In this document: positions 1 to 64,000 of the stretch, in pieces
Layout: every line of letters begins with the position of its first letter
Numbering within the stretch: the stretch's first letter is position 1
Origin: Paracoccaceae bacterium
GTDB lineage: Bacteria > Pseudomonadota > Alphaproteobacteria > Rhodobacterales > Rhodobacteraceae
Direction: 5' to 3'
DNA: 64,000 nucleotides
Assembly: GCA_014762635.1 (NCBI GenBank)
Contig: JABURR010000017.1
Location: forward strand, 1 to 64,000
The notes under the pieces: generated by a model
The model's database searches: none
What the model was told of the DNA's origin: nothing
The model's input: the letters and a program-made list of their open reading frames with translations, nothing else
Translations under genes and position numbers: made by a program

Positions 1-73
1 GCGCGATGCGCCCACCTCCGGGTCGGGCGCGATCCTTTGTTCGGTGGACTGAACTCGGCCAAGTTTGCCGAAG
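1..73. other. window-edge intergenic stretch
   Basis: These bases lie downstream of hisE and carry no convincing reading frame. On the minus strand there is a GGAGGTG sequence near the left edge that could be a ribosome binding site for a gene starting just outside the window, but no start codon is visible, so no gene is called. Confidence 0.4.
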
Positions 74-382
74 CTACCGGCTGGCCTTTTCCTCGATGCC
101 CGAGGTGCCCTCGCGGCGTTCCAGCTCGGCCAGAACCTCGTCCAGCGTCACCTCGCGCGCGGCCAGCATCACCAGCAGGTGATAGAGCACGTCGGCGGCC
201 TCGGACGTCAGGCGCGCGCGGTCGCCCTTGACCGCCTCGATCACCGCCTCCACGGCCTCTTCCCCGAATTTCTCGGCGCATTTCTCAGGGCCCTTCGACA
301 GCAGCTTCGCGGTCCAGGAACTCTCGGGATCGGCGCCCTTGCGCGCGGCGATGGTGGCGGCCAGCCTTTCGAGCGCGCTCAT
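74..382 (-). CDS. hisE: phosphoribosyl-ATP pyrophosphatase HisE
   Basis: HisE hydrolyses phosphoribosyl-ATP to phosphoribosyl-AMP, the second step of cytoplasmic histidine synthesis. The 102-residue product has the usual length of the stand-alone enzyme. It shows the all-helical pyrophosphohydrolase signature, with acidic residues E41, E42 and E45 in GEEAVEAV and the E61/D64 pair in [11 protein letters not shown], which should bind Mg2+. The start is fixed by an ATGA overlap with the end of hisF, which argues for translational coupling. It is the last visible gene of the minus-strand his operon. The hisI function is not encoded here. Confidence 0.95.
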
Positions 383-1140
383 GTCAGCCTCATCGGGATG
401 CCGGCGCGGGCCATGTGGTCCTTGGCCTCGCGGATCGTGTAATCGCCGAAATGGAAGATCGAGGCGGCCAGCACCGCGCTGGCGTGGCCCTCCACCACGC
501 CCTCGACCAGGTGGTCGAGATTTCCGACCCCGCCCGAGGCGATCACCGGCACGTCCACGGCGTCCGCGATGGCGCGGGTGAGGGGGATGTTGAACCCCGC
601 GCGGGTTCCGTCGCGGTCCATGCTGGTCAGCAGGATTTCCCCCGCGCCCTTGGCGGTGACGGTGCGGGCGAATTCCACGGCGTCGATGCCGGTCGATTTG
701 CGCCCGCCGTGAGTGAAGATCTCCCACTTGCCGGGGCTCACGGTCTTGGCGTCAATGGCGCAGACGATGCACTGGCTGCCGAACTTGTCGGCGGCGCGGG
801 CCACAACGTCGGGATCGGCCACGGCGGCGGAGTTGAAGCTGACCTTGTCGGCCCCCGCCAGCAGCAGGTTGCGCACATCCTCCACCGTTCGGACCCCGCC
901 GCCGATGGTGAGCGGCATGAAGCACTGCTCGGCGGTGCGGGTGGCCAGGTCATACATGGTGCCGCGGTTTTCATGGGTGGCGTGGATGTCGAGGAAGCAA
1001 AGCTCATCCGCCCCCGCCGCATCATAGGCTCGCGCCGATTCCACCGGGTCGCCCGCATCCACCAGGTCGACGAAATTCACGCCCTTCACCACGCGGCCAT
1101 CGGCCACGTCAAGACAGGGGATGATGCGGGTCTTAAGCAT
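379..1140 (-). CDS. hisF: imidazole glycerol phosphate synthase subunit HisF
   Basis: HisF is the cyclase subunit of imidazole glycerol phosphate synthase. It takes ammonia from HisH and converts PRFAR to IGP and AICAR. The 253-residue product is a full-length (beta/alpha)8 barrel. D11 in [15 protein letters not shown] is one catalytic aspartate, and CAIDAKT near residue 130 holds the second. Two phosphate-binding half-barrel motifs are visible, TIGGGVR near residue 80 and IASGGVGN near residue 200. It follows hisA after 4 bases and overlaps hisE by 4 bases. HisF and HisA are homologous half-barrel duplications. Confidence 0.97.
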
Positions 1141-1144
1141 GGTC

Positions 1145-1867
1145 TCAGTCTTTCAGAAGTTTCAGCGCCTCGGCAAGGTCGATCGCCCCGTCATAGATCG
1201 CCCGGCCCGAGATGGCGCCGTTGAGCGGTGCGCCGCAGGTCTTGAGCGCGCGCAGGTCGTCGAGGGAGGAGACGCCGCCCGAGGCGATCACCGGGATCGA
1301 GACGGCCTTGGCGAGTGCTGCCGTCGCCTCCACGTTCGGGCCGCCCATGGCGCCGTCGCGGTTGATGTCGGTGTAGATGATCGCCGCGACGCCCGCGTCC
1401 TCGAAGGATTTCGCAAGGTCGGTGACCATCACGTCGGTTTCCTCGGCCCAGCCCTTGGTGGCGACGCGCCCGTCGCGGGCGTCGATGCCCACGGCGACCT
1501 TGCCGGGGAAGGCTTTCGCCGCCTCGCGCACCAGGTCGGGGTTTTCCACCGCCACGGTGCCCAGGATTACGCGGGCGAGGCCCTTGTCCAGCCAGCGCTC
1601 GATCGTGGCCATGTCGCGGATGCCGCCGCCAAGCTGGGCGGGCACGTCGATGGCCTGAAGGATGCCTTCGACCGCCGCCGCGTTCACCGGTTCGCCCGTG
1701 AAGGCGCCGTTCAGGTCCACCAGGTGGATCCACTCGCAGCCTGCGTCCTGAAAGGCGCGGGCCTGGGCGGCGGGGTCGTCGTTGAAGACCGTGGCCTTGT
1801 CCATTTCGCCTTTCAGAAGGCGCACGCATTGCCCGTCTTTCAGATCGATGGCGGGATAAAGGATCAT
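1145..1867 (-). CDS. hisA: ProFAR isomerase HisA
   Basis: HisA isomerises the ribose of ProFAR to PRFAR in histidine synthesis. The 240-residue barrel begins [17 protein letters not shown], with catalytic D8. A second aspartate lies in [15 protein letters not shown] near residue 130, and ASGGVSS is a phosphate-binding loop. A longer open frame runs upstream, but that extension is antisense to the DUF2147 gene and has no family similarity, so the ATG at 1867 was chosen. The 535-base gap to hisH holds a gene on the other strand. hisA may therefore need its own promoter or read-through across that gene. Confidence 0.96.
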
Positions 1868-2008
1868 GGTCGGCCCCTTGGCTGGTTCGTCGGGCGGTCT
1901 TTCGCACGGGGCGCGGGCAAAGCCAAGCCCCGGGGGCGACCCGACGTCATGCTTGCCGAGGCAGGGGGCGTGCCCGCAGAGTTGGTGTGCGACAGGATGG
2001 AGGATCCC

Positions 2009-2401
2009 ATGAAGCGAGTTCTTGCAGCGGCCTTTCTGGCAGTGCTTGCCGGCCCGGCATTGGCCGCCGACCCGGTGGAGGGCATCTGGCAGACCAAGCC
2101 CGACGACAACGGCAATTTCGGCTATGTGCGCATCGCTCCCTGTGGTGAGCGGTTCTGCGGCGTGCTGATCCGCGCTTTCGGTGGCGATGGTCAACCGATG
2201 GAGAGCGACAACATAGGCAAGCGCATCGTCTGGGACATGGCGCCCCAAGGCGGCGGCGCCTATGGCGATGGCAAGGTCTGGTCGCCGGACCGGGACAAGA
2301 CCTACAACTCCAAGATGGAATTGCAGGGCGACCAGTTGGCGGTGTCTGGCTGCGTGCTGTTCGTCTGCCGTGACGGGGGCACCTGGACCCGGGTCGAGTA
2401 G
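2009..2401 (+). CDS. DUF2147 family exported protein
   Basis: This 130-residue protein has a signal peptide of about 20 residues ending LAGPALAA, so it is probably periplasmic. The mature part starts [20 protein letters not shown] and contains [10 protein letters not shown] and paired cysteines in [13 protein letters not shown]. That is the DUF2147 pattern of a small lipocalin-like fold with conserved Cys and Trp residues. Its biochemical role is unknown. It lies on the strand opposite to the his operon, between hisH and hisA, and its stop codon is one base from the hisH stop. A GGAGGAT ribosome site precedes the ATG. Confidence 0.85.
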
Positions 2402-2402
2402 A

Positions 2403-3041
2403 TCAGGGATCCCAGCGCAGGAAATTCGCGATCAGCCGCAGCCCCGCGGCCTGGCTCTTTTCCGGGTGGAACTGGGTCCCGACCATATTGTCGCGGCCCA
2501 CTATGGCGGTGATGTCGCCACCATAAAGGCAATGGGCCAGGCGGTGCCCGGTGTCGGCCACGCGGAACTGGTAGGAATGGACGAAATAGGCGTGATCTCC
2601 GGTGTGGATACCTTCCAGCACCGGGTGCGCGCGCTCGATCACCAGGTCGTTCCAGCCCATGTGCGGAACCTTCAGCGACCGGTCGTCGGGCTCGATCTTC
2701 ACCACGTCACCGGGGATCCAGCCGAAGCCGTCCACGGTTTCGTATTCATGGCCCTTTGAGGCCATCATCTGCATCCCCACGCAGATGCCCAGGAACGGGC
2801 GACCCTTGGCCTGCACCGCCTCTTCGATGGCCTCGTAAAGCCCGGTGAAGGCGTCAAGCTGACGCCTGCAGGCCGGGAAGGCGCCGTCGCCGGGCAGCAC
2901 CACGCGATCGGCCCGGGCCACGTCCTCGGGGCGGGAGGAGACCAGCACCTCGCCGCCGCCGACCTCGCGCGCCATCCGCTCGAATGCCTTCTGAGCGGAG
3001 TGGAGATTGCCGGAATCGTAGTCGACGAGGACGGTCAGCAT
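2403..3041 (-). CDS. hisH: imidazole glycerol phosphate synthase subunit HisH
   Basis: HisH is the class I glutamine amidotransferase partner of HisF and supplies ammonia from glutamine. The 212-residue product carries nucleophile C87 in [10 protein letters not shown] and the catalytic His-Glu pair in TQFHPEKSQ near residue 193. An oxyanion strand, VVLPGDGAF, lies near residue 50. The ATG at 3041 shares its last base with the hisB stop (TGATG junction), so the two are translationally coupled. A TTG one codon upstream is possible but less likely. Confidence 0.96.
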
Positions 3042-3628
3042 CAAAGCGCGCCCTTGGTCGAGGGGATGGCATCGGCCTTGCGCGGGTCGGTCTCGACCGC
3101 TTCGCGCAGGGCGCGGGCCACGGCCTTGAAGGCCGCCTCGGCGATGTGGTGGCTGTTGAACCCGTGCAGCGCGTCCACGTGCAGGGTGATCCCGCCGTGG
3201 GTGCTGAGGGCCTGGAAGAACTCGCGCACCAGCTCAGTGTCGAAGCTGCCGATCTTCGCGGTTGGCATGTCCACGTTCCACACGAGGAAAGGCCGGCCCG
3301 AAAGGTCCAGCGCCGCGCGCACCAGCGCGTCATCCATCGGCAGCAGGCAGGCGCCATAGCGGCGGATGCCGCGCTTGTCGCCAAGCGCCTGCGCCAGGGC
3401 CTGGCCGAGCGTGATGCCGGTATCCTCGACCGTGTGGTGATCGTCGATGTGGAGGTCGCCCTTCGCCCGGATCGTCATGTCGATCAGCGCGTGGCGCGCC
3501 AACTGGTCCAGCATGTGATCGAAGAAGCCGACCCCGGTCTGGTTGTCATAGCTTCCGCTGCCGTCGAGGTTGATCTCGACGGTGATGTCGGTCTCTGCCG
3601 TCTTGCGGGTGATCTTCGCGCTCCGCAT
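3041..3628 (-). CDS. hisB: imidazoleglycerol-phosphate dehydratase HisB
   Basis: HisB dehydrates IGP to imidazole acetol phosphate using Mn2+. The 195-residue product is the monofunctional type without a HolPase domain. Metal-ligand motifs are visible: [12 protein letters not shown] near residues 40-50, [10 protein letters not shown] near 68-77, and the second pseudo-repeat [12 protein letters not shown] near 165. The start [15 protein letters not shown] was preferred over a longer frame because it fits the family and lies just before the first beta strand. It is the first gene of the visible his operon. Its 250-base upstream region, which ends at tRNA-Gly, holds an unusual 11-bp repeat. Confidence 0.96.
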
Positions 3629-3736
3629 CGGGGCCTCCGCTGTGATGTCGCGGGGGTTATAGGCGGGGCGCGTGCGCATTCCAAGAGATTGCGCGACCTC
3701 GGGCGCGCGCATCGTTAACTGTGGGATCCCGGTGAC

Positions 3737-3769
3737 AAAAGCCCGACGGAAGTCCGATGGAATTCCGAT
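3737..3769. repeat. three tandem 11-bp units upstream of hisB
   Basis: Reading the plus strand there are three consecutive 11-base units: aaaaGCCCGAC, ggaaGTCCGAT and ggaaTTCCGAT. They lie about 110 bases upstream of the hisB start. The same unit type occurs four times at 57854-57897, upstream of the ilvB leader, and both copies are followed by a TTTGG-like flank. An 11-bp period is about one DNA turn, which suggests a phased protein-binding array. The function is unknown. Confidence 0.7.
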
Positions 3770-3879
3770 TTTGGAAATCGTTGTTTTTCGCGGTGTTAAC
3801 CGGCGATTCTGGAGGTTCGCGCACATCGCGCCGGGGCCGGGGTTGGCCCTGATATCCGATCACGATGTGAAGAGAAAAT

Positions 3880-3954
3880 TGGAGCGGGCGATGAGATTCG
3901 AACTCACGACCCTTACCTTGGCAAGGTAATGCTCTACCCCTGAGCTACGCCCGC
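3880..3954 (-). tRNA. tRNA-Gly (anticodon GCC)
   Basis: The minus strand folds into a full cloverleaf with the 5' stem GCGGGCG, D-arm GCTCAGGGGTAGAGC, anticodon loop TTGCCAA (anticodon GCC) on a TTACC/GGTAA stem, T-loop GTTCGAATC and an encoded CCA end. The total length is 75 bases. It decodes GGC and GGU glycine codons. It sits in the gap between hisB and the panE-like gene. Confidence 0.97.
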
Positions 3955-4112
3955 ATCCGTTTGGTGAGGCGTGAGATATAAAGACTCGCGCCGGGCCGCA
4001 AGGGGAAAAATGCGGTTTTCGTGAAGAAATTTTTCCGCGCCTCCCGGTGCTGGCGAAGTGCTGTGGGGATCGGCTAGTCTGTAAGGGAATTCAACGGAAT
4101 CCGGAGGTGGGG

Positions 4113-5036
4113 ATGCGGTTTGCGGTAATGGGCGCGGGCGCGCTGGGCGCCTATTTCGGCGGGCGGCTCGCGGCGGCGGGCTATGACGTGACCCTGATCG
4201 CGCGGGGCGCTCACCTGGAGGCGTTGCGTCGCGACGGGTTGAGGATCGAGAGTCCGCGCGGCGATCTGCACTTGCCCAATATTGCCGCCACCGACGATCC
4301 GAACAGCGTGGGCGAGGTCGATAGCATATTGTTTTTCGTGAAGAATTACGATGTGCGTACCGCAGCCGAGGCGCTGCGCCCTATGCTGGGGGGCGACACC
4401 TTCGTGGCCACCTTCCAGAATGGCGTGACCGCCCCGGGAGAGGTGGCCGAGGTCATCGGAAAAGAGCGCGTGATCGGCGGTGTGGCCCGTATCCCGGCCG
4501 AGGTCTCGGCCCCCGGCATGATCAAACATACGGACCCGGCCGACACGCTTCTGATCGGCGAGATGGAAGGCCCGGTGACCGACCGGGCGCGCGCGCTGCA
4601 CGAGGCGCTGGTGAAGGCGGGAACGCGGCCCGAGATCAGCGAGGATATCGAGGCGGCCCTTTGGCAGAAATTCGTGTTGCTGAGCGCCACCAGCGCGATC
4701 ACCTGCCTGACACGGCTGAACTTCGGCCAGATCGCGGCGCATCCGGGCACCGCAGACCTGATGCGCCAGGCGATGGAGGAAACCGCCGCCGTCGCCCGCG
4801 CCCTGCGCCCGGACCTTCCGGCTGACATGGCCGAGGTCCAGTATCAGGCCTACCGCTCCATGGACGGGGGCGTCCGGTCGTCGATGTACACCGATCTTGC
4901 CGCGGGCAAGCGGCTGGAGCTGGACTGGATCAGCGGAGAGGTGGTTCGGCGGGGTGAGGCCCTGGGGGTGGAGACGCCGCTCCACCGTATCGTTCTGGCG
5001 GCGCTGTCGCCTTACGCCCAAGGTCGCCCAGCGTAA
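4113..5036 (+). CDS. panE: 2-dehydropantoate 2-reductase family protein
   Basis: The 307-residue product belongs to the ketopantoate reductase family, which reduces ketopantoate to pantoate with NADPH in pantothenate synthesis. The N-terminus is a Rossmann fold with GAGALGAYFGG (residues 7-17) and a basic VTLIARG loop that suits NADPH. LWQKFVLLSA near residue 188 should carry the catalytic lysine, and the C-terminal helical domain has SSMYTDLAAGKRLELDW. GGAGGTGG precedes the chosen ATG; an upstream extension has no family support. Family members vary in substrate, so the panE assignment is likely but not certain. Confidence 0.85.
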   Translation: MRFAVMGAGALGAYFGGRLAAAGYDVTLIARGAHLEALRRDGLRIESPRGDLHLPNIAATDDPNSVGEVDSILFFVKNYDVRTAAEALRPMLGGDTFVATFQNGVTAPGEVAEVIGKERVIGGVARIPAEVSAPGMIKHTDPADTLLIGEMEGPVTDRARALHEALVKAGTRPEISEDIEAALWQKFVLLSATSAITCLTRLNFGQIAAHPGTADLMRQAMEETAAVARALRPDLPADMAEVQYQAYRSMDGGVRSSMYTDLAAGKRLELDWISGEVVRRGEALGVETPLHRIVLAALSPYAQGRPA

Positions 5037-5042
5037 CTCAAA

Positions 5043-5078
5043 AAAAACGCCCGCAAAGCAGAGGCTTGCGGGCGTTTT
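5043..5078. terminator. bidirectional terminator between panE and gltA
   Basis: AACGCCCGCAAAG and CTTGCGGGCGTT form a strong GC-rich hairpin. It is flanked by an A-run on the left and a TTTT on the right, so it can terminate both the plus-strand panE-like transcript and the minus-strand gltA transcript. It begins just after the panE stop codon. Confidence 0.88.
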
Positions 5079-5097
5079 CGTGAGGTATTCAGTCGGG

Positions 5098-6396
5098 TCA
5101 GCGGTTCTCTACATCCACGTAGTCACGCAGGGTCGCACCGGTATAAAGCTGGCGCGGGCGACCGATCTTCATGCCGGGATCGCCGATCTGTTCTTTCCAC
5201 TGGCTGATCCAGCCCACGGTGCGGGCGACCGCGAAGATGGGCGTGAACATCGACGTCGGGAAGCCCATCGCATCAAGGATGATGCCCGAGTAGAAGTCCA
5301 CGTTCGGGTAGAGCTTCTTCTCGATGAAATACTCGTCCTCAAGTGCGATCTTCTCGAGTTCCTTGGCGACCTGCAGCGTCTCGTTGTCCTCGATGCCGAG
5401 CAGGTCGAGCACCTCGTCGGCGGATTGCTTCATCACCTTCGCGCGCGGGTCGAAGTTCTTGTAGACCCGGTGGCCGAAGCCCATCAGGCGGAACGGATCG
5501 TTCTTGTCCTTGGCGCGTTCGATGAACTCGGGGATGCGGTCGACGGTGCCGATCTCGCGCAGCATTTCCAGGCAGGCCTGGTTGGCGCCGCCATGGGCCG
5601 GGCCCCAAAGACAGGCGATGCCGGCCGCGATGCAGGCGAACGGGTTGGCTCCCGACGAGGACGCAAGGCGCACGGTCGAGGTCGAGGCGTTCTGTTCGTG
5701 ATCCGCGTGCAGCATGAAGATGCGATCCATGGCGCGGCTCAGGATCGGGTTGACCTCGTATTCCTCGGCTGGCACCGAAAAGCACATGCGCAGGAAGTTG
5801 GAAGCATAGTCCAGATCATTGCGCGGATACACGAAGGGCTGACCGATCGAGTACTTGTAGGCCATGGCCGCGATGGTCGGCACCTTGGCGATCAGGCGGA
5901 TCGAGGCAACTTCGCGCTGCCACGGATCATTGATGTCGGTGGAGTCGTGGTAGAAGGCCGACATGGCCCCCACGACGCCGACCATGGTCGCCATCGGGTG
6001 GGCATCGCGGCGGAAGCCGCGGAAGAAGTTGTGCATCTGCTCGTGCACCATCGTGTGGCGCGTGACGCGATCCTCGAAATCCTCGATCTGGTCGGCGGTC
6101 GGAAGCTCTCCGTAAAGCAGCAGGTAGCACAGCTCGAGGAAATGCGATTTCTCGGCCAGCTGGTCGATCGGATAACCGCGATGCAGAAGCTCACCCTTGT
6201 CACCGTCGATATAGGTGATCGCGCTGTCGCAGCTTGCCGTGGAGGTGAAGCCCGGGTCGTAGGTGAACACGCCGCCCTGAGCATAGAGCTTACCGATGTC
6301 CAGCACATCGGGCCCCGCCGTCGGCGAGTACATGGGCAGTTCGATTTCCTTGTTGTCGAAGATCAGCCTTGCCGATTTCTGCGAAGTTTGTCCCAT
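5098..6396 (-). CDS. gltA: citrate synthase
   Basis: Citrate synthase condenses acetyl-CoA and oxaloacetate, the entry step of the TCA cycle. The 432-residue product is the hexameric, bacterial type II length. Visible signatures include [12 protein letters not shown] near residue 270 and [15 protein letters not shown] near residue 310, which provides the second active-site histidine and an oxaloacetate-binding arginine. The start [11 protein letters not shown] was chosen because AAGGGG lies about six bases upstream; an in-frame ATG two codons earlier would overlap that site. It lies downstream of gltX on the same strand with about 60 bases between them. Confidence 0.97.
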
Positions 6397-6457
6397 GGTC
6401 ATCCCCTTTTTCGTGGGCCGTGCCTTCAAGGGCGGCCAGAATTGAACAGCCGGGCGG

Positions 6458-7861
6458 TCAGCCCGCAGCATCCTTGAGCCGGTTGAGGGTCTCCTCACGG
6501 CCGAGGACAAGCATCATGTCGAATACGCTGGGAGAAACCGTCCGTCCCGCCAGTGCGGCCCGCAACGGCTGCGCCAGCTTTCCCAGCTTGGTCTCCCTAG
6601 CCTCGGCGAACGAGGCCACGGCGGTCTCCAATGCGTCTCGGGACCAGCTAGCATTTTGCAACTGCGGCGTCAATTCAGCCAGTATACAACGGGATACATC
6701 ATCAAGCGCCTTGGCGGCCTTCTCGTCCGGCTCGATCGGACGATTGGCCAGCACAAAGTAGGCCTTTTCAAGAAGTTCCGGGAAGGTTCGGGCGCGCTCT
6801 TTCAGGCAATACATGCCCCGGTTCATCCCGTCCCTCTGCGCTTCGGTCAGGGCCGGATGCCCGGCGGCGGCAAGATAGGCCTCCAGTTCTGCTACGAGTG
6901 CAGCATCGTCGCTTTGGGCGATGTGCTGGCCGGACAGATTCTCGAGTTTCTTGAGGTCGAACCGGGCGGGTGATTTGCCGATTCCATCAAGATCAAACCA
7001 CTCTTTCGCCTGATCGTCGGTGAAGAACTCATCGTCCCCGTGGCTCCAGCCAAGGCGCGCGAGGTAGTTGCGCATCCCTGCCGCCGGGTAGCCCATGGCC
7101 TGGTATTCCTCGACCCCGAGCGCGCCGTGGCGCTTGGACATCTTCTTGCCGTCCGGCCCGTGGATCAGCGGGATATGGGCCCAGACCGGCTCATCCCAGC
7201 CCATGGCGCGGTAGACCTGGATCTGGCGCGCGGCGTTGTTCAGGTGATCGTCGCCCCGGATCACATGGGTCACGCCCATGTCGTGGTCATCCACCACCAC
7301 GGCCAGCATGTAGGTCGGCGTGCCATCCGAGCGCAGGCAGATCATGTCGTCGAGTTGATCGTTGCGGATCGTCACCTCGCCCTGGACCCGGTCGGAAACG
7401 ACCGTCGCGCCATCGCGCGGGGCCTTCACGCGGATCACATAGGGCGCGTCCGGGTGGGTCGAGGGATCGGCGTCGCGCCAAGGGCTCTGGAACAGGGTGG
7501 AGCGGCCTTCGGCTCGGGCCTGTTCGCGGAAGGCCTCGATTTCCTCCTGGGTGGAGAAGCACTTGTACGCGTGGCCCGAGGCCAGCATCTGGTGCGCTAC
7601 CTCGGCATGGCGATCCACCCGTGAGGCCTGACTGACCGCCTCGCCATCCCAATCGAGACCCAGCCAGCGCAGGCCGCGGAAGATCGCCTCGGTCGCCTCG
7701 GGGGTGGAACGGGCACGGTCGGTATCCTCGATCCGGAGCAGGAATTTCCCGCCGCGACCGCGGGCATAGAGCCAGTTGAAGAGCGCGGTGCGCGCGCCCC
7801 CGATGTGCAGATAACCAGTGGGCGAGGGGGCAAAACGTGTGACGACAGGGCTCTCGGACAT
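6458..7861 (-). CDS. gltX: glutamate-tRNA ligase
   Basis: This class I aminoacyl-tRNA synthetase charges tRNA-Glu and may also mischarge tRNA-Gln where GatCAB is used. The 467-residue product has the HIGH-type motif YLHIGGART at residues 18-25 and the KMSKR loop GKKMSKRHG near residue 244. A C-terminal anticodon-binding helical domain ends with a [22 protein letters not shown] helix. The start lies 88 bases from the divergent comEC gene. Alphaproteobacteria often have two GltX paralogues, so this may be one of two. Confidence 0.95.
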
Positions 7862-7949
7862 GCCGGTGCAACCTTTGCTTAATCTTGTGGAAACCAGGGC
7901 GGAAGTAGCGTTTGGGATGGTCTAATCAATCGGTCTGGAGTTCACAAGG

Positions 7950-10046
7950 GTGCCGCCGTTTCGCTGGGCTCGGGATGCGCTGGCGGCGCAGCGGGGGCAC
8001 CTGTTCCACTGGGTGCCGGTGTCTTTGGCATGCGGGATCGGGACCTATTTCGCGCTGCCTGTTGAACCGGGCGGCGCGGAATGGCTGGGCGTTGCACTTT
8101 GTATGGCGGTTTTGCTGGCGCTGACCTTGCTGGCGGGGGAGGCGTTTTCGGTGCTGTCGCTGGGATGCCTGCTTGGTCTTGCGGGGTTCGGTCTGGCGGG
8201 TGCGCGCGCACACCTGGTGGCCGCTCCGGTCCTCGAATACCGCTACTACGGTCCGGTCCAGGGGCGGGTCGTCGGAATAGACCGGTCGGTCTCCGACAAG
8301 TTGCGCCTGACGCTTGACCGGGTTGTGCTTTCCGATCTCTCCCCCGCCAATACACCGACGCGCGTCCGCGTGTCGCTCCACGGTGATCAGCGGTGGATCG
8401 ATCCCGCGCCTGGCATGGTGGTGATCCTGACCGGTCATCTTTCGCCGCCGCAGGGGCCGGTCGAACCCGGTGGCTTCGATTTCCGACGCCTCGCCTGGTT
8501 TGATGGGCTCGGTGCGGTGGGCTACACCCGCACGCCGGTGCTGATATGGGAGGAACCGAAGATTTCCCCACAGCTCTGGGTCTTTGCCTTGCGCATGCGG
8601 ATTTCCGAGGCTGTTCGGGCGCATCTGCCGGGGTCGCGCGGCGCCTTCGTCGCGGCGATCCTGACCGGTGACCGGTCGGCGATTACACAAGACATTCAGG
8701 AGGCGCTGCGCGCCTCGAACCTCGCTCATCTGCTGGCGATCTCGGGGTTGCACATGGGACTTCTGACCGGGGTGGTCTTCGGCGCGATGCGACTGGGTTT
8801 GGCGCTGGTACCGCCTCTGGCCCTACGGCTTCAGGTCAAGAAGATCGCGGCGCTTTCGGCCATCGGGGCAGGGGCATTCTACCTGCTTTTGTCCGGCGGA
8901 AATGTCGCGACCGAGCGTGCGTTCGTGATGGTTGCCGTGATGTTCGGCGCGGTTCTGTTCGACCGTCGGGCGATCTCGCTCAGGGCGGTCGCCACGGCGG
9001 CGATTATCGTGCTGATGCTCAGGCCGGAGCAGTTGCTCGGCCCCGGGTTCCAGATGTCCTTCGCGGCCACGGTTGCCCTCGTGGCCGTGTTTAGGGGGCT
9101 TCAGAGGTGGCGCGACGTACCCCTGCCGCGCGTGCTGCGGCCGGTTTTGGCAGTCGTCCTGTCATCGGCGGTGGCCGGGGCGGCAACCGCGCCTGTGGCC
9201 GCTGCGCATTTCAATCGGATCGCGGTCTATGGGCTGGTTGCCAACCTTGCATCTGTTCCTCTTATGGGCCTCGTGGTGATGCCGGCGGCTGTCTTGGCTG
9301 CGGTGTTGGAGCCGTTCGGTCTGGGGTGGATCGGGCTTGAAATCATGGCGCCCGCCGTTGGTTGGATCCTCTCGGTTGCCGAGCACGTCGCCGGGCTGGA
9401 GGGAGCTGTGCGTCCCGTGGTCGCGCCGCCATCCTCGGCCTTGCCGCTTTTCGCCGGGGGAATGCTCTGGCTTATCCTGTGGCAAGGCAAGATCAGGTTG
9501 GCGGGGTGCGCACCCGTGTTGCTTGCGGCGGTCCTGTGGACCACGGAACAGCGACCGCTTCTATTGATTTCTCATGGCGGTGGGCTTGTCGGTTCGCTCA
9601 CGCCCGAGGGACGTGCCCTGTCCAAGCCGCGGGGGGATGGCTTCGCAGCGCGGGTCTGGCTCGAGAATGACGGGGAGTTGGCCTCTCAAGATGGCGCCAA
9701 TGCTCGGTGGACTGGGCCGGTGATGATCGGAGGGCTGGCGTTCCATCACGTCACCGGACGTAGGGCAGAGGAGTTTTTGCCTTCTATCTGTAGGCCCGGC
9801 ACCGCCATTGTTACCAATCAACCAATAGAGTGGACGGGGCCGTGCATCTTGCTGGACGCAAGAGTTCTAGAGCGCACCGGGGCTGTGGCGATCAAGGTGA
9901 CGGATGCCGCAACGCGCGTGGAGACTGCATCGGCAACGGCAGGCCCGCGCCTTTGGGCTGGGTCTCTGGCGACCTCGGAACCCAAGGAAATCAGGGCGCT
10001 ACGCGCCGCACTACCGGTTGAAAACGCGCCAACGCCGGATCAGTAG
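7950..10046 (+). CDS. comEC: ComEC/Rec2 family competence protein without a hydrolase domain
   Basis: ComEC forms the inner-membrane channel that imports single-stranded DNA in natural transformation. The 698-residue product has an N-terminal DUF4131 region, then the Competence domain with [15 protein letters not shown] near residues 255-270 and many membrane segments up to about residue 540. The C-terminal ~150 residues are soluble but lack the HxHxDH motif of the metallo-beta-lactamase domain found in full ComEC proteins. The start is GTG, with GGAG nine bases upstream. Whether it imports DNA or has another role is not visible here. Confidence 0.85.
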
Positions 10047-10735
10047 GTGCGCATCAGCCCCACGAGGCGGCCCTGAACCTTGACCTGGTCGTCGCGGAAG
10101 ATGCGCGTCTCGTAGGCCGGGTTCGCGGCTTCCAGTGCCACGGCTCCTGCGGCACGGCGGAAGCGTTTCAGCGTTGCCTCGTGCCCGTCGACCAGCGCCA
10201 CGACGATATCGCCGTTGTCGGCGGTGGATGTTTCCCGGATCACGACGATGTCGCCATCGTTGATGCCCGCGTCGATCATCGAGTCGCCCTTGACCTCAAG
10301 CGCGTAGTGATGCCCGCCGACGCGAAGCATCGATGCGGGGACTGCCACGTTGTGAGATACTTCGCTGATCGCCTCGATCGGGACACCAGCAGCGATGCGG
10401 CCCATGACGGGGAGTTCCACGGCATGGTTTTCCCGCTCGACCTGCAGCGCTGCTGCCGGGCGCGGTGTTCGGTCCCCCTCGATCACGCGGGGGGTGAAAC
10501 CATGCGGGCGCTGTTCCATGGACTCGGGCAGTTTGACGATCTCGATGGCGCGGGCACGGTGGGCAAGGCGGCGGATAAAGCCGCGTTCCTCAAGCGCCGT
10601 GATCAGCCTGTGGATGCCGGACTTGGAGCGCAAATCCAGCGCATCCTTCATCTCGTCGAAGGAAGGCGGCACGCCGTCCCGTTGCATCCGCTTGTGAATG
10701 AAATCCAACAGTTCCAGTTGCTTCTTGGTCAACAT
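10040..10735 (-). CDS. lexA: LexA repressor
   Basis: LexA represses SOS genes and self-cleaves when RecA is activated. The 231-residue product has an N-terminal winged helix ([13 protein letters not shown] to about residue 65). It then has an autocleavage Ala-Gly bond in RIAAGVP near residue 115 and an S24-type serine-lysine dyad in GDSMID near 152 and ATLKRF near 190. A longer frame starts five codons earlier, but MLTKKQ fits the family. The upstream gap carries three GTTC half-sites spaced as LexA boxes, which implies autoregulation. The 3' end overlaps the comEC 3' end by 7 bases. Confidence 0.97.
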
Positions 10736-10780
10736 TGTCTCGATCCTCAAAGGGGCCTGGGCAGCGCGCCGTTGCTCGGC

Positions 10781-10806
10781 GTTCAGACAATGTTCTACGT
10801 GCGTTC
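10781..10806. promoter_or_regulatory. triple LexA operator upstream of lexA
   Basis: The sequence reads GTTC-AGACAAT-GTTC-TACGTGC-GTTC. It is two overlapping matches to GTTC-N7-GTTC, the direct-repeat LexA box known for alphaproteobacteria, sharing the middle half-site. It lies 46 bases upstream of the lexA start and downstream of the moeA stop, so it should control lexA rather than the moa/moe genes. Confidence 0.9.
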
Positions 10807-10824
10807 TCTGTTTGTGTCAACGCC

Positions 10825-12000
10825 CTATGGTAGGGGAATGAACTCGATCAGATCGCCTTCCGCGCGCGCCGGGTCGCCGATCGGGCGGATCATGAGGGCG
10901 TTGGCCGAGGATAGGACCGAAATCAGGGAGCTGTCCTGGCGGTCGTAGGCGGTGATACGATCGCCATCGAGCCAGGCGCGCATGTAATGTTCGCGCTTGC
11001 CGTTGGGCTCCAGCGCGCGGGCGAGGCGGGCTTGGCGACGCAGCATGGCTTTCGGCGCGAGCCCCTGCATCGCGCGGATCGCGGGTAGGATGAAGAGCGT
11101 TCCGCACACCATCGAGGACACCGGGTTGCCCGGCAATCCGATCATTGCTGCATCGCCCAGCCGGCCCGCCATCAGTGGTTTGCCCGGACGCATGGCGATC
11201 TTGTAGAAGCTGCGCTCCATTCCGATCTCGGCGGCTGCAGCGGCCACGAGGTCATGGTCCCCGACCGAGGCGCCGCCGATGGTCACCACCAGGTCAGCGC
11301 CTTCGGCCAGGTCGAAGGCCGTCTTGAGCGAGGCGGTGGTGTCGCGCGCGATGGGCAACATGCGGACCTGTGCGCCTTCGGCCTCGAACAGCGCCTTCAG
11401 GCCGAAGGCGTTGGAGGCGATGATCTGGTCCGGTCCGGGCGTCTCGCCGGGCATGACAAGTTCGTCCCCTGTGGCGATGAGCGCGATGACCGGGCGGCGC
11501 GCAACGGCAACCTCGGGGATGTTCATCGAGGCGAGCAGGGCTACGTCCGACGCGGACAGGCGCCGAGGCGCCTCAATCCGGGTGCCCGCCCGGAAATCGC
11601 CGCCTGCGGGACGGACATAGGAGGATTGGTCCAGATCCTCGCGCAGGGTGATTGTGTCGCCCTCGCGGAGCACGTCTTCCTGGATCACGATCCGGTCGGC
11701 GCCTTCCGGGACCGGGGCACCGGTGAAGATCCGCACCGCCTCACGCGGGCTGATCCGCCCGTTGAAGGCGTGGCCGGCGGCGGCCTCTCCGATCACGGTG
11801 AACTGGGCGCCGGGTTTGACCTCGGAGCCGATGACGGCATAGCCATCCATGGCAGATGACGGGAAGGGGGGCTGGTCGCGGCGCGCTTCCACCGCCTCCG
11901 CCAGAATTCGGCCCGCCGCGTCGATCAGCGGAACCGTTTCGGCCTCGAGCGGCGAGACCAGATCGAAGACATGGGATAGAGCCTCTTCGACCGAGATCAT
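10825..12000 (-). CDS. moeA: molybdopterin molybdotransferase MoeA
   Basis: MoeA inserts molybdate into adenylylated molybdopterin to make molybdenum cofactor. The 391-residue product has the MoeA four-domain order. SSAMDGYAV is near residue 50, an MPT-binding core ATGDELVMPGETPGPDQI near 175-195, GGASVGDHD near 245, GNPVSSMV near 290, and a C-terminal beta-barrel domain ends the protein. The ATG at 12000 shares a base with the moaC stop (TGATG). A GTG one codon upstream is an alternative. It is the third gene of trpC-moaC-moeA and is followed by lexA with its own operator. Confidence 0.95.
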   Translation of the reverse strand: MISVEEALSHVFDLVSPLEAETVPLIDAAGRILAEAVEARRDQPPFPSSAMDGYAVIGSEVKPGAQFTVIGEAAAGHAFNGRISPREAVRIFTGAPVPEGADRIVIQEDVLREGDTITLREDLDQSSYVRPAGGDFRAGTRIEAPRRLSASDVALLASMNIPEVAVARRPVIALIATGDELVMPGETPGPDQIIASNAFGLKALFEAEGAQVRMLPIARDTTASLKTAFDLAEGADLVVTIGGASVGDHDLVAAAAAEIGMERSFYKIAMRPGKPLMAGRLGDAAMIGLPGNPVSSMVCGTLFILPAIRAMQGLAPKAMLRRQARLARALEPNGKREHYMRAWLDGDRITAYDRQDSSLISVLSSANALMIRPIGDPARAEGDLIEFIPLP

Positions 12001-12476
12001 CACTTGGCCTCGTAGCGCCCGGATTTCCCGCCGTCCTTGAGGACCAGGCGGATGCCGCCGATTTCCATGCTCTTTTCCACGGCCTTCACCATGTCATAGA
12101 GGGTGAGCGCGGTGGTCGACACGGCGGTCAGCGCTTCCATCTCCACGCCGGTCTGGCCGGTGGTCTTGACGGTGGCTTCGATACGGACGCCGGGCAGAGC
12201 GGTGTCGGGCGTCAGTTCCACGGCGACCTTGGTGACCGGCAGCGGGTGGCAGAGCGGGATCAGGTCGGCAGTTTTCTTGGCGCCCATGATGCCAGCAAGG
12301 CGCGCGACACCCAGAACGTCGCCCTTCTTGGCGCGGCCTTCGGTGATGATCGCCAGCGTCTCGGGGGTCATCTTCACGAAACCCTCGGCCACGGCGACGC
12401 GAGAAGTCACGGCCTTTTCGCTCACGTCCACCATGTGGGCGTCGCCCTTGCCGTCGAAATGGGTCAGTTCGGACAT
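12000..12476 (-). CDS. moaC: cyclic pyranopterin monophosphate synthase MoaC
   Basis: MoaC converts the MoaA product to cyclic pyranopterin monophosphate, the first stable intermediate of molybdenum cofactor synthesis. The 158-residue product begins with the typical [18 protein letters not shown]. It carries the active-site lysine in [11 protein letters not shown] near residue 50, [13 protein letters not shown] near residue 75, and the [17 protein letters not shown] segment near residue 115. It is coupled by TGATG junctions to both trpC upstream and moeA downstream. Confidence 0.97.
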
Positions 12477-13285
12477 CAGGCGGCTCCTGCAGGGAGTGGG
12501 TTGGCGAGAATGCGTCGGGTGGCCTCGGCCACGTCGCTCTGGCGCATCAGGCTTTCGCCGATCAGAAAGCAGCGCGCGCCGTGGCGGGCCAGGTCGGCCA
12601 GGTCTTCGGGCGTGTTCAGACCGCTTTCGGCGACGAGCGTGCGCCCGGGTTCGGCCAGTCTGGAAAGGCGCCGCGTGGTTTCGAGCGTGGTCTCGAATGT
12701 CTTGAGATTGCGGTTGTTGATGCCCAGAAGCGGCGATTTCAACGCGGTTGCGCGCTCAAGCTCTTCCTCGTCATGGACTTCGACCAGCACGTCCATACCC
12801 CAGCTAAAGGCCGCGTCTTCCAATTCGGCGGCCTGTGCGTCCGAGACGCTTGCCATGATGATCAGGATGCAGTCCGCATGGAGCGCGCGCGCCTCGGCCA
12901 CCTGGTAGGTGTCGTACATGAAATCCTTGCGCAGCGCGGGCAGGGTGGTGGCTTCACGCGCGGCGGTCAGGAAAGGGTCTGCGCCCTGGAAACTCGGCCC
13001 GTCGGTCAGGACCGACAGGCAGGTTGCACCGCCGTCCTCATAGGACTTGGCCAGGGCTGGCGGATCGAAATCCGCGCGGATCAACCCTTTGGAGGGGCTG
13101 GCTTTCTTGACCTCGGCAATGAGGCCATAGCCGGTCTTGGACGCGGCGATGAGCCTCTCGGCGAAACCACGCACCGGCGGCGCGGCACGGGCGGCGTCTT
13201 CCACATCGGCGAGGGGGTGGCTGGCCTTGCGCGCGGCCACATCCTCGAGCTTGTAGGCTTTGATTTTATCGAGAACGGTCGTCAT
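12476..13285 (-). CDS. trpC: indole-3-glycerol phosphate synthase
   Basis: TrpC closes the indole ring, converting CdRP to indole-3-glycerol phosphate. The 269-residue monofunctional barrel has [11 protein letters not shown] near residue 60 (catalytic lysine and phosphate site), [14 protein letters not shown] near 118, and [13 protein letters not shown] near 185. It opens the trpC-moaC-moeA run. It is separated from trpG-trpD by about 27 kb, although in relatives I recall these three being adjacent. Its upstream gap of 127 bases to the divergent DUF2189 gene must hold its promoter, but no clear element is visible. Confidence 0.96.
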
Positions 13286-13412
13286 GGGATCGGCATAGCC
13301 CGAGACGCGAGGGAAGAAAAGAACAGATCATGCGGCACACGGCGCGCTTGATTTGGATCAGTGTCTGGCATGGGATGGTGTGAAGAATTCCAGCGGGGAA
13401 ATGGGAGGATCA

Positions 13413-14195
13413 ATGAGCAAGAGACAACCCGTGGAGCCATCGCGGCTACCGTCAGTTGGCCGCATCACGGTGGCCGAACTTTTCGCCGTCCTGAGCGATG
13501 GGTGGTTCGATTTCCGCAGGGCGCCCGCCTACGGGATGTTTTTCAGCGCGGTCTACGTGATCGGCGGCTTCGCCTTGATCTATTTGGGAGCCGGAACCGT
13601 CAGTTGGGTGCTGACCGTCTCCCTCGGGTTTCCGCTGGTCGCGCCCTTCGCCGCCGTGGGGCTTTACGAGGTCAGCCGGAGGCTGGAAACGGGCGAAGAC
13701 CTGTCCTGGTCCGAGGTGTTAGGCGTCGTGATCGCCGAAAAGGACCGGCAGATCCCGTGGATCGGCGCGATCATCGTGATCGCCTTCCTGTTCTGGACCT
13801 TCCTTGCCCATATGATCTTTGCCCTCTTCATGGGGCTGTCGGCGATGACCAACATCAGCAATTCCTACGAGGTCTTTCTGACTGGGCAGGGGTTTCTGAT
13901 GGCCTTGGTGGAACTCGGGATAGGGGGCGCGTTTGCCTTCCTGATCTTCTCGATCACCCTGGTAAGCCTGCCACTACTTCTGGAAAAGGAAGTGGATTTC
14001 GTGACCGCGATGCTTCTGAGCATGGCGGTCGTTACGCAGAACCTGCCGGTGATGCTGCTGTGGGCCGTGATGATCTCGGCGCTGCTGATCCTGGGGATGC
14101 TGCCCGCGTTCCTGGGGCTTTTCGTTGCGCTACCTGTGTTGGGTCACGCCACGTGGCACCTCTATCGGCGGGCGCTTTACGATGAGTTCAAATGA
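13413..14195 (+). CDS. DUF2189 family multi-pass membrane protein
   Basis: The 260-residue product has a short polar N-terminus followed by about six hydrophobic helices, for example FSAVYVIGGFALIYLGAG near residue 50 and GAIIVIAFLFWTFLAHMIFALF near 118. It also has paired small-residue helices at the C-terminus. This matches the DUF2189 family of uncharacterised inner-membrane proteins; no catalytic motif is visible. The ATG at 13413 was chosen because GGGAGG lies just upstream. It is divergent from trpC. Confidence 0.75.
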   Translation: MSKRQPVEPSRLPSVGRITVAELFAVLSDGWFDFRRAPAYGMFFSAVYVIGGFALIYLGAGTVSWVLTVSLGFPLVAPFAAVGLYEVSRRLETGEDLSWSEVLGVVIAEKDRQIPWIGAIIVIAFLFWTFLAHMIFALFMGLSAMTNISNSYEVFLTGQGFLMALVELGIGGAFAFLIFSITLVSLPLLLEKEVDFVTAMLLSMAVVTQNLPVMLLWAVMISALLILGMLPAFLGLFVALPVLGHATWHLYRRALYDEFK

Positions 14196-14245
14196 AAAGG
14201 ACACCGCAGCGCGATGCCCTTCCATATCAAGGCTGACCAGATGGT

Positions 14246-14761
14246 TTAGCTCTTGGATTCGGAAGCGGGCTTCGGAACCGCGCCACCTTTGCCCGCACCG
14301 GAGAGAGGATCGTCCTGACGCTGGACCGACCCTTCGAAATGCGCACCGCTTTCGATCGCGATGGTCTTGTGGATGATGTCGCCTTCCACACGCGCGCTCG
14401 ACGTCAGGCGAACCTTCAGACCGCGAACCCGGCCTTCAATGCGACCGTTCACGACAACGTCATCTGCTACGATTTCGCCTTTGACAGTGGCGGTCTCACC
14501 AACGGTGAGGAGATGGGCGCGGATGTCGCCTTCGACGGTGCCTTCAACCTGAATGTCGCCGGTCGTCTTCATGTTGCCGGTTACCGTGAGGTCCGACGAC
14601 AGCACCGATGCCGGCGGCTTGGCTTTCGGTGCGGTCGGGGTGGTGGGTTTGGTTTCGTTCATGCTGGACTTGCTCTCAGTGCTTTCTGCCGGCTTGGGGG
14701 CGGCGGTGGTTTCATTCATTTGGTTGGGGCCTGGTTCGTTGATTTTGGATTTAGAAAACAT
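14246..14761 (-). CDS. bactofilin
   Basis: Bactofilins are polymer-forming cytoskeletal proteins that localise cell-wall enzymes. The 171-residue product has a disordered Pro/Lys/Glu-rich N-terminus (residues 1-55). The core then repeats V-x-G-x-(I/V) units as a right-handed beta helix from SSDLTVTGNMKTTGDIQVEG to about residue 150, followed by a short polar tail. Its start lies inside the end of the upstream M23 peptidase gene (11-base overlap). This bactofilin-M23 pairing is well known and suggests joint action on peptidoglycan. Confidence 0.93.
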   Translation of the reverse strand: MFSKSKINEPGPNQMNETTAAPKPAESTESKSSMNETKPTTPTAPKAKPPASVLSSDLTVTGNMKTTGDIQVEGTVEGDIRAHLLTVGETATVKGEIVADDVVVNGRIEGRVRGLKVRLTSSARVEGDIIHKTIAIESGAHFEGSVQRQDDPLSGAGKGGAVPKPASESKS

Positions 14762-16148
14762 CTCTTCCTGCCTTGATGTAAGTCATCGGATTGACTGCCG
14801 AGCCATTCACTCGCACTTCGTAGTGCAGATGCGTACCGGTTGATCTGCCGGTATTTCCCATATCACCTATGCGGTCTCCACGCGATACTCTTTGCCCCAC
14901 CTGGACGTGGATTTCCGACATATGTGCATAACGGGTCTCGATTCCGAACTCGTGGCGGATCTTGACCAGGCGCCCGTAGGCACCAGCCCAGCCCGCATGC
15001 GTCACGACACCGTCGCCGGTCGCCAGGATCGGTGAACCGTGCGCCCCCGCGAAATCGGTTCCCTGGTGCATGCGCCCCCAACGCGGGCCGAAGCCGGACG
15101 TGTAGCGGAACGACGTCCGAAGCGGGAGGGAGAATGGTAGTTTTTCTGCTGCGATCCGGTACAGGTTCATCCGATCCATCTGTTCGAGGATCGAATTTGC
15201 GCGCACGCTGTCCGAGTCAAGCGGTTCACCCTTGGTCGAAAAGGTGATCGGAGTCAGTGGGCCGCCGCCAGTACCGGAATATCCCCGGCGGATCGAGTCG
15301 ATGATATCGTCAGTGGGAAGGCCGGCGGCGCGGAACATCTTGTCCAGCGGTTCCAGCGACACGCTCACCGCGTCTTCCAACTGCGCGAAGATACGGTCGT
15401 TGCGCTCTTCCATCAGTTTGTGATCAAGCGCCATCTGCTCGACAACATCGTCGGCCCTGATGGCGTTCAGGATCGCGGCATCGCGCTGCGAGGCGGTGTC
15501 GTTCAGCGTCAACGCCAGGATGTCGAGCGTCTGCGACATGTCTTCGATCCGGCCGCGCTCGGTGCTGGTGACCTCCGTCGCGTTCAGCTTTGACTCGAGC
15601 GCGGCGACTTCCTCGTTGGCCTCTTCGCGCTCCTGCATGGTACGGCGCAGGGTGGCCTGGATCACCTCGATCCCGGTCTCGAGTTCCTTGCGGCGATCTT
15701 CGGAGGCCAGCAGGGCCGACTGCATCTCCGAGATCTGGCCGAGGGCGATATTGAATCGCTCCTGTGCGGCAATCGCTTCTTGGGCACGCAGATTCCGCTC
15801 CGCCGCAAGCTGGTTGATCCGTTCTTCGTAGAGGGCCTGTTCCCGCTCGGCCTGGTCGCGGATGCTTCCGGACCCGATATTGTCCATCAGCAGGATCGCA
15901 CTGGCGATGATCGTCCAGCCGGTTACGAGCGCACCGCCGGTCCACGCGACCAACTGCGTGGTCGGAGAAAGGCGGATGAAACGCATGTCGGCGTCAGACC
16001 GCAGGAACAGGCGCCGTTCAGGAAAACGGCGTTCCAGCATCCGATCGACGCGATGAGCAACCCTGCTCACGACGGTGAGTTGGCCCCCGTGCAGATTCTT
16101 CGAAGTCACGCTATCGTCCCCGTCTGCCTCATTCTTCGGCCTGTGCAT
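14751..16148 (-). CDS. membrane-anchored M23 family metallopeptidase
   Basis: The 465-residue protein has an N-terminal cytoplasmic segment, one membrane helix near residues 65-90 and a long coiled coil at about 100-220. A C-terminal LytM/M23 domain follows, with HQGTDFAGAHGSPI near residue 365 (zinc His and Asp) and THLHYEVRVNG near residue 445 (HxH). It should cleave peptidoglycan cross-links, or activate amidases if degenerate, but the zinc motifs look intact. The gene overlaps the bactofilin start. The topology places the peptidase domain in the periplasm. Confidence 0.92.
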   Translation of the reverse strand: MHRPKNEADGDDSVTSKNLHGGQLTVVSRVAHRVDRMLERRFPERRLFLRSDADMRFIRLSPTTQLVAWTGGALVTGWTIIASAILLMDNIGSGSIRDQAEREQALYEERINQLAAERNLRAQEAIAAQERFNIALGQISEMQSALLASEDRRKELETGIEVIQATLRRTMQEREEANEEVAALESKLNATEVTSTERGRIEDMSQTLDILALTLNDTASQRDAAILNAIRADDVVEQMALDHKLMEERNDRIFAQLEDAVSVSLEPLDKMFRAAGLPTDDIIDSIRRGYSGTGGGPLTPITFSTKGEPLDSDSVRANSILEQMDRMNLYRIAAEKLPFSLPLRTSFRYTSGFGPRWGRMHQGTDFAGAHGSPILATGDGVVTHAGWAGAYGRLVKIRHEFGIETRYAHMSEIHVQVGQRVSRGDRIGDMGNTGRSTGTHLHYEVRVNGSAVNPMTYIKAGRDVF

Positions 16149-16289
16149 TCCCCATAGGCACAGGTTCGACCGAAATGATTACTGACCGTGATTCCGTTGT
16201 GCAACCGATTTGCCGCGATCCCGTCGGTGGGGGCGGCCATTCAACGGTTTCCGGCAAGAAATCGCCGATTCATATGATCAAATGCCGGA

Positions 16290-17111
16290 CTAGCGTGGTG
16301 GAATCTCGTCGGCGAGCGGCCAATAGAAATCAGGCGGCAAGCCCGCTTCGGCGCGTTTTTCCTCGTTGAAGGGGGGCTTCAGCGCGCCGTGGAAATACTT
16401 GCGGACAAGGGTGTGGAACACGTCTTTCGGGTCCGAATTTTCCCGCCCGCAGAGGAAGTGAAACCACTTGGATCCATAGGCCACGTGACCAACCTCTTCG
16501 GCATAGATCGTCTCGAGGGCTTCCACGGCGCCGCTGTCACCGGCCTTGCGAAAGATCTCGATCATGCCCGGCGTGACGTCCAGTCCGCGCGCCTCGAGAA
16601 CCATGGGAACGACGGCCAGCCGTCCCATCAGGTCTTCGGCGGTGTCTTCGGCCGCCCGCCACATACCGGCGTGGGCTGGCAGCGCCCCATAGTGGCTTCC
16701 GAGCCTTTCAAGGCAATCGCTTACCAGATTGAAATGCTTGGACTCCTCGTCCGCCGCCTTCACCCAGTCGTCGTAGAACCCCGGCGGCATGGGGACATGC
16801 GTGAACCGCGCGATGATGTCCCAGTGCAGGTCGACGGCGTTCAGTTCGATATGCGCCACCGCGTGCAGGAGCGCGAGGCGCCCTGGCTCGGTGCCCGGAC
16901 GCCTGCGGGGGACGTCTCTTGGTGACAGGAGTTCGGGTTTTTCAGGCCGCGACGGGCGCAGAGGTGGAGAGGCCCGCCCGATAGGCAACGGACGTCCAGC
17001 CTCCCGCGCGGCGAACCACGCCGCCGCATGGCGACGCGACAGTGCTGCCTTCGCGCGACCGTCGGCGGTGGTCAAAACCTCGGTCGCCATTTCCGCCAGG
17101 GACAAGGTCAC
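16290..17111 (-). CDS. DUF455 family ferritin-like protein
   Basis: The 273-residue product contains a ferritin-like di-iron helical bundle. Glu/His ligands are visible in AHIELNAVDLHWD near residue 100, ADEESKHFNLV near 130 and YAEEVGHVAYG near 220. It matches the DUF455 family, whose substrate is unknown and which is distantly like tRNA hydroxylase MiaE. A GTG start at 17111 is supported because GTGA overlaps the bcp stop, implying translational coupling to the peroxiredoxin; the nearby in-frame ATG at 17090 is the alternative. Confidence 0.85.
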   Translation of the reverse strand: MTLSLAEMATEVLTTADGRAKAALSRRHAAAWFAAREAGRPLPIGRASPPLRPSRPEKPELLSPRDVPRRRPGTEPGRLALLHAVAHIELNAVDLHWDIIARFTHVPMPPGFYDDWVKAADEESKHFNLVSDCLERLGSHYGALPAHAGMWRAAEDTAEDLMGRLAVVPMVLEARGLDVTPGMIEIFRKAGDSGAVEALETIYAEEVGHVAYGSKWFHFLCGRENSDPKDVFHTLVRKYFHGALKPPFNEEKRAEAGLPPDFYWPLADEIPPR

Positions 17112-17569
17112 AGGGACTGCACCGCGTCGAGAACCGCATCCACGTGGCCCGGCACCTTCACCTTGCGCCAGGTTGCTGCGATCTTGCCTTCGGCATCGAT
17201 CAGGAAGGTCGAGCGTTCGATCCCCATGAACTTCTTGCCGTACATGCTTTTTTCCTTCCAAACACCATAGCGCTCGCAGACGTCACTGTCCGCGTCCGAG
17301 GCGAGGATCACACCGAGATCATGCTTGTCGCGGAACTTGTCGTGCTTTGAAACAGTGTCCTTCGAGACGCCGATCACCGTTGCTCCGAGCGCTTCGAATT
17401 CCGCCAGGCGCGCCGTGAATTCCAGCGCTTCCCGGGTGCAGCCGGAGGTGTCGTCCTTGGGGTAGAAGTAGACCACCAGGGGCTTGCCCCGAAACGCGGA
17501 GAGGCTTACTTCCGATCCGCCATCCCGGGGAAGAATGAATTCCGGTGCGTTATCGCCGGTCTCGATCAT
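17108..17569 (-). CDS. bcp: PrxQ/Bcp-type peroxiredoxin
   Basis: This thiol peroxidase reduces hydrogen and organic peroxides. The 153-residue product has peroxidatic C44 in YPKDDTSGCTREALEF. The usual second cysteine five residues later is replaced by leucine. C98 in SDVCERYGVWKEKSMYGK is the likely resolving cysteine, as in the other PrxQ subtype. The start MIETGDNAPEF follows AGGAACAGG; longer in-frame upstream sequence is not family-like. It overlaps the DUF455 gene by 4 bases. A 22-bp palindrome lies 30 bases upstream of its start. Confidence 0.93.
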   Translation of the reverse strand: MIETGDNAPEFILPRDGGSEVSLSAFRGKPLVVYFYPKDDTSGCTREALEFTARLAEFEALGATVIGVSKDTVSKHDKFRDKHDLGVILASDADSDVCERYGVWKEKSMYGKKFMGIERSTFLIDAEGKIAATWRKVKVPGHVDAVLDAVQSL

Positions 17570-17598
17570 GTTATCCTGTTCCTTGTCGTGTTGGTTTT

Positions 17599-17620
17599 GT
17601 TTCTGTTCTAGAACAGAAAC
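17599..17620. promoter_or_regulatory. perfect 22-bp palindrome in a divergent promoter region
   Basis: The half-site GTTTCTGTTCT is followed at once by its exact reverse complement, giving 11+11 bases of perfect dyad symmetry. It lies in the 98-base gap between divergent bcp and the YhdP-like gene. It is a strong candidate operator for a dimeric repressor or activator controlling one or both genes. No T-run follows, so a terminator is unlikely. Confidence 0.75.
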
Positions 17621-17667
17621 CAGGAAGTTAAAGACCGGGCTGACTTGGCCCCGGCGACTGGTACCGG

Positions 17668-20600
17668 ATGAAAGACGAGACAACCAAGGTCAAACCGAGG
17701 GCGCGCCGTGGGCGGCGGCGGCGTATCGGGCTTTGGATGCTGCTCAGCTTGGCCTTCATGGGCGCGTTCCTCATGCTTGCGGCGCTGAGCCTGACCGGGC
17801 GTCCGTTGATCTTTCCGGACTGGGTGACGGCCCGGATCGAAGGTCGTGTCAATGGCTCGATTCCCCAGGGGCGCATCACGCTCGGGGCGCTCGAACTGTT
17901 CGTCGACCGAAGCGGTGTGCCACGGCTGGCACTGCGCAATGTCGGCCTGATCGACGGAAGCGGTGCGGAACTGGGGCGGCTCAACGAAGTCCGCGCCCGG
18001 TTTGATCGTGCGGGCCTGCTTCAAGGCAACCTGGCGCCTGATGTTCTGCAGCTTTCCGGGGCGCAGATCACGCTGCGCAGACGGGTCGACGGGAAATTCG
18101 ACCTGTCGCTCGGCTCGTCCCGGAGCACCAGCGGGACCCTTCCGGCCTTGCTGGACCAGGTGGATCACCTTTTTGAAGAGGGGGTTCTTTCGCGCGTCAC
18201 CGGGATCGAGGCACGGGAGTTGACGGTCACGCTTGAGGACGCACGCTCCGGTCGCATCTGGCAGGTCACCGGTGGTTCGCTGACCCTCGGGCAGGATGCA
18301 CGCACGATCGACATGACCCTGGCCTTCGAAGTGTTCAACGGAACCGAGGAACTGGCCAAGACGGTGATCGGTTTCCGGACCGAGAAGGGCTCTCCGAAAG
18401 CGGCCTTCGGGGCCAGTTTCGAGAACGCGGCGGCGGCTGATATTGCGGCGCAGTCGCCGGTCCTGTCATTTCTTCAGGTCATCGACGCGCCCATCTCGGG
18501 GGCCATCCGCGCCGAAATCGGTGAAAACGGGTTGCTTAGGGCCCTGGCCGGAACGCTCGAAGTGGAAGAGGGCGCCCTGCGCCCGAATGATGCCACCACG
18601 CCCATCGTCTTCAATGAGGGCAAGGGCTATTTTTCGTATGATCCGACCGAGGAAGTCATCCATTTCAGCGAGGTTTCCGCTGAAACCGGCGCGGCGGTCA
18701 TCGCCGCCTCGGGCAAGGCCTATCTGCGCGATTTCGAGGACGGGTGGCCGCAGACCTTCCTAGGGCAGATGCGCCTGACGGATGTCGTGGTTCGGCCCGA
18801 GGGTGTCTTCGCCGATCAGCTTCGGTTTTCCGAAGGCATACTCGACGTCAAGGTAGCGCTGGACCCGTTCGCCGCGACTATCGGGCAGCTTGTCCTCGTG
18901 GATGGAGAGCGAAGGTACCGCCTGAAGGGCGACGTGCAGGCCGGACCCGAAGGATGGGAGGTCGCCGCCGATCTTGGGCTGAATTCCATCGAGCACGACG
19001 AACTGCTTTCTCTTTGGCCCGTGACCGCAGCGCCCAATACCCGGGATTGGCTCGTCAGAAATGTGCAGACCGGTCGTCTATTTGATGTGAAAGGCGCGAT
19101 CAGACTAAAGCCGAATACCGATCCGGTGATCTTCCTCAGCTATGACTTCGCCAACACCGGTGTTCGGCCTGTCCGCACCCTACCGCCCGTTAACGGCGGT
19201 CATGGCTACGCGACACTTGAAGGAACGCGCTACACGCTTGTGATGGACGGTGGGCACATGGTCGCGCCCAACGGCGAGAAAGTCGATCTGGGAAACTCGG
19301 TTTTCGTCGTTCCGGACGTCTCGATCAAACAGGGACCCGCCAACTTGACTTTGCGGGTGAACGGGGGGATCCCGGCAGTCCTCTCCCTGCTGAACCTGCC
19401 GCCGTTCCGGATCATGGACAAGGCGGGGCGCGACCCGGATTTCGTGGATGGAACCGCCGACCTGGAAGGCATCTTCCGTTTCAACCTCGTGCCGCGGCTG
19501 ATGCCCGAGGATGTGGAGTACGAGGTATCAGGAGAACTGCTCGATCTCTCCACCGACAACCTTGTGGAAGGCAAGACGATCGCGGCGCCTTTGATGTCAC
19601 TGGTCGCGACGCCCGAACAGTTGGAGATATTTGGCCAGGGCCGGATAGACGATCTCCCCTTCGATGCCACCTGGATCAAGCCGATGGGCCCGGAAAACCA
19701 GGGCTTGAGCCGGGTTCTGGGGCGGGCTGAACTGTCTCAGCGTTTCCTCGACACCTTTTCCATTGCGCTGCCTGAACGCTGGATTTCGGGGCGCGCTTTC
19801 GGTGATTTTTCGCTCGAGTTCGGGCCCGATGCGCCGCCCGCATTCGCGTTGCGTTCCAACCTGGAGGGTCTGGGGCTGAGGTTGCCGGAACTCGCGTGGT
19901 CCAAGTCGCCCAACACTGCGGGTGCTTTCGAGGTTGCAGGTGCACTTGGCGAAATCCCTACCGTGGATCGGATTGCGATGTCCGCTCCTGGCCTGGAAGC
20001 CCTCGGCAAGATCGCGTTCGGAGAAGGTGGGTCCTTTGCGGAAGCGAATTTCGAAAGGGTTAGCGCGTCTGGCTGGTTCGATGCGCCTGTCATTCTGACG
20101 TCGCGCGGGGCGCGGCGATTGCCCGCCATCGAAATCCCTTCCGGGCGTCTGGATATGCGGCGCCTGTCGGCCGGCGGCGGGGCCGGGAACGGGGGGGCGC
20201 AGCCGATTTCTGTCGCCCTTGACCGGCTGGTGGTGTCGGAAGGGATCACACTGACCGGGTTTCGCGGAAATCTGAATAGTGGCCCCTCAGGCCTGGATGG
20301 TCCCTTCAGGGCGCGGATCAACGGAGGGGCCAGGATCTCCGGTCAGTTGGCGCCGTCTCGAACCGGGACAACGGTGGCCATCTATTCGGAAGTGGCTGGG
20401 GCGGCGGCGGCCGATGCGGGGGTTCTTGAGAACCTTCGCGGCGGAGAATTGAACATGTCGCTCGCCCCGACGGGCTCAAGGGGCGTCTACCGTGGAAAGG
20501 CCCGGATTACGGGCGCGCGGATCAGCCAGGCACCGGCCATGGCGGAGCTACTCTCGGCGATTTCCGTGATCGGCCTTCTTGAGCAACTCGACGGGAAGGG

Positions 20601-20955
20601 GATCATGCTTTCGGATATCGAGGCGGATTTCGAATTGACGCCGACCCAAGTTCGTCTGCTGAAGTCCAGTGCCATAGGCCCCTCGCTTGGTATTTCCCTC
20701 GACGGGATTTATGACCTCACCGATCACAGGATGAACATGCAGGGGGTGATCTCGCCCTTCTTCATCGTCAACAGCCTAGGGTCGATTCTGACACGCAAGG
20801 GCGAAGGTTTGTTCGGCTTCAGTTTCAATCTCAAGGGGCAGCCGGACGATCCCAAGGTCTCGGTGTTTCCGCTGTCGATCCTGACGCCGGGCATGTTCCG
20901 GGAGATCTTCCGCCGTCCGCCGCCCGAACCCACCAACAACCGAAGCAAGAGATGA
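17668..20955 (+). CDS. AsmA/YhdP-like (DUF3971) envelope protein
   Basis: The 1095-residue product has a basic cytoplasmic N-terminus, one membrane helix near residues 24-45, and a very long beta-rich periplasmic region. It ends in the AsmA-like C-terminal motif ([16 protein letters not shown], then [15 protein letters not shown]). YhdP, TamB and AsmA relatives form bridge-like grooves thought to move phospholipid between inner and outer membranes. The length and single N-terminal anchor fit YhdP best. The stop overlaps the queA start (ATGA). The start is close to the divergent bcp promoter. Confidence 0.82.
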
Positions 20956-22007
20956 AACTCAGCGATTTCGATTTCGACCTGCCGGAGAGCCTGATCGCGA
21001 CCCGGCCCGCAAAGCCGCGCAGTTCGGCCAGGCTTCTGGTTGCCACGCCCGAGACGATTGCGGATGCGCGGGCGCTGGATCTTCCGCAGTTCCTCAACCC
21101 GGGGGATCGCCTCGTGCTGAACGATACGAAGGTGATCCCGGCCAGGCTTTCGGGGATCCGCCACAGGGAGACCGGCCAGGGGCCTGTGGAGGCCAGGATC
21201 GAGGCGACCTTGCTTGAGCCGCAAGCCGATGGGGGATGGAGGGCGCTGCTCAAACCGCTCCGCAAGGTTGCCGAGGGCGAGGAGATCCGGTTTTCAGATG
21301 ATCTTTCCGCTACGGTGCAGAGCAAGGACGAGGGAGCGGCGATTCTTGCGTTCAACCTCAATGGCGAGGATTTCGACGCAGCGCTGGCCGAGGCCGGGGC
21401 GATGCCCCTGCCGCCCTACATCGCCGCCAAGCGTCCGGCAGATGCGCGGGACCGCGAAGATTACCAGACCATCTGGGCGAAACGATCCGGCGCCGTTGCG
21501 GCGCCGACGGCCTCGCTTCATTTCGATGAGGCGCTGATGGCCGCGCTTGCCGAACGCGGGGTCGAGATCAGTTTCGTTACCCTCCATGTCGGCGCGGGCA
21601 CGTTCCTTCCCGTGAAGGTCGAGGATGTGACCACCCACAAGATGCACGCCGAATGGGGCGAGGTCTCGGAACGGGCCGCGTCGGAAATGAATGCCACGCG
21701 CGCGGCGGGCGGGCGGATCATCCCGGTGGGCACGACGGCCCTGCGCCTGATCGAGAGCGCGGCGGCTGAGGATGGAACGATGGCCGCATGGCAGGGCGAG
21801 ACGGATATCTTCATCTATCCGGGCTACGCGTTCCGGATCGCCGACGCGCTGATGACCAACTTTCATCTGCCGAAATCGACGCTGATGATGCTGGTCTCGG
21901 CGCTGATGGGGCCAGAGCGGGTGCGACAGATTTACGCCCATGCCATTGAAAAAGAATACCGGTTCTTCTCTTACGGTGACGCGTCGCTTCTGTTACCCGG
22001 CGGGTGA
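20952..22007 (+). CDS. queA: tRNA preQ1 ribosyltransferase-isomerase QueA
   Basis: QueA transfers and isomerises the ribosyl part of S-adenosylmethionine onto preQ1 in tRNA, forming epoxyqueuosine. The 351-residue product begins [23 protein letters not shown] and has [13 protein letters not shown] near residue 60. It also contains [25 protein letters not shown] near 160-185, [15 protein letters not shown] near 210, and [16 protein letters not shown] near 305, all family signatures. It overlaps the upstream YhdP-like gene by 4 bases. Confidence 0.97.
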
Positions 22008-22086
22008 AAAAAGTCGAAACCTGTCGTTTTGGGCGGGTTTCTGACAGAAATGAAACTTATCGTGGCCGGATCGAACCGGGGGTAGC

Positions 22087-23355
22087 ATGTTCCAGGTACT
22101 GAACTCGTCTTGGGCACTTTTCGCAGGGATGTTCCTGCTGATGGTCGGCAACGGCCTGCAGGGCACGCTGCTTGGCATCCGCGGCGGGATCGAGGGGTTC
22201 TCGACCTTCCAGATGTCGGTCGTGATGTCGGCCTATTTCGCAGGCTTCATGATCGGCAGCCGGGTGACGCCCGAGATGATCCGCCGCGTCGGTCATGTGC
22301 GGGTCTTCGCTGCGCTGGGGTCGTTCATTTCGGCGGCGCTGATCCTCTATCCCGCGATCACCGATCCCTGGGCCTGGTCGATCCTGCGGGTAATCATCGG
22401 CTTCAGCTTCTGCGGCGTCTACATCACAGCCGAAAGCTGGCTGAACAATGCCGCCACGAACGAGACGCGCGGCAAGGCGCTGTCGCTTTACATGATGGTA
22501 CAGATGGGGGGCATCGTCTCGGCGCAGGCGTTGCTCAACCTTGGTGATCCGTCTGGGTTCATCCTGTTCATCATTACCTCGGTGCTGGTTTCGATCTCCT
22601 TCGCGCCGATCCTGCTCAGCGTGAACCCGACCCCGGCCTTCGAGACGACCAAACGGATGAGCCTTCGGGACATCTTCAACACCTCTCCGCTGGGCTGTAT
22701 CGGCATGTTTCTGGTCGGGGGCGTGTTTTCCAGCATGTTCGGCATGTCCTCGGTCTATGGGTCGATCGCAGGCCTGACCGTGGCGCAGATATCGATCTTC
22801 GTCTCGTCCTTCTACGTGGGGGGGTTGCTGCTCCAGTTTCCGATCGGTTGGGCCTCTGACCGGATGGACCGGCGCCACCTGATCTTTGGCGTCGCAGCTG
22901 CAGGCGGCGTGGCATCCTTGGGCGGACTTCTGTTTTCGAGCGGCTTTGCCCCGCTGGTGGCCATCGGGTTCCTGATCGGGGGGCTCAGCAATCCGCTGTA
23001 TGCGCTGCTGCTTGCCTATACCAACGACTTCCTGGACGTGGATGACATGGCGGCGGCCTCGGGCGGGCTTCTCTTCATCAACGGGATGGGGGCGATCTTC
23101 GGGCCGCTTGCCCTGGGACCGATCATGGAGACGGTCGGCCCCGAGGGGTATTTCCTCTTCATTGCGATCCTCATGCTGGGGATGGCGGCCTATGCGGCTT
23201 ATCGGATGACTCAGCGTCCCGCGCCCAGCTACGAAGACAATTCGAGCTACGTTCCGGTCTATCCGTCCGCCACGCCCGTTGTGATGGAGGCCGCGCAGGA
23301 GGTTGTCATCGAGGCTGCCGAAGAAGCAACACTGGAAGCCGAAGCCACGTCTTAG
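22087..23355 (+). CDS. MFS transporter, YcaD-like
   Basis: The 422-residue product has 12 predicted membrane helices. The cytoplasmic loop motif WASDRMDRRHLIFG near residue 255 is typical of the major facilitator superfamily. A polar, acidic tail of about 45 residues ends in Glu/Ala-rich sequence. The N-terminus (GMFLLMVGNGLQGTLLGIRGG) resembles the YcaD subgroup. The substrate is not predictable. It follows queA by 79 bases on the same strand. Confidence 0.82.
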   Translation: MFQVLNSSWALFAGMFLLMVGNGLQGTLLGIRGGIEGFSTFQMSVVMSAYFAGFMIGSRVTPEMIRRVGHVRVFAALGSFISAALILYPAITDPWAWSILRVIIGFSFCGVYITAESWLNNAATNETRGKALSLYMMVQMGGIVSAQALLNLGDPSGFILFIITSVLVSISFAPILLSVNPTPAFETTKRMSLRDIFNTSPLGCIGMFLVGGVFSSMFGMSSVYGSIAGLTVAQISIFVSSFYVGGLLLQFPIGWASDRMDRRHLIFGVAAAGGVASLGGLLFSSGFAPLVAIGFLIGGLSNPLYALLLAYTNDFLDVDDMAAASGGLLFINGMGAIFGPLALGPIMETVGPEGYFLFIAILMLGMAAYAAYRMTQRPAPSYEDNSSYVPVYPSATPVVMEAAQEVVIEAAEEATLEAEATS

Positions 23356-23422
23356 GACTTGTGAATACAAGCTTTCAATGAGACCCTTTTGATGTTGGGG
23401 TAACAATCGGGGCGCAGGAGAG

Positions 23423-24004
23423 ATGACGAACCCAAACGACATCCTGACCTATTGGCTGGACGAGATCGGGCCGCAGGGATGGTACAAGGGCGGGGACGAC
23501 CTCGACCAGGAGATACGCGACAAGTTCCAGCAGGCATGGGAACAGGCGCAGGAAGGGGCGTTCTCGCTCTGGCTGACCTATCCCAGCGGCGTTCTGGCGT
23601 ATCTTATTCTCATGGATCAGTTTCCGCGGAACATGTTTCGCGGAACGGCGCGCGCCTTCTCAAGCGATCGGGTGGCCGTTGCTGCGGCCAAGGCCGCCGT
23701 GCAGAAAGGCTGGGACATGAAGATCGACGAACCCGCGCGGCAGTTCTTCTACTTGCCGCTCATGCATTCTGAGAACCTGGGCGATCAGGATCGCTGTGTC
23801 CGGCTCATGAAGACCCGGATGGCGGATACCGGTGCCGACAACCTGCTGCACGCAAGGGCGCACCGCGAGGTGATCCGGATGTTTGGTCGCTTCCCGTACA
23901 GGAATGAGGCGCTGGGCCGTGCTACCAAGCCGACCGAGACAGAATTCCTAGAGGGCGGTGGCTACATGAGCGCCCTTCAGACGGTTCGCGAAAGAGCCGC
24001 GTGA
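23423..24004 (+). CDS. DUF924 family protein
   Basis: The 193-residue product matches DUF924, a helical, TPR-like cytoplasmic family of unknown function. Recognisable features are ILTYWLDEIGPQGWYKGGDDLDQEI at the start, AYLILMDQFPRNMFRGTARAF near residue 65, FFYLPLMHSENLGDQ near 115 and GRFPYRNEALGR near 155. AGGAG lies six bases before the ATG. There is no catalytic motif I recognise. Confidence 0.88.
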   Translation: MTNPNDILTYWLDEIGPQGWYKGGDDLDQEIRDKFQQAWEQAQEGAFSLWLTYPSGVLAYLILMDQFPRNMFRGTARAFSSDRVAVAAAKAAVQKGWDMKIDEPARQFFYLPLMHSENLGDQDRCVRLMKTRMADTGADNLLHARAHREVIRMFGRFPYRNEALGRATKPTETEFLEGGGYMSALQTVRERAA

Positions 24005-24131
24005 AGTGGATCGCCATGCACCGCCGTCAAGGCGGGCTTTCCGGCTCGGCAGGGCCGGAGCGCGGTCTTCCGTTGAAGCTGCCCGGATGATGGTTTAACG
24101 TTCAACTAAATCTGAATCCGGAGGAGCATCC

Positions 24132-25526
24132 ATGGCTGCCAAGAATTTCGACATGATTGTCATCGGCGCCGGGCCGGGGGGTTACGTTGCCGCGATCCGC
24201 GGTGCGCAGCTTGGCCTGAACGTCGCCTGTGTTGAGCGTGAACACCTGGGCGGGATCTGTCTGAACTGGGGCTGCATTCCCACCAAGGCGCTGCTGCGCT
24301 CGTCGGAAGTCTTCCACCTGATGCACCGCGCCAAGGAATTCGGACTGAAGGCCGACGGGATCAGCTATGATCTGAACGCCGTCGTCCAGCGCTCGCGCGG
24401 TGTGGCAAAGCAGCTTTCGGGCGGCATCGGGCACCTGTTCAAGAAGAACAAGGTGACCTCGATCATGGGCGAGGCCAAGCTGACCGGAAAGGGCAAGGTC
24501 ACCGTCAAGACGGACAAGGGCACCGAGGAGCTCACCGCCAAGGCCATCGTCGTGGCCACCGGCGCGCGGGCGCGGGAACTGCCGGGTCTCGAGGCTGACG
24601 GAGACCTGGTCTGGACCTACAAGCACGCGCTCAACCCGCCGCGGATGCCGAAGAAGCTTCTGGTGATCGGCTCGGGCGCCATCGGGATCGAATTCGCCAG
24701 CTTCTACAACACGCTCGGGGCCGACACGACCGTGGTCGAGGTCATGGACCGGGTGCTCCCGGTCGAGGACGCCGACATCAGTGCCTTTGCCAAGAAGCAG
24801 TTCCAGAAGCAGGGCATGAAGATCATGGAGAAATCCATGGTCAAGCAGCTGGACCGTGCCAAGGGCAAGGTCACGGCCCATATCGAAACCGGCGGCAAGG
24901 TCGAAAAGCACGAATTCGACACTGTGATCTCGGCCGTGGGCATCGTCGGCAATGTCGAGGGGCTGGGCCTCGAGGAGCAAGGCGTCAAGATCGACCGCAC
25001 CCACGTGACCGTGGATGAGTACTGCCGCACCGGGGTCGAGGGCGTCTATGCCATCGGCGATATTGCCGGGGCGCCGTGGCTTGCTCACAAGGCCAGCCAC
25101 GAGGGCGTCATGGTCGCAGAAATGGTGGCCGGGAAGCACCCGCACCCCGTCCGCCCCGAGTCGATTGCCGGCTGCACCTATTGCCACCCGCAGGTTGCCA
25201 GCGTGGGCCTGACCGAAGCAAAGGCGAAAGAGCAGGGCTACAAGATCAAGGTCGGCCGTTTCCCCTTCATCGGTAACGGCAAGGCGATCGCGCTGGGTGA
25301 ACCCGAAGGCATGGTCAAGACGATCTTCGACGAGAAGACTGGCGAGCTATTGGGCGCGCACATGGTTGGGGCCGAGGTGACTGAACTGATCCAGGGCTAC
25401 GTGGTGGGGCGCCAGCTCGAGACCACCGAGGAAGACCTGATGAACACCGTCTTCCCGCACCCGACGCTGAGCGAGATGATGCACGAAAGCGTCCTCGACG
25501 CCTATGGCCGGGCGCTGCACTTCTAG
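24132..25526 (+). CDS. lpdA: dihydrolipoyl dehydrogenase
   Basis: This E3 flavoenzyme reoxidises dihydrolipoamide of 2-oxoacid dehydrogenase or glycine cleavage complexes with NAD+. The 464-residue product has FAD-binding GAGPGGYVAAIRGAQLG (residues 12-28) and the redox disulfide GGICLNWGCIPTKAL near residue 40. The NAD-binding GSGAIGIEFASFY is near 180, GDIAGAPWLAHKASHEG near 310, and the His-Glu pair HPTLSEMMHESV near 440. GGAGGAG precedes the ATG. No E1 or E2 gene is adjacent, so its partner complex is unknown from this window. Confidence 0.96.
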   Translation: MAAKNFDMIVIGAGPGGYVAAIRGAQLGLNVACVEREHLGGICLNWGCIPTKALLRSSEVFHLMHRAKEFGLKADGISYDLNAVVQRSRGVAKQLSGGIGHLFKKNKVTSIMGEAKLTGKGKVTVKTDKGTEELTAKAIVVATGARARELPGLEADGDLVWTYKHALNPPRMPKKLLVIGSGAIGIEFASFYNTLGADTTVVEVMDRVLPVEDADISAFAKKQFQKQGMKIMEKSMVKQLDRAKGKVTAHIETGGKVEKHEFDTVISAVGIVGNVEGLGLEEQGVKIDRTHVTVDEYCRTGVEGVYAIGDIAGAPWLAHKASHEGVMVAEMVAGKHPHPVRPESIAGCTYCHPQVASVGLTEAKAKEQGYKIKVGRFPFIGNGKAIALGEPEGMVKTIFDEKTGELLGAHMVGAEVTELIQGYVVGRQLETTEEDLMNTVFPHPTLSEMMHESVLDAYGRALHF

Positions 25527-25548
25527 GCGTGAAGTAGATACAGGAAAA

Positions 25549-25577
25549 AGAAAAGGCCCCGATCAAGGGGCCTTTTC
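25549..25577. terminator. rho-independent terminator after lpdA
   Basis: AAAAGGCCCC, a six-base loop GATCAA and GGGGCCTTTT form a perfect stem with an A-run before it and a T-run after it. It lies 22 bases after the lpdA stop and just before the end of the convergent rhodanese gene, so it can act in both directions. Confidence 0.92.
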
Positions 25578-25589
25578 CATTGGGATGGC

Positions 25590-25943
25590 TTAGGCGAGCG
25601 GCCCGCCGGCCCCTGTCCAATCCTTGAGCCCGCCGATGTTGACGGCGTACAGATGGCCGTATTCCTGCAACTGCTGCGCGGCCTTGCCGCTGCGGACACC
25701 GGTTGCACAATAAAGCGCGACAGGCAGGCCCAGCTTGAAGACATCAAGACACTCCGGGCTCGCCGGATCGGCCATCGCCGGGATTTGCAGAAGCGGAATG
25801 TGGATGGCGCCTTGCGCGATGCCGCTCACTTCCACTTCCTGAATGCCGCGCACGTCAACCAAGATCATTTCTTTGCGGGCAACGCTGGCGATGATTGCGG
25901 GCAAATCTGCTACCGGATCGAATGTCGGTGCGCTCTGGGTCAT
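25590..25943 (-). CDS. single-domain rhodanese-like protein
   Basis: The 117-residue cytoplasmic protein is one rhodanese domain. It opens with LVDVRGIQEVEVSGIAQGAIHIPLLQI and has the active-site loop YCATGVRSGKAA near residue 80, where the cysteine would carry persulfide. It ends with NIGGLKDWTGAG. A role in sulfur transfer or thiosulfate handling is likely, but no sulfur genes are beside it. Confidence 0.9.
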   Translation of the reverse strand: MTQSAPTFDPVADLPAIIASVARKEMILVDVRGIQEVEVSGIAQGAIHIPLLQIPAMADPASPECLDVFKLGLPVALYCATGVRSGKAAQQLQEYGHLYAVNIGGLKDWTGAGGPLA

Positions 25944-26232
25944 CTGGCTTGTCTAATCCTGGTGAGTTTCAGCAAAAATGGTTGCCGAGCCATTAACTGA
26001 AATTGTCGCTAAGGCCAAGTCGCCCTTCCCTTGATTGGGTGCGACTAATTCCCTGTCGGCGGATTTCGGCCCTTCAGTTGCGAAACAGGCAGGGCTGTCC
26101 AGCGAATTCATCTCGGTTCCGGGGGGGGCGCGCAGCAAACCGTCACATGGCGAGAGCTTTCACCTACTTGACCCGAAGCCGATGCCGGTGCAGGTCCTAT
26201 GGACCCCAAACCTGACGCCGGTGGACCCATCC
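25944..26232. other. divergent intergenic region
   Basis: This 289-base gap separates the rhodanese gene from the next MFS gene. Its right part stays open in the MFS reading frame, but that extension has no membrane-protein or family character. I see no clear operator, tRNA or repeat in it. Confidence 0.4.
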
Positions 26233-27525
26233 ATGACGACCGACCCTGCTCCCTCCTATCAACTCGGCATCCGCGAAAACCTGACGCCCTTCGTCCAGCA
26301 ACTCCTGCAGGTGTTTTTTGTCGGGATGACGATCGGACTGCAGCGCACGGTGCTGCCTGCCTTGGCTGGCGAGGAATTCGGTGTGCCCGAGGGATCGTTC
26401 ACGCTGCTGCTGACTTTCGTCGTCAGTTTCGGTTTCGTGAAAGGGGCGATGAACTTCGTGTCTGGGCGGATCTCGGAAAAGGTTGGGCGCAAGACGGTGC
26501 TGATCTGGGGCTGGATTGCAGCCTTGCCGATCCCGTTCATAATCCTCTGGGCGCCGAACTGGGGGTGGATCGTCGCGGCCAACATCCTGCTTGGGCTGAA
26601 CCAGGGGTTCGCCTGGTCGATGACGGTCACTTCGAAGATGGATATCGTGCGCGCCGACCAGCGCGGGCTGGCGACAGGGTTCAACGAATTCGCAGGCTAC
26701 GGGGGTGTTGCGCTCGCCGGACTTCTGACCGGATACCTCGCAAGTTATTTCGATCCGCGGACCAGCCTTTTCATTTTTGGCCTGGCGGTAACCCTCCTGG
26801 CGCTGGCCGGGGCCGTCCTCGCCTTCACCGAGACGCTGCCCTACGCCCGGGCGGAAGGCGCGCGGCAAAGGGCGGGCACGGCCACTGGCCCGGCGCCGCG
26901 CTATGCAGAAACCCCATCGGCCAACCCCGGCTCGCGCGAGATCTTTGCGCTGGTGACTTGGCGCAACCGGGATTTCATGGCGCTGTCCCAGGCGGGCTGT
27001 ATCGAGAAATTCGTGGATGCGCTGGTCTGGGCGCTGCTGCCGGTTTTCCTGAAAATGCAGGGGGCGAGCCTCATCGAGATTGGCTGGATCACCGGGATCT
27101 ACGGCTTTGTCTGGGGCGGCAGCCAGCTTTGGACCGGGCCGCTTTCGGACCGGGTGGGGCGGAAATGGCCCGCGGTCTGGGGCATGTGGATCTGCGGGGC
27201 AGGGGTTCTGGCCCTGCCGATGTTCTCGAGCCTTTTGGGCTGGGGGCTGGCGGCGGCAGTCACCGGCGTAGGCATGGCGCTTCTTTATCCGACGCTGATC
27301 GCGGCCATCGGGGACATCTCGCACCCGGACTGGCGCGGCAGCAGCCTCGGCGTCTACCGGTTCTGGCGTGACCTCGGTTACGGTATCGGGGCGCTGCTGA
27401 TTGGCCTCGTGGCCGATCTCAGCGGAACCGCTGAAGCCGGGTTCTGGCTCACTGGCGGAGCGATGCTGGCCTCGGGCCTCTGGCTGGCGCTGGCGCTTCG
27501 CGAGACGCACCCGCGGGTCGGCTGA
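26233..27525 (+). CDS. MFS transporter
   Basis: The 430-residue product has about 12 membrane helices and two MFS loop motifs: [14 protein letters not shown] near residue 82 and [16 protein letters not shown] near 305. A long polar central loop (about residues 205-240) separates the two halves. The start was set at the ATG of [11 protein letters not shown], because upstream in-frame codons lack hydrophobic or family character. The ribosome site there is weak, so the start is uncertain. The substrate is unknown; it lies directly upstream of uvrA. Confidence 0.8.
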
Positions 27526-27539
27526 TATCTTTCCTGTAT

Positions 27540-27554
27540 GTTCTTGTAATGTTC
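27540..27554. promoter_or_regulatory. LexA (SOS) box upstream of uvrA
   Basis: GTTC-TTGTAAT-GTTC is an exact match to the alphaproteobacterial LexA box GTTC-N7-GTTC. It lies 66 bases upstream of the uvrA start, right after the MFS stop. It predicts SOS induction of uvrA and agrees with the lexA gene found in this window. Confidence 0.9.
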
Positions 27555-27619
27555 TGGTAATTTGTTTGGAGATTCGGCGTCGGGAGCCTATGTGAGACCG
27601 GCGGAACCCGAGGGCAATC

Positions 27620-30517
<2,898 letters not shown>

Positions 30518-30519
30518 GC

Positions 30520-30939
30520 TCAGTCGGCGACGTTGCGGATCGCTTCGAACAACTCCAGCACTTCCAGCGTGTCGTTCTTCACGCGGATGTAGTTGTCGCC
30601 GATGCGGTAATACGCCTCGCCCCGACGCGGACGCGGAAGACCGGCGCGTTCCCAATCCTCAAGCTCGTCGTAATCGCCCTGAAGACGGTCACCGATGCCA
30701 TACTTCATGGCCTGACCCGGAGGGATGCAGGGCGGGTTCTTCCGTGCCAGGCCTGGCGGGCAATGACGTGCCCCGGATGGCGCCGCGCCGCCGCGGGCCG
30801 AGCCTTCCTGCCGATCTTCCTGCTCAGGGCGGTAGATGCCCGACTCCCGAACCGTGTTCAGCAGGTTATTCTTTGCAACGGCCGTCATGGGCATCGCCAT
30901 GGAAATGGCCGCAGCCAGCAATACGGTGCGTTTCAACAT
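30520..30939 (-). CDS. small exported protein, RcnB/CigR-like
   Basis: The 139-residue product has a signal peptide of about 22 residues ending AVAK, then a disordered polar region. PPGLARKNPPCIPPGQAMKYGIGDRL near residues 62-85 is the Pro-rich motif seen in RcnB/CigR-like periplasmic proteins. A C-terminal YYRIGDNYIRVKNDTLEVLELFEAI domain ends the protein. GGAG precedes the ATG. The function is unknown. Homologues may carry a misleading excinuclease name because of the uvrA neighbour; nothing in the sequence suggests DNA repair. Confidence 0.75.
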   Translation of the reverse strand: MLKRTVLLAAAISMAMPMTAVAKNNLLNTVRESGIYRPEQEDRQEGSARGGAAPSGARHCPPGLARKNPPCIPPGQAMKYGIGDRLQGDYDELEDWERAGLPRPRRGEAYYRIGDNYIRVKNDTLEVLELFEAIRNVAD

Positions 30940-31033
30940 TATCTGCTCCTTTGCCCCCGGCGCATATTCTAGCAGCTTCGATTCGCCTGCTAAAGCGGGA
31001 TTGTCGGTTCGGTCAAATTCCGCCGATCACGTT

Positions 31034-31813
31034 TCAGGCATCCAGTTCGACCCAGACCGGCACGTGGTCCGATGGCTTGTCGCGGCCGCGGATCTCGGCG
31101 TCGATGCGGCAGTCGATCAGCAGGTCGGCGGCTTGTGGCGTCAGCAGGATATGGTCGATCCTGATGCCATCGTCGCGGCCATAGGCATTGGCCTGGTAGT
31201 CCCAGAAACTGTACTGGCCCGCGGCTTGCGAGCGGGCGCGGAAGGCCTCGGTGAACCCAAGGTTCAGGATGCGGCGATAGGCGGCGCGGCTTTCGGGGAG
31301 AAACAGCGCGTCCTTGGTCCAGGCCTCGGGGCGTTTTGCATCTTCGGCCTGGGGGATGATGTTGTAGTCGCCAGCCATCAGCGCGGGTTCTTCCGCCGCC
31401 AGCAGGGCCTCGGCGCGGGTCTTCAGGCGCTCCATCCAGGCGAGCTTGTAGTCGTATTTCGGGCCCGGCACCGGGTTGCCGTTGGGCAGGTAAAGGCCGC
31501 AGATGCGGATTGCCTGCTTGCCCACTACCGTTGCCTCGATCCAGCGGGCCTGTTCGTCGCTGTCGTCGCCGGGCAGGCCACGGGTCACGTCCTCCAGCGG
31601 CAGTTTCGACAGGATCGCCACCCCGTTAAAGCTTTTCTGGCCGTGGGTGGCGACGTTGTAGCCGCGTTCTTCGAAAGGTTCGTGCGGGAAGTTTTCGTCG
31701 ACGGACTTGATCTCTTGCAGCAGGGCGACGTCGGGCTGCGCCTCGTCCAGCCACTCCAGCAGCGCGTTGATCCGCGCCTTGATCCCGTTGATGTTGAACG
31801 TCGCGATTTTCAC
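31034..31813 (-). CDS. xthA: exodeoxyribonuclease III (AP endonuclease)
   Basis: This enzyme nicks DNA at abasic sites and degrades 3' ends in base excision repair. The 259-residue product starts (GTG) KIATFNINGIKARI. It has the metal ligand glutamate in LLQEIKSVDENFP near residue 35, catalytic AGDYNIIPQ near 147, and the C-terminal SDHVPVWVEL with the active-site Asp-His. GGGGGAAA lies just upstream of the GTG. It is one of two repair genes near each other here, but on the opposite strand from uvrA. Confidence 0.95.
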   Translation of the reverse strand: MKIATFNINGIKARINALLEWLDEAQPDVALLQEIKSVDENFPHEPFEERGYNVATHGQKSFNGVAILSKLPLEDVTRGLPGDDSDEQARWIEATVVGKQAIRICGLYLPNGNPVPGPKYDYKLAWMERLKTRAEALLAAEEPALMAGDYNIIPQAEDAKRPEAWTKDALFLPESRAAYRRILNLGFTEAFRARSQAAGQYSFWDYQANAYGRDDGIRIDHILLTPQAADLLIDCRIDAEIRGRDKPSDHVPVWVELDA

Positions 31814-31896
31814 CCGTTTCCCCCGGTTCTGCCTTGCGCGAGACTATCCCTTTCGGGCGCGGGAAAGTCCATGCCGAGTGGCGGTGTTTCGTGCGA

Positions 31897-33087
31897 TCAG
31901 CCTGCTGCGATGGCGGTCCCCGCCGCCCATCCCGATGACCAGGCCCATTGGAAGTTGAACCCGCCCAGCCAGCCGGTGACGTCCACCACCTCGCCGATGA
32001 AATATAGCCCGGGAACGGATTTCGCCTCCATCGTGCGGGAATTGAGCGCATCCGTGTCGACCCCACCCAGGGTAACCTCCGCCGTGCGGTAGCCCTCGGT
32101 CCCGATGGGCCAGAGCTGCCAGTCGGTCAGGGCCTCGGCGATCTCGGCAAGGCGGCGATCCGATTGGTCAGCGATATTGCCGCTAATCTCAAGGCGCGCC
32201 GCCATGGCTTCGGCCAGCCGCGACGGCAGGATGTCCGACAGCACGTTCGCCGCGTTGCGCCGTCCGTTTTCCGACCGTTTGTCCTTGAGGGTCCGCAGAG
32301 GGTCGCTCATGGGGAACAGGTTGACCGAGATCGGCTGTTTCTCCCGCCAGTAGCTTGAAACCTGCAGGATCGCGGGGCCGGAAAGGCCCCGGTGGGTGAA
32401 CAGAAGCGCTTCGTCGAACCCGGCGCCCCCCGCGTTGACCCGCGCCGGGACGGAGACGCCCGCGAGCGGTTTCATCAGGGCCAGATCGGCCTCTCCGAAG
32501 GTCAGCGGCACAAGGCCCGCGCGCGTCTCGGTCACTCGCAGGCCGAACTGCGTCGCGATGCTGTAGCCGAACCCTGTCGCGCCCATCTTCGGGATTGATT
32601 TGCCGCCCGTGGCCACGACAAGACGGGCCGTCCGGAGGGTCTTCCCGTCCGACAGGAGAACCTCGAAACCGTCGCCTGCCTGCCGGACCTCGGTCACGCT
32701 GGTGCCGATCCGCAACTCCGCCCCGACGCGCTTCATCTCGTCAAAAAGCATCGCGATGATCTGCTTGGCGGAGTCATCACAGAAGAGTTGCCCGAGGGTC
32801 TTTTCATGCCACGCGATGCCGTGGCGCGAGACGAGGTCGATAAAATCCCATTGGGTGTAGCGGGCCAGTGCGGATTTGGCGAAATGGGGGTTTTCCGACA
32901 GGAAGTTCCCGGGCCCGCAGTGCATGTTGGTGAAGTTGCACCGCCCGCCGCCCGAGATCCGTATCTTCTCGCCCGGCGCCTTGGCATGGTCGATCACCAG
33001 TACCCGCGCGCCGCTTGCCGCCGCATGGGCCGCGCACATCATGCCGGCGGCACCGGCGCCCAGGATGATCGCGTCACATGTGCTCAA
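31897..33087 (-). CDS. NAD(P)/FAD-dependent oxidoreductase, HI0933/YhiN family
   Basis: The 396-residue flavoprotein has an N-terminal FAD-binding GAGAAGMMCAAHAAASGARV (residues 11-30). The family hallmark GEKIRISGGGRCNFTN lies near residues 39-54, ATGGKSIPKMGATGFGY near 162, and a C-terminal return to the FAD fold ends in GLYFIGEVVDVTGWLGGFNFQWAWSSG. The physiological substrate of this family is not established. No ATG fits; a TTG at 33087 gives the family N-terminus. It follows the DsbA-like gene by 33 bases on the same strand. Confidence 0.88.
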   Translation of the reverse strand: MSTCDAIILGAGAAGMMCAAHAAASGARVLVIDHAKAPGEKIRISGGGRCNFTNMHCGPGNFLSENPHFAKSALARYTQWDFIDLVSRHGIAWHEKTLGQLFCDDSAKQIIAMLFDEMKRVGAELRIGTSVTEVRQAGDGFEVLLSDGKTLRTARLVVATGGKSIPKMGATGFGYSIATQFGLRVTETRAGLVPLTFGEADLALMKPLAGVSVPARVNAGGAGFDEALLFTHRGLSGPAILQVSSYWREKQPISVNLFPMSDPLRTLKDKRSENGRRNAANVLSDILPSRLAEAMAARLEISGNIADQSDRRLAEIAEALTDWQLWPIGTEGYRTAEVTLGGVDTDALNSRTMEAKSVPGLYFIGEVVDVTGWLGGFNFQWAWSSGWAAGTAIAAG

Positions 33088-33120
33088 GGCGGGCGCCGGG
33101 TCTGTTTGCAGAGGGTGGTC

Positions 33121-33867
33121 TTATTGGGCGCGCAGCGCGGCCACGATCCGGCGCATGTCGGCCAGGGGCACGTAGCCGCGCAACATCTGGTCTTCCATTA
33201 CGAAGGCCGGGGTGCCCGAGATGTTCAGCTTGTCGGCCAGTTCGTGGTTCGCCCGGATGATAGCGGTGATCTCGTCACTGTTCATCTCGGCGAAGATCGC
33301 TTCGAAATCGAGTTCCATGTCCTCGGCCAGGCGCTTCAGGGACGACTCGGAGATCTCCGCACGAAGGGTCATCAGCCGGTCATGAACCTCACCATAGGCC
33401 TCATCACCCTCGACATTCTTGACCGCGATGGCGAAGCGCGAGGCGAGGACCGAGGCCTCTCCGAGGATCGGGAATTCCTTCACTATGAAGCGGATGTTGC
33501 CATCGCTGGACAGCAGTTCGGCGACTTCGGGGAAGGCTTTCTTGCAGTAGGTGCAGCGGTAGTCGAGGAATTCCACGATGGTGATGTCGCCATCGGGATT
33601 GCCGCCGACCCAGGAAAACCCGTCGTTGAAGATTGCGTCTGCATTGGCGGCGACCATGCGCTGGTCTTGCACGGTCTCAGCCTCCGCTTCGCGCTGGCGC
33701 AGCACGGCGATCGCTTCGGCCAGGACTTCGGGGTTGTCCAGAAGATAGGCGCGCACCTCGGCGCGGAACGTTTCGCGCTCTGCGTCGGTCATGTTGTCGA
33801 TGTCGGTTGCCGCTGCGGGCAGGGCTATAACTGTGGCCAGGACGATGGCAAGAAGTGCGCGGATCAT
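33121..33867 (-). CDS. DsbA family thiol-disulfide oxidoreductase
   Basis: The 248-residue protein has a signal peptide of about 20 residues (MIRALLAIVLATVIALPAAA), then a helical N-terminal segment. A thioredoxin-fold DsbA domain follows, with active site CTYC in FLDYRCTYCKKAFPEVAEL near residue 98 and cis-proline TPAFVMEDQ near 222. It should oxidise or isomerise disulfides in the periplasm. The ATG at 33867 has GGAG at proper spacing; an ATG four codons upstream lacks one. Confidence 0.92.
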   Translation of the reverse strand: MIRALLAIVLATVIALPAAATDIDNMTDAERETFRAEVRAYLLDNPEVLAEAIAVLRQREAEAETVQDQRMVAANADAIFNDGFSWVGGNPDGDITIVEFLDYRCTYCKKAFPEVAELLSSDGNIRFIVKEFPILGEASVLASRFAIAVKNVEGDEAYGEVHDRLMTLRAEISESSLKRLAEDMELDFEAIFAEMNSDEITAIIRANHELADKLNISGTPAFVMEDQMLRGYVPLADMRRIVAALRAQ

Positions 33868-33984
33868 TCGGGGCTCCATAAACTAGGTCGGCGGCGGTTC
33901 TATCACATCTTCGGACCGGCGCCACCATTGACGCCGCGACCGGGGCGTGATTTTCCGATCGCCGATCAGAGTAGGAAAGAGATC

Positions 33985-35124
33985 ATGCGGCAATCAAGGC
34001 GAAGTGCGGTCGATCCCTTTATCGTGATGGACGTGATGGAGGCGGCGAGGAGGGCCGAGGAAGCCGGCCGTCACATCATTCATATGGAGGTGGGCCAGCC
34101 CGGAACTCCGGCGCCGGAAGGTGCGCGCCAAGCCTTGGTGCGGGCGATGGAGGAGGGCAGTCTTGGCTACACCGTGGCCCTTGGACTGCCGGAACTGCGC
34201 CAGCGGATCGCACGGCTGTACAAGGACTGGTACGGCGTCGATCTGAACCCCGAACGCGTGGTGGTGACGGCCGGGTCCTCCGGGGCCTTCATCCTTGCTT
34301 TTACGGCACTTTTCGACACTGGCGACAAGGTCGGCGTCGGTGCGCCGGGCTATCCGTCCTATCGTCAGATTCTTCGTGCGCTGGATCTTCAGGCGGTCGA
34401 TATCGAAACTGCGGCGGAGCATCGCTACCAGCCCGTTCCGGCGGATCTACCCGGTGATCTGGCGGGCCTGATGGTCGCTTCGCCCGCCAACCCGTCCGGC
34501 ACCATGCTGGATCGCGAGGCGCTGGCCAGCCTGGTCGGCGCCGCACATGCACAAGGCACGGCGTTCATCTCGGACGAGATCTACCATGGCATCCAGTATG
34601 ATCGCCGCGCGGTCAGTGCGCTTGAGATCAGCGATGACGTTTACGTGATCAACTCGTTCTCGAAGTATTTCTCGATGACCGGATGGCGGATCGGCTGGAT
34701 GGTCGTGCCCGAGGATCATATCCGCACCATCGAGCGTCTTGCGCAGAACCTTTTCATCTGCCCGCCCCATGCGAGCCAGGTTGCGGCACTGGCCGCGATG
34801 GATTGCGACGAGGAATTGCAAGCCAATGTCGGGGTCTACGCAGAGAACCGTCGCCTGATGCTGGAAGAACTGCCAAAGGCCGGTTTCACCAAGATCGCGC
34901 CGCCGGACGGGGCGTTCTACATCTATGCGGACGTGTCGGACCTGACCGATGACAGTCGTGCCTTCGCGGCCGAGATCCTTGAAAAGGCAGGCGTCGCGGT
35001 CACGCCCGGCCTCGATTTCGATCCTGCTCGTGGGGGCGGAACGATCCGGTTCTCCTATGCGCGCGCCACCGAGGATATCGCCGAAGGGTTGGAACGGTTG
35101 AAACGGTTCATGGCCGCGCGCTGA
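33985..35124 (+). CDS. PLP-dependent class I/II aminotransferase
   Basis: The 379-residue fold-type I aminotransferase has SLGYTVALGLPELRQRIA near residues 53-70, SPANPSGTMLD near 168, and SDEIYHGIQYD near 197. The PLP lysine lies in NSFSKYFSMTGWRIGW near 230, and a C-terminal arginine region GGTIRFSYA near 355. It is aspartate-aminotransferase-like, but the exact amino donor cannot be read from sequence. AGGAAAGAG precedes the ATG. A very long open frame runs upstream but is antisense to other genes, so it was ignored. Confidence 0.9.
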   Translation: MRQSRRSAVDPFIVMDVMEAARRAEEAGRHIIHMEVGQPGTPAPEGARQALVRAMEEGSLGYTVALGLPELRQRIARLYKDWYGVDLNPERVVVTAGSSGAFILAFTALFDTGDKVGVGAPGYPSYRQILRALDLQAVDIETAAEHRYQPVPADLPGDLAGLMVASPANPSGTMLDREALASLVGAAHAQGTAFISDEIYHGIQYDRRAVSALEISDDVYVINSFSKYFSMTGWRIGWMVVPEDHIRTIERLAQNLFICPPHASQVAALAAMDCDEELQANVGVYAENRRLMLEELPKAGFTKIAPPDGAFYIYADVSDLTDDSRAFAAEILEKAGVAVTPGLDFDPARGGGTIRFSYARATEDIAEGLERLKRFMAAR

Positions 35125-35179
35125 TGCTTTGCCGGACGCCGCGCCTGCGCTATAGTTTGACAAAACGAACGTGAGGCCG

Positions 35180-36388
35180 ATGAGCAGGGTACTCTCACTT
35201 CTGGTGGCTTTGTGCCTCTGGGCCAGCGCGGCTGCGTCCCAGGAGTTGTCGGCGCTTGCCCGGATCGACTTGTCGCGATCCGAGATCACGGACAAGGGCA
35301 GGGGCGTGGCCATCGATTTGGTGCTGTCGCATCCGGTGCCGTATCGCGTTTTCACGCTGGATGCTCCTCCACGATTTGTTGTCGATTTCAACGAAGTGTC
35401 CTGGGCCGGGGTCTCGGCGGAAGACCTTGATCGGGCGGATCGGGTGCTTTCCCTGCGGACAGGGCCGTTTCGCCCCGGTTGGTCACGCATGGTGCTGGAA
35501 CTGGATGGGCCGCTGGCGCTGAGTGAAGCCGCCCTGGAAACCGACGATGAGGTGCGCCTTCGTCTGACCCTGGCGCCGGTTTCGCCCGAGGAGTTCGCCG
35601 CGCGGTCAGGCGCCCCGCGCGAGGCGCGTGTTCTGCCTGAGGCGAGTACGATGCCCGCGATCCCAAGGCGGCAGAGTGGTGAGCGCCGGATCGTGGTCGT
35701 GCTCGACCCGGGGCATGGCGGGATCGATCCGGGGGCGGAACATCACGGCGGGCGGGAGGCCGACCTGATGCTGGGCTTCGCGCGCGAACTGAAGGAAGTC
35801 TTGCTGCGCGCCGGGGGCTTCGACGTGGTGCTGACCCGCGAGGAGGACGTGTTCGTCCCGCTCGAGGCGCGGGTCTCCATCGCGCGGGCTGCCTCGGCGG
35901 ATGTCTTCATCTCTCTCCACGCCGATGCGCTGGCCGAGGGGCGCGCCACGGGGGCGACGATCTATACGCTATCGGAAAAGGCGACCGACCTCGCCAGCCA
36001 AAGGCTGGCCGAGCGCCATGACCGGGAAGATCTGTTGGCAGGCGTCGACCTCAGCGACCATGATGACGAGGTTGCCACAATCCTGATGGACCTTGCCCGG
36101 GCCGAAACCGATCCGCGCAGCGACCGTCTTGCGGATGCTTTGGTGAAGGGGCTGCGCGACAGCATCGGACGCCTGCACAAGCGCCCGCGGCTTGAGGCGG
36201 GGTTCTCTGTTCTCAAGGCCCCGGACATGCCGTCGGTGCTGATCGAACTGGGCTTCATGTCGAGCCGCCGCGACTTCGCCAACCTGCAGAATCCCGAGTG
36301 GCGGCAACGCGCTGCAGAGGGTATCCTGAACGCACTTGCCGACTGGGCACGAGAGGACGCGGCCGAGGCCGGATTGCTGCGCCGTTAG
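35180..36388 (+). CDS. N-acetylmuramoyl-L-alanine amidase, AMIN plus Amidase_3
   Basis: The 402-residue exported protein has a signal peptide of about 20 residues ending ASAAAS. An AMIN domain (about residues 25-130) targets it to septal peptidoglycan. An Amidase_3 domain follows, with VVLDPGHGGIDPGAEHHGGREADLML near residue 175 (zinc His and Glu), FISLHADAL near 240 and SVLIELGFMSS near 350. It cleaves the amide bond between MurNAc and the stem peptide during division. A GTG three codons earlier is an alternative start. It leads amidase-PBP1A-prfB. Confidence 0.92.
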   Translation: MSRVLSLLVALCLWASAAASQELSALARIDLSRSEITDKGRGVAIDLVLSHPVPYRVFTLDAPPRFVVDFNEVSWAGVSAEDLDRADRVLSLRTGPFRPGWSRMVLELDGPLALSEAALETDDEVRLRLTLAPVSPEEFAARSGAPREARVLPEASTMPAIPRRQSGERRIVVVLDPGHGGIDPGAEHHGGREADLMLGFARELKEVLLRAGGFDVVLTREEDVFVPLEARVSIARAASADVFISLHADALAEGRATGATIYTLSEKATDLASQRLAERHDREDLLAGVDLSDHDDEVATILMDLARAETDPRSDRLADALVKGLRDSIGRLHKRPRLEAGFSVLKAPDMPSVLIELGFMSSRRDFANLQNPEWRQRAAEGILNALADWAREDAAEAGLLRR

Positions 36389-36480
36389 GCTGGCGCAAAT
36401 CGGCCTATTGCCAGCCGCATGTTTTTGACCCCGCCAACGGCAGAGTGTAGTTAGGGCGGGCACCACACAAAGGGTACGCC

Positions 36481-39024
36481 GTGCTTCGTTTCATCCTGTC
36501 CTTCATCGGATCGATATTCACCTTCCTGACGCTCGGCGCCATCATGGCAACCATTGGGCTGGGGGCGATCTTCTGGATGTACGGTCGCGACCTGCCCAAC
36601 CACGAACAGCTTGCACAATATGCCCCGCCGACGATCAGCCGGATCTACTCGGCCGAGGGCAAGATCATCGACGAATTCGCGGAAGAGCGGCGCATCTTCG
36701 CACCGATCGAGGACATTCCCGACATCGTGAAGCACGCCTTCATTTCCGCAGAGGACAAGAACTTCTACTCGCACCCGGGCTACGACATCCGTGGCATCAT
36801 GGCCGCCGCGGTTCAGGCCGCGCGGGGCGGGCGGCTGCGTGGCGCCTCGACCATCACGCAGCAGGTGGTGAAGAACTTCCTTCTGTCCTCGGACCGGTCG
36901 GCGGAACGCAAGATCAAGGAACTGATCCTTGCGACCCGGTTGGAGCAGGTGCTTCCGAAGGAGGAAATCCTCGAGCTCTACATGAACGAGATCTTCCTCG
37001 GGCAGAACTCCTACGGCGTGGCGGCGGCGGCGCAGACCTATTTCAACAAGCCGCTTTCGCAGATCACCGCATCCGAAGCGGCGTTCCTTGCGGCACTTCC
37101 GCAGGCGCCCTCGAACTACCATCCGGTGCGAGCGAAAGAACGGGTCACGGACCGCCGGAACTTTGTGCTGCGCGAGATGCGCGAGAATGGTTTCATCGAC
37201 GAACAGACCTATGAGACCGCTCGCGCCGAGCCGTTGCTGACCGTTCAGAACGGCGACTACGAGCCGTTCCGCGCGCAGCTTCCGCCGCGGGGATATTTCA
37301 CCGACGAGATCCGCCGCCAGCTCAGCCGCAACTTCGGGGAAGAGGAATTCTTCGGGGGCGGCCTGTCGATCCGGGCCACCTTCGACCCCGGCCTGCAGGA
37401 AGAGGCCGCCAAGGCGCTTCGCGCGCAGCTTGAGGCCTATGACCGCGGGCAGGGCGTCTGGAAGGGCACGGGTGTGACGCTTCCCGCCGAGGTGCTTGGC
37501 TCTGACGCCGCCTGGCGCGAGGCGCTGGCCGAGGCGGAAGTCGCCCGGGATATCGAGGGATGGTATCCCGCCGTGGTCCTTGAAGTGGGCTCCACCCATG
37601 CGCGGATCGGGATCGAGGGCGTTGAGGATGACGCCGACGGTCATTGGATTGCCCCGGAAGACGTGACCTGGGCCCGCCCCGAACGCGAGGACGGCAGCCT
37701 TGGCCGGGAGGCCAGAACGGCCGGTGACCTGCTGAAAAGGGGCGACGTTGTCCACGTCATGCGCCAGAAGGGCGAGAACGGTGAATTCCTGCGCTGGTCC
37801 CTGCGCCAGGTCCCCGAGGTTCAGGGCGCCTTCATGGCGATGGACGTGGATTCCGGCCGTGTTCTGGCGATCCAGGGCGGGTTCTCGTACCAGCATTCGG
37901 TCTTCAACCGCGCGACCCAGGCTACGCGTCAGCCGGGTTCGTCGTTCAAACCTTTCGTCTATGCGGCGGCATTGGACAGCGGGTTCACCCCGGCGACGAT
38001 CCTCGTGGACGCGCCGATCGAGGTGGAGACGCCCGAAGGCTTCTGGCGACCAACCAACTCCTCGGATCGCTTCTACGGCCCGTCGCCCCTGCGCACCGGG
38101 ATCGAGATGTCGCGGAACCTGATGACCGTGCGCCTGGCGCGCGAGATCGGGATGGAGACCATCGCCGGATATGCCGAGCGTTTCGGCGTCTACGAGCACA
38201 TGGACCCGTTCCTTGCGAACTCGCTTGGGGCGCAGGAAACCACGCTTTACAACATGGTCGCGTCCTACGCGATGTTCGCCAACGGGGGCGAGCGCGTGGA
38301 GCCGACGCTGGTGGACCGGGTGCAGAACCGCTGGGGCGAAACCATCTACCGCCACGATCAGCGTCGCTGCATCGATTGCAGCGCAGGCACATTGCCCGAG
38401 GGCCTTCCGCCCCGCATCACCTCGGACCGCGAACGTGTGATCGATGAAATCACTGCCTACCAGATCACCTCGATGCTGCAGGGCGTTGTGCGTCGGGGCA
38501 CGGCTGCGGGACAGATCACGCTCAATGTGCCGTCCGCCGGCAAGACCGGCACCACCAACGACTCGCGCGATGTCTGGTTCGTGGGCTTCACCTCCAACAT
38601 CGCGGCGGGCTGCTACATCGGTTTCGACCAGCCGCGCAGCCTTGGTGAGCGCGCCTATGGCGGTACCATGTGCGGCCCGGTGTTCAACGATTTCATGACG
38701 GCGGCCACGGCAAAATACGGTGGTGGTCCGTTCATGCCGCCGGAAGGAGGCCGTTTCATCAAGATCGACCGTTTCGGTGGGGGGCGGCTGCCCGATGACG
38801 CGGAGGGTGATCACGTGGTTTCGGAATATTTCCGTGACGGTGAAGAGCCCGATTTCGGCTTCATGGTTGACGGTGGCTATGCCATGGGCACCAACCTTCC
38901 TTTGATCCGCGCCGAGGATGGTGAAAAACCCGTCGAGCGCGAAGTGCGCACATCGACCGGAGAGGTTGTAAAGATGGGCGACCGTGCCAATTTCGGTACG
39001 GTGAGTTCTGGCGGGCAGTACTGA
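36481..39024 (+). CDS. mrcA: penicillin-binding protein 1A (bifunctional)
   Basis: This class A PBP polymerises glycan strands and cross-links peptides. The 847-residue product has an N-terminal membrane anchor (about residues 5-30). The GT51 domain contains SAEDKNFYSHPGYDIRGI near residue 90 and GASTITQQVVKNFLL near 120, and an OB-like insertion lies at about 310-440. The transpeptidase carries SSFKPF near 486, SRN near 543 and KTGTT near 690. The start is GTG with AAAGGG upstream. It follows the amidase on the same strand, which fits a cell-wall cluster. Confidence 0.95.
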   Translation: MLRFILSFIGSIFTFLTLGAIMATIGLGAIFWMYGRDLPNHEQLAQYAPPTISRIYSAEGKIIDEFAEERRIFAPIEDIPDIVKHAFISAEDKNFYSHPGYDIRGIMAAAVQAARGGRLRGASTITQQVVKNFLLSSDRSAERKIKELILATRLEQVLPKEEILELYMNEIFLGQNSYGVAAAAQTYFNKPLSQITASEAAFLAALPQAPSNYHPVRAKERVTDRRNFVLREMRENGFIDEQTYETARAEPLLTVQNGDYEPFRAQLPPRGYFTDEIRRQLSRNFGEEEFFGGGLSIRATFDPGLQEEAAKALRAQLEAYDRGQGVWKGTGVTLPAEVLGSDAAWREALAEAEVARDIEGWYPAVVLEVGSTHARIGIEGVEDDADGHWIAPEDVTWARPEREDGSLGREARTAGDLLKRGDVVHVMRQKGENGEFLRWSLRQVPEVQGAFMAMDVDSGRVLAIQGGFSYQHSVFNRATQATRQPGSSFKPFVYAAALDSGFTPATILVDAPIEVETPEGFWRPTNSSDRFYGPSPLRTGIEMSRNLMTVRLAREIGMETIAGYAERFGVYEHMDPFLANSLGAQETTLYNMVASYAMFANGGERVEPTLVDRVQNRWGETIYRHDQRRCIDCSAGTLPEGLPPRITSDRERVIDEITAYQITSMLQGVVRRGTAAGQITLNVPSAGKTGTTNDSRDVWFVGFTSNIAAGCYIGFDQPRSLGERAYGGTMCGPVFNDFMTAATAKYGGGPFMPPEGGRFIKIDRFGGGRLPDDAEGDHVVSEYFRDGEEPDFGFMVDGGYAMGTNLPLIRAEDGEKPVEREVRTSTGEVVKMGDRANFGTVSSGGQY

Positions 39025-39047
39025 GGGCGCGCTATTGCCCGCCCTTT
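39010..39047 (+). terminator. possible terminator overlapping the PBP1A stop
   Basis: GGCGGGCA and TGCCCGCC can pair across an 18-base loop that contains the stop codon, followed by only CTTT. The stem is strong but the T-run is short, so it may be weak or may act as an RNA end-stabiliser before prfB. Confidence 0.35.
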
Positions 39048-39093
39048 CCGCCATTGCTATGAGACGGCTCAAGCCAAACCCCGAAGGACCGAT

Positions 39094-40215
39094 ATGCGCG
39101 CCGAGACGCAAAAGACCGTTGATGCCATTCAGAAATCCCTGGCGCTGCTGAAGCAGCGGCTGGATTGGGACACTGCGCCCCATCGCCTGGAGGAATTCAA
39201 CGCCCTGACCGAGGATCCCACGCTCTGGGATAATCCCGAGCGTGCGCAGAAGCTCATGCGCGACCGGCAGGCGCTGGTGGATGCGATGGACACCTGCAAG
39301 AAGATCGAACAGGATCTGAGCGACAATATCGAGTTGATCGAGCTTGGCGAGATGGAAGACGACGATGACGTCGTGGCCGAGGCCGAGACCTCGCTGAAAT
39401 CCCTCTCGGAGCTGGCCGGGCAGAAGGAGCTCGAGGCGCTTCTGAACGGCGAGGCGGACGGCAACGACACCTTCCTCGAGATCAACGCAGGCGCGGGTGG
39501 GACCGAAGCCTGCGACTGGGCGCAGATGCTACAGCGGATGTATGTCCGTTGGGCCGAGAAACGCGGCTATGACGTGGAGCTTCAGTTCGAGGAAGCGGGC
39601 GCCGAGGCGGGTATCAAGTCCTGCGGCTACAAGATTTCCGGTCGCAACGCCTATGGCTGGCTGAAGTCGGAATCCGGCGTTCACCGCCTGGTGCGTATCT
39701 CACCCTTCGGCAAGGGCACGCGCGAGACCTCGTTCGCGAGCGTCTGGGTCTATCCGGTGGTGGACGACAATATCGAGATCGAGGTGAATCCCTCGGACAT
39801 TCGCCTTGATACGTACCGGTCTTCGGGCGCGGGCGGCCAGCACGTGAACACGACCGACTCGGCGGTGCGGATCACCCACATTCCGACCGGCATCGTGGTC
39901 ACCAGCTCCGAGAAATCCCAGCACCAGAACCGCGACATCGCCATGAAGGCCCTGAAATCGCGACTCTACCAGATGGAGCTGGACAAGCGGAACGCCGACA
40001 TCAACGCCCAGCATGAGGCCAAGGGCGACGCGGGCTGGGGCAACCAGATCCGGTCCTACGTGCTGCAGCCCTACCAGATGGTGAAGGACCTGCGCACCAA
40101 TGTGGAAACCTCGGACACGCAAGGCGTGCTGGACGGTGACCTGGACAAGTTCATGGCGGCGACGCTTGCCATGGACGTGGCGGGCAAGAGCCGCGCCGAC
40201 GCCCAGGGCGAGTAA
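39094..40215 (+). CDS. prfB: peptide chain release factor 2
   Basis: RF2 ends translation at UGA and UAA. The 373-residue product has the stop-codon-reading SPF tripeptide in [15 protein letters not shown] near residue 208 and the catalytic GGQ in [18 protein letters not shown] near residue 248. The frame runs unbroken from the ATG, so the autoregulatory UGA frameshift known in E. coli prfB is absent here. Its stop codon directly abuts the trpD stop on the opposite strand, with no base between them. Confidence 0.97.
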
Positions 40216-41241
40216 TCAGCCCGCCTTCGCGGCGGATGTGATCGCGGCCAGTTTCTCGAGCTTGGTCTTCGCCGCCCCGCTGTCGATGCTTTCGGCAGCC
40301 ATGGCAACGCCATCCTTCAGGTCCGACACCTTTCCGGCAATGACCAGCGCGGCGGCGGAATTCAGCAGCACCGCATCGCGATAGGCGCCTGCGGCCCCGT
40401 CTAGCAGGGCGCGGAAGGCCTGGGCATTCGCATCCGGCTCACCGCCGACGATGGCCTCGAACGGATGGACCGGCAGGCCGGCATCCTCGGGGTGGATCTC
40501 GCGATCGGTGACGGTGCCGTTTTCCAGCGCCGCGACCCAGGTGACGCCGGTGATGGTAATCTCATCGGTCCCGTCCGAGCCATGCACCAGCCACGCGGCC
40601 TCGGACCCCAGGGCGTGAAGGGTTTCGGCCATGGGACGGATCATCGCGCGGGAAAACGCGCCGGTAAGCTGGCGCTTGACGCCCGCCGGGTTCGTCAGCG
40701 GCCCGAGAATGTTGAAGATCGTCCGCGTGCCAAGTTCGGCCCGCGTCGGCATCACGTGGGCGATGGCCGGGTGATGCATCGGGGCCATCATGAAGCCGAT
40801 CCCGGCCTCGGCCAGCGCCTTTTCCACCACCTCGGGGCCGACCATCACATTGATGCCCATCTGGGTCTGCACATCCGCCGCGCCGGATTTCGAACTCAGG
40901 TTCCGGTTGCCATGTTTGGCCACTGGCACGCCCGCCCCCGCCACGACAAAGGCCGTGGCGGTCGAGATATTCAGCGTGCCCTTGCCGTCCCCCCCGGTGC
41001 CGACGATGTCCATCGCGCCCTCGGGCGCGCGCACCGGCTTGCACTTGGCGCGCATCACGCTGGCGGCGGCGGCGTATTCCTCGACCGTTTCGCCACGGGT
41101 GCGCAGCGCCATCAAGAGGCCACCGATCTGGCTTGGCGTGGCTTCGCCGCTCATCAGGATGTTGAAGGCCTGCTCGGCCTCGGCGCGGGTGAGGGGGCGG
41201 TCGGCAGCAGCACCGATCAGCGGCTTCAGCGCGTCGCTCAT
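40216..41241 (-). CDS. trpD: anthranilate phosphoribosyltransferase
   Basis: TrpD joins anthranilate to PRPP, the second step of tryptophan synthesis. The 341-residue product has the PRPP loop [15 protein letters not shown] near residues 80-94, [16 protein letters not shown] near 108, and an anthranilate-contacting [12 protein letters not shown] near 165. It overlaps trpG by an ATGA junction. trpC, which I recall as the usual next gene in relatives, is missing here and lies near 13 kb instead; the convergent prfB stop occupies the junction. Confidence 0.97.
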
Positions 41242-41819
41242 GCCGTCACCGGGACCGTGTCGAGGAAGTTCTTCAGCATCTCGTGTCCATGTTCTGATGC
41301 GATGGATTCGGGGTGAAACTGCACGCCTTCGATAGGCAGCGTCTTGTGCCGCAGCCCCATGATCGTGCCATCCTCAAGCCATGCCGTGACCTCGAGGCAA
41401 TCGGGCAGGCTTTCACGCTCGACCACCAACGAGTGATAGCGCGTCGCCTGAATGGGCGAGGGCAGACCCCGGAACACGCCTTTGTCGGCGTGATGGATGT
41501 TGCCCATCTTGCCATGCACGATCTCGTGGCAGCGCACCACCTTGCCGCCGAAAGCCTGACCGATGGTCTGGTGGCCGAGGCACACGCCCAGAAGCGGGGT
41601 CTTCGTCTCGGCCGCTGCTTCGGTCAGGGCCAGGCAGATCCCGGCCTGCGCCGGGTCGCACGGCCCGGGCGACAGGACGATCCCGGCGGGCTTCAGCGCC
41701 ATCGCCTCCTGCACGTTCAGCGCGTCATTGCGTTTGACGACCACATCCGCCCCGAGCTCGCCCAGATAATGAACGAGGTTGTATGTGAAGCTGTCGTAGT
41801 TATCGATCAGTAGGAGCAT
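41238..41819 (-). CDS. trpG: anthranilate synthase glutamine amidotransferase subunit
   Basis: TrpG supplies ammonia from glutamine to TrpE. The 193-residue class I amidotransferase starts [19 protein letters not shown]. It has nucleophile Cys in [15 protein letters not shown] near residue 80 and the His-Glu pair in [14 protein letters not shown] near 172. It is separated from trpE by the yibQ-like gene on the opposite strand, so trpE and trpGD are probably separate transcripts. A longer upstream frame has no family support. It could also serve folate synthesis as PabA. Confidence 0.93.
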
Positions 41820-41942
41820 TAGCGCTGGTATCCGCGAAAAAGGGTGATTACGCAGGGTTGACGCGGTATACATGGGCTGAGGCAGTATCGGGGGTCAAGG
41901 GCAGGATTGCATCTGACCCCGGCAAGAGACGGAGAGAGTGAC

Positions 41943-43061
41943 GTGGCGCGCTTCTTAATGGGCATCATAGTTGGGGGTGTCGTTGCAGGGATCATGATCG
42001 CTGCGGCGTCTTTCTATACTGATCGGATAGAGCTTGCGCCGCAGCCGCGTGACTTCACGACCCGGACTCCGGATACGCAGGACCCTGAAACCGGGAACGG
42101 TGCCGGTGGGGCGTCAACTGAAATGGCGGGACAACCATCCGCGCCGGAATCCTCCGGCGTAAATGTCGATTCGGAACCATCCGACGGCGCGGCTCCGGCG
42201 GGAGAGGTATTCGTCCAGACTGATGGCGCAGCCCCGGCACAGCCCTCGGCGGTGGGGGTCGACATTGGGTCTGCTCCGGCCGGAGATGGTGGGGCAGTTG
42301 ATGGCGCTGGTGTCGTGGATCCTTCGCTGGCAGCGACTGACTCTGTGCCATCCGGAGTTGAGCCAACCGCTCCAGAGCCCGAGGTGGTCGGGCCTCCCAT
42401 CGAGGCATTCGCCGCTACCTTCGAAGATTCGGCCAATCGGCCGCTGGTCGGTATCGTGCTCATCGATGAGCCGGGCAACCGGCCTTCGGCCGACAGCCTG
42501 ATGTCCTTGTCTTTCCCGCTGACCTTCGCGGTGGATGCGACTGATAGCGGCGCGGCCGAGGCGATGGACTATTACCGGCAGGCCGGGCATGAGGTCGCGG
42601 TTATCGTGCCTCTCTCTGCTGGCGCGGGGCCGGATGGCGCCGAGGCGGCAATCTCGGGGGCGCTGGAAACAGTTCCCCAGGCCGTGGCGGTGATGGATAT
42701 TCCTTCTGCCGAATTCCAAGCCGATCGCGCCGTGGCCGGGCGAATCGTGGAAATGATGGAGGCCTCGGGCCGCGGCTTCCTCACCTATGCGCGCGGCTTC
42801 AATTCCGCCCAGCAGATCGCGCTGCGTGACAATGTTCCCGCGGCGCTGGTGTTCCGGGACATCGACAGCGACGCGCAGGATCAGGCGTCCATCGGCCGTT
42901 TCCTAGATCAGGCCGCGTTCCGAGCGGGGCAGGCGGATCGGGTGGTGCTGGTCGGTCATAGCCGCCCCGAGACCATCGCCGCCATCGTGGAATGGAACCT
43001 GGGCAACCGCGCGGCCATGGTGGCGCTGGCGCCGCTCTCCGCGACGTTGCTCGCCCGATAA
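41943..43061 (+). CDS. divergent polysaccharide deacetylase, YibQ-like
   Basis: The 372-residue protein has an N-terminal membrane helix or signal anchor (residues 1-25). A disordered Pro/Gly/Ala/Ser-rich linker covers roughly residues 30-165. A C-terminal divergent polysaccharide deacetylase domain starts near GIVLIDEPGNRPSADSLMSL and includes AVMDIPSAEFQADR and VVLVGHSRPETI. Substrate and activity are unproven. The GTG start follows GGAGAG; an ATG five codons later is possible. It lies between trpE and trpG on the other strand, an arrangement I recall from Rhodobacter. Confidence 0.82.
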   Translation: MARFLMGIIVGGVVAGIMIAAASFYTDRIELAPQPRDFTTRTPDTQDPETGNGAGGASTEMAGQPSAPESSGVNVDSEPSDGAAPAGEVFVQTDGAAPAQPSAVGVDIGSAPAGDGGAVDGAGVVDPSLAATDSVPSGVEPTAPEPEVVGPPIEAFAATFEDSANRPLVGIVLIDEPGNRPSADSLMSLSFPLTFAVDATDSGAAEAMDYYRQAGHEVAVIVPLSAGAGPDGAEAAISGALETVPQAVAVMDIPSAEFQADRAVAGRIVEMMEASGRGFLTYARGFNSAQQIALRDNVPAALVFRDIDSDAQDQASIGRFLDQAAFRAGQADRVVLVGHSRPETIAAIVEWNLGNRAAMVALAPLSATLLAR

Positions 43062-43065
43062 GAAC

Positions 43066-44580
43066 TCAGCCGTTGCCGGTGCGGGTGAAAAGGCCCGCGT
43101 CGGCGGCGGCCTTGCGGATCGCCTTCGACTTGTTGACCGTCTCCTGGTACTCGGCCTCCGGGTCGCTATCATAAACGACGCCGCCGCCGGCCTGGATATA
43201 GAGCTTCTGGTCCTTCAGAACTGCCGTGCGCAGGGCGATGCACATGTCCATGTCCCCGCCTGCGCTGAAATAGCCCACACCGCCGCCGTAGACGCCACGC
43301 TTTTCGGGTTCCAGCTCGTCGATGATCTCCATCGCGCGGACCTTGGGCGCGCCCGAAACGGTGCCCGCGGGCAGACCCGCCAGCAGAGCCGACAGCGCGT
43401 CGTGTTCCTCTGACAGCTCGCCCACGACGTTCGAGACGATGTGCATCACGTGGCTGTAGCGCTCGATGATGAACTTCTCGGTCGGGCGCACGGTGCCGAT
43501 CTTGGCGACGCGGCCCACGTCGTTCCGGCCCAGGTCCAGCAGCATCAGATGCTCGGCCAGTTCCTTCTTGTCGGCCAGCAGGTCGTCTTCATGCGCCTTG
43601 TCCTCTTCCGGGGTGGCGCCGCGCGGGCGGGTGCCCGCGATCGGGCGGATTGTCACCTCGCCACCGAAAACCCGCACGAGGATCTCGGGGCTGGCGCCGA
43701 TGACCTGGAAACCGCCGAAGTTGAAGTAGAACATGAAGGGCGATGGGTTCGTCCGCCGCAGCGAACGGTAAAGCGCGAAGGGAGGCAGCGGAAAATCCTG
43801 CGTCCAGCGTTGGGACGGCACCACCTGGAAGATGTCGCCCGCGCGGATGTAGTCCTTGGCCTTCTCGACCGCGGCCTTGTAGTCCTCATGCGCGAAGTTC
43901 GAGACCGGCTCGCCCAGGGAAGCGGTCTCACCAAGATCGCGGCCCATCTCGGCGGGCTGGCGTTCCAGGTCGCGCACCGCGTCCATGACCCGCTCGGCGG
44001 CTTGGGCATAGGCGGCCTTGGCCGACAGGCCCGACCCGGTCCAGGCGGGGGACACCACGGTTACCTCGCCCTTCACGCCGTCCAGAACCGCCACGACCGA
44101 GGGGCGCAGGAGCATCGCGTCGGGTGTCCCGATCGGGTCTGGATTGACGTTCGGCAGGTGCTCGACCAGCCGGATCATGTCATAGCCGAGGTAACCGAAG
44201 AGGCCTGCCGAGGCGGATGGCAGATCATCCGGCAGTTCGATCCGGCTTTCGGCGATCACCGCGCGCAGGGTGTCCAGCGGATGCCCGTCCAGATCCTCGA
44301 ACGCGTCCCCGTCGAACCGGGCCTGCCGGTTGATCCGGCTCTTCTCAGCCCGACAATCCCAGATCAGGTCGGGCTTCATTCCGATGATCGAGTAGCGTCC
44401 GCGCACCTCGCCGCCGGTTACGGATTCCAGCACGAAGCTGTTCTGCCGCGCCTCGGTCAGCTTGAGCATCAGGCTCACCGGCGTGTCGAGGTCGGCAGCA
44501 AGCCGGGTATAGACCACCTGGTTATTACCAGCCTCGTAGCCCGCTTCGAACTCGGCGAAGGAGGGAGTCAGCGCGGCCAT
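43066..44580 (-). CDS. trpE: anthranilate synthase component I
   Basis: TrpE makes anthranilate from chorismate with ammonia from TrpG. The 504-residue product has the tryptophan feedback site LMLKLTEARQNSFVLESV near residues 37-54. The chorismate-binding domain carries IAGTRPRGATPEEDKAHEDDLLADKKELAEHLMLLDLGRNDVGRV near 318-362, then SGAPKVRAMEIIDELEPEKRG near 420 and the C-terminal QAGGGVVYDSDPE. Its ATG shares a base with the upstream ppiD stop (TGATG), so it is likely co-translated with a periplasmic chaperone. No trp leader peptide is visible. Confidence 0.97.
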   Translation of the reverse strand: MAALTPSFAEFEAGYEAGNNQVVYTRLAADLDTPVSLMLKLTEARQNSFVLESVTGGEVRGRYSIIGMKPDLIWDCRAEKSRINRQARFDGDAFEDLDGHPLDTLRAVIAESRIELPDDLPSASAGLFGYLGYDMIRLVEHLPNVNPDPIGTPDAMLLRPSVVAVLDGVKGEVTVVSPAWTGSGLSAKAAYAQAAERVMDAVRDLERQPAEMGRDLGETASLGEPVSNFAHEDYKAAVEKAKDYIRAGDIFQVVPSQRWTQDFPLPPFALYRSLRRTNPSPFMFYFNFGGFQVIGASPEILVRVFGGEVTIRPIAGTRPRGATPEEDKAHEDDLLADKKELAEHLMLLDLGRNDVGRVAKIGTVRPTEKFIIERYSHVMHIVSNVVGELSEEHDALSALLAGLPAGTVSGAPKVRAMEIIDELEPEKRGVYGGGVGYFSAGGDMDMCIALRTAVLKDQKLYIQAGGGVVYDSDPEAEYQETVNKSKAIRKAAADAGLFTRTGNG

Positions 44581-46427
44581 CAGGGGAACTGGGCATGCAC
44601 GGCGTTGATCGCCGCCTGGTTCAGAGAAATCCCGGCATCCTGCTGCACGTCGGCCACGAAGGCCCCCAGGATGTCGCGCGCAATCGCCTGGATCGTGGCA
44701 TCGTTCAGCCGCTCGCGGATCGCATCCACGTCAGGGTCATTGGAATCGGGCGGCAGGATGTCTTCAAGCAGCACAAGGGCCACCTGATCCTCGCCCTCCA
44801 CGATCCGGGTCTTGCCTTTCTCCATCTCGAACACGGTCTCGATGAGCCGGGCAGGAGGGCCCTCGATGAAATCGTCGCGGGTGATGTCGGTTTCCGCGAT
44901 GGCCTGAAGGCCAAGTGTGTCGATGGCCTCTCCACTATCAACCCGTGCCTGCAGCGCTTCGGCCTGCGAACGCAGCAAGTTGGCCATAGCCTGAGCTTCC
45001 CAGCCTGCGATTACCTCTTCGCGGACGGTTTCGAAGGATTGCAGCCTCGGCTCCAATACCTCTTCGAGACGCATGGCGAAGATACCGCCGTCCTCGAGTT
45101 CCAGGACCTCCGGGAAATCGCCCTCGGCCAGCGCATTGACCGGCTCGCCAAAGGCGGCATAGGCGGCGATACCCTCGGAAACGCCCGGATACCAGTCGAT
45201 CGAGCCCATCTGCATGGCGGTCTCACTGGCCAGTTCCTCCAGCGTTGCGCCACTGGCCAGAAGATCGTCGATCCCCTCGATCCGGTCGCCGATCATGCGC
45301 CGTGCGCTTTCGGTCGCCAGTTCATCGGCCAGTTCGTCGCGCACATCCTCGAACGGGGTTTCGCGCGCCGCGAGGATCCCGTTCACCCGGAAGATCGCTG
45401 GGCCCAGGTCGGTTTCGGCAGGGCCTGCAACGCCGGGTTCCTCCAGCGCGAAGACCGCGTCTCCCGCGGAACCGAGGGAGGCCTTGGTCACGTCGCCCAT
45501 ATCCACGTCCACGAGCGACAGGCCGCGATCCTCGACGATGGTTTCGAAGCTTGTCCCGCCGTTCAGGCGTTCCATCGCGGCGTTCGCTTCCTCGGTGGTG
45601 CCGAAGATCAACCGCTCGACCAGGCGGCGCTCGGGGACATTGTATTCGTCACTGCGCTCGTCATAGAGCGCGCGCAGGGTGGCCTCGTCGGTTTCCACCT
45701 CGTCGAGCAGGAATTCCGGAAGCAGCCATGCGTAGGTGATGCGCTTGGTCTCGGGCAGGGTATAGGCGTCGGCGTTCTCGTCAAAATAAGCGCGCAGTTC
45801 CGCGTCCGTCGGCTCGGCCAGCGGCTCTTCGATGAGCGCGGGAGAGACGGCCACCCAGGTGAAATTGCGACGCTCGGCGAGCCAGTTCATCACCGCGTCG
45901 CCGTAGGCCTGCGGCGGCTCCAGCCCGGCGACAAGCGCGCCCTGCAGGATGGTGCTGGCTGTGTTGCTGCGGATATCGGCCTCGTATTCGCGCACGCTCA
46001 TGCCATTGCGCACCAGAACGTCCTCGTAGGCGGCACGATCGAACTGGCCGTCCAGCCCCTGGAAGCCAGGGTTCTCAACGATCTGTCGGCGCACCGAGGC
46101 ATCCCCGACCGAGAGCCCTGCAAGCCGGGCTTCCTCCTCGAAGGCGGCTTCGGCCAGCAAGCGCTGGCGCACCTGGATGTCGATCCCGAAGGCTTGCGCC
46201 TGCGACAGCGTGAACTGCTGCCCGGTCTGCGCGGCGAGGGCCTGAAGCTCCTGCTGCAACTCGCGGCCATAGGCCGGGACGCTGATCTCGGTCTCTCCGA
46301 CCGCGCCGATGGAGCGGACGTTGCCGCCGAAATTCGTGGCGCCAAACCCGGCAAGGCCGGCGATCAGCAGGATGACGATGACGCCGCCGAAGTTCTTGGC
46401 GGCCTTGCTTTTGAACCCAAGGGACAT
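44580..46427 (-). CDS. ppiD: membrane-anchored PpiD/SurA-type peptidyl-prolyl isomerase
   Basis: The 615-residue product has an N-terminal cytoplasmic stub, one membrane helix (residues 12-32), and then a SurA-like N-terminal chaperone domain. Central parvulin-like regions include AYFDENADAYTLPETKRITYAW near residue 213, and the C-terminus is helical. The layout matches PpiD, which helps outer-membrane and secreted proteins fold in the periplasm. Rotamase activity cannot be judged from sequence. It sits between gpt and trpE and shares a TGATG junction with trpE. Confidence 0.88.
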   Translation of the reverse strand: MSLGFKSKAAKNFGGVIVILLIAGLAGFGATNFGGNVRSIGAVGETEISVPAYGRELQQELQALAAQTGQQFTLSQAQAFGIDIQVRQRLLAEAAFEEEARLAGLSVGDASVRRQIVENPGFQGLDGQFDRAAYEDVLVRNGMSVREYEADIRSNTASTILQGALVAGLEPPQAYGDAVMNWLAERRNFTWVAVSPALIEEPLAEPTDAELRAYFDENADAYTLPETKRITYAWLLPEFLLDEVETDEATLRALYDERSDEYNVPERRLVERLIFGTTEEANAAMERLNGGTSFETIVEDRGLSLVDVDMGDVTKASLGSAGDAVFALEEPGVAGPAETDLGPAIFRVNGILAARETPFEDVRDELADELATESARRMIGDRIEGIDDLLASGATLEELASETAMQMGSIDWYPGVSEGIAAYAAFGEPVNALAEGDFPEVLELEDGGIFAMRLEEVLEPRLQSFETVREEVIAGWEAQAMANLLRSQAEALQARVDSGEAIDTLGLQAIAETDITRDDFIEGPPARLIETVFEMEKGKTRIVEGEDQVALVLLEDILPPDSNDPDVDAIRERLNDATIQAIARDILGAFVADVQQDAGISLNQAAINAVHAQFP

Positions 46428-46513
46428 GGTCTGCCTCTGTTACCTTCGGGGCGAATGTGTAGGGGGTTGCGCCAGCCGGGACAAGGGCGGAAGCGGCTGC
46501 CCGGGGCGACGGG

Positions 46514-47017
46514 TCAACTGTTGCCGCGATAGGGTTCCACGTATTGCAGCGCCATGTCCCAGGGGAAGAAGATCCAAGTGTCCTGGCTGACCTCGGTGAT
46601 GAAGGTGTCCACCATGGGCCGACCCTTGGGCTTGGCGTAGACCGTGGCGAAATGCGCCTTGGGATAGAGCTTGCGCACCAGTTCCAGTGTCTTGCCGCTG
46701 TCCACAAGGTCATCGACGATCAGGATGCCCTCACCATCGCCCATCAGCGCCGCGTCGGGGGCTTTTAGAACCAGTGCCTCGTCCTGCGTCTGATGGTCGT
46801 AGGATTTCACGCTGATCGTGTCCACGGTGCGGATATCGAGTTCCCGCGCGACGATCATCGCCGGCGCCATGCCGCCGCGTGTGATCGCCACCACGGCCCG
46901 CCACTCGCCACTCTCGGGGCCCGAGGCGTCCAGACGCCAGGCAAGGGCGCGGCTGTCCCGGTGAATCTGGTCCCAGCTTACGTGGAAGCCTTTCTCGTGC
47001 GGCAGTCTGTCGGACAT
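46514..47017 (-). CDS. gpt: xanthine phosphoribosyltransferase
   Basis: Gpt salvages xanthine and guanine to nucleotides using PRPP. The 167-residue product has the hydrophobic N-terminal [15 protein letters not shown], the PPi loop [11 protein letters not shown] near residue 45, and the PRPP motif [13 protein letters not shown] near 97-109. It closes with the purine-site segment [11 protein letters not shown]. Length and motifs match the E. coli Gpt group. It lies 86 bases upstream of ppiD on the same strand. Confidence 0.95.
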
Positions 47018-47065
47018 GATCTCCCCCGTCTTGATTTGGCAAAGGTGTTACGGTCAAAGTCGTCT

Positions 47066-47812
47066 TCATTGCAATTGATATTGCGCATTCTGCACGAGGA
47101 TTGTCGGCAGTTGGCGTGTGTCCTCGAAGGTATTGTAGGCCGGGGCGAGGCTTTGCCAGAAGCCGAACCACGCGTGACCTTCGGCCTGTGCAAGACGCGC
47201 CTCGGTCATCCGAAAGGGAAAGGCGTGCACCGGAACGGCGGGGTGCCCGGCGTCCAGCGCGGCCTCGACCAGAACGTAGATTTCCTCGATCGCGGGGTCG
47301 GTCATCGCGTAGCATCCGATCGACACGCATTTGCCGTGAACCATCAGGAAGCTGCCGGTTCGCCCGTTCGCGCGGTCAAACGCGTTGGGAAAACCGAGGT
47401 TGAACGAAAGGTGGTATCGCGATCCCGGGTTCAGGGCGCTTCGGTCCACGTTGTAGAAGCCTTCGGGGGCTTGCCGGTCGCCTTCCTGCAATTTCGGCCC
47501 CAGGCCGCCGGAGAAACTGCAGATCGGGTAGGCTCGGAACAGGGCGTAGCTGTCGCCGTCCGCGACCCAGAGCTCAAGTTCTGCTTCTTCCTTGAAGATG
47601 CGGATATGAACCGGGGCGCCGAAGGACAGCCCTTTTTCTTCAAGCGCTTGTGTCAGAAGGGGGCGTTGGCGCGCGCGAATCTCTGAAATGTCCGCGCGCA
47701 GCCCGAGGTTTTCGGCGACTTGCGTGGGCAGCAAGTGGCTCCGGGCACCGATCGCTAAGGAAAGCGCCGCGATCAGCGCAACAGAAACGGCAAGCCAGAG
47801 CCGCCGTCTCAC
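47066..47812 (-). CDS. YafK-type L,D-transpeptidase family protein
   Basis: The 248-residue exported protein has a signal anchor in residues 5-25, then a YkuD-like catalytic domain with HIRIFKEEAELELWV near residue 68. The active-site segment HGKCVSIGCYAMTD near residue 155 contains the catalytic cysteine. YafK/DpaA relatives detach Braun lipoprotein from peptidoglycan rather than forming cross-links, so hydrolysis is plausible here. A GTG start overlaps the fabI stop (GTGA). It follows fabI. Confidence 0.88.
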   Translation of the reverse strand: MRRRLWLAVSVALIAALSLAIGARSHLLPTQVAENLGLRADISEIRARQRPLLTQALEEKGLSFGAPVHIRIFKEEAELELWVADGDSYALFRAYPICSFSGGLGPKLQEGDRQAPEGFYNVDRSALNPGSRYHLSFNLGFPNAFDRANGRTGSFLMVHGKCVSIGCYAMTDPAIEEIYVLVEAALDAGHPAVPVHAFPFRMTEARLAQAEGHAWFGFWQSLAPAYNTFEDTRQLPTILVQNAQYQLQ

Positions 47813-48615
47813 CCCTTGGAAATATCCGGCGCGTCGACGGCCTTCATGCCGACCACGTGATAGCCCGCGTCGACGTGCAGGTTTTCACCCGTGGTGCCCG
47901 AGCCGAGGTCCGACAGCAGGAACAGGGCGGCCTTGCCCACATCCTCGATGGTGACGTTGCGGCGCAGGGGCGAGTTGTACTCGTTCCACTTCATGATGTA
48001 GCGGAAATCGCCGATACCCGAGGCGGCCAGCGTCTTGATCGGACCGGCCGAGATCGCGTTGACGCGGATGCCGTCCTTGCCCAGATCCTCGGCCAGGTAT
48101 TGCACCGAAGCCTCGAGCGCCGCCTTGCAGACGCCCATGACGTTGTAATGGGGCATGACCTTTTCGGCACCGTAGTAGGTCATGGTCAACAGCGACCCGC
48201 CATCCGTCATCAACTTCTCGGCTCGCTGGCAGACGGCCGTGAAGGAATAGACCGAGATGTCCATGGACATGGCGAAATTCCCACGACTGGTGTCGACGTA
48301 GCGCCCACGCAACTCGTTCTTGTCGGAAAAGCCGATGGCGTGAACCACGAAGTCCAGCTTGCCCCAGGCGGATTCCAGTTCCTTGAACAGCGCGTCGATG
48401 GAAGCCTCGTCGTTGACATCGCAGGGCAGCACAAGATTCGAGCCAACTTCCGCGGCCAGCGGGTCCACGCGTTTCTTCAGTTGCTCGCCCTGGTACGAGA
48501 ACGCCAGTTCGGCCCCCGCATCGGCACAGGCCTTGGCAATGCCCCATGCAATCGACTTGTCATTGGCAAGGCCCATAATGAGCCCGCGCTTCCCCTGCAT
48601 CAGATTAGTCGACAT
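47809..48615 (-). CDS. fabI: enoyl-ACP reductase FabI
   Basis: FabI performs the last reduction of each fatty-acid elongation cycle with NADH. The 268-residue short-chain dehydrogenase-like product has [23 protein letters not shown] near residues 13-35. The divergent catalytic pair is in [24 protein letters not shown] near 145-170 (Tyr-x6-Lys), with [16 protein letters not shown] near 192. The protein belongs to the triclosan-sensitive FabI class. It heads fabI, L,D-transpeptidase, gpt, ppiD and trpE on the minus strand and is divergent from pdxH. Confidence 0.97.
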
Positions 48616-48754
48616 CCGCTGTCCCCTGGCCGCTGTTTATTGGTTGAAGTGCTTTAGACAAAAGCCCCAGTGGCATCAAGTCTGGCCGCCGGGGATAGGC
48701 GGGTTGCCGACCGGCTGCGTCTGTTCTACCTCAGGGGAAACGAGGGGGAACAGA

Positions 48755-49360
48755 ATGGCCGAGCGCAGCGGAATTTTCGCGGGGGGCGACCCCTTCCAGC
48801 TTGTTCGGGACTGGATGGCCGAAGCCGCGAAGTCCGAGCCGTCGGATCCGAACGCGATGGCGTTGGCCACAGCCGACAGCGACGGGCTGCCCAACGTGCG
48901 GATGGTCCTCCTCAAGGATATCGAGGAGGACGCCTTTGTCTTCTACACCAATTATGACAGCGCGAAGGGTCAGGAACTTTCGGCCAATCAGCAGGCGGCC
49001 TTCGTGATCCACTGGAAATCGCTGAAGCGGCAGATTCGCGTCAGGGGCTTCGTGGAAAAGGAAGACGGACCACAGGCGGATACCTATTACAAGTCGCGCG
49101 CCCTGCAGAGCCGGATCGGGGCCTGGGCGTCAAAGCAGTCCCGGCCGCTGGAATCGCGTGCAGCACTCGTGGCCGAGGCGACTCGGCTTGGCGTGAAGCT
49201 GGGAACCAACCCGGATCGCCCACCGTTTTGGGGCGGATTCCGCATTCGACCGCTCGAAATCGAGTTCTGGGCCGATGCAAAGTTTCGCCTTCACGACAGA
49301 TTCCGTTGGAAACGTGCCACTATTAACGACGCATGGGAGATAGATCGGCTTTACCCGTGA
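48755..49360 (+). CDS. pdxH: pyridoxine/pyridoxamine 5'-phosphate oxidase
   Basis: PdxH oxidises PNP or PMP to PLP using FMN and oxygen. The 201-residue product has [28 protein letters not shown] near residue 30, [16 protein letters not shown] near 65 (FMN and phosphate contacts), IRVRGFVEK near 95, and the C-terminal [23 protein letters not shown]. The start follows GGGGGAA. The longer upstream frame is antisense to fabI and was not used. Confidence 0.96.
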
Positions 49361-49395
49361 CTTTTCCGTAGCTTGAGTTTACGAATTGTGTCGGC

Positions 49396-49411
49396 CAAGA
49401 AAAATTTCTTG
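49396..49411. promoter_or_regulatory. short dyad upstream of the cold-shock gene
   Basis: CAAGAAA-AA-TTTCTTG is a 7+7 inverted repeat 64 bases before the cold-shock gene start. It could be an operator or part of a cold-responsive 5' leader RNA. There is no T-run to make it a terminator for pdxH. Confidence 0.4.
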
Positions 49412-49475
49412 ATCTTGCGGCGGAGGGTGTCACAAGAGCGTTCTGTTGGGGCTAAGACGCTAGAAAGCGCGTGGG

Positions 49476-49997
49476 ATGACAGATGAGAGCCGGACGGCGG
49501 AAGCCGTGCGAGGGCATGTTAAATGGTTTGATCCTTCCAAAGGATTTGGATTTGTGATCGCTGAAGATGGTGGGCCTGACATTTTGCTGCATGCAAATGT
49601 TCTGCGGAACTTTGGCCAAAGTTCCATTGCGGACGGTGCACACGTGTCTCTTCTCGTTCAGAACACTGCGCGTGGAAAGCAGGCCGTTCAGGTCATGGAA
49701 ATCCACGCCCCCGATTCTGAATCCGTGATTCTGGAAGAAGACGAGGCCGAGACCGCGCAGGACGGGCCGCTGGTTCCCGCACGGGTCAAGTGGTTCGACA
49801 AGGCCAAGGGCTTCGGTTTTGCCAATGTTTTCGGCAGCAGCGAGGACGTGTTTCTTCACAGCGAGGTTCTGCGCCGGTCGGGTCTTGCCGATCTGCAGCC
49901 GGGCGAGGCAGTCTGCCTGCGCGTGATCGAAGGGCAGCGCGGTCGCATGGCGACCATCGTTGCCGCCTGGGACGCGGCCAATTGCCAAGAGTCATGA
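49476..49997 (+). CDS. double cold-shock-domain protein
   Basis: The 173-residue product has two cold-shock domains joined by an acidic linker (about residues 80-95). The first has VKWFDPSKGFGFVIAEDGGPDILLH near residues 15-39, and the second VKWFDKAKGFGFANVFGSSEDVFLH near 105-129. RNP1 (KGFGF) is intact in both, so both can bind single-stranded nucleic acid as RNA chaperones. The stop overlaps the downstream DUF192 start (ATGA). No other csp gene is near. Confidence 0.95.
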   Translation: MTDESRTAEAVRGHVKWFDPSKGFGFVIAEDGGPDILLHANVLRNFGQSSIADGAHVSLLVQNTARGKQAVQVMEIHAPDSESVILEEDEAETAQDGPLVPARVKWFDKAKGFGFANVFGSSEDVFLHSEVLRRSGLADLQPGEAVCLRVIEGQRGRMATIVAAWDAANCQES

Positions 49998-50455
49998 TCC
50001 GCTGGATTTCGATCCTGCTGCTGGTCCATCTTCCGACGCTTGCCGCCGCGGCCTGCAGCGAGGGCGTGGTCGATCTGCGCGGTGACTGGGGCCAGGCCCG
50101 GTTCCAGGTCGAGATCTCCGACGATCCCGAAGAACGCAACCGCGGCCTGATGTTCCGCGAATCCATGCCGCGCAGCGCCGGGATGCTCTTCATCTACGAG
50201 GAGCCGCAGCGGGTGGCGTTCTGGATGCGCAACACGCTGATTTCGCTGGACATGATCTTCCTCGACCCCTCGGGCACGGTCACCCGCATCCACGAAAACG
50301 CCGTGCCGCTCGACGAGACCCCGATTCCCGGCGGCAACAACATCCAGTCCGTACTCGAGGTCAATGCCGGCATCGTCTCGCTCTACGGCATCGACGAGGG
50401 CTCGGAGCTTCGGCATCCCGGTCTGGATCAATCCGTGGCGGCCTGGGGCTGTTGA
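49994..50455 (+). CDS. DUF192 family exported protein
   Basis: The 153-residue product has a signal peptide of about 19 residues ending LAAAA. The DUF192 domain begins FQVEISDDPEERNRGLMFRESMP and contains GMLFIYEEPQRVAFWMRNTLISLDMIFL. Members are small periplasmic or membrane-linked proteins of unknown function. Its ATG lies in the ATGA overlap with the cold-shock gene, so the two are translationally coupled despite unrelated roles. tRNA-Pro follows 41 bases later. Confidence 0.88.
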   Translation: MIRWISILLLVHLPTLAAAACSEGVVDLRGDWGQARFQVEISDDPEERNRGLMFRESMPRSAGMLFIYEEPQRVAFWMRNTLISLDMIFLDPSGTVTRIHENAVPLDETPIPGGNNIQSVLEVNAGIVSLYGIDEGSELRHPGLDQSVAAWGC

Positions 50456-50496
50456 CGCTTTTCTTCCGTGTGCGGAGCCGCTAAAGGACAACCCGT

Positions 50497-50573
50497 CGGG
50501 GCGTGGCGCAGCCTGGTAGCGCGACGGTTTTGGGTACCGTAGGTCGTAGGTTCGAATCCTATCGCCCCGACCA
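50497..50573 (+). tRNA. tRNA-Pro (anticodon TGG)
   Basis: The 77-base sequence folds into a cloverleaf with acceptor stem CGGGGCG / CGCCCCG, D-arm GCGCAGCCTGGTAGCGC, anticodon loop TTTGGGT (TGG) on ACGGT/ACCGT, T-loop GTTCGAATC and an encoded CCA. C1 pairs with G72, a proline tRNA identity feature. Confidence 0.97.
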
Positions 50574-51014
50574 TTTCCTGAATGTCACTGCATTTGCCCG
50601 GTTTACAGCCGTGCTTCCGCGTCCGGTTTCTTCCGCCGACTCGGGGCGTCGTGGGGTCTGGATGCATACCGGAAAAGAGTTTCTGAGCGCTTGGCCTTCT
50701 CCGGTCTTGTCCTCGCGAATTGGTTTCTCGCCCGAGACACCCATCCGACTCCCCCCCGAAATGATGTATGGGCGCCCGTCATAGCCCCGCGGTCCTTGCA
50801 CCGCAGATTACGATTCGGAGTAGGGCCGGTTTCACTTCGGCGCCAAACCCCTTGATCAGCATGGGCTGAAACCCGTTCGAAGCGCGATCAGCCCTTGGTG
50901 TGTTGTTGAAAGATGCCTGCTACATCTTGTGGCCGCGGCTCAGGGAAAATCCGTCGGGTCAACAGAAAAATTCGCTGTTTGAGGCAGATATTTCCGTTGA
51001 CCGCGGGCGCCTCC

Positions 51015-51030
51015 ATACGTCAGATTGTGT
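51015..51030. promoter_or_regulatory. candidate upstream NrdR box
   Basis: ATACGTCAGATTGTGT matches the 16-base NrdR consensus ACACTATATATAGTGT at about 10 positions, mainly in the outer half-sites. It starts exactly 31 bases before a better box at 51046, the spacing known for paired NrdR sites, and overlaps a possible -10 element. On its own it would be weak. Confidence 0.5.
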
Positions 51031-51045
51031 GAGCCGGTCCGGATG

Positions 51046-51061
51046 CCACTAGATTTAGTGG
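51046..51061. promoter_or_regulatory. candidate NrdR box upstream of nrdJ
   Basis: CCACTAGATTTAGTGG is a near-perfect dyad (CCACTA / TAGTGG around GATT). It matches the NrdR consensus ACACTATATATAGTGT at 12 of 16 positions. NrdR represses ribonucleotide reductase genes when dATP is high, so this site 184 bases upstream of nrdJ is in a sensible place. Confidence 0.68.
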
Positions 51062-51194
51062 ATGGTGGGGGCGGGGACAAATTTTGCCAGTAACAAACCC
51101 CCGTCAGAGTGGGTGAGAGCTCGTGGTTATGCCGCGAGGTGGTGATTTCGTGTCTCTACCGTCCGGAGTCGACGAAAAAGCAGGTGAGCCGCAC

Positions 51195-51248
51195 ATGAAG
51201 ATCGGCCGCCAGGGTCAGGAAACAGAATTGCGACGGGGCAAGACATGA
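51195..51248 (+). CDS. 17-codon upstream ORF overlapping the nrdJ start
   Basis: A short frame encoding [17 protein letters not shown] begins six bases after AGGTGAG, a good ribosome site. It ends with a TGA that overlaps the nrdJ ATG (ATGA). nrdJ itself has only a poor ribosome site (ACGGGG), so translational coupling is likely. The first 12 bases around this start repeat exactly at the nrdJ start 50 bases later. In frame it can be extended upstream to 51129 with a worse ribosome site. Translation is inferred, not shown. Confidence 0.45.
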
Positions 51249-54200
51249 AGATCGAACGGAAATTCACCAAGGCAGGTGCAGGCGCCTACGCCGACATCGA
51301 ATTCACCACCACAGCCTCGGAGATTCGCAATCCCGACGGCACCGTCGTGTTCAAGCTGGACAACGTCGAGGTTCCCGCGCGCTGGAGCCAGGTGGCCTCG
51401 GACGTGATCGCGCAGAAATACTTCCGCAAGGCCGGGGTTCCGTCCCGCCTGAAGCCGGTCAAGGAAAAGGGCGTGCCCGAGTTCCTGTGGCGCTCGGTGC
51501 CGGACGAAAAGGCGCTGGCCGACCTGCCGGAAGCCGAACGCAAGGGCGGCGAGATTTCGGCCAAGCAGGTCTTTGATCGTCTTGCCGGGGCCTGGGCCTA
51601 CTGGGGCTGGAAGGGTGGCTATTTCACCACCGAGGAAGACGCGCGCGCCTATTTCGACGAGATGCGCTACATGCTGGCGACCCAGCGCGCCGCGCCGAAC
51701 TCGCCGCAGTGGTTCAACACCGGCCTGCACTGGGCCTATGGCATCGACGGTCCGGGGCAGGGCCACTACTACGTGGACTACAAGACCGGCAAGCTGACCC
51801 GGTCGAACTCGGCCTACGAGCATCCGCAGCCCCACGCCTGCTTCATCCAGTCGGTCTCGGACGACCTGGTAAGCGACGGCGGCATCATGGACCTCTGGGT
51901 CCGTGAGGCGCGGCTCTTCAAATACGGTTCGGGCACCGGCACCAACTTCTCGTCTCTGCGAGCGGCGAACGAGCCGCTCTCGGGCGGTGGCAAGTCCTCG
52001 GGGCTGATGGGCTTCCTCAAGATCGGTGACCGCGCCGCCGGGGCCATCAAGTCGGGCGGCACCACGCGCCGCGCGGCCAAGATGGTGATCTGCGACATGG
52101 ATCATCCGGATATCGAGGAGTTCATCAACTGGAAGGTCCTTGAAGAACAGAAGGTCGCCTCGCTGGTGGCCGGCTCGAAGATGCACGAGCGCCTGCTCAA
52201 CGAGATCTTCTCGGCGATCCGTGCCTGGGACGGCTCCACCGAGGATGCCGTGGACCCGGCCAAGAACGATGCGCTGAAATCCGCGATCCGCGCCGCCAAG
52301 AAATCGGCGATCCCGGAAAACTACGTGAAGCGCGTGCTGGATTACGCCAAGCAGGGCTACACCGGCATCGAGTTCCCGACCTACAACCTTGATTGGGACA
52401 GCGAAGCCTACACCACCGTGTCAGGCCAGAACTCCAACAACTCGGTCCGGGTCACCGATGCCTTCCTTCAGGCGGTGCGCGACGATGCCGACTGGGAGCT
52501 GATCCACCGGACTGACGGCAAGGTGGCCAAGACCGTGAAGGCCCGCGAGTTGTGGGAGCAGGTCGGCCACGCCGCCTGGTCCTGCGCTGACCCGGGCATC
52601 CAGTTCCACGACACCGTGAACGCCTGGCACACCTGCCCGGAAGATGGCCAGATCCGTGGCTCGAACCCGTGCTCGGAATACATGTTCCTGGACGACACCG
52701 CTTGTAACCTGGCCTCGATGAACCTGCTGACCTTCTACAAGGACGGCGTGTTCCAGGCCGAGGATTACATGCACGCCACGCGTCTGTGGACGCTGACGCT
52801 GGAAATCTCGGTGATGATGGCGCAGTTCCCTTCGAAGGAAATCGCGCAACTCTCGTACGATTTCCGCACCCTGGGCCTGGGCTATGCCAACATCGGCGGC
52901 CTGCTGATGAACATGGGCCTGGGCTATGACAGCGCCGAGGGCCGCGCCATGGCCGGAGCACTCACCGCGATCATGACCGGCGTGTCCTATGCCACCTCGG
53001 CCGAGGTCGCCTCGGAACTTGGCCCGTTCTCGGGCTACGAGCGCAACTCGAAGCACATGCTACGCGTCATCCGCAATCACCGCACCGCCGCCTATGGCAA
53101 GACCGATGGTTACGAGAACCTGGCCGTCAAGCCGGTGCCGCTCGACATCGCGAACTGCCCCGACGACCGCCTGGCCGGATTGGCCCAGAAGGCATGGGAC
53201 GATGCGCTGGCGCTGGGCGAGAAGCACGGCTACCGCAACGCGCAGTCCACGGTGATCGCGCCCACCGGCACGATCGGCCTCGTGATGGATTGCGACACGA
53301 CGGGCATTGAACCGGACTTCGCCCTGGTGAAGTTCAAGAAGCTGGCGGGCGGTGGTTACTTCAAGATCATCAACCGGTCGGTGCCGGCGGCGCTCGAGAC
53401 GCTCGGATATTCCTCCTCCCAGATTGAAGAGATCGTCTCCTACGCCGTCGGTCACGGTACGCTGGGCAACGCGCCCGGCATCAACCACACCACGCTGGTG
53501 GGCCACGGCTTCGGCCAGGCCGAACTCGACAAGATCGAGGCGGCGCTGCCTTCGGCCTTCGATATCCGCTTCGTGTTCAACCAGTGGACCCTGGGCGAGG
53601 CGTTCTGCCGCGAGACCCTCGGCATTCCCGCCGAGAAGCTGAACGACCCGACCTTCGACCTGCTGCGCCACCTGGGCTTCAGCAAGAAGGACGTCGAGGC
53701 CGCCAACGACCACGTCTGCGGAACCATGACGCTGGAAGGCGCCCCGCATCTTGACCCGGCGCATTACCACATCTTCGACTGCGCCAACCCCTGCGGCAAG
53801 AAGGGCATGCGCTTCCTCAGCGTGGACAGCCACATCCACATGATGGCGGCCGCGCAAAGCTTCATCTCGGGGGCGATCTCCAAGACGATCAACATGGCCA
53901 ACGACGCCACGATCGAGGATTGCCAGAAAGCCTACGAGCTGAGCTGGAGCCTCGGCGTCAAGGCCAACGCGCTCTATCGCGACGGCTCCAAGCTCTCGCA
54001 GCCGCTGGCCTCGTCCCTGGTCGAGGATGACGAGGAGGCCGAGGAAATCCTCGCCTCCGGCTCGCCCCAGGAAAAGGCCGCGGTCCTCGCCGAAAAGATC
54101 GTCGAGAAGGTCATCGTGAAGGAGATCGTCCGCAGCCACCGCGAGAAGATGCCCGAACGCCGCCGCGGCTACACCCAGAAGGCCATCGTCGGCGGCCACA

Positions 54201-54907
54201 AGGTCTATCTGCGCACCGGCGAATACCGCGACGGCAAGCTGGGCGAGATCTTCATCGACATGCACAAGGAAGGCGCGGGCTTCCGGGCGATGATGAACAA
54301 CTTCGCCATCGCCGTGTCGGTGGGCCTGCAATACGGCGTCCCGCTCGAGGAATTCGTGGACGCCTTCACCTTCACCCGGTTCGAACCGGCCGGGATGGTG
54401 CAGGGCAACGACTCGATCAAGAATGCCACCTCGATCCTCGACTACATCTTCCGGGAACTGGCGGTCAGCTACCTCGACCGCACGGACCTGGCGCATGTGA
54501 AGCCGGACGGCCAGTCCTTCGACGAGCTTGGCCGCGGCGAGGAAGAGGGCAAGCGCAACTTCACCGAAGTTCCCGACAGCGGCGGTTCCAGCCCGCTCGA
54601 GGTGCTGCGCCAGGTGGCCTCCACCGGCTACCTGCGCAACCGGGTTCCGCAGGAACTGGTGGTGCTGCAGGGCGGCGCCAATGCCATCTCGCTGGACGCT
54701 GACGCGGCGCTCGCCACCCTGGTGCCCGAAACCCGCAGTTCCACCACCGCCGTGGCCAGCGGCACCGTCACCATGGACGCCCGCACCAAGGCCAAGATGC
54801 AGGGCTACGAGGGCGACCCCTGCGGCGATTGCGGCAACTACACGCTGGTTCGCAACGGCACCTGCATGAAGTGCAACACCTGCGGCGCGACAAGCGGGTG
54901 TAGCTGA
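51245..54907 (+). CDS. nrdJ: adenosylcobalamin-dependent (class II) ribonucleotide reductase
   Basis: NrdJ reduces ribonucleotides to deoxyribonucleotides using a B12-derived radical and needs no oxygen. The 1220-residue product has an N-terminal ribonucleotide-binding region and the catalytic barrel with [23 protein letters not shown] near residue 470. [11 protein letters not shown] lies near 230 and [23 protein letters not shown] near 675. A TSCPD domain spans roughly 980-1090, and a C-terminal cysteine-rich tail has CGDCGNYTL and [14 protein letters not shown] for thioredoxin-linked reduction. Paired NrdR-like boxes and a coupled upstream ORF precede it. Confidence 0.97.
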
Positions 54908-54913
54908 AACGGT

Positions 54914-54945
54914 GATCCGGGTCGGGCGTCCGACCGGCCCGGATC
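54914..54945. terminator. hairpin just after nrdJ
   Basis: GATCCGGGTCGG pairs with an imperfect complement ending CCCGGATC seven bases after the nrdJ stop. No T-run follows, so it may protect the mRNA 3' end rather than terminate by itself; a true terminator lies further on. Confidence 0.45.
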
Positions 54946-55080
54946 ATTCCGATAGGGTGGGACGACCCTCACGTCCTCCCACTCCCACTCTCACACGGGG
55001 CGGGTGCGCTCGCCCTGAACGCGGGTCAGGCCGCAGGCAAAAAACCGGGCGGTACAAATGATGAGCCTGATCAGCGAAAC

Positions 55081-55106
55081 TGGGGCCCCACGGGGCCCCA
55101 TTTTCT
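55081..55106. terminator. terminator between nrdJ and ilvN
   Basis: TGGGGCCCC and GGGGCCCCA form a very strong stem with a tiny loop, followed by TTTTCTTTT on the plus strand. It suits termination of plus-strand nrdJ transcripts before the convergent ilvN gene. Confidence 0.8.
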
Positions 55107-55128
55107 TTTCCGAAGTGGGGTTGCGCCG

Positions 55129-55692
55129 CTACTCGGTGCCGCGGCTCAGCGCCGCCACGCCGGTCCGGGCGATCTCGACCAGGCCCAGCGGGCGCATCAG
55201 ATCGGCAAAGGCATCGATCTTCTCCGGCGTTCCGGTGATCTCGAAGACAAAACTCGTCAGGGTCGAATCCATCACGCTGGCCCGGAAGATATCCGCCAGC
55301 CGCAGCGCCTCGACCCGCTTGTCGCCTTCTCCCGCCACCTTCAGCAACGCCAGTTCGCGCTCCACGCTCGGACCCTCGACGGTCAGGTCATGCACCTCGT
55401 GAACCGGCACAATCCGGCCCAGTTGCGCCTTGATCTGCTCGATCACGCTGGGCGTGCCGGTGGTCACCACGGTGATGCGGCTCCGATGACCCAAGTGGTC
55501 GATCTCGGCCACGGTCAGGCTTTCGATATTGTAGCCGCGCCCGGAAAACAGCCCGATCACGCGCGCCAGAACGCCCGCCTCGTTATCCACCACGATGGCC
55601 AGCGTATGGCTCTCGATCACATCGGCATTCGGATCGCGCAGGTCATAGGCCGAATGCTTCGAGGAACCCTTCTTGATCTTCAGTGCGGACAT
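55129..55692 (-). CDS. ilvN: acetolactate synthase small subunit
   Basis: This regulatory subunit binds valine and adjusts acetolactate synthase. The 187-residue product has an N-terminal ACT domain, LAIVVDNEAGVLARVIGLFSGRGYNIESLTV near residues 29-59, followed by the RITVVTTGTP segment. The C-terminal ALS_ss_C domain ends GLVEIARTGVAALSRG. The symbol ilvH is also used for this gene. It follows ilvB after 66 bases and should share the ilvB attenuator. Confidence 0.95.
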   Translation of the reverse strand: MSALKIKKGSSKHSAYDLRDPNADVIESHTLAIVVDNEAGVLARVIGLFSGRGYNIESLTVAEIDHLGHRSRITVVTTGTPSVIEQIKAQLGRIVPVHEVHDLTVEGPSVERELALLKVAGEGDKRVEALRLADIFRASVMDSTLTSFVFEITGTPEKIDAFADLMRPLGLVEIARTGVAALSRGTE

Positions 55693-55758
55693 GTCAGCTC
55701 TTCTTCTGTTTGAAAATATCCTCGGGGGGTGCGGGGGGCAGACAGCCCCCCGCGGCGC

Positions 55759-57516
<1,758 letters not shown>

Positions 57517-57558
57517 CTTGCTCTCCGTGCTCGCCGTCTACTCGGTCCTGTTACGCAT

Positions 57559-57587
57559 AAAAAAGCCCCCGTGTTTTTTTCGGGGGC
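57559..57587 (-). terminator. attenuator terminator of the ilvBN operon
   Basis: On the minus strand GCCCCCG, a nine-base A-rich loop and CGGGGGC form a perfect stem followed by TTTTTT, 43 bases before ilvB. GGCGCATGGG at 57585-57594 can instead pair with CCCATGCGCC at 57620-57629 (plus-strand reading), a 10-base alternative that overlaps the terminator stem and would act as antiterminator. Confidence 0.92.
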
Positions 57588-57612
57588 GCATGGGGTCCTC
57601 AATGGGTGTCCG

Positions 57613-57660
57613 TTACCGGCCCATGCGCCATTTTCCTACTACTACGATGAGGTCTCTCAT
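57613..57660 (-). CDS. ilv operon leader peptide
   Basis: The frame encodes MRDLIVVVGKWRMGR (15 residues) with AAGGAG six bases before its ATG. The Leu-Ile-Val-Val-Val run is the control region. Low charged tRNA-Leu, -Ile or -Val should stall the ribosome there, favour the antiterminator and let transcription reach ilvB. The stop codon lies 7 bases before the segment that pairs with the terminator. It is too short for ordinary gene callers. The layout matches classical ilv attenuators. Confidence 0.9.
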   Translation of the reverse strand: MRDLIVVVGKWRMGR

Positions 57661-57853
57661 CCGGGTCTCCTTCGTGTGAGGGGACATTATGATTCCCTTG
57701 CCGGAGGGTCAACACGCGAAATTAAGAAACTGTCGCGGAACGCGCCTGATCTTTACGAAAATTTCGATATTCTCGGGCAGATGATGCGAAGCTGGAAGAA
57801 TGGATTGGGGGTTGAAGGCAGGCTTGGACGCCATGAGATGGCAAATCCGGGCC

Positions 57854-57897
57854 AAAAGTCCGATGAAAGTCCGATAGAATTCCGATGAAATTCCGAT
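57854..57897. repeat. four tandem 11-bp units upstream of the ilv leader
   Basis: On the plus strand there are four exact-length 11-base units: aaaaGTCCGAT, gaaaGTCCGAT, agaaTTCCGAT and gaaaTTCCGAT, followed by TTTGGGATTTCG. They lie about 200 bases upstream of the ilv leader peptide and 26 bases past the bpt stop. The same unit is present three times before hisB. One unit per helical turn suggests cooperative protein binding along one DNA face. Confidence 0.75.
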
Positions 57898-57922
57898 TTG
57901 GGATTTCGGGCCGCAGCGCCTT

Positions 57923-58759
57923 TTATTTCTGGGTCGGGCGGCTGTCGGGCAGGCTGATGCGGGCAACCTGGTCGGCAATGGGATCGGACAGAAGCGGATG
58001 GGTATCGGCCGAATGCGCCTCGGGGTCGCCGATGTCCTGCCAGCGGCTGTCCTTGTAGATCTCGAGCGCGGAAAACTTGGCCTTGTAGCCCATCTTCGGG
58101 CTGCCCGGCACCCAGTAGCCCAGGTAGACGTAAGGCAACCCCGCCTCCTGCGCGATGCGCACATGGTCGAGGATCACGTAGGTGCCGAGGCTGTGCTTGA
58201 ACCGGTCGGGATCGTAGAAGGAATAGACCATCGACAACCCGTCATCGAGCACATCCGTCAGGCAGACCGCCGCCAGCGGGCGGGCCATGTCCTCGGCCTC
58301 GGCGGGTGCGGAATACTCGATCACCCGGCTTCGGATCGGGGTTTCCTCGATCATCGCGGCAAACTCGAAAATATCCATGTCCGCCATTCCGCCATCGGCG
58401 TGGCGGCTGTCCAGGTAGCTGCGGAACAATCCGTATTGCTCTTCCGTGGCCCAGGGCGAGGTCGCCTCGCGCACCAGGTCGGCGTTGCGCCTCATCGCGC
58501 GATTCTGGCTTTTCGAGAACTTGAAGTCCTTCACCCGGATCCGCGCCGACAGGCAGGCCGAACATTCGGCGCAGGACGGCCTGTAAAGCACGTTCTGTGA
58601 CCGGCGAAACCCTTGTTTGGAAAGGGAATCATTCAGCTTTTCCGCATATTCGCCCTGCAGGGCGGTAAACAGCTTCCGCTCCATGCGACCATCGAGATAT
58701 GGGCAGGGTTGGGGAGCCGTTACATAAAACTGCGGCGCAATAGGAAGCGTGTGGCGCAT
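57923..58759 (-). CDS. bpt: aspartate/glutamate leucyltransferase (Bpt)
   Basis: Bpt attaches leucine to proteins beginning with Asp or Glu, marking them for ClpAP by the N-end rule. The 278-residue product has the N-terminal ATE domain with [13 protein letters not shown] near residue 19 and [23 protein letters not shown] near 52-74, whose cysteines may bind a cofactor. The C-terminal GNAT-like domain has [12 protein letters not shown] near 180 and [22 protein letters not shown] near 220. The first Cys (C19) and the Cys cluster match active family members. Confidence 0.93.
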
Positions 58760-58831
58760 GTCGATCCAACTGAGTACCCGCAGACGTTAGCAAGCCAGTT
58801 TGCATCCGCCAAGCCCCTCGAAAGGCTAGTT

Positions 58832-59281
58832 TCAGAACTCGGCGGGCCGGTTGATCGCCGCCGTCCCCAGCGCGAGGTCGGACAACCCCTGCCGACGGGG
58901 CGTTGTCAGCATCAGGATGATCGACACGACCTGGGGAAAGAACATCCCGATGGCGACCGAATAGATCAGCGTGTGCATCGCCGCCGTCGCAAGGCCGAAG
59001 CGGGTGCCAGTATGCTCGCGGAACTCGATTGCCATCAGCCACATGCCGGGCGTCGCCGACCAGTTGACCAGTGTCACGACCCGATAGGCAAAGCTTACCG
59101 TCAGCCACAGGGGGATCAGGAAGAACAGGCCAACGAAGGCCGTGAACGGCAGAACCACAATGGTCAGTGCCGTGATCGCGAAGAAATCAAGGACCCAGGC
59201 CAGAAGGCGCTTGAACGGCACGTCGGCATAGAAGTCGGCGTGCAGGTCCGGGTCGGGAAGGCCATAGTCTGTCGTCGTCAT
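58832..59281 (-). CDS. RDD family membrane protein
   Basis: The 149-residue product has a short polar N-terminus, then FKRLLAWVLDFFAITALTIVVLPF, where the Arg and Asp fit the RDD pattern. About three membrane helices follow, and the family segment NWSATPGMWLMAIEF lies near residue 75. Function and cargo are unknown. The ATG at 59281 begins MTTTDYGLPDPD; an ATG seven codons earlier is possible. It is on the same strand between DUF2852 and bpt. Confidence 0.82.
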   Translation of the reverse strand: MTTTDYGLPDPDLHADFYADVPFKRLLAWVLDFFAITALTIVVLPFTAFVGLFFLIPLWLTVSFAYRVVTLVNWSATPGMWLMAIEFREHTGTRFGLATAAMHTLIYSVAIGMFFPQVVSIILMLTTPRRQGLSDLALGTAAINRPAEF

Positions 59282-59345
59282 GGTCGATTCACTTGGGTCC
59301 ATTGGGCGCGTTTGACAAGGGGCCGCCGGGCGGCCCCCGCTTGGG

Positions 59346-59768
59346 TTACTTGTCCGATTTTTCGTCGGCCTCGTCATCACGGGCGCGTTTGGCGCGCTCG
59401 TCCATGAACTCGTCGAACTCGGCCTTGTCCTTGGCGGCGCGCAACCGGTCCAGGAAGGATTCGAAGGCATCTTGTTCCTCTTCCAGGCGGCGCAGGGTCT
59501 CGGCCTTGTAGGCGTCGAAGGCCGAGTTGCCGCTGGACGAGAATGTATGACGCAGGTTGTCGGTCCCGTGCTTCATGCGACCCCGGCAATGGCCCGCGAA
59601 GATGCGCTTGGTCCAGAGCATGTAGGCCAGCAGAACAAGGCCAATCGGCCAGAACACGACAAGCGACACCACGAGCGCCGCGATCCATGCTCCGGGGCCG
59701 CGCTCGTCGAGCCAGGATTCGGCGCGATGGGGCCAGGAGGCTTCGGCGGGTGAGGAATAGGTGGTCAT
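59346..59768 (-). CDS. DUF2852 membrane protein
   Basis: The 140-residue product has a membrane helix (AWIAALVVSLVVFWPIGLVLLAYMLW, about residues 27-53). A Ser-rich stretch, HTFSSSGNSAFDAYKAETLRRLEEEQDAFESFL, then leads into a charged coiled-coil tail. This fits DUF2852, an uncharacterised alphaproteobacterial family with a C-terminal coiled coil in the cytoplasm. The ATG at 59768 was preferred over a TTG one codon earlier. Two inverted repeats lie in its upstream 120 bases. Confidence 0.82.
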   Translation of the reverse strand: MTTYSSPAEASWPHRAESWLDERGPGAWIAALVVSLVVFWPIGLVLLAYMLWTKRIFAGHCRGRMKHGTDNLRHTFSSSGNSAFDAYKAETLRRLEEEQDAFESFLDRLRAAKDKAEFDEFMDERAKRARDDEADEKSDK

Positions 59769-59796
59769 CAAAAGGCTCCCTGATCGGATCTGTGAA

Positions 59797-59817
59797 TATG
59801 TGAACTTCTTTCACATA
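59797..59817. promoter_or_regulatory. inverted repeat upstream of DUF2852
   Basis: TATGTGAA and TTCACATA are separated by CTTCT, making an 8+8 dyad 28 bases upstream of the DUF2852 start. It is A+T-rich in a GC-rich genome and looks like an operator or core-promoter dyad. Confidence 0.5.
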
Positions 59818-59856
59818 AACTGAGATCGGGGTTGGAACCGCGCGATTCAAGGGATC

Positions 59857-59875
59857 ATGTAACGAATTTTTACAT
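59857..59875. promoter_or_regulatory. second inverted repeat upstream of DUF2852
   Basis: ATGTAA-N7-TTACAT is a 6+6 dyad beginning 60 bases beyond the first one. It sits between DUF2852 and the YbaK-like gene stop. The half-sites differ from the first repeat, so a second factor or a different spacing class is possible. Confidence 0.4.
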
Positions 59876-59891
59876 AAAGGCGCCCGATACC

Positions 59892-60362
59892 CTAGGAGGT
59901 GAACTCGGCGAGGGTCGCGGATGTCAGGGTTTCCAGCGTCTTGGGCGAGATTTCGAAGATGTGTCGCGGGGTGCCAGCGGCGGCCCAGACCGTGTCGAAT
60001 TCCATCAGACGCGGGTCCAGAAATGCCCGGATCGGGGAAAGATGCCCGACCGGGGCGACCCCGCCGATGGCAAAACCGGTCTGCGCCCGCACCAACGCGG
60101 CATCGGCCTTCCCCAGCGGTTCCCCGGCCAGATCGGCGGCCTTTGTCGCGTCTACCTGGTTTCCGCCCGCGGTCAGGAACAGGATCGCCGCGCCGCTCGT
60201 CTCGCCGCGAAAGATGATCGACTTGGCGATCTGGTCCAGTTCGCATCCAGCGGCCTCGGCGGCTTGGGCTGCGGTTCGGGTCTCGGCCTCCATCTCGAGG
60301 ATGTTCGGCTCCAAACCGGCATCTTCCAAGGCGCGCCGAACGCGTTTCAGGCTCTTGCTCAT
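59892..60362 (-). CDS. YbaK/EbsC-type aminoacyl-tRNA deacylase
   Basis: The 156-residue product belongs to the YbaK/ProX editing-domain family, which hydrolyses mischarged tRNA such as Cys- or Ala-tRNA-Pro. It has CELDQIAKSIIFRG near residue 40, with the conserved lysine, and VDATKAADLAGEPLGKADAALV near 80. GFAIGGVAPVGHL near residue 105 is the hallmark GxxxGxxxPxG loop. The exact tRNA substrate cannot be read. It is upstream of DUF2852 on the same strand. Confidence 0.9.
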   Translation of the reverse strand: MSKSLKRVRRALEDAGLEPNILEMEAETRTAAQAAEAAGCELDQIAKSIIFRGETSGAAILFLTAGGNQVDATKAADLAGEPLGKADAALVRAQTGFAIGGVAPVGHLSPIRAFLDPRLMEFDTVWAAAGTPRHIFEISPKTLETLTSATLAEFTS

Positions 60363-60471
60363 GGGCGTCTCCTTCGGTCATCCGTGCCTAGATCATCCAA
60401 CGGTCGGGGCGCAACCATGGGTGCTTTTGCCCGCTTGACCACGGGACTTGGACAGGTTCAGTGTCGCGCCC

Positions 60472-63258
60472 ATGAGCCTTGCATCCCGCCTGACCCGATC
60501 GCCCCGACCTTTCGACGCGGACCGCGCTGCCGAAATCCGGGACGCGTTTGACGATCTGCAACCCGAGCAGCGCGAATTCCTGTCCGGAACGGCGGGCTGC
60601 AGCCCTTATCTGCATGGGTTGATCGAGCGCGAGGCGGACTGGCTTCGTGCCATTCTTGACCACGAACCCGAGGCGACCTTCGAGGCAATCCTCGAGGCCA
60701 TACCACCCCACGACGCCGGAGAACTGCCCGCGGAACTGCGGCGGGCCAAGCGTCGCGTGGCCCTGTTGACCGCCCTGGCTGACCTTGGCGGGGTTTGGCC
60801 GCTTGAGCCCGTCACCGGGGCGCTGACCCGGTTCGCGGACCTGGCCACGGATCGCGCGCTCAAGGCCGGGGTCGCCGCCGAGATTCGCCGTGGAAAGCTG
60901 CCCGGCGCCGAGGATGGCGATGTCGACACCGGCGCGGGCATGTTCGCGCTGGCAATGGGCAAGATGGGGGCGGGCGAACTCAATTATTCCTCGGATATCG
61001 ACCTGATCTGCCTGTTCGATGAAAGCCGGTTCGCAGAGGATGACTATTACGACGCCCGCAGCGGTTTCATCCGGGCCACGCGGAAGATGGCGGCCATGCT
61101 GTCGGATATGACTGCGGAGGGCTACGTCTTCCGCACCGATCTACGGCTGCGGCCCGATCCCGCGTCGACGCCGGTCTGCCTCGCCATGGATGCCGCCGAA
61201 AGCTACTACGAAAGCCTCGGGCGGACCTGGGAACGCGCCGCCTATATCAAGGCGCGCACCGCCGCGGGCGATCTGTCGGCGGGGGAGGGTTTCCTGAAGC
61301 GACTGACGCCCTTCGTCTGGCGCAAGCACCTTGATTTCGCGGCCATCCAGGATGCCCATGACATGCGCCTGCGCATCCGAGAGCACAAGGGCCTGCACGG
61401 GCCGATCGCGCTTGAAGGCCATGACATGAAGCTCGGCCAGGGGGGCATCCGCGAGATCGAGTTCTTCACCCAGACCCGGCAGATCATCGCGGGCGGGCGC
61501 GATACTGACCTCAGGGTGCGCGGCACGGTCGAAGGACTTGCGCGACTGGCCGAGAAGGGCTGGATCCCCGAGGATGTGGCCCAGACCCTGACCGAAGATT
61601 ACCGCGCCCATCGCGAGGTGGAGCACCGCCTTCAGATGGTCCGTGACGCCCAGACCCACACCATGCCGACCACGGCTGAGGGAATTGCACGAATTGCCGC
61701 CTTCATGGACTTCGACGAGGCCGATCTGCGGCGCGATGTGAAGGAGCGGCTGGAACGCGTGGCGGAATTGACCGAGGGGTTCTTTGCCCCCGGGCAATCT
61801 CGTCCCGAGCCGCAAATGAGTGCGACGGCCAGTGAAATCGTCTCGCGCTGGACGACATACCCGGCCTTGCGCTCGGCGCGCGCAATGGAAATCTTCGAAC
61901 GGCTGAAGCCGGAACTCCTGTCCCGACTTCAGAAGTCGGCGAAGCCGGACGAAGCGCTGCTGCAGTTCGACGGGTTCCTGTCGGGTTTGCCCGCCGGGGT
62001 GCAGCTCTTTTCCCTTTTCGAGGCCAGCCCCCAGTTGGTGGATCTTATCGTGGATATATCCGCGACTGCCCCAGCCCTGGCGCAATACCTGAGCCGCAAT
62101 TCCGGCGTTTTCGATGCGGTGCTGGATGGCCAATTCTTCGCGGATTGGCCCGGGAGTGCGGCGCTCGAACAACGGCTGTGCGACGTTCTGGCAGAGATCG
62201 ACGATTACGAGAAGAAGCTCGATGGTGCGCGCCGCTGGTGCAAGGAATGGCATTTCCGGATCGGCGTCCATCACCTGCGCGGGGTGATCGGCGGCGCGGA
62301 GGCCGGGAAGCAATATGCCGACCTGGCCGTTGCAACGCTGGCGGCGCTCTGGCCTTCGGTGCTGGAGGAATTCTCCGCCAAACATGGCGTGCCCCCGGGC
62401 CGCGGTGCTGTCGTTCTGGGCATGGGGTCGCTGGGGGCGGAACGCCTGTCGGCCACGTCGGACCTGGACGTGATCATGATCTACGATGCCGCCGGTGTTG
62501 ATTTTTCCGAGGGGCGTCGACCATTGGCCGCGCGAGCCTATTACGCACGGCTGACCCAGGCTCTGGTGACGGCGGTTACCGCGCCGATGGCGGAAGGGAA
62601 GCTCTACGAAATGGACATGCGGCTGCGTCCCTCGGGGCGGCAGGGGCCGGTAGCGACCTCGCTGGACTCTTTCCAGACGTATCAGCGCGAGGAGGCCTGG
62701 ACCTGGGAACACATGGCGCTGACCCGTGCGCGTCCGGTGGCGGGCTGCATGGATCTTGGTGAAGAGGTGGAGCAGTTTCGCCGCTCCTTGCTGGCAGAAC
62801 CGCGCGATGTCGAGAAGATCGTTGGCGATACGAGGGAGATGCGCGATCGGTTGGCCGAGGCCAAACCCGGACGTGGGACCTGGGATCCTAAGCAGGGCGC
62901 GGGCCGGATGATGGAGATCGAACTGGTCGCACAGGCCGGGGCGCTGCTGGCGGGCTCGCCGGATCGGTCGGTGCCGGGGCAACTGGCCGCCGGGACAGAA
63001 GCGGGGTGGCTGACCGAGGATGAGGCGCGGGTTCTGACATCCGCTTACGACCTGTTCGGGCGGGTGCAGATGGTCTCGCGCCTGCTGAGCGGCGGGGCGC
63101 TCGACCTAGAGGCCGTGGGGCAGGGCGGTGCCGATTTCCTGCTTCGCGAAACCGATGCACGTGATATTGCTTCGCTTGGGCGCAAGCTGGACGCCACGGC
63201 CGACGGGGCGTCCGGTGCGGTCGAGGCGGCCTTCGGTCGCGCCCCGAAGGTGACGTGA
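60472..63258 (+). CDS. glnE: bifunctional glutamine synthetase adenylyltransferase/deadenylase
   Basis: GlnE adds or removes AMP on glutamine synthetase in response to PII signals. The 928-residue product has two nucleotidyltransferase domains. The N-terminal deadenylase carries GELNYSSDIDLICLFDES near residue 168, and the C-terminal adenylylase carries AERLSATSDLDVIMIYD near residue 660. Linking helical regions include HREVEHRLQMVRDAQTHTMP near 385. The ATG of MSLASRLTRSPRPF was chosen by family pattern; a TTG eight codons upstream is possible and the ribosome site is weak. No glnA or glnB is in the window. Confidence 0.95.
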   Translation: MSLASRLTRSPRPFDADRAAEIRDAFDDLQPEQREFLSGTAGCSPYLHGLIEREADWLRAILDHEPEATFEAILEAIPPHDAGELPAELRRAKRRVALLTALADLGGVWPLEPVTGALTRFADLATDRALKAGVAAEIRRGKLPGAEDGDVDTGAGMFALAMGKMGAGELNYSSDIDLICLFDESRFAEDDYYDARSGFIRATRKMAAMLSDMTAEGYVFRTDLRLRPDPASTPVCLAMDAAESYYESLGRTWERAAYIKARTAAGDLSAGEGFLKRLTPFVWRKHLDFAAIQDAHDMRLRIREHKGLHGPIALEGHDMKLGQGGIREIEFFTQTRQIIAGGRDTDLRVRGTVEGLARLAEKGWIPEDVAQTLTEDYRAHREVEHRLQMVRDAQTHTMPTTAEGIARIAAFMDFDEADLRRDVKERLERVAELTEGFFAPGQSRPEPQMSATASEIVSRWTTYPALRSARAMEIFERLKPELLSRLQKSAKPDEALLQFDGFLSGLPAGVQLFSLFEASPQLVDLIVDISATAPALAQYLSRNSGVFDAVLDGQFFADWPGSAALEQRLCDVLAEIDDYEKKLDGARRWCKEWHFRIGVHHLRGVIGGAEAGKQYADLAVATLAALWPSVLEEFSAKHGVPPGRGAVVLGMGSLGAERLSATSDLDVIMIYDAAGVDFSEGRRPLAARAYYARLTQALVTAVTAPMAEGKLYEMDMRLRPSGRQGPVATSLDSFQTYQREEAWTWEHMALTRARPVAGCMDLGEEVEQFRRSLLAEPRDVEKIVGDTREMRDRLAEAKPGRGTWDPKQGAGRMMEIELVAQAGALLAGSPDRSVPGQLAAGTEAGWLTEDEARVLTSAYDLFGRVQMVSRLLSGGALDLEAVGQGGADFLLRETDARDIASLGRKLDATADGASGAVEAAFGRAPKVT

Positions 63259-63277
63259 AGGGAATGGAGAGGCGCAG

Positions 63278-63550
63278 ATGACCGCCGAAGACCAGATTGA
63301 CAAAACGGGACTGATCCGCGAGGCCTATCAGATCGACGGGATCGGCGCGGCCGAATGCCGGTCGATCTTTCTGGACTGGGCGATCAAGCTGCCTGCGGAT
63401 ATCGCGCCGCGGGAGGCGATCCAGATCCTCCTGGATCGCTACGCGCAGGATGCCCCCGACCACCCGATGACCCAGGTTCTGAACGCCGGTCTGGCCGAGG
63501 AAGCCGCCCCGCGCAGACGCGGCGGACGGCGCGCCCGGCTAGACGGTTAG
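63278..63550 (+). CDS. conserved small protein of unknown function
   Basis: The 90-residue product begins MTAEDQIDKTGLIREAY and has two predicted helices around residues 10-35 and 45-55, then a basic tail RRRGGRRARL. I do not recognise the family. GGAGAGG lies eight bases before the ATG, and it follows glnE by 19 bases, so it is likely co-transcribed. The basic C-terminus could contact nucleic acid or acidic partners. Its stop overlaps the stop of the convergent aldolase gene by 3 bases. Confidence 0.7.
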   Translation: MTAEDQIDKTGLIREAYQIDGIGAAECRSIFLDWAIKLPADIAPREAIQILLDRYAQDAPDHPMTQVLNAGLAEEAAPRRRGGRRARLDG

Positions 63551-64000
63551 CGGCTGAGCTGGCTGGCCTCGCGGGCAAGCGCCTCAATCCGGTCCCAGTC
63601 GCCACTGGCCACCGCATCGGCGGGCGCGACCCAGCTTCCACCTACGCAGAGCGTGTTGGAAAGGCCCAGGTAATCCGGCGCGTTCTTCAGGCTGACGCCC
63701 CCCGTGGGACAGAATCGGATCTGAGGGATCGGCGCGCCGATGGATTTGAGCGCCGGCGCACCGCCCGAGGCTTCGGCGGGGAAGAACTTCTGAACGGTGT
63801 AGCCCCGTTCCAGCAGCCGCATCGCCTCGGTCGCCGTTGCCGCACCGGGCAGAAGCGGCAGGTCTTCGGATTCACAGGCAGCCAGCAGACGGTCCGTTGC
63901 TCCGGGCGACACCCCGAAGCGCGCGCCCGCCGCCTTGGCGGCCTTCACGTCTTCGGGCGTCAGCAGCGTGCCCGCGCCGACCACGCCGCCCGGCACCTCG
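63547..64000 (-). CDS. eda: KDPG/KHG aldolase, 5' end outside the window
   Basis: The visible C-terminal 150 residues match the class I aldolase that splits 2-keto-3-deoxy-6-phosphogluconate to pyruvate and glyceraldehyde 3-phosphate in the Entner-Doudoroff pathway. GGVVGAGTLLTPEDVKAAKAAGARFGVSPG starts at the edge. The Schiff-base lysine is in TVQKFFPAEASGG, and the phosphate loop is in RFCPTGGVSLKNAPDYL. The N-terminal third lies beyond 64000. It converges on the small unknown gene. Confidence 0.9.
   Translation of the reverse strand, partial: EVPGGVVGAGTLLTPEDVKAAKAAGARFGVSPGATDRLLAACESEDLPLLPGAATATEAMRLLERGYTVQKFFPAEASGGAPALKSIGAPIPQIRFCPTGGVSLKNAPDYLGLSNTLCVGGSWVAPADAVASGDWDRIEALAREASQLSR

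Follow-up and report, generated by a model that had tools for sequence, protein, structure and literature searches.

The 11-bp repeat that lies before hisB in this Paracoccaceae genome is one of about 60 scattered, mostly intergenic copies of the same array, and it is therefore not a histidine/valine switch. Judged from their sequence and positions, the arrays are best read as a REP/BIME-like dispersed, mainly extragenic element of fixed build. The original prediction had proposed a regulator shared by histidine and branched-chain amino acid synthesis and had offered a dispersed short repeat as the alternative; it is the alternative that the genome-wide spread of the arrays backs.

The arrays beside hisB and the ilv operon

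The window, that is, the whole 64-kb stretch of DNA that was analysed, contains two arrays, here called the his array and the ilv array. The identities of hisB and of the acetolactate synthase gene rest on NCBIfam profile matches. The arrays and the features around them are the following:

3041-3628, minus strand: hisB, imidazoleglycerol-phosphate dehydratase (NF002109, 346.4 bits, cut-off 278)
3737-3769, plus strand: his array, three 11-bp units (sequence reading, TRF, unit criterion and pattern scan)
3880-3954, minus strand: tRNA-Gly(gcc), its 3' end 110 bp from the his array
55759-57516, minus strand: acetolactate synthase large subunit of the ilv operon (NF006581, 1130.6 bits, cut-off 974)
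57559-57587, minus strand: attenuator-type terminator, read by eye as a GCCCCCG/CGGGGGC stem with a run of six T behind it on that strand
57613-57660, minus strand: ilv leader peptide MRDLIVVVGKWRMGR, between the ilv array and the ilv gene
57854-57897, plus strand: ilv array with four 11-bp units, as is standard in the family (TRF and pattern scan)
57923-58759, minus strand: arginyltransferase gene, its stop codon 25 bp from the ilv array

The his array consists of the units aaaaGCCCGAC (3737-3747), ggaaGTCCGAT (3748-3758) and ggaaTTCCGAT (3759-3769), exactly where they had been predicted; a degenerate fourth unit, matching at three of six core letters, may be present at 3731-3736. TRF reports a period of 11 for both arrays (3739-3769 with a score of 41, and 57855-57897 with a score of 58, the top score among the 40 TRF rows of the window). 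The pattern TCCGATNNAANTCCGAT, at up to two mismatches, has five matches in the window, every one of them within the two arrays, which is above the expectation from 100 dinucleotide shuffles of the window (mean 0.54, maximum 4). The two arrays have the same orientation and period, as predicted. The predicted TTTGG-type 3' flank was also found: TTTGG directly follows the his array (3770-3774) and TTGGG directly follows the ilv array, as part of a weak TTGG-type 3' flank that accompanies arrays throughout the genome. A scan for promoter-like hexamers around both window arrays found none.

The statement that both arrays lie upstream of amino-acid operons holds for hisB, whose start faces the 5' side of the his array, and for the acetolactate synthase gene, but it is incomplete, as the tRNA-Gly gene and the arginyltransferase gene also adjoin the arrays. 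By its layout of leader peptide, GC hairpin and T run, the minus strand of window positions 57559-57660 is an ilv attenuator. The 136-nt ilv leader folds better than shuffled sequences (z -2.42), with a minimum-energy structure that shows the GCCCCCG/CGGGGGC hairpin only partly; the hairpin, read by eye, is missing from the results of a separate scan, and the leader/attenuator region has no Rfam match at the gathering threshold. Because the ilv operon has its own leader peptide and hairpin/T run in the usual layout for attenuation, its control needs no array.

A genome-wide family and its placement

In the genome as a whole (3.55 Mb in 98 contigs, 95.93% complete), TCCGATNNAANTCCGAT at up to two mismatches gave 92 forward and 93 reverse matches, while its reversal gave 1 and 2; for a pattern of the last junction the counts were 54 and 38, against 0 and 1. 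These matches correspond to about 60 arrays in all, or roughly one per 60 kb. We read 57 arrays, chosen from the matches of the two patterns, together with their flanks. Exactly four units are present in 47 of them, three in 7 (the his array included) and five or six in 3, when a flanking unit is allowed to differ at two of the six core letters. The array is built of head-to-tail 11-bp units with the consensus RRAAK-TCCGAY, one unit per helical turn, which form a core of 39-44 bp of direct repeats. In this genome the spacers come in a set order, which starts with RRAA plus G or T, continues with AGAAT and ends with GGTTT or GRAAT. The motif GTTAAC lies 20-30 bp 3' of the array in 8 of 55 right flanks, all within one 10-bp bin (loci L051, L066, L067, L073, L081, L097 and L098, and window positions 3795-3800, 3' of the his array).

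With about 87% of the sampled sequence called as coding, 53 of the 57 arrays are not wholly within a called gene; a few further arrays overlap the end of one. By gene context, 17 arrays are convergent, 28 tandem, 5 divergent and 4 wholly intragenic, and 3 lie at contig ends; the his array is classed as divergent solely because the gene caller omits tRNAs. The background for these classes was the set of gaps of at least 45 bp in 20 stretches of the same genome that themselves surround arrays. Relative to it, convergent gaps are enriched (17 of 50 arrays against 13% of gaps; p 1e-4 by number and 0.018 by length) and divergent gaps are depleted (5 of 50 arrays against 30% of gaps; p 0.0016 by number and 0.0004 by length). 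The neighbouring genes include those for citramalate synthase, chorismate mutase, branched-chain aminotransferase, PheT, dihydrolipoyl dehydrogenase, ValS and the glutamate synthase small subunit, as well as NusG, elongation factor P (EF-P), UvrB and CTP synthase, with others recognised by eye only. Amino-acid genes (hisB, ilv and those for citramalate synthase, chorismate mutase and branched-chain aminotransferase) do recur beside arrays, among many others.

On contigs longer than 68 kb the arrays are spaced more evenly than expected at random (coefficient of variation, CV, 0.56 against 0.80; p 0.011 for 25 gaps on 14 contigs), with positions entered by hand, the weak array C19:135730 excluded along with the shorter contigs, and a null model that places arrays anywhere, genes included. 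This is modest evidence.

A shared his/ilv operator was rejected because of the spread and the placement of the arrays. Matches scattered over unrelated places had been named beforehand as the result that would speak against a common regulator, and about 60 arrays beside mixed genes, with divergent promoters depleted, convergent gaps enriched and an ilv operon that carries its own attenuator, are what was obtained. A broader regulon, in which an OmpR/PhoB-type regulator that binds direct repeats would control the genes adjoining arrays, those for histidine and branched-chain synthesis included, is improbable as well. PhoB boxes are direct half-sites 11 bp apart that are bound by OmpR/PhoB-family regulators, and the arrays resemble them in the head-to-tail order of their half-sites, in the 11-bp interval and in the A-rich spacer. 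The array also lies 28, 26 and 29 bp before the dihydrolipoyl dehydrogenase start, and 29, 30 and 31 bp before the serA start, in orthologous loci, as a regulatory site might. As a class, however, arrays are not concentrated at promoters but favour convergent genes and avoid divergent promoters; those between tandem genes point both ways equally (15 along the direction of the genes and 13 against it), the functions of the neighbours are mixed, and no his or ilv neighbour match was found among 70 array entries of other, partly sampled genomes. An element acting at the RNA level, such as a terminator, an attenuator or an RNA-protein site in untranslated regions, has even less to recommend it and was set aside: arrays do often lie just past stop codons or just ahead of start codons, but the same balance of orientation between tandem genes stands against it, both strands of both window arrays fold no better than shuffled sequences (z -0.76 to 1.22), and in a search of the whole window against Rfam at the gathering threshold two tRNAs were the sole matches, with nothing at the arrays.

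Relatives, other genera and the replication strand

A 32-base pattern run against one genome for each of 84,980 species matched 10 stretches, of which Rhodovulum tesquicola has six, R. steppense two, and a Rhodobacteraceae MAG and a Paracoccaceae MAG one each. Within the family the arrays are patchily distributed; the three-unit pattern, at up to two mismatches, was found in 6 of 394 genomes: 99 matches in the genome under study (G000), 30 in G190, 7 in G382, 4 in G146, 3 in G153 and 1 in G084. Since 388 of the 394 genomes lack this pattern at the stringency used, any function of the arrays would be dispensable or otherwise served. With the two-unit pattern, at up to one mismatch, we counted 136 matches in the own genome, 75 in MAG HKST-UBA101 (G043, here MAG43), 67 in R. 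tesquicola (G041), 13 in R. steppense, 6 in MAG MO_188.B57 and 0-6 in each of 40 relatives. Two arrays of G190 with identical printed units lie 26 kb apart (C3:187-225 and C3:26388-26426), perhaps through duplication of the stretch or redundancy at the contig end.

Arrays are retained at orthologous places. We compared the neighbouring proteins of 57 own arrays, 21 of R. tesquicola, 20 of MAG43 and 29 of other genomes, a set in which two elements are listed twice, once per strand, and several of the 29 are weak. Array neighbours in R. tesquicola and MAG43 match neighbours of own arrays in 10 of 79 cases, against 4 of 137 for other genes of the same loci (p 0.007; p 0.05 and 0.07 for the two genomes taken singly). 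From the shared-neighbour list we picked 26 putative orthologous pairs by hand, some of which may not be true orthologues; their identity is 0.89 in the core, 0.60 in the spacers and 0.37 in the flanks, against 0.885, 0.54 and 0.295 for random non-orthologous pairs. As random pairs are equally alike in the core, the motif is maintained, by selection or by homogenisation, between which this comparison does not separate; copy-to-copy homogenisation could mimic constraint on the core. The orientation of both neighbours relative to the array is alike in 21 of the 26 pairs and differs in 5, three of them from own locus L092. The clearest example of retention is valS, in which the array lies in frame within a variable loop in the own genome, MAG43 and G382, where it encodes SDENPMEFR, SDESPMEFR and SDESPMEIR, respectively, and an array in another own gene encodes SDKSPMEIR.

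Of the 30 valS loci fetched, 19 have a loop that a simple motif sufficed to read, and most of these loops hold unrelated sequence. This hypervariable loop carries repeats that differ by genome (L062, L176, L128, L278, L275, L284) and is a possible catch-all site for finding the repeat family of a genome. In G051 it holds two copies of the 16-mer GTACAAAACGGTCAAT, and in G068 several copies of CTTGCA. The 16-mer, at up to two mismatches, has 56 and 45 matches on the two strands of G051 against none on either for the reversed pattern; elsewhere it is absent from G000, G068 and G020, and G190 has 3 matches against 2 for the control. We read 52 elements of G051 (in L278, L299, L303-L317, L337-L356 and L360-L379), 50 of which consist of two copies spaced at exactly 32 bp around a variable middle of 16 bp. 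An overlap with a called gene occurs in 8; the remainder comprises 15 convergent, 23 tandem and 3 divergent elements and 3 at stretch ends. A pattern for CTTGCA pairs, at up to three mismatches, has 10 matches in G068; the control pattern gave no match there, and three other genomes yielded none. Elements of similar build and other sequence appear to be used by other genera. The palindrome GATTTTTCGACGAAAAATC from the valS loop of G020 was considered as a third lineage-specific element and rejected, as with one mismatch it also occurs in G000 and G051 (a search of G068, again with one mismatch, did not find it); being alike in G000, G020 and G051, it looks like a common terminator. Its presence shows that the loop tolerates unrelated inserts, which weakens any argument from valS alone.

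Positions are partly shared between these elements and the arrays. Neighbours of G051 elements match array neighbours of other genomes in 12 of 99 cases, against 3 of 107 for other genes of the same stretches, with a p of 0.0096 that is a guide only, because the sample was enlarged by 20 stretches after the first result (6 of 64 for neighbours and 2 of 67 for the other genes, p 0.12) had been seen. Leaving out the valS locus, through which G051 was found, the counts are 11 of 97 against 3 of 107 (p 0.015). Orientation agrees as well, for example at gatB and in a gap common to L363 and L118. The G068 sample is too small for a test (3 of 14 against 0 of 3, p 0.54); there a CTTGCA element lies between serC and serA, where arrays sit in MAG43, G084 and G190. 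Tolerance of such places for inserts, at which the G020 palindrome in valS hints, is a sufficient alternative account of the shared positions.

GC skew read in the orientation of the element is negative for 38 of 45 elements in G051, 17 of 20 in MAG43 and 16 of 21 in R. tesquicola, one element being counted on both strands in the entries of the latter two. Neither the own genome (33 of 57, p 0.29) nor the other genomes pooled (19 of 29, p 0.14) shows significant polarity. Polarity was first seen in 5-kb stretches, and then followed in 19-kb stretches (MAG43 15 of 19, R. tesquicola 16 of 21, own genome 10 of 20) and by class of gene orientation. In G051 it holds for 14 of 16 elements in convergent gaps and for 7 of 7 that run against tandem genes, so that it is not simply a matter of gene direction, although gene balance averages +0.22 there.

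Known repeats, candidate roles and meaning

REPs and BIMEs are short, dispersed, mainly extragenic sequences present in tens to hundreds of copies and described as binding sites (PMC2817692 and PMC3116915, in excerpt). The arrays are likewise dispersed, multi-copy and extragenic, but they are head-to-tail direct repeats rather than imperfect palindromes that form a stem-loop, they lack the GT(A/G)G head (their consensus begins RAAAG-TCCGAT), and the cognate RAYT (PF01797) that REPs have was not found in the own genome. The excerpt of PMC10969869 describes Rickettsia palindromic elements as dispersed, about 150 bp long, palindromic and also present in frame within genes. These too are alphaproteobacterial, and the arrays share with them in-frame copies that encode a similar peptide (of the SDxSPMEFR type in three valS genes); they differ in being a direct-repeat core of 39-44 bp with only 4 of 57 copies wholly intragenic. 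As the defining palindrome of both groups is absent, the arrays are a variant of dispersed extragenic repeats and a member of neither. Polar chromosomal motifs of the KOPS/AIMS type (PMC5993296, in excerpt) are similar in that the orientation of the element appears to follow the replication strand in G051, MAG43 and R. tesquicola, but the arrays are far longer and rarer, mostly intergenic and not significantly polar in the own genome. Among the matches listed in a search of open-licence PubMed Central, in which the sequences themselves were also queried, no title or abstract start describes these elements.

That the arrays are phased multiple sites for a putative DNA-binding protein with a chromosomal role has, in our estimate, not quite an even chance of being right. 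The copy number, the near-constant number of units, the placement, the core identity of the orthologous pairs, the retained positions, the even spacing and the polarity in three genomes speak for this reading, as does the ordinary RNA folding of the arrays. Against it stand the lack of significant polarity in the own genome and in the other genomes pooled, the absence of the three-unit pattern from most genomes of the family, the equally high core identity of random pairs and the 8 of 52 elements of G051 that overlap called genes. Each 11-bp unit would be a half-site on one face of the helix, and a sequence-specific protein would occupy all four units jointly. The bound protein might then act on the chromosome, in its organisation or supercoiling or as a replication-oriented mark, and the role of the array would be chromosomal rather than that of a switch for the adjoining his or ilv genes.

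It is also possible, though somewhat less likely, that the arrays are a miniature mobile or selfish element of roughly 45-60 bp that spreads its own copies to sites able to tolerate them (the ends of genes, short gaps between cistrons and variable loops of proteins), perhaps entering via single-stranded DNA at the replication fork, and that renders the host no service. Spread by insertion accounts for the copy number and the lineage-specific sequences at least as simply as protein binding does, and a mobile repeat explains spread, lineage-specific sequence and lagging-strand polarity together almost as well. Unrelated elements specific to single lineages, arrays that lie in frame in the variable loop of ValS in three genomes, with loops of other sequence in other genomes, and strand polarity in three genomes, as insertion on the lagging strand predicts, all agree with it. 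So does a GTAG-headed hairpin, GTAGGCCGGGCTTCAGCCCGGCA: at up to three mismatches the own genome contains 13 copies of it, whereas the reversed pattern gives no match, and 10 of the 13 precede an array on its own strand, at a distance of 18-64 bp on the 5' side (10 of 57 arrays). Its copies lie on contigs C8, C12, C15, C17, C32, C53, C59 and C74 (for example at L091, L097 and L098), and it has the form described for RAYT-associated REPs in PMC2817692, in the excerpt of which RAYTs of that type are found only in gammaproteobacteria. However, spread driven by a RAYT was rejected on the ground that the own genome has no match to Y1_Tnp (PF01797), although at 95.93% completeness a missed gene is possible; among 16 genomes searched, PF01797 is absent from 14, the own included, and present in two weak carriers of arrays (G146 and G153). 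Carriage on plasmids or phages was likewise rejected, since the 48-base array consensus matched nothing in 72,556 plasmid and 50,697 phage records at E up to 1. By eye, the printed array flanks showed neither inverted ends nor target duplications. The internal order of the spacers is kept, and the persistence of arrays at orthologous loci, most pairs having the two neighbours in like orientation, also speaks against mobility. Protein binding and mobility could both be true in succession.

A bolder extension of the binding-site reading to the whole family is unlikely as it stands: Rhodobacteraceae chromosomes would carry about 50-100 replication-oriented sites for a putative helically phased machine, the recognition sequence of which would have been exchanged between genera (11-bp tetrad, 16-mer paired at 32 bp, CTTGCA pairs), with many positions kept (the valS loop, the serC-serA gap and the gatB end).

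For annotation, the practical consequence is that these arrays should not be taken for amino-acid operators. Dispersed extragenic repeats are familiar mainly as palindromic REPs linked to a transposase. The family described here is non-palindromic, has a near-constant number of helically phased units and has persisted at orthologous sites; in its stead, two other genera of the same bacterial family have unrelated sequences of similar build, in part next to the same genes. Should a binding protein exist, it would have had to change its specificity in step with dozens of sites, and this would make a tractable case of co-evolution between a chromosome-wide set of sites and its reader; if none exists, the arrays would be a new type of miniature repeat, the spread of which needs a mechanism.
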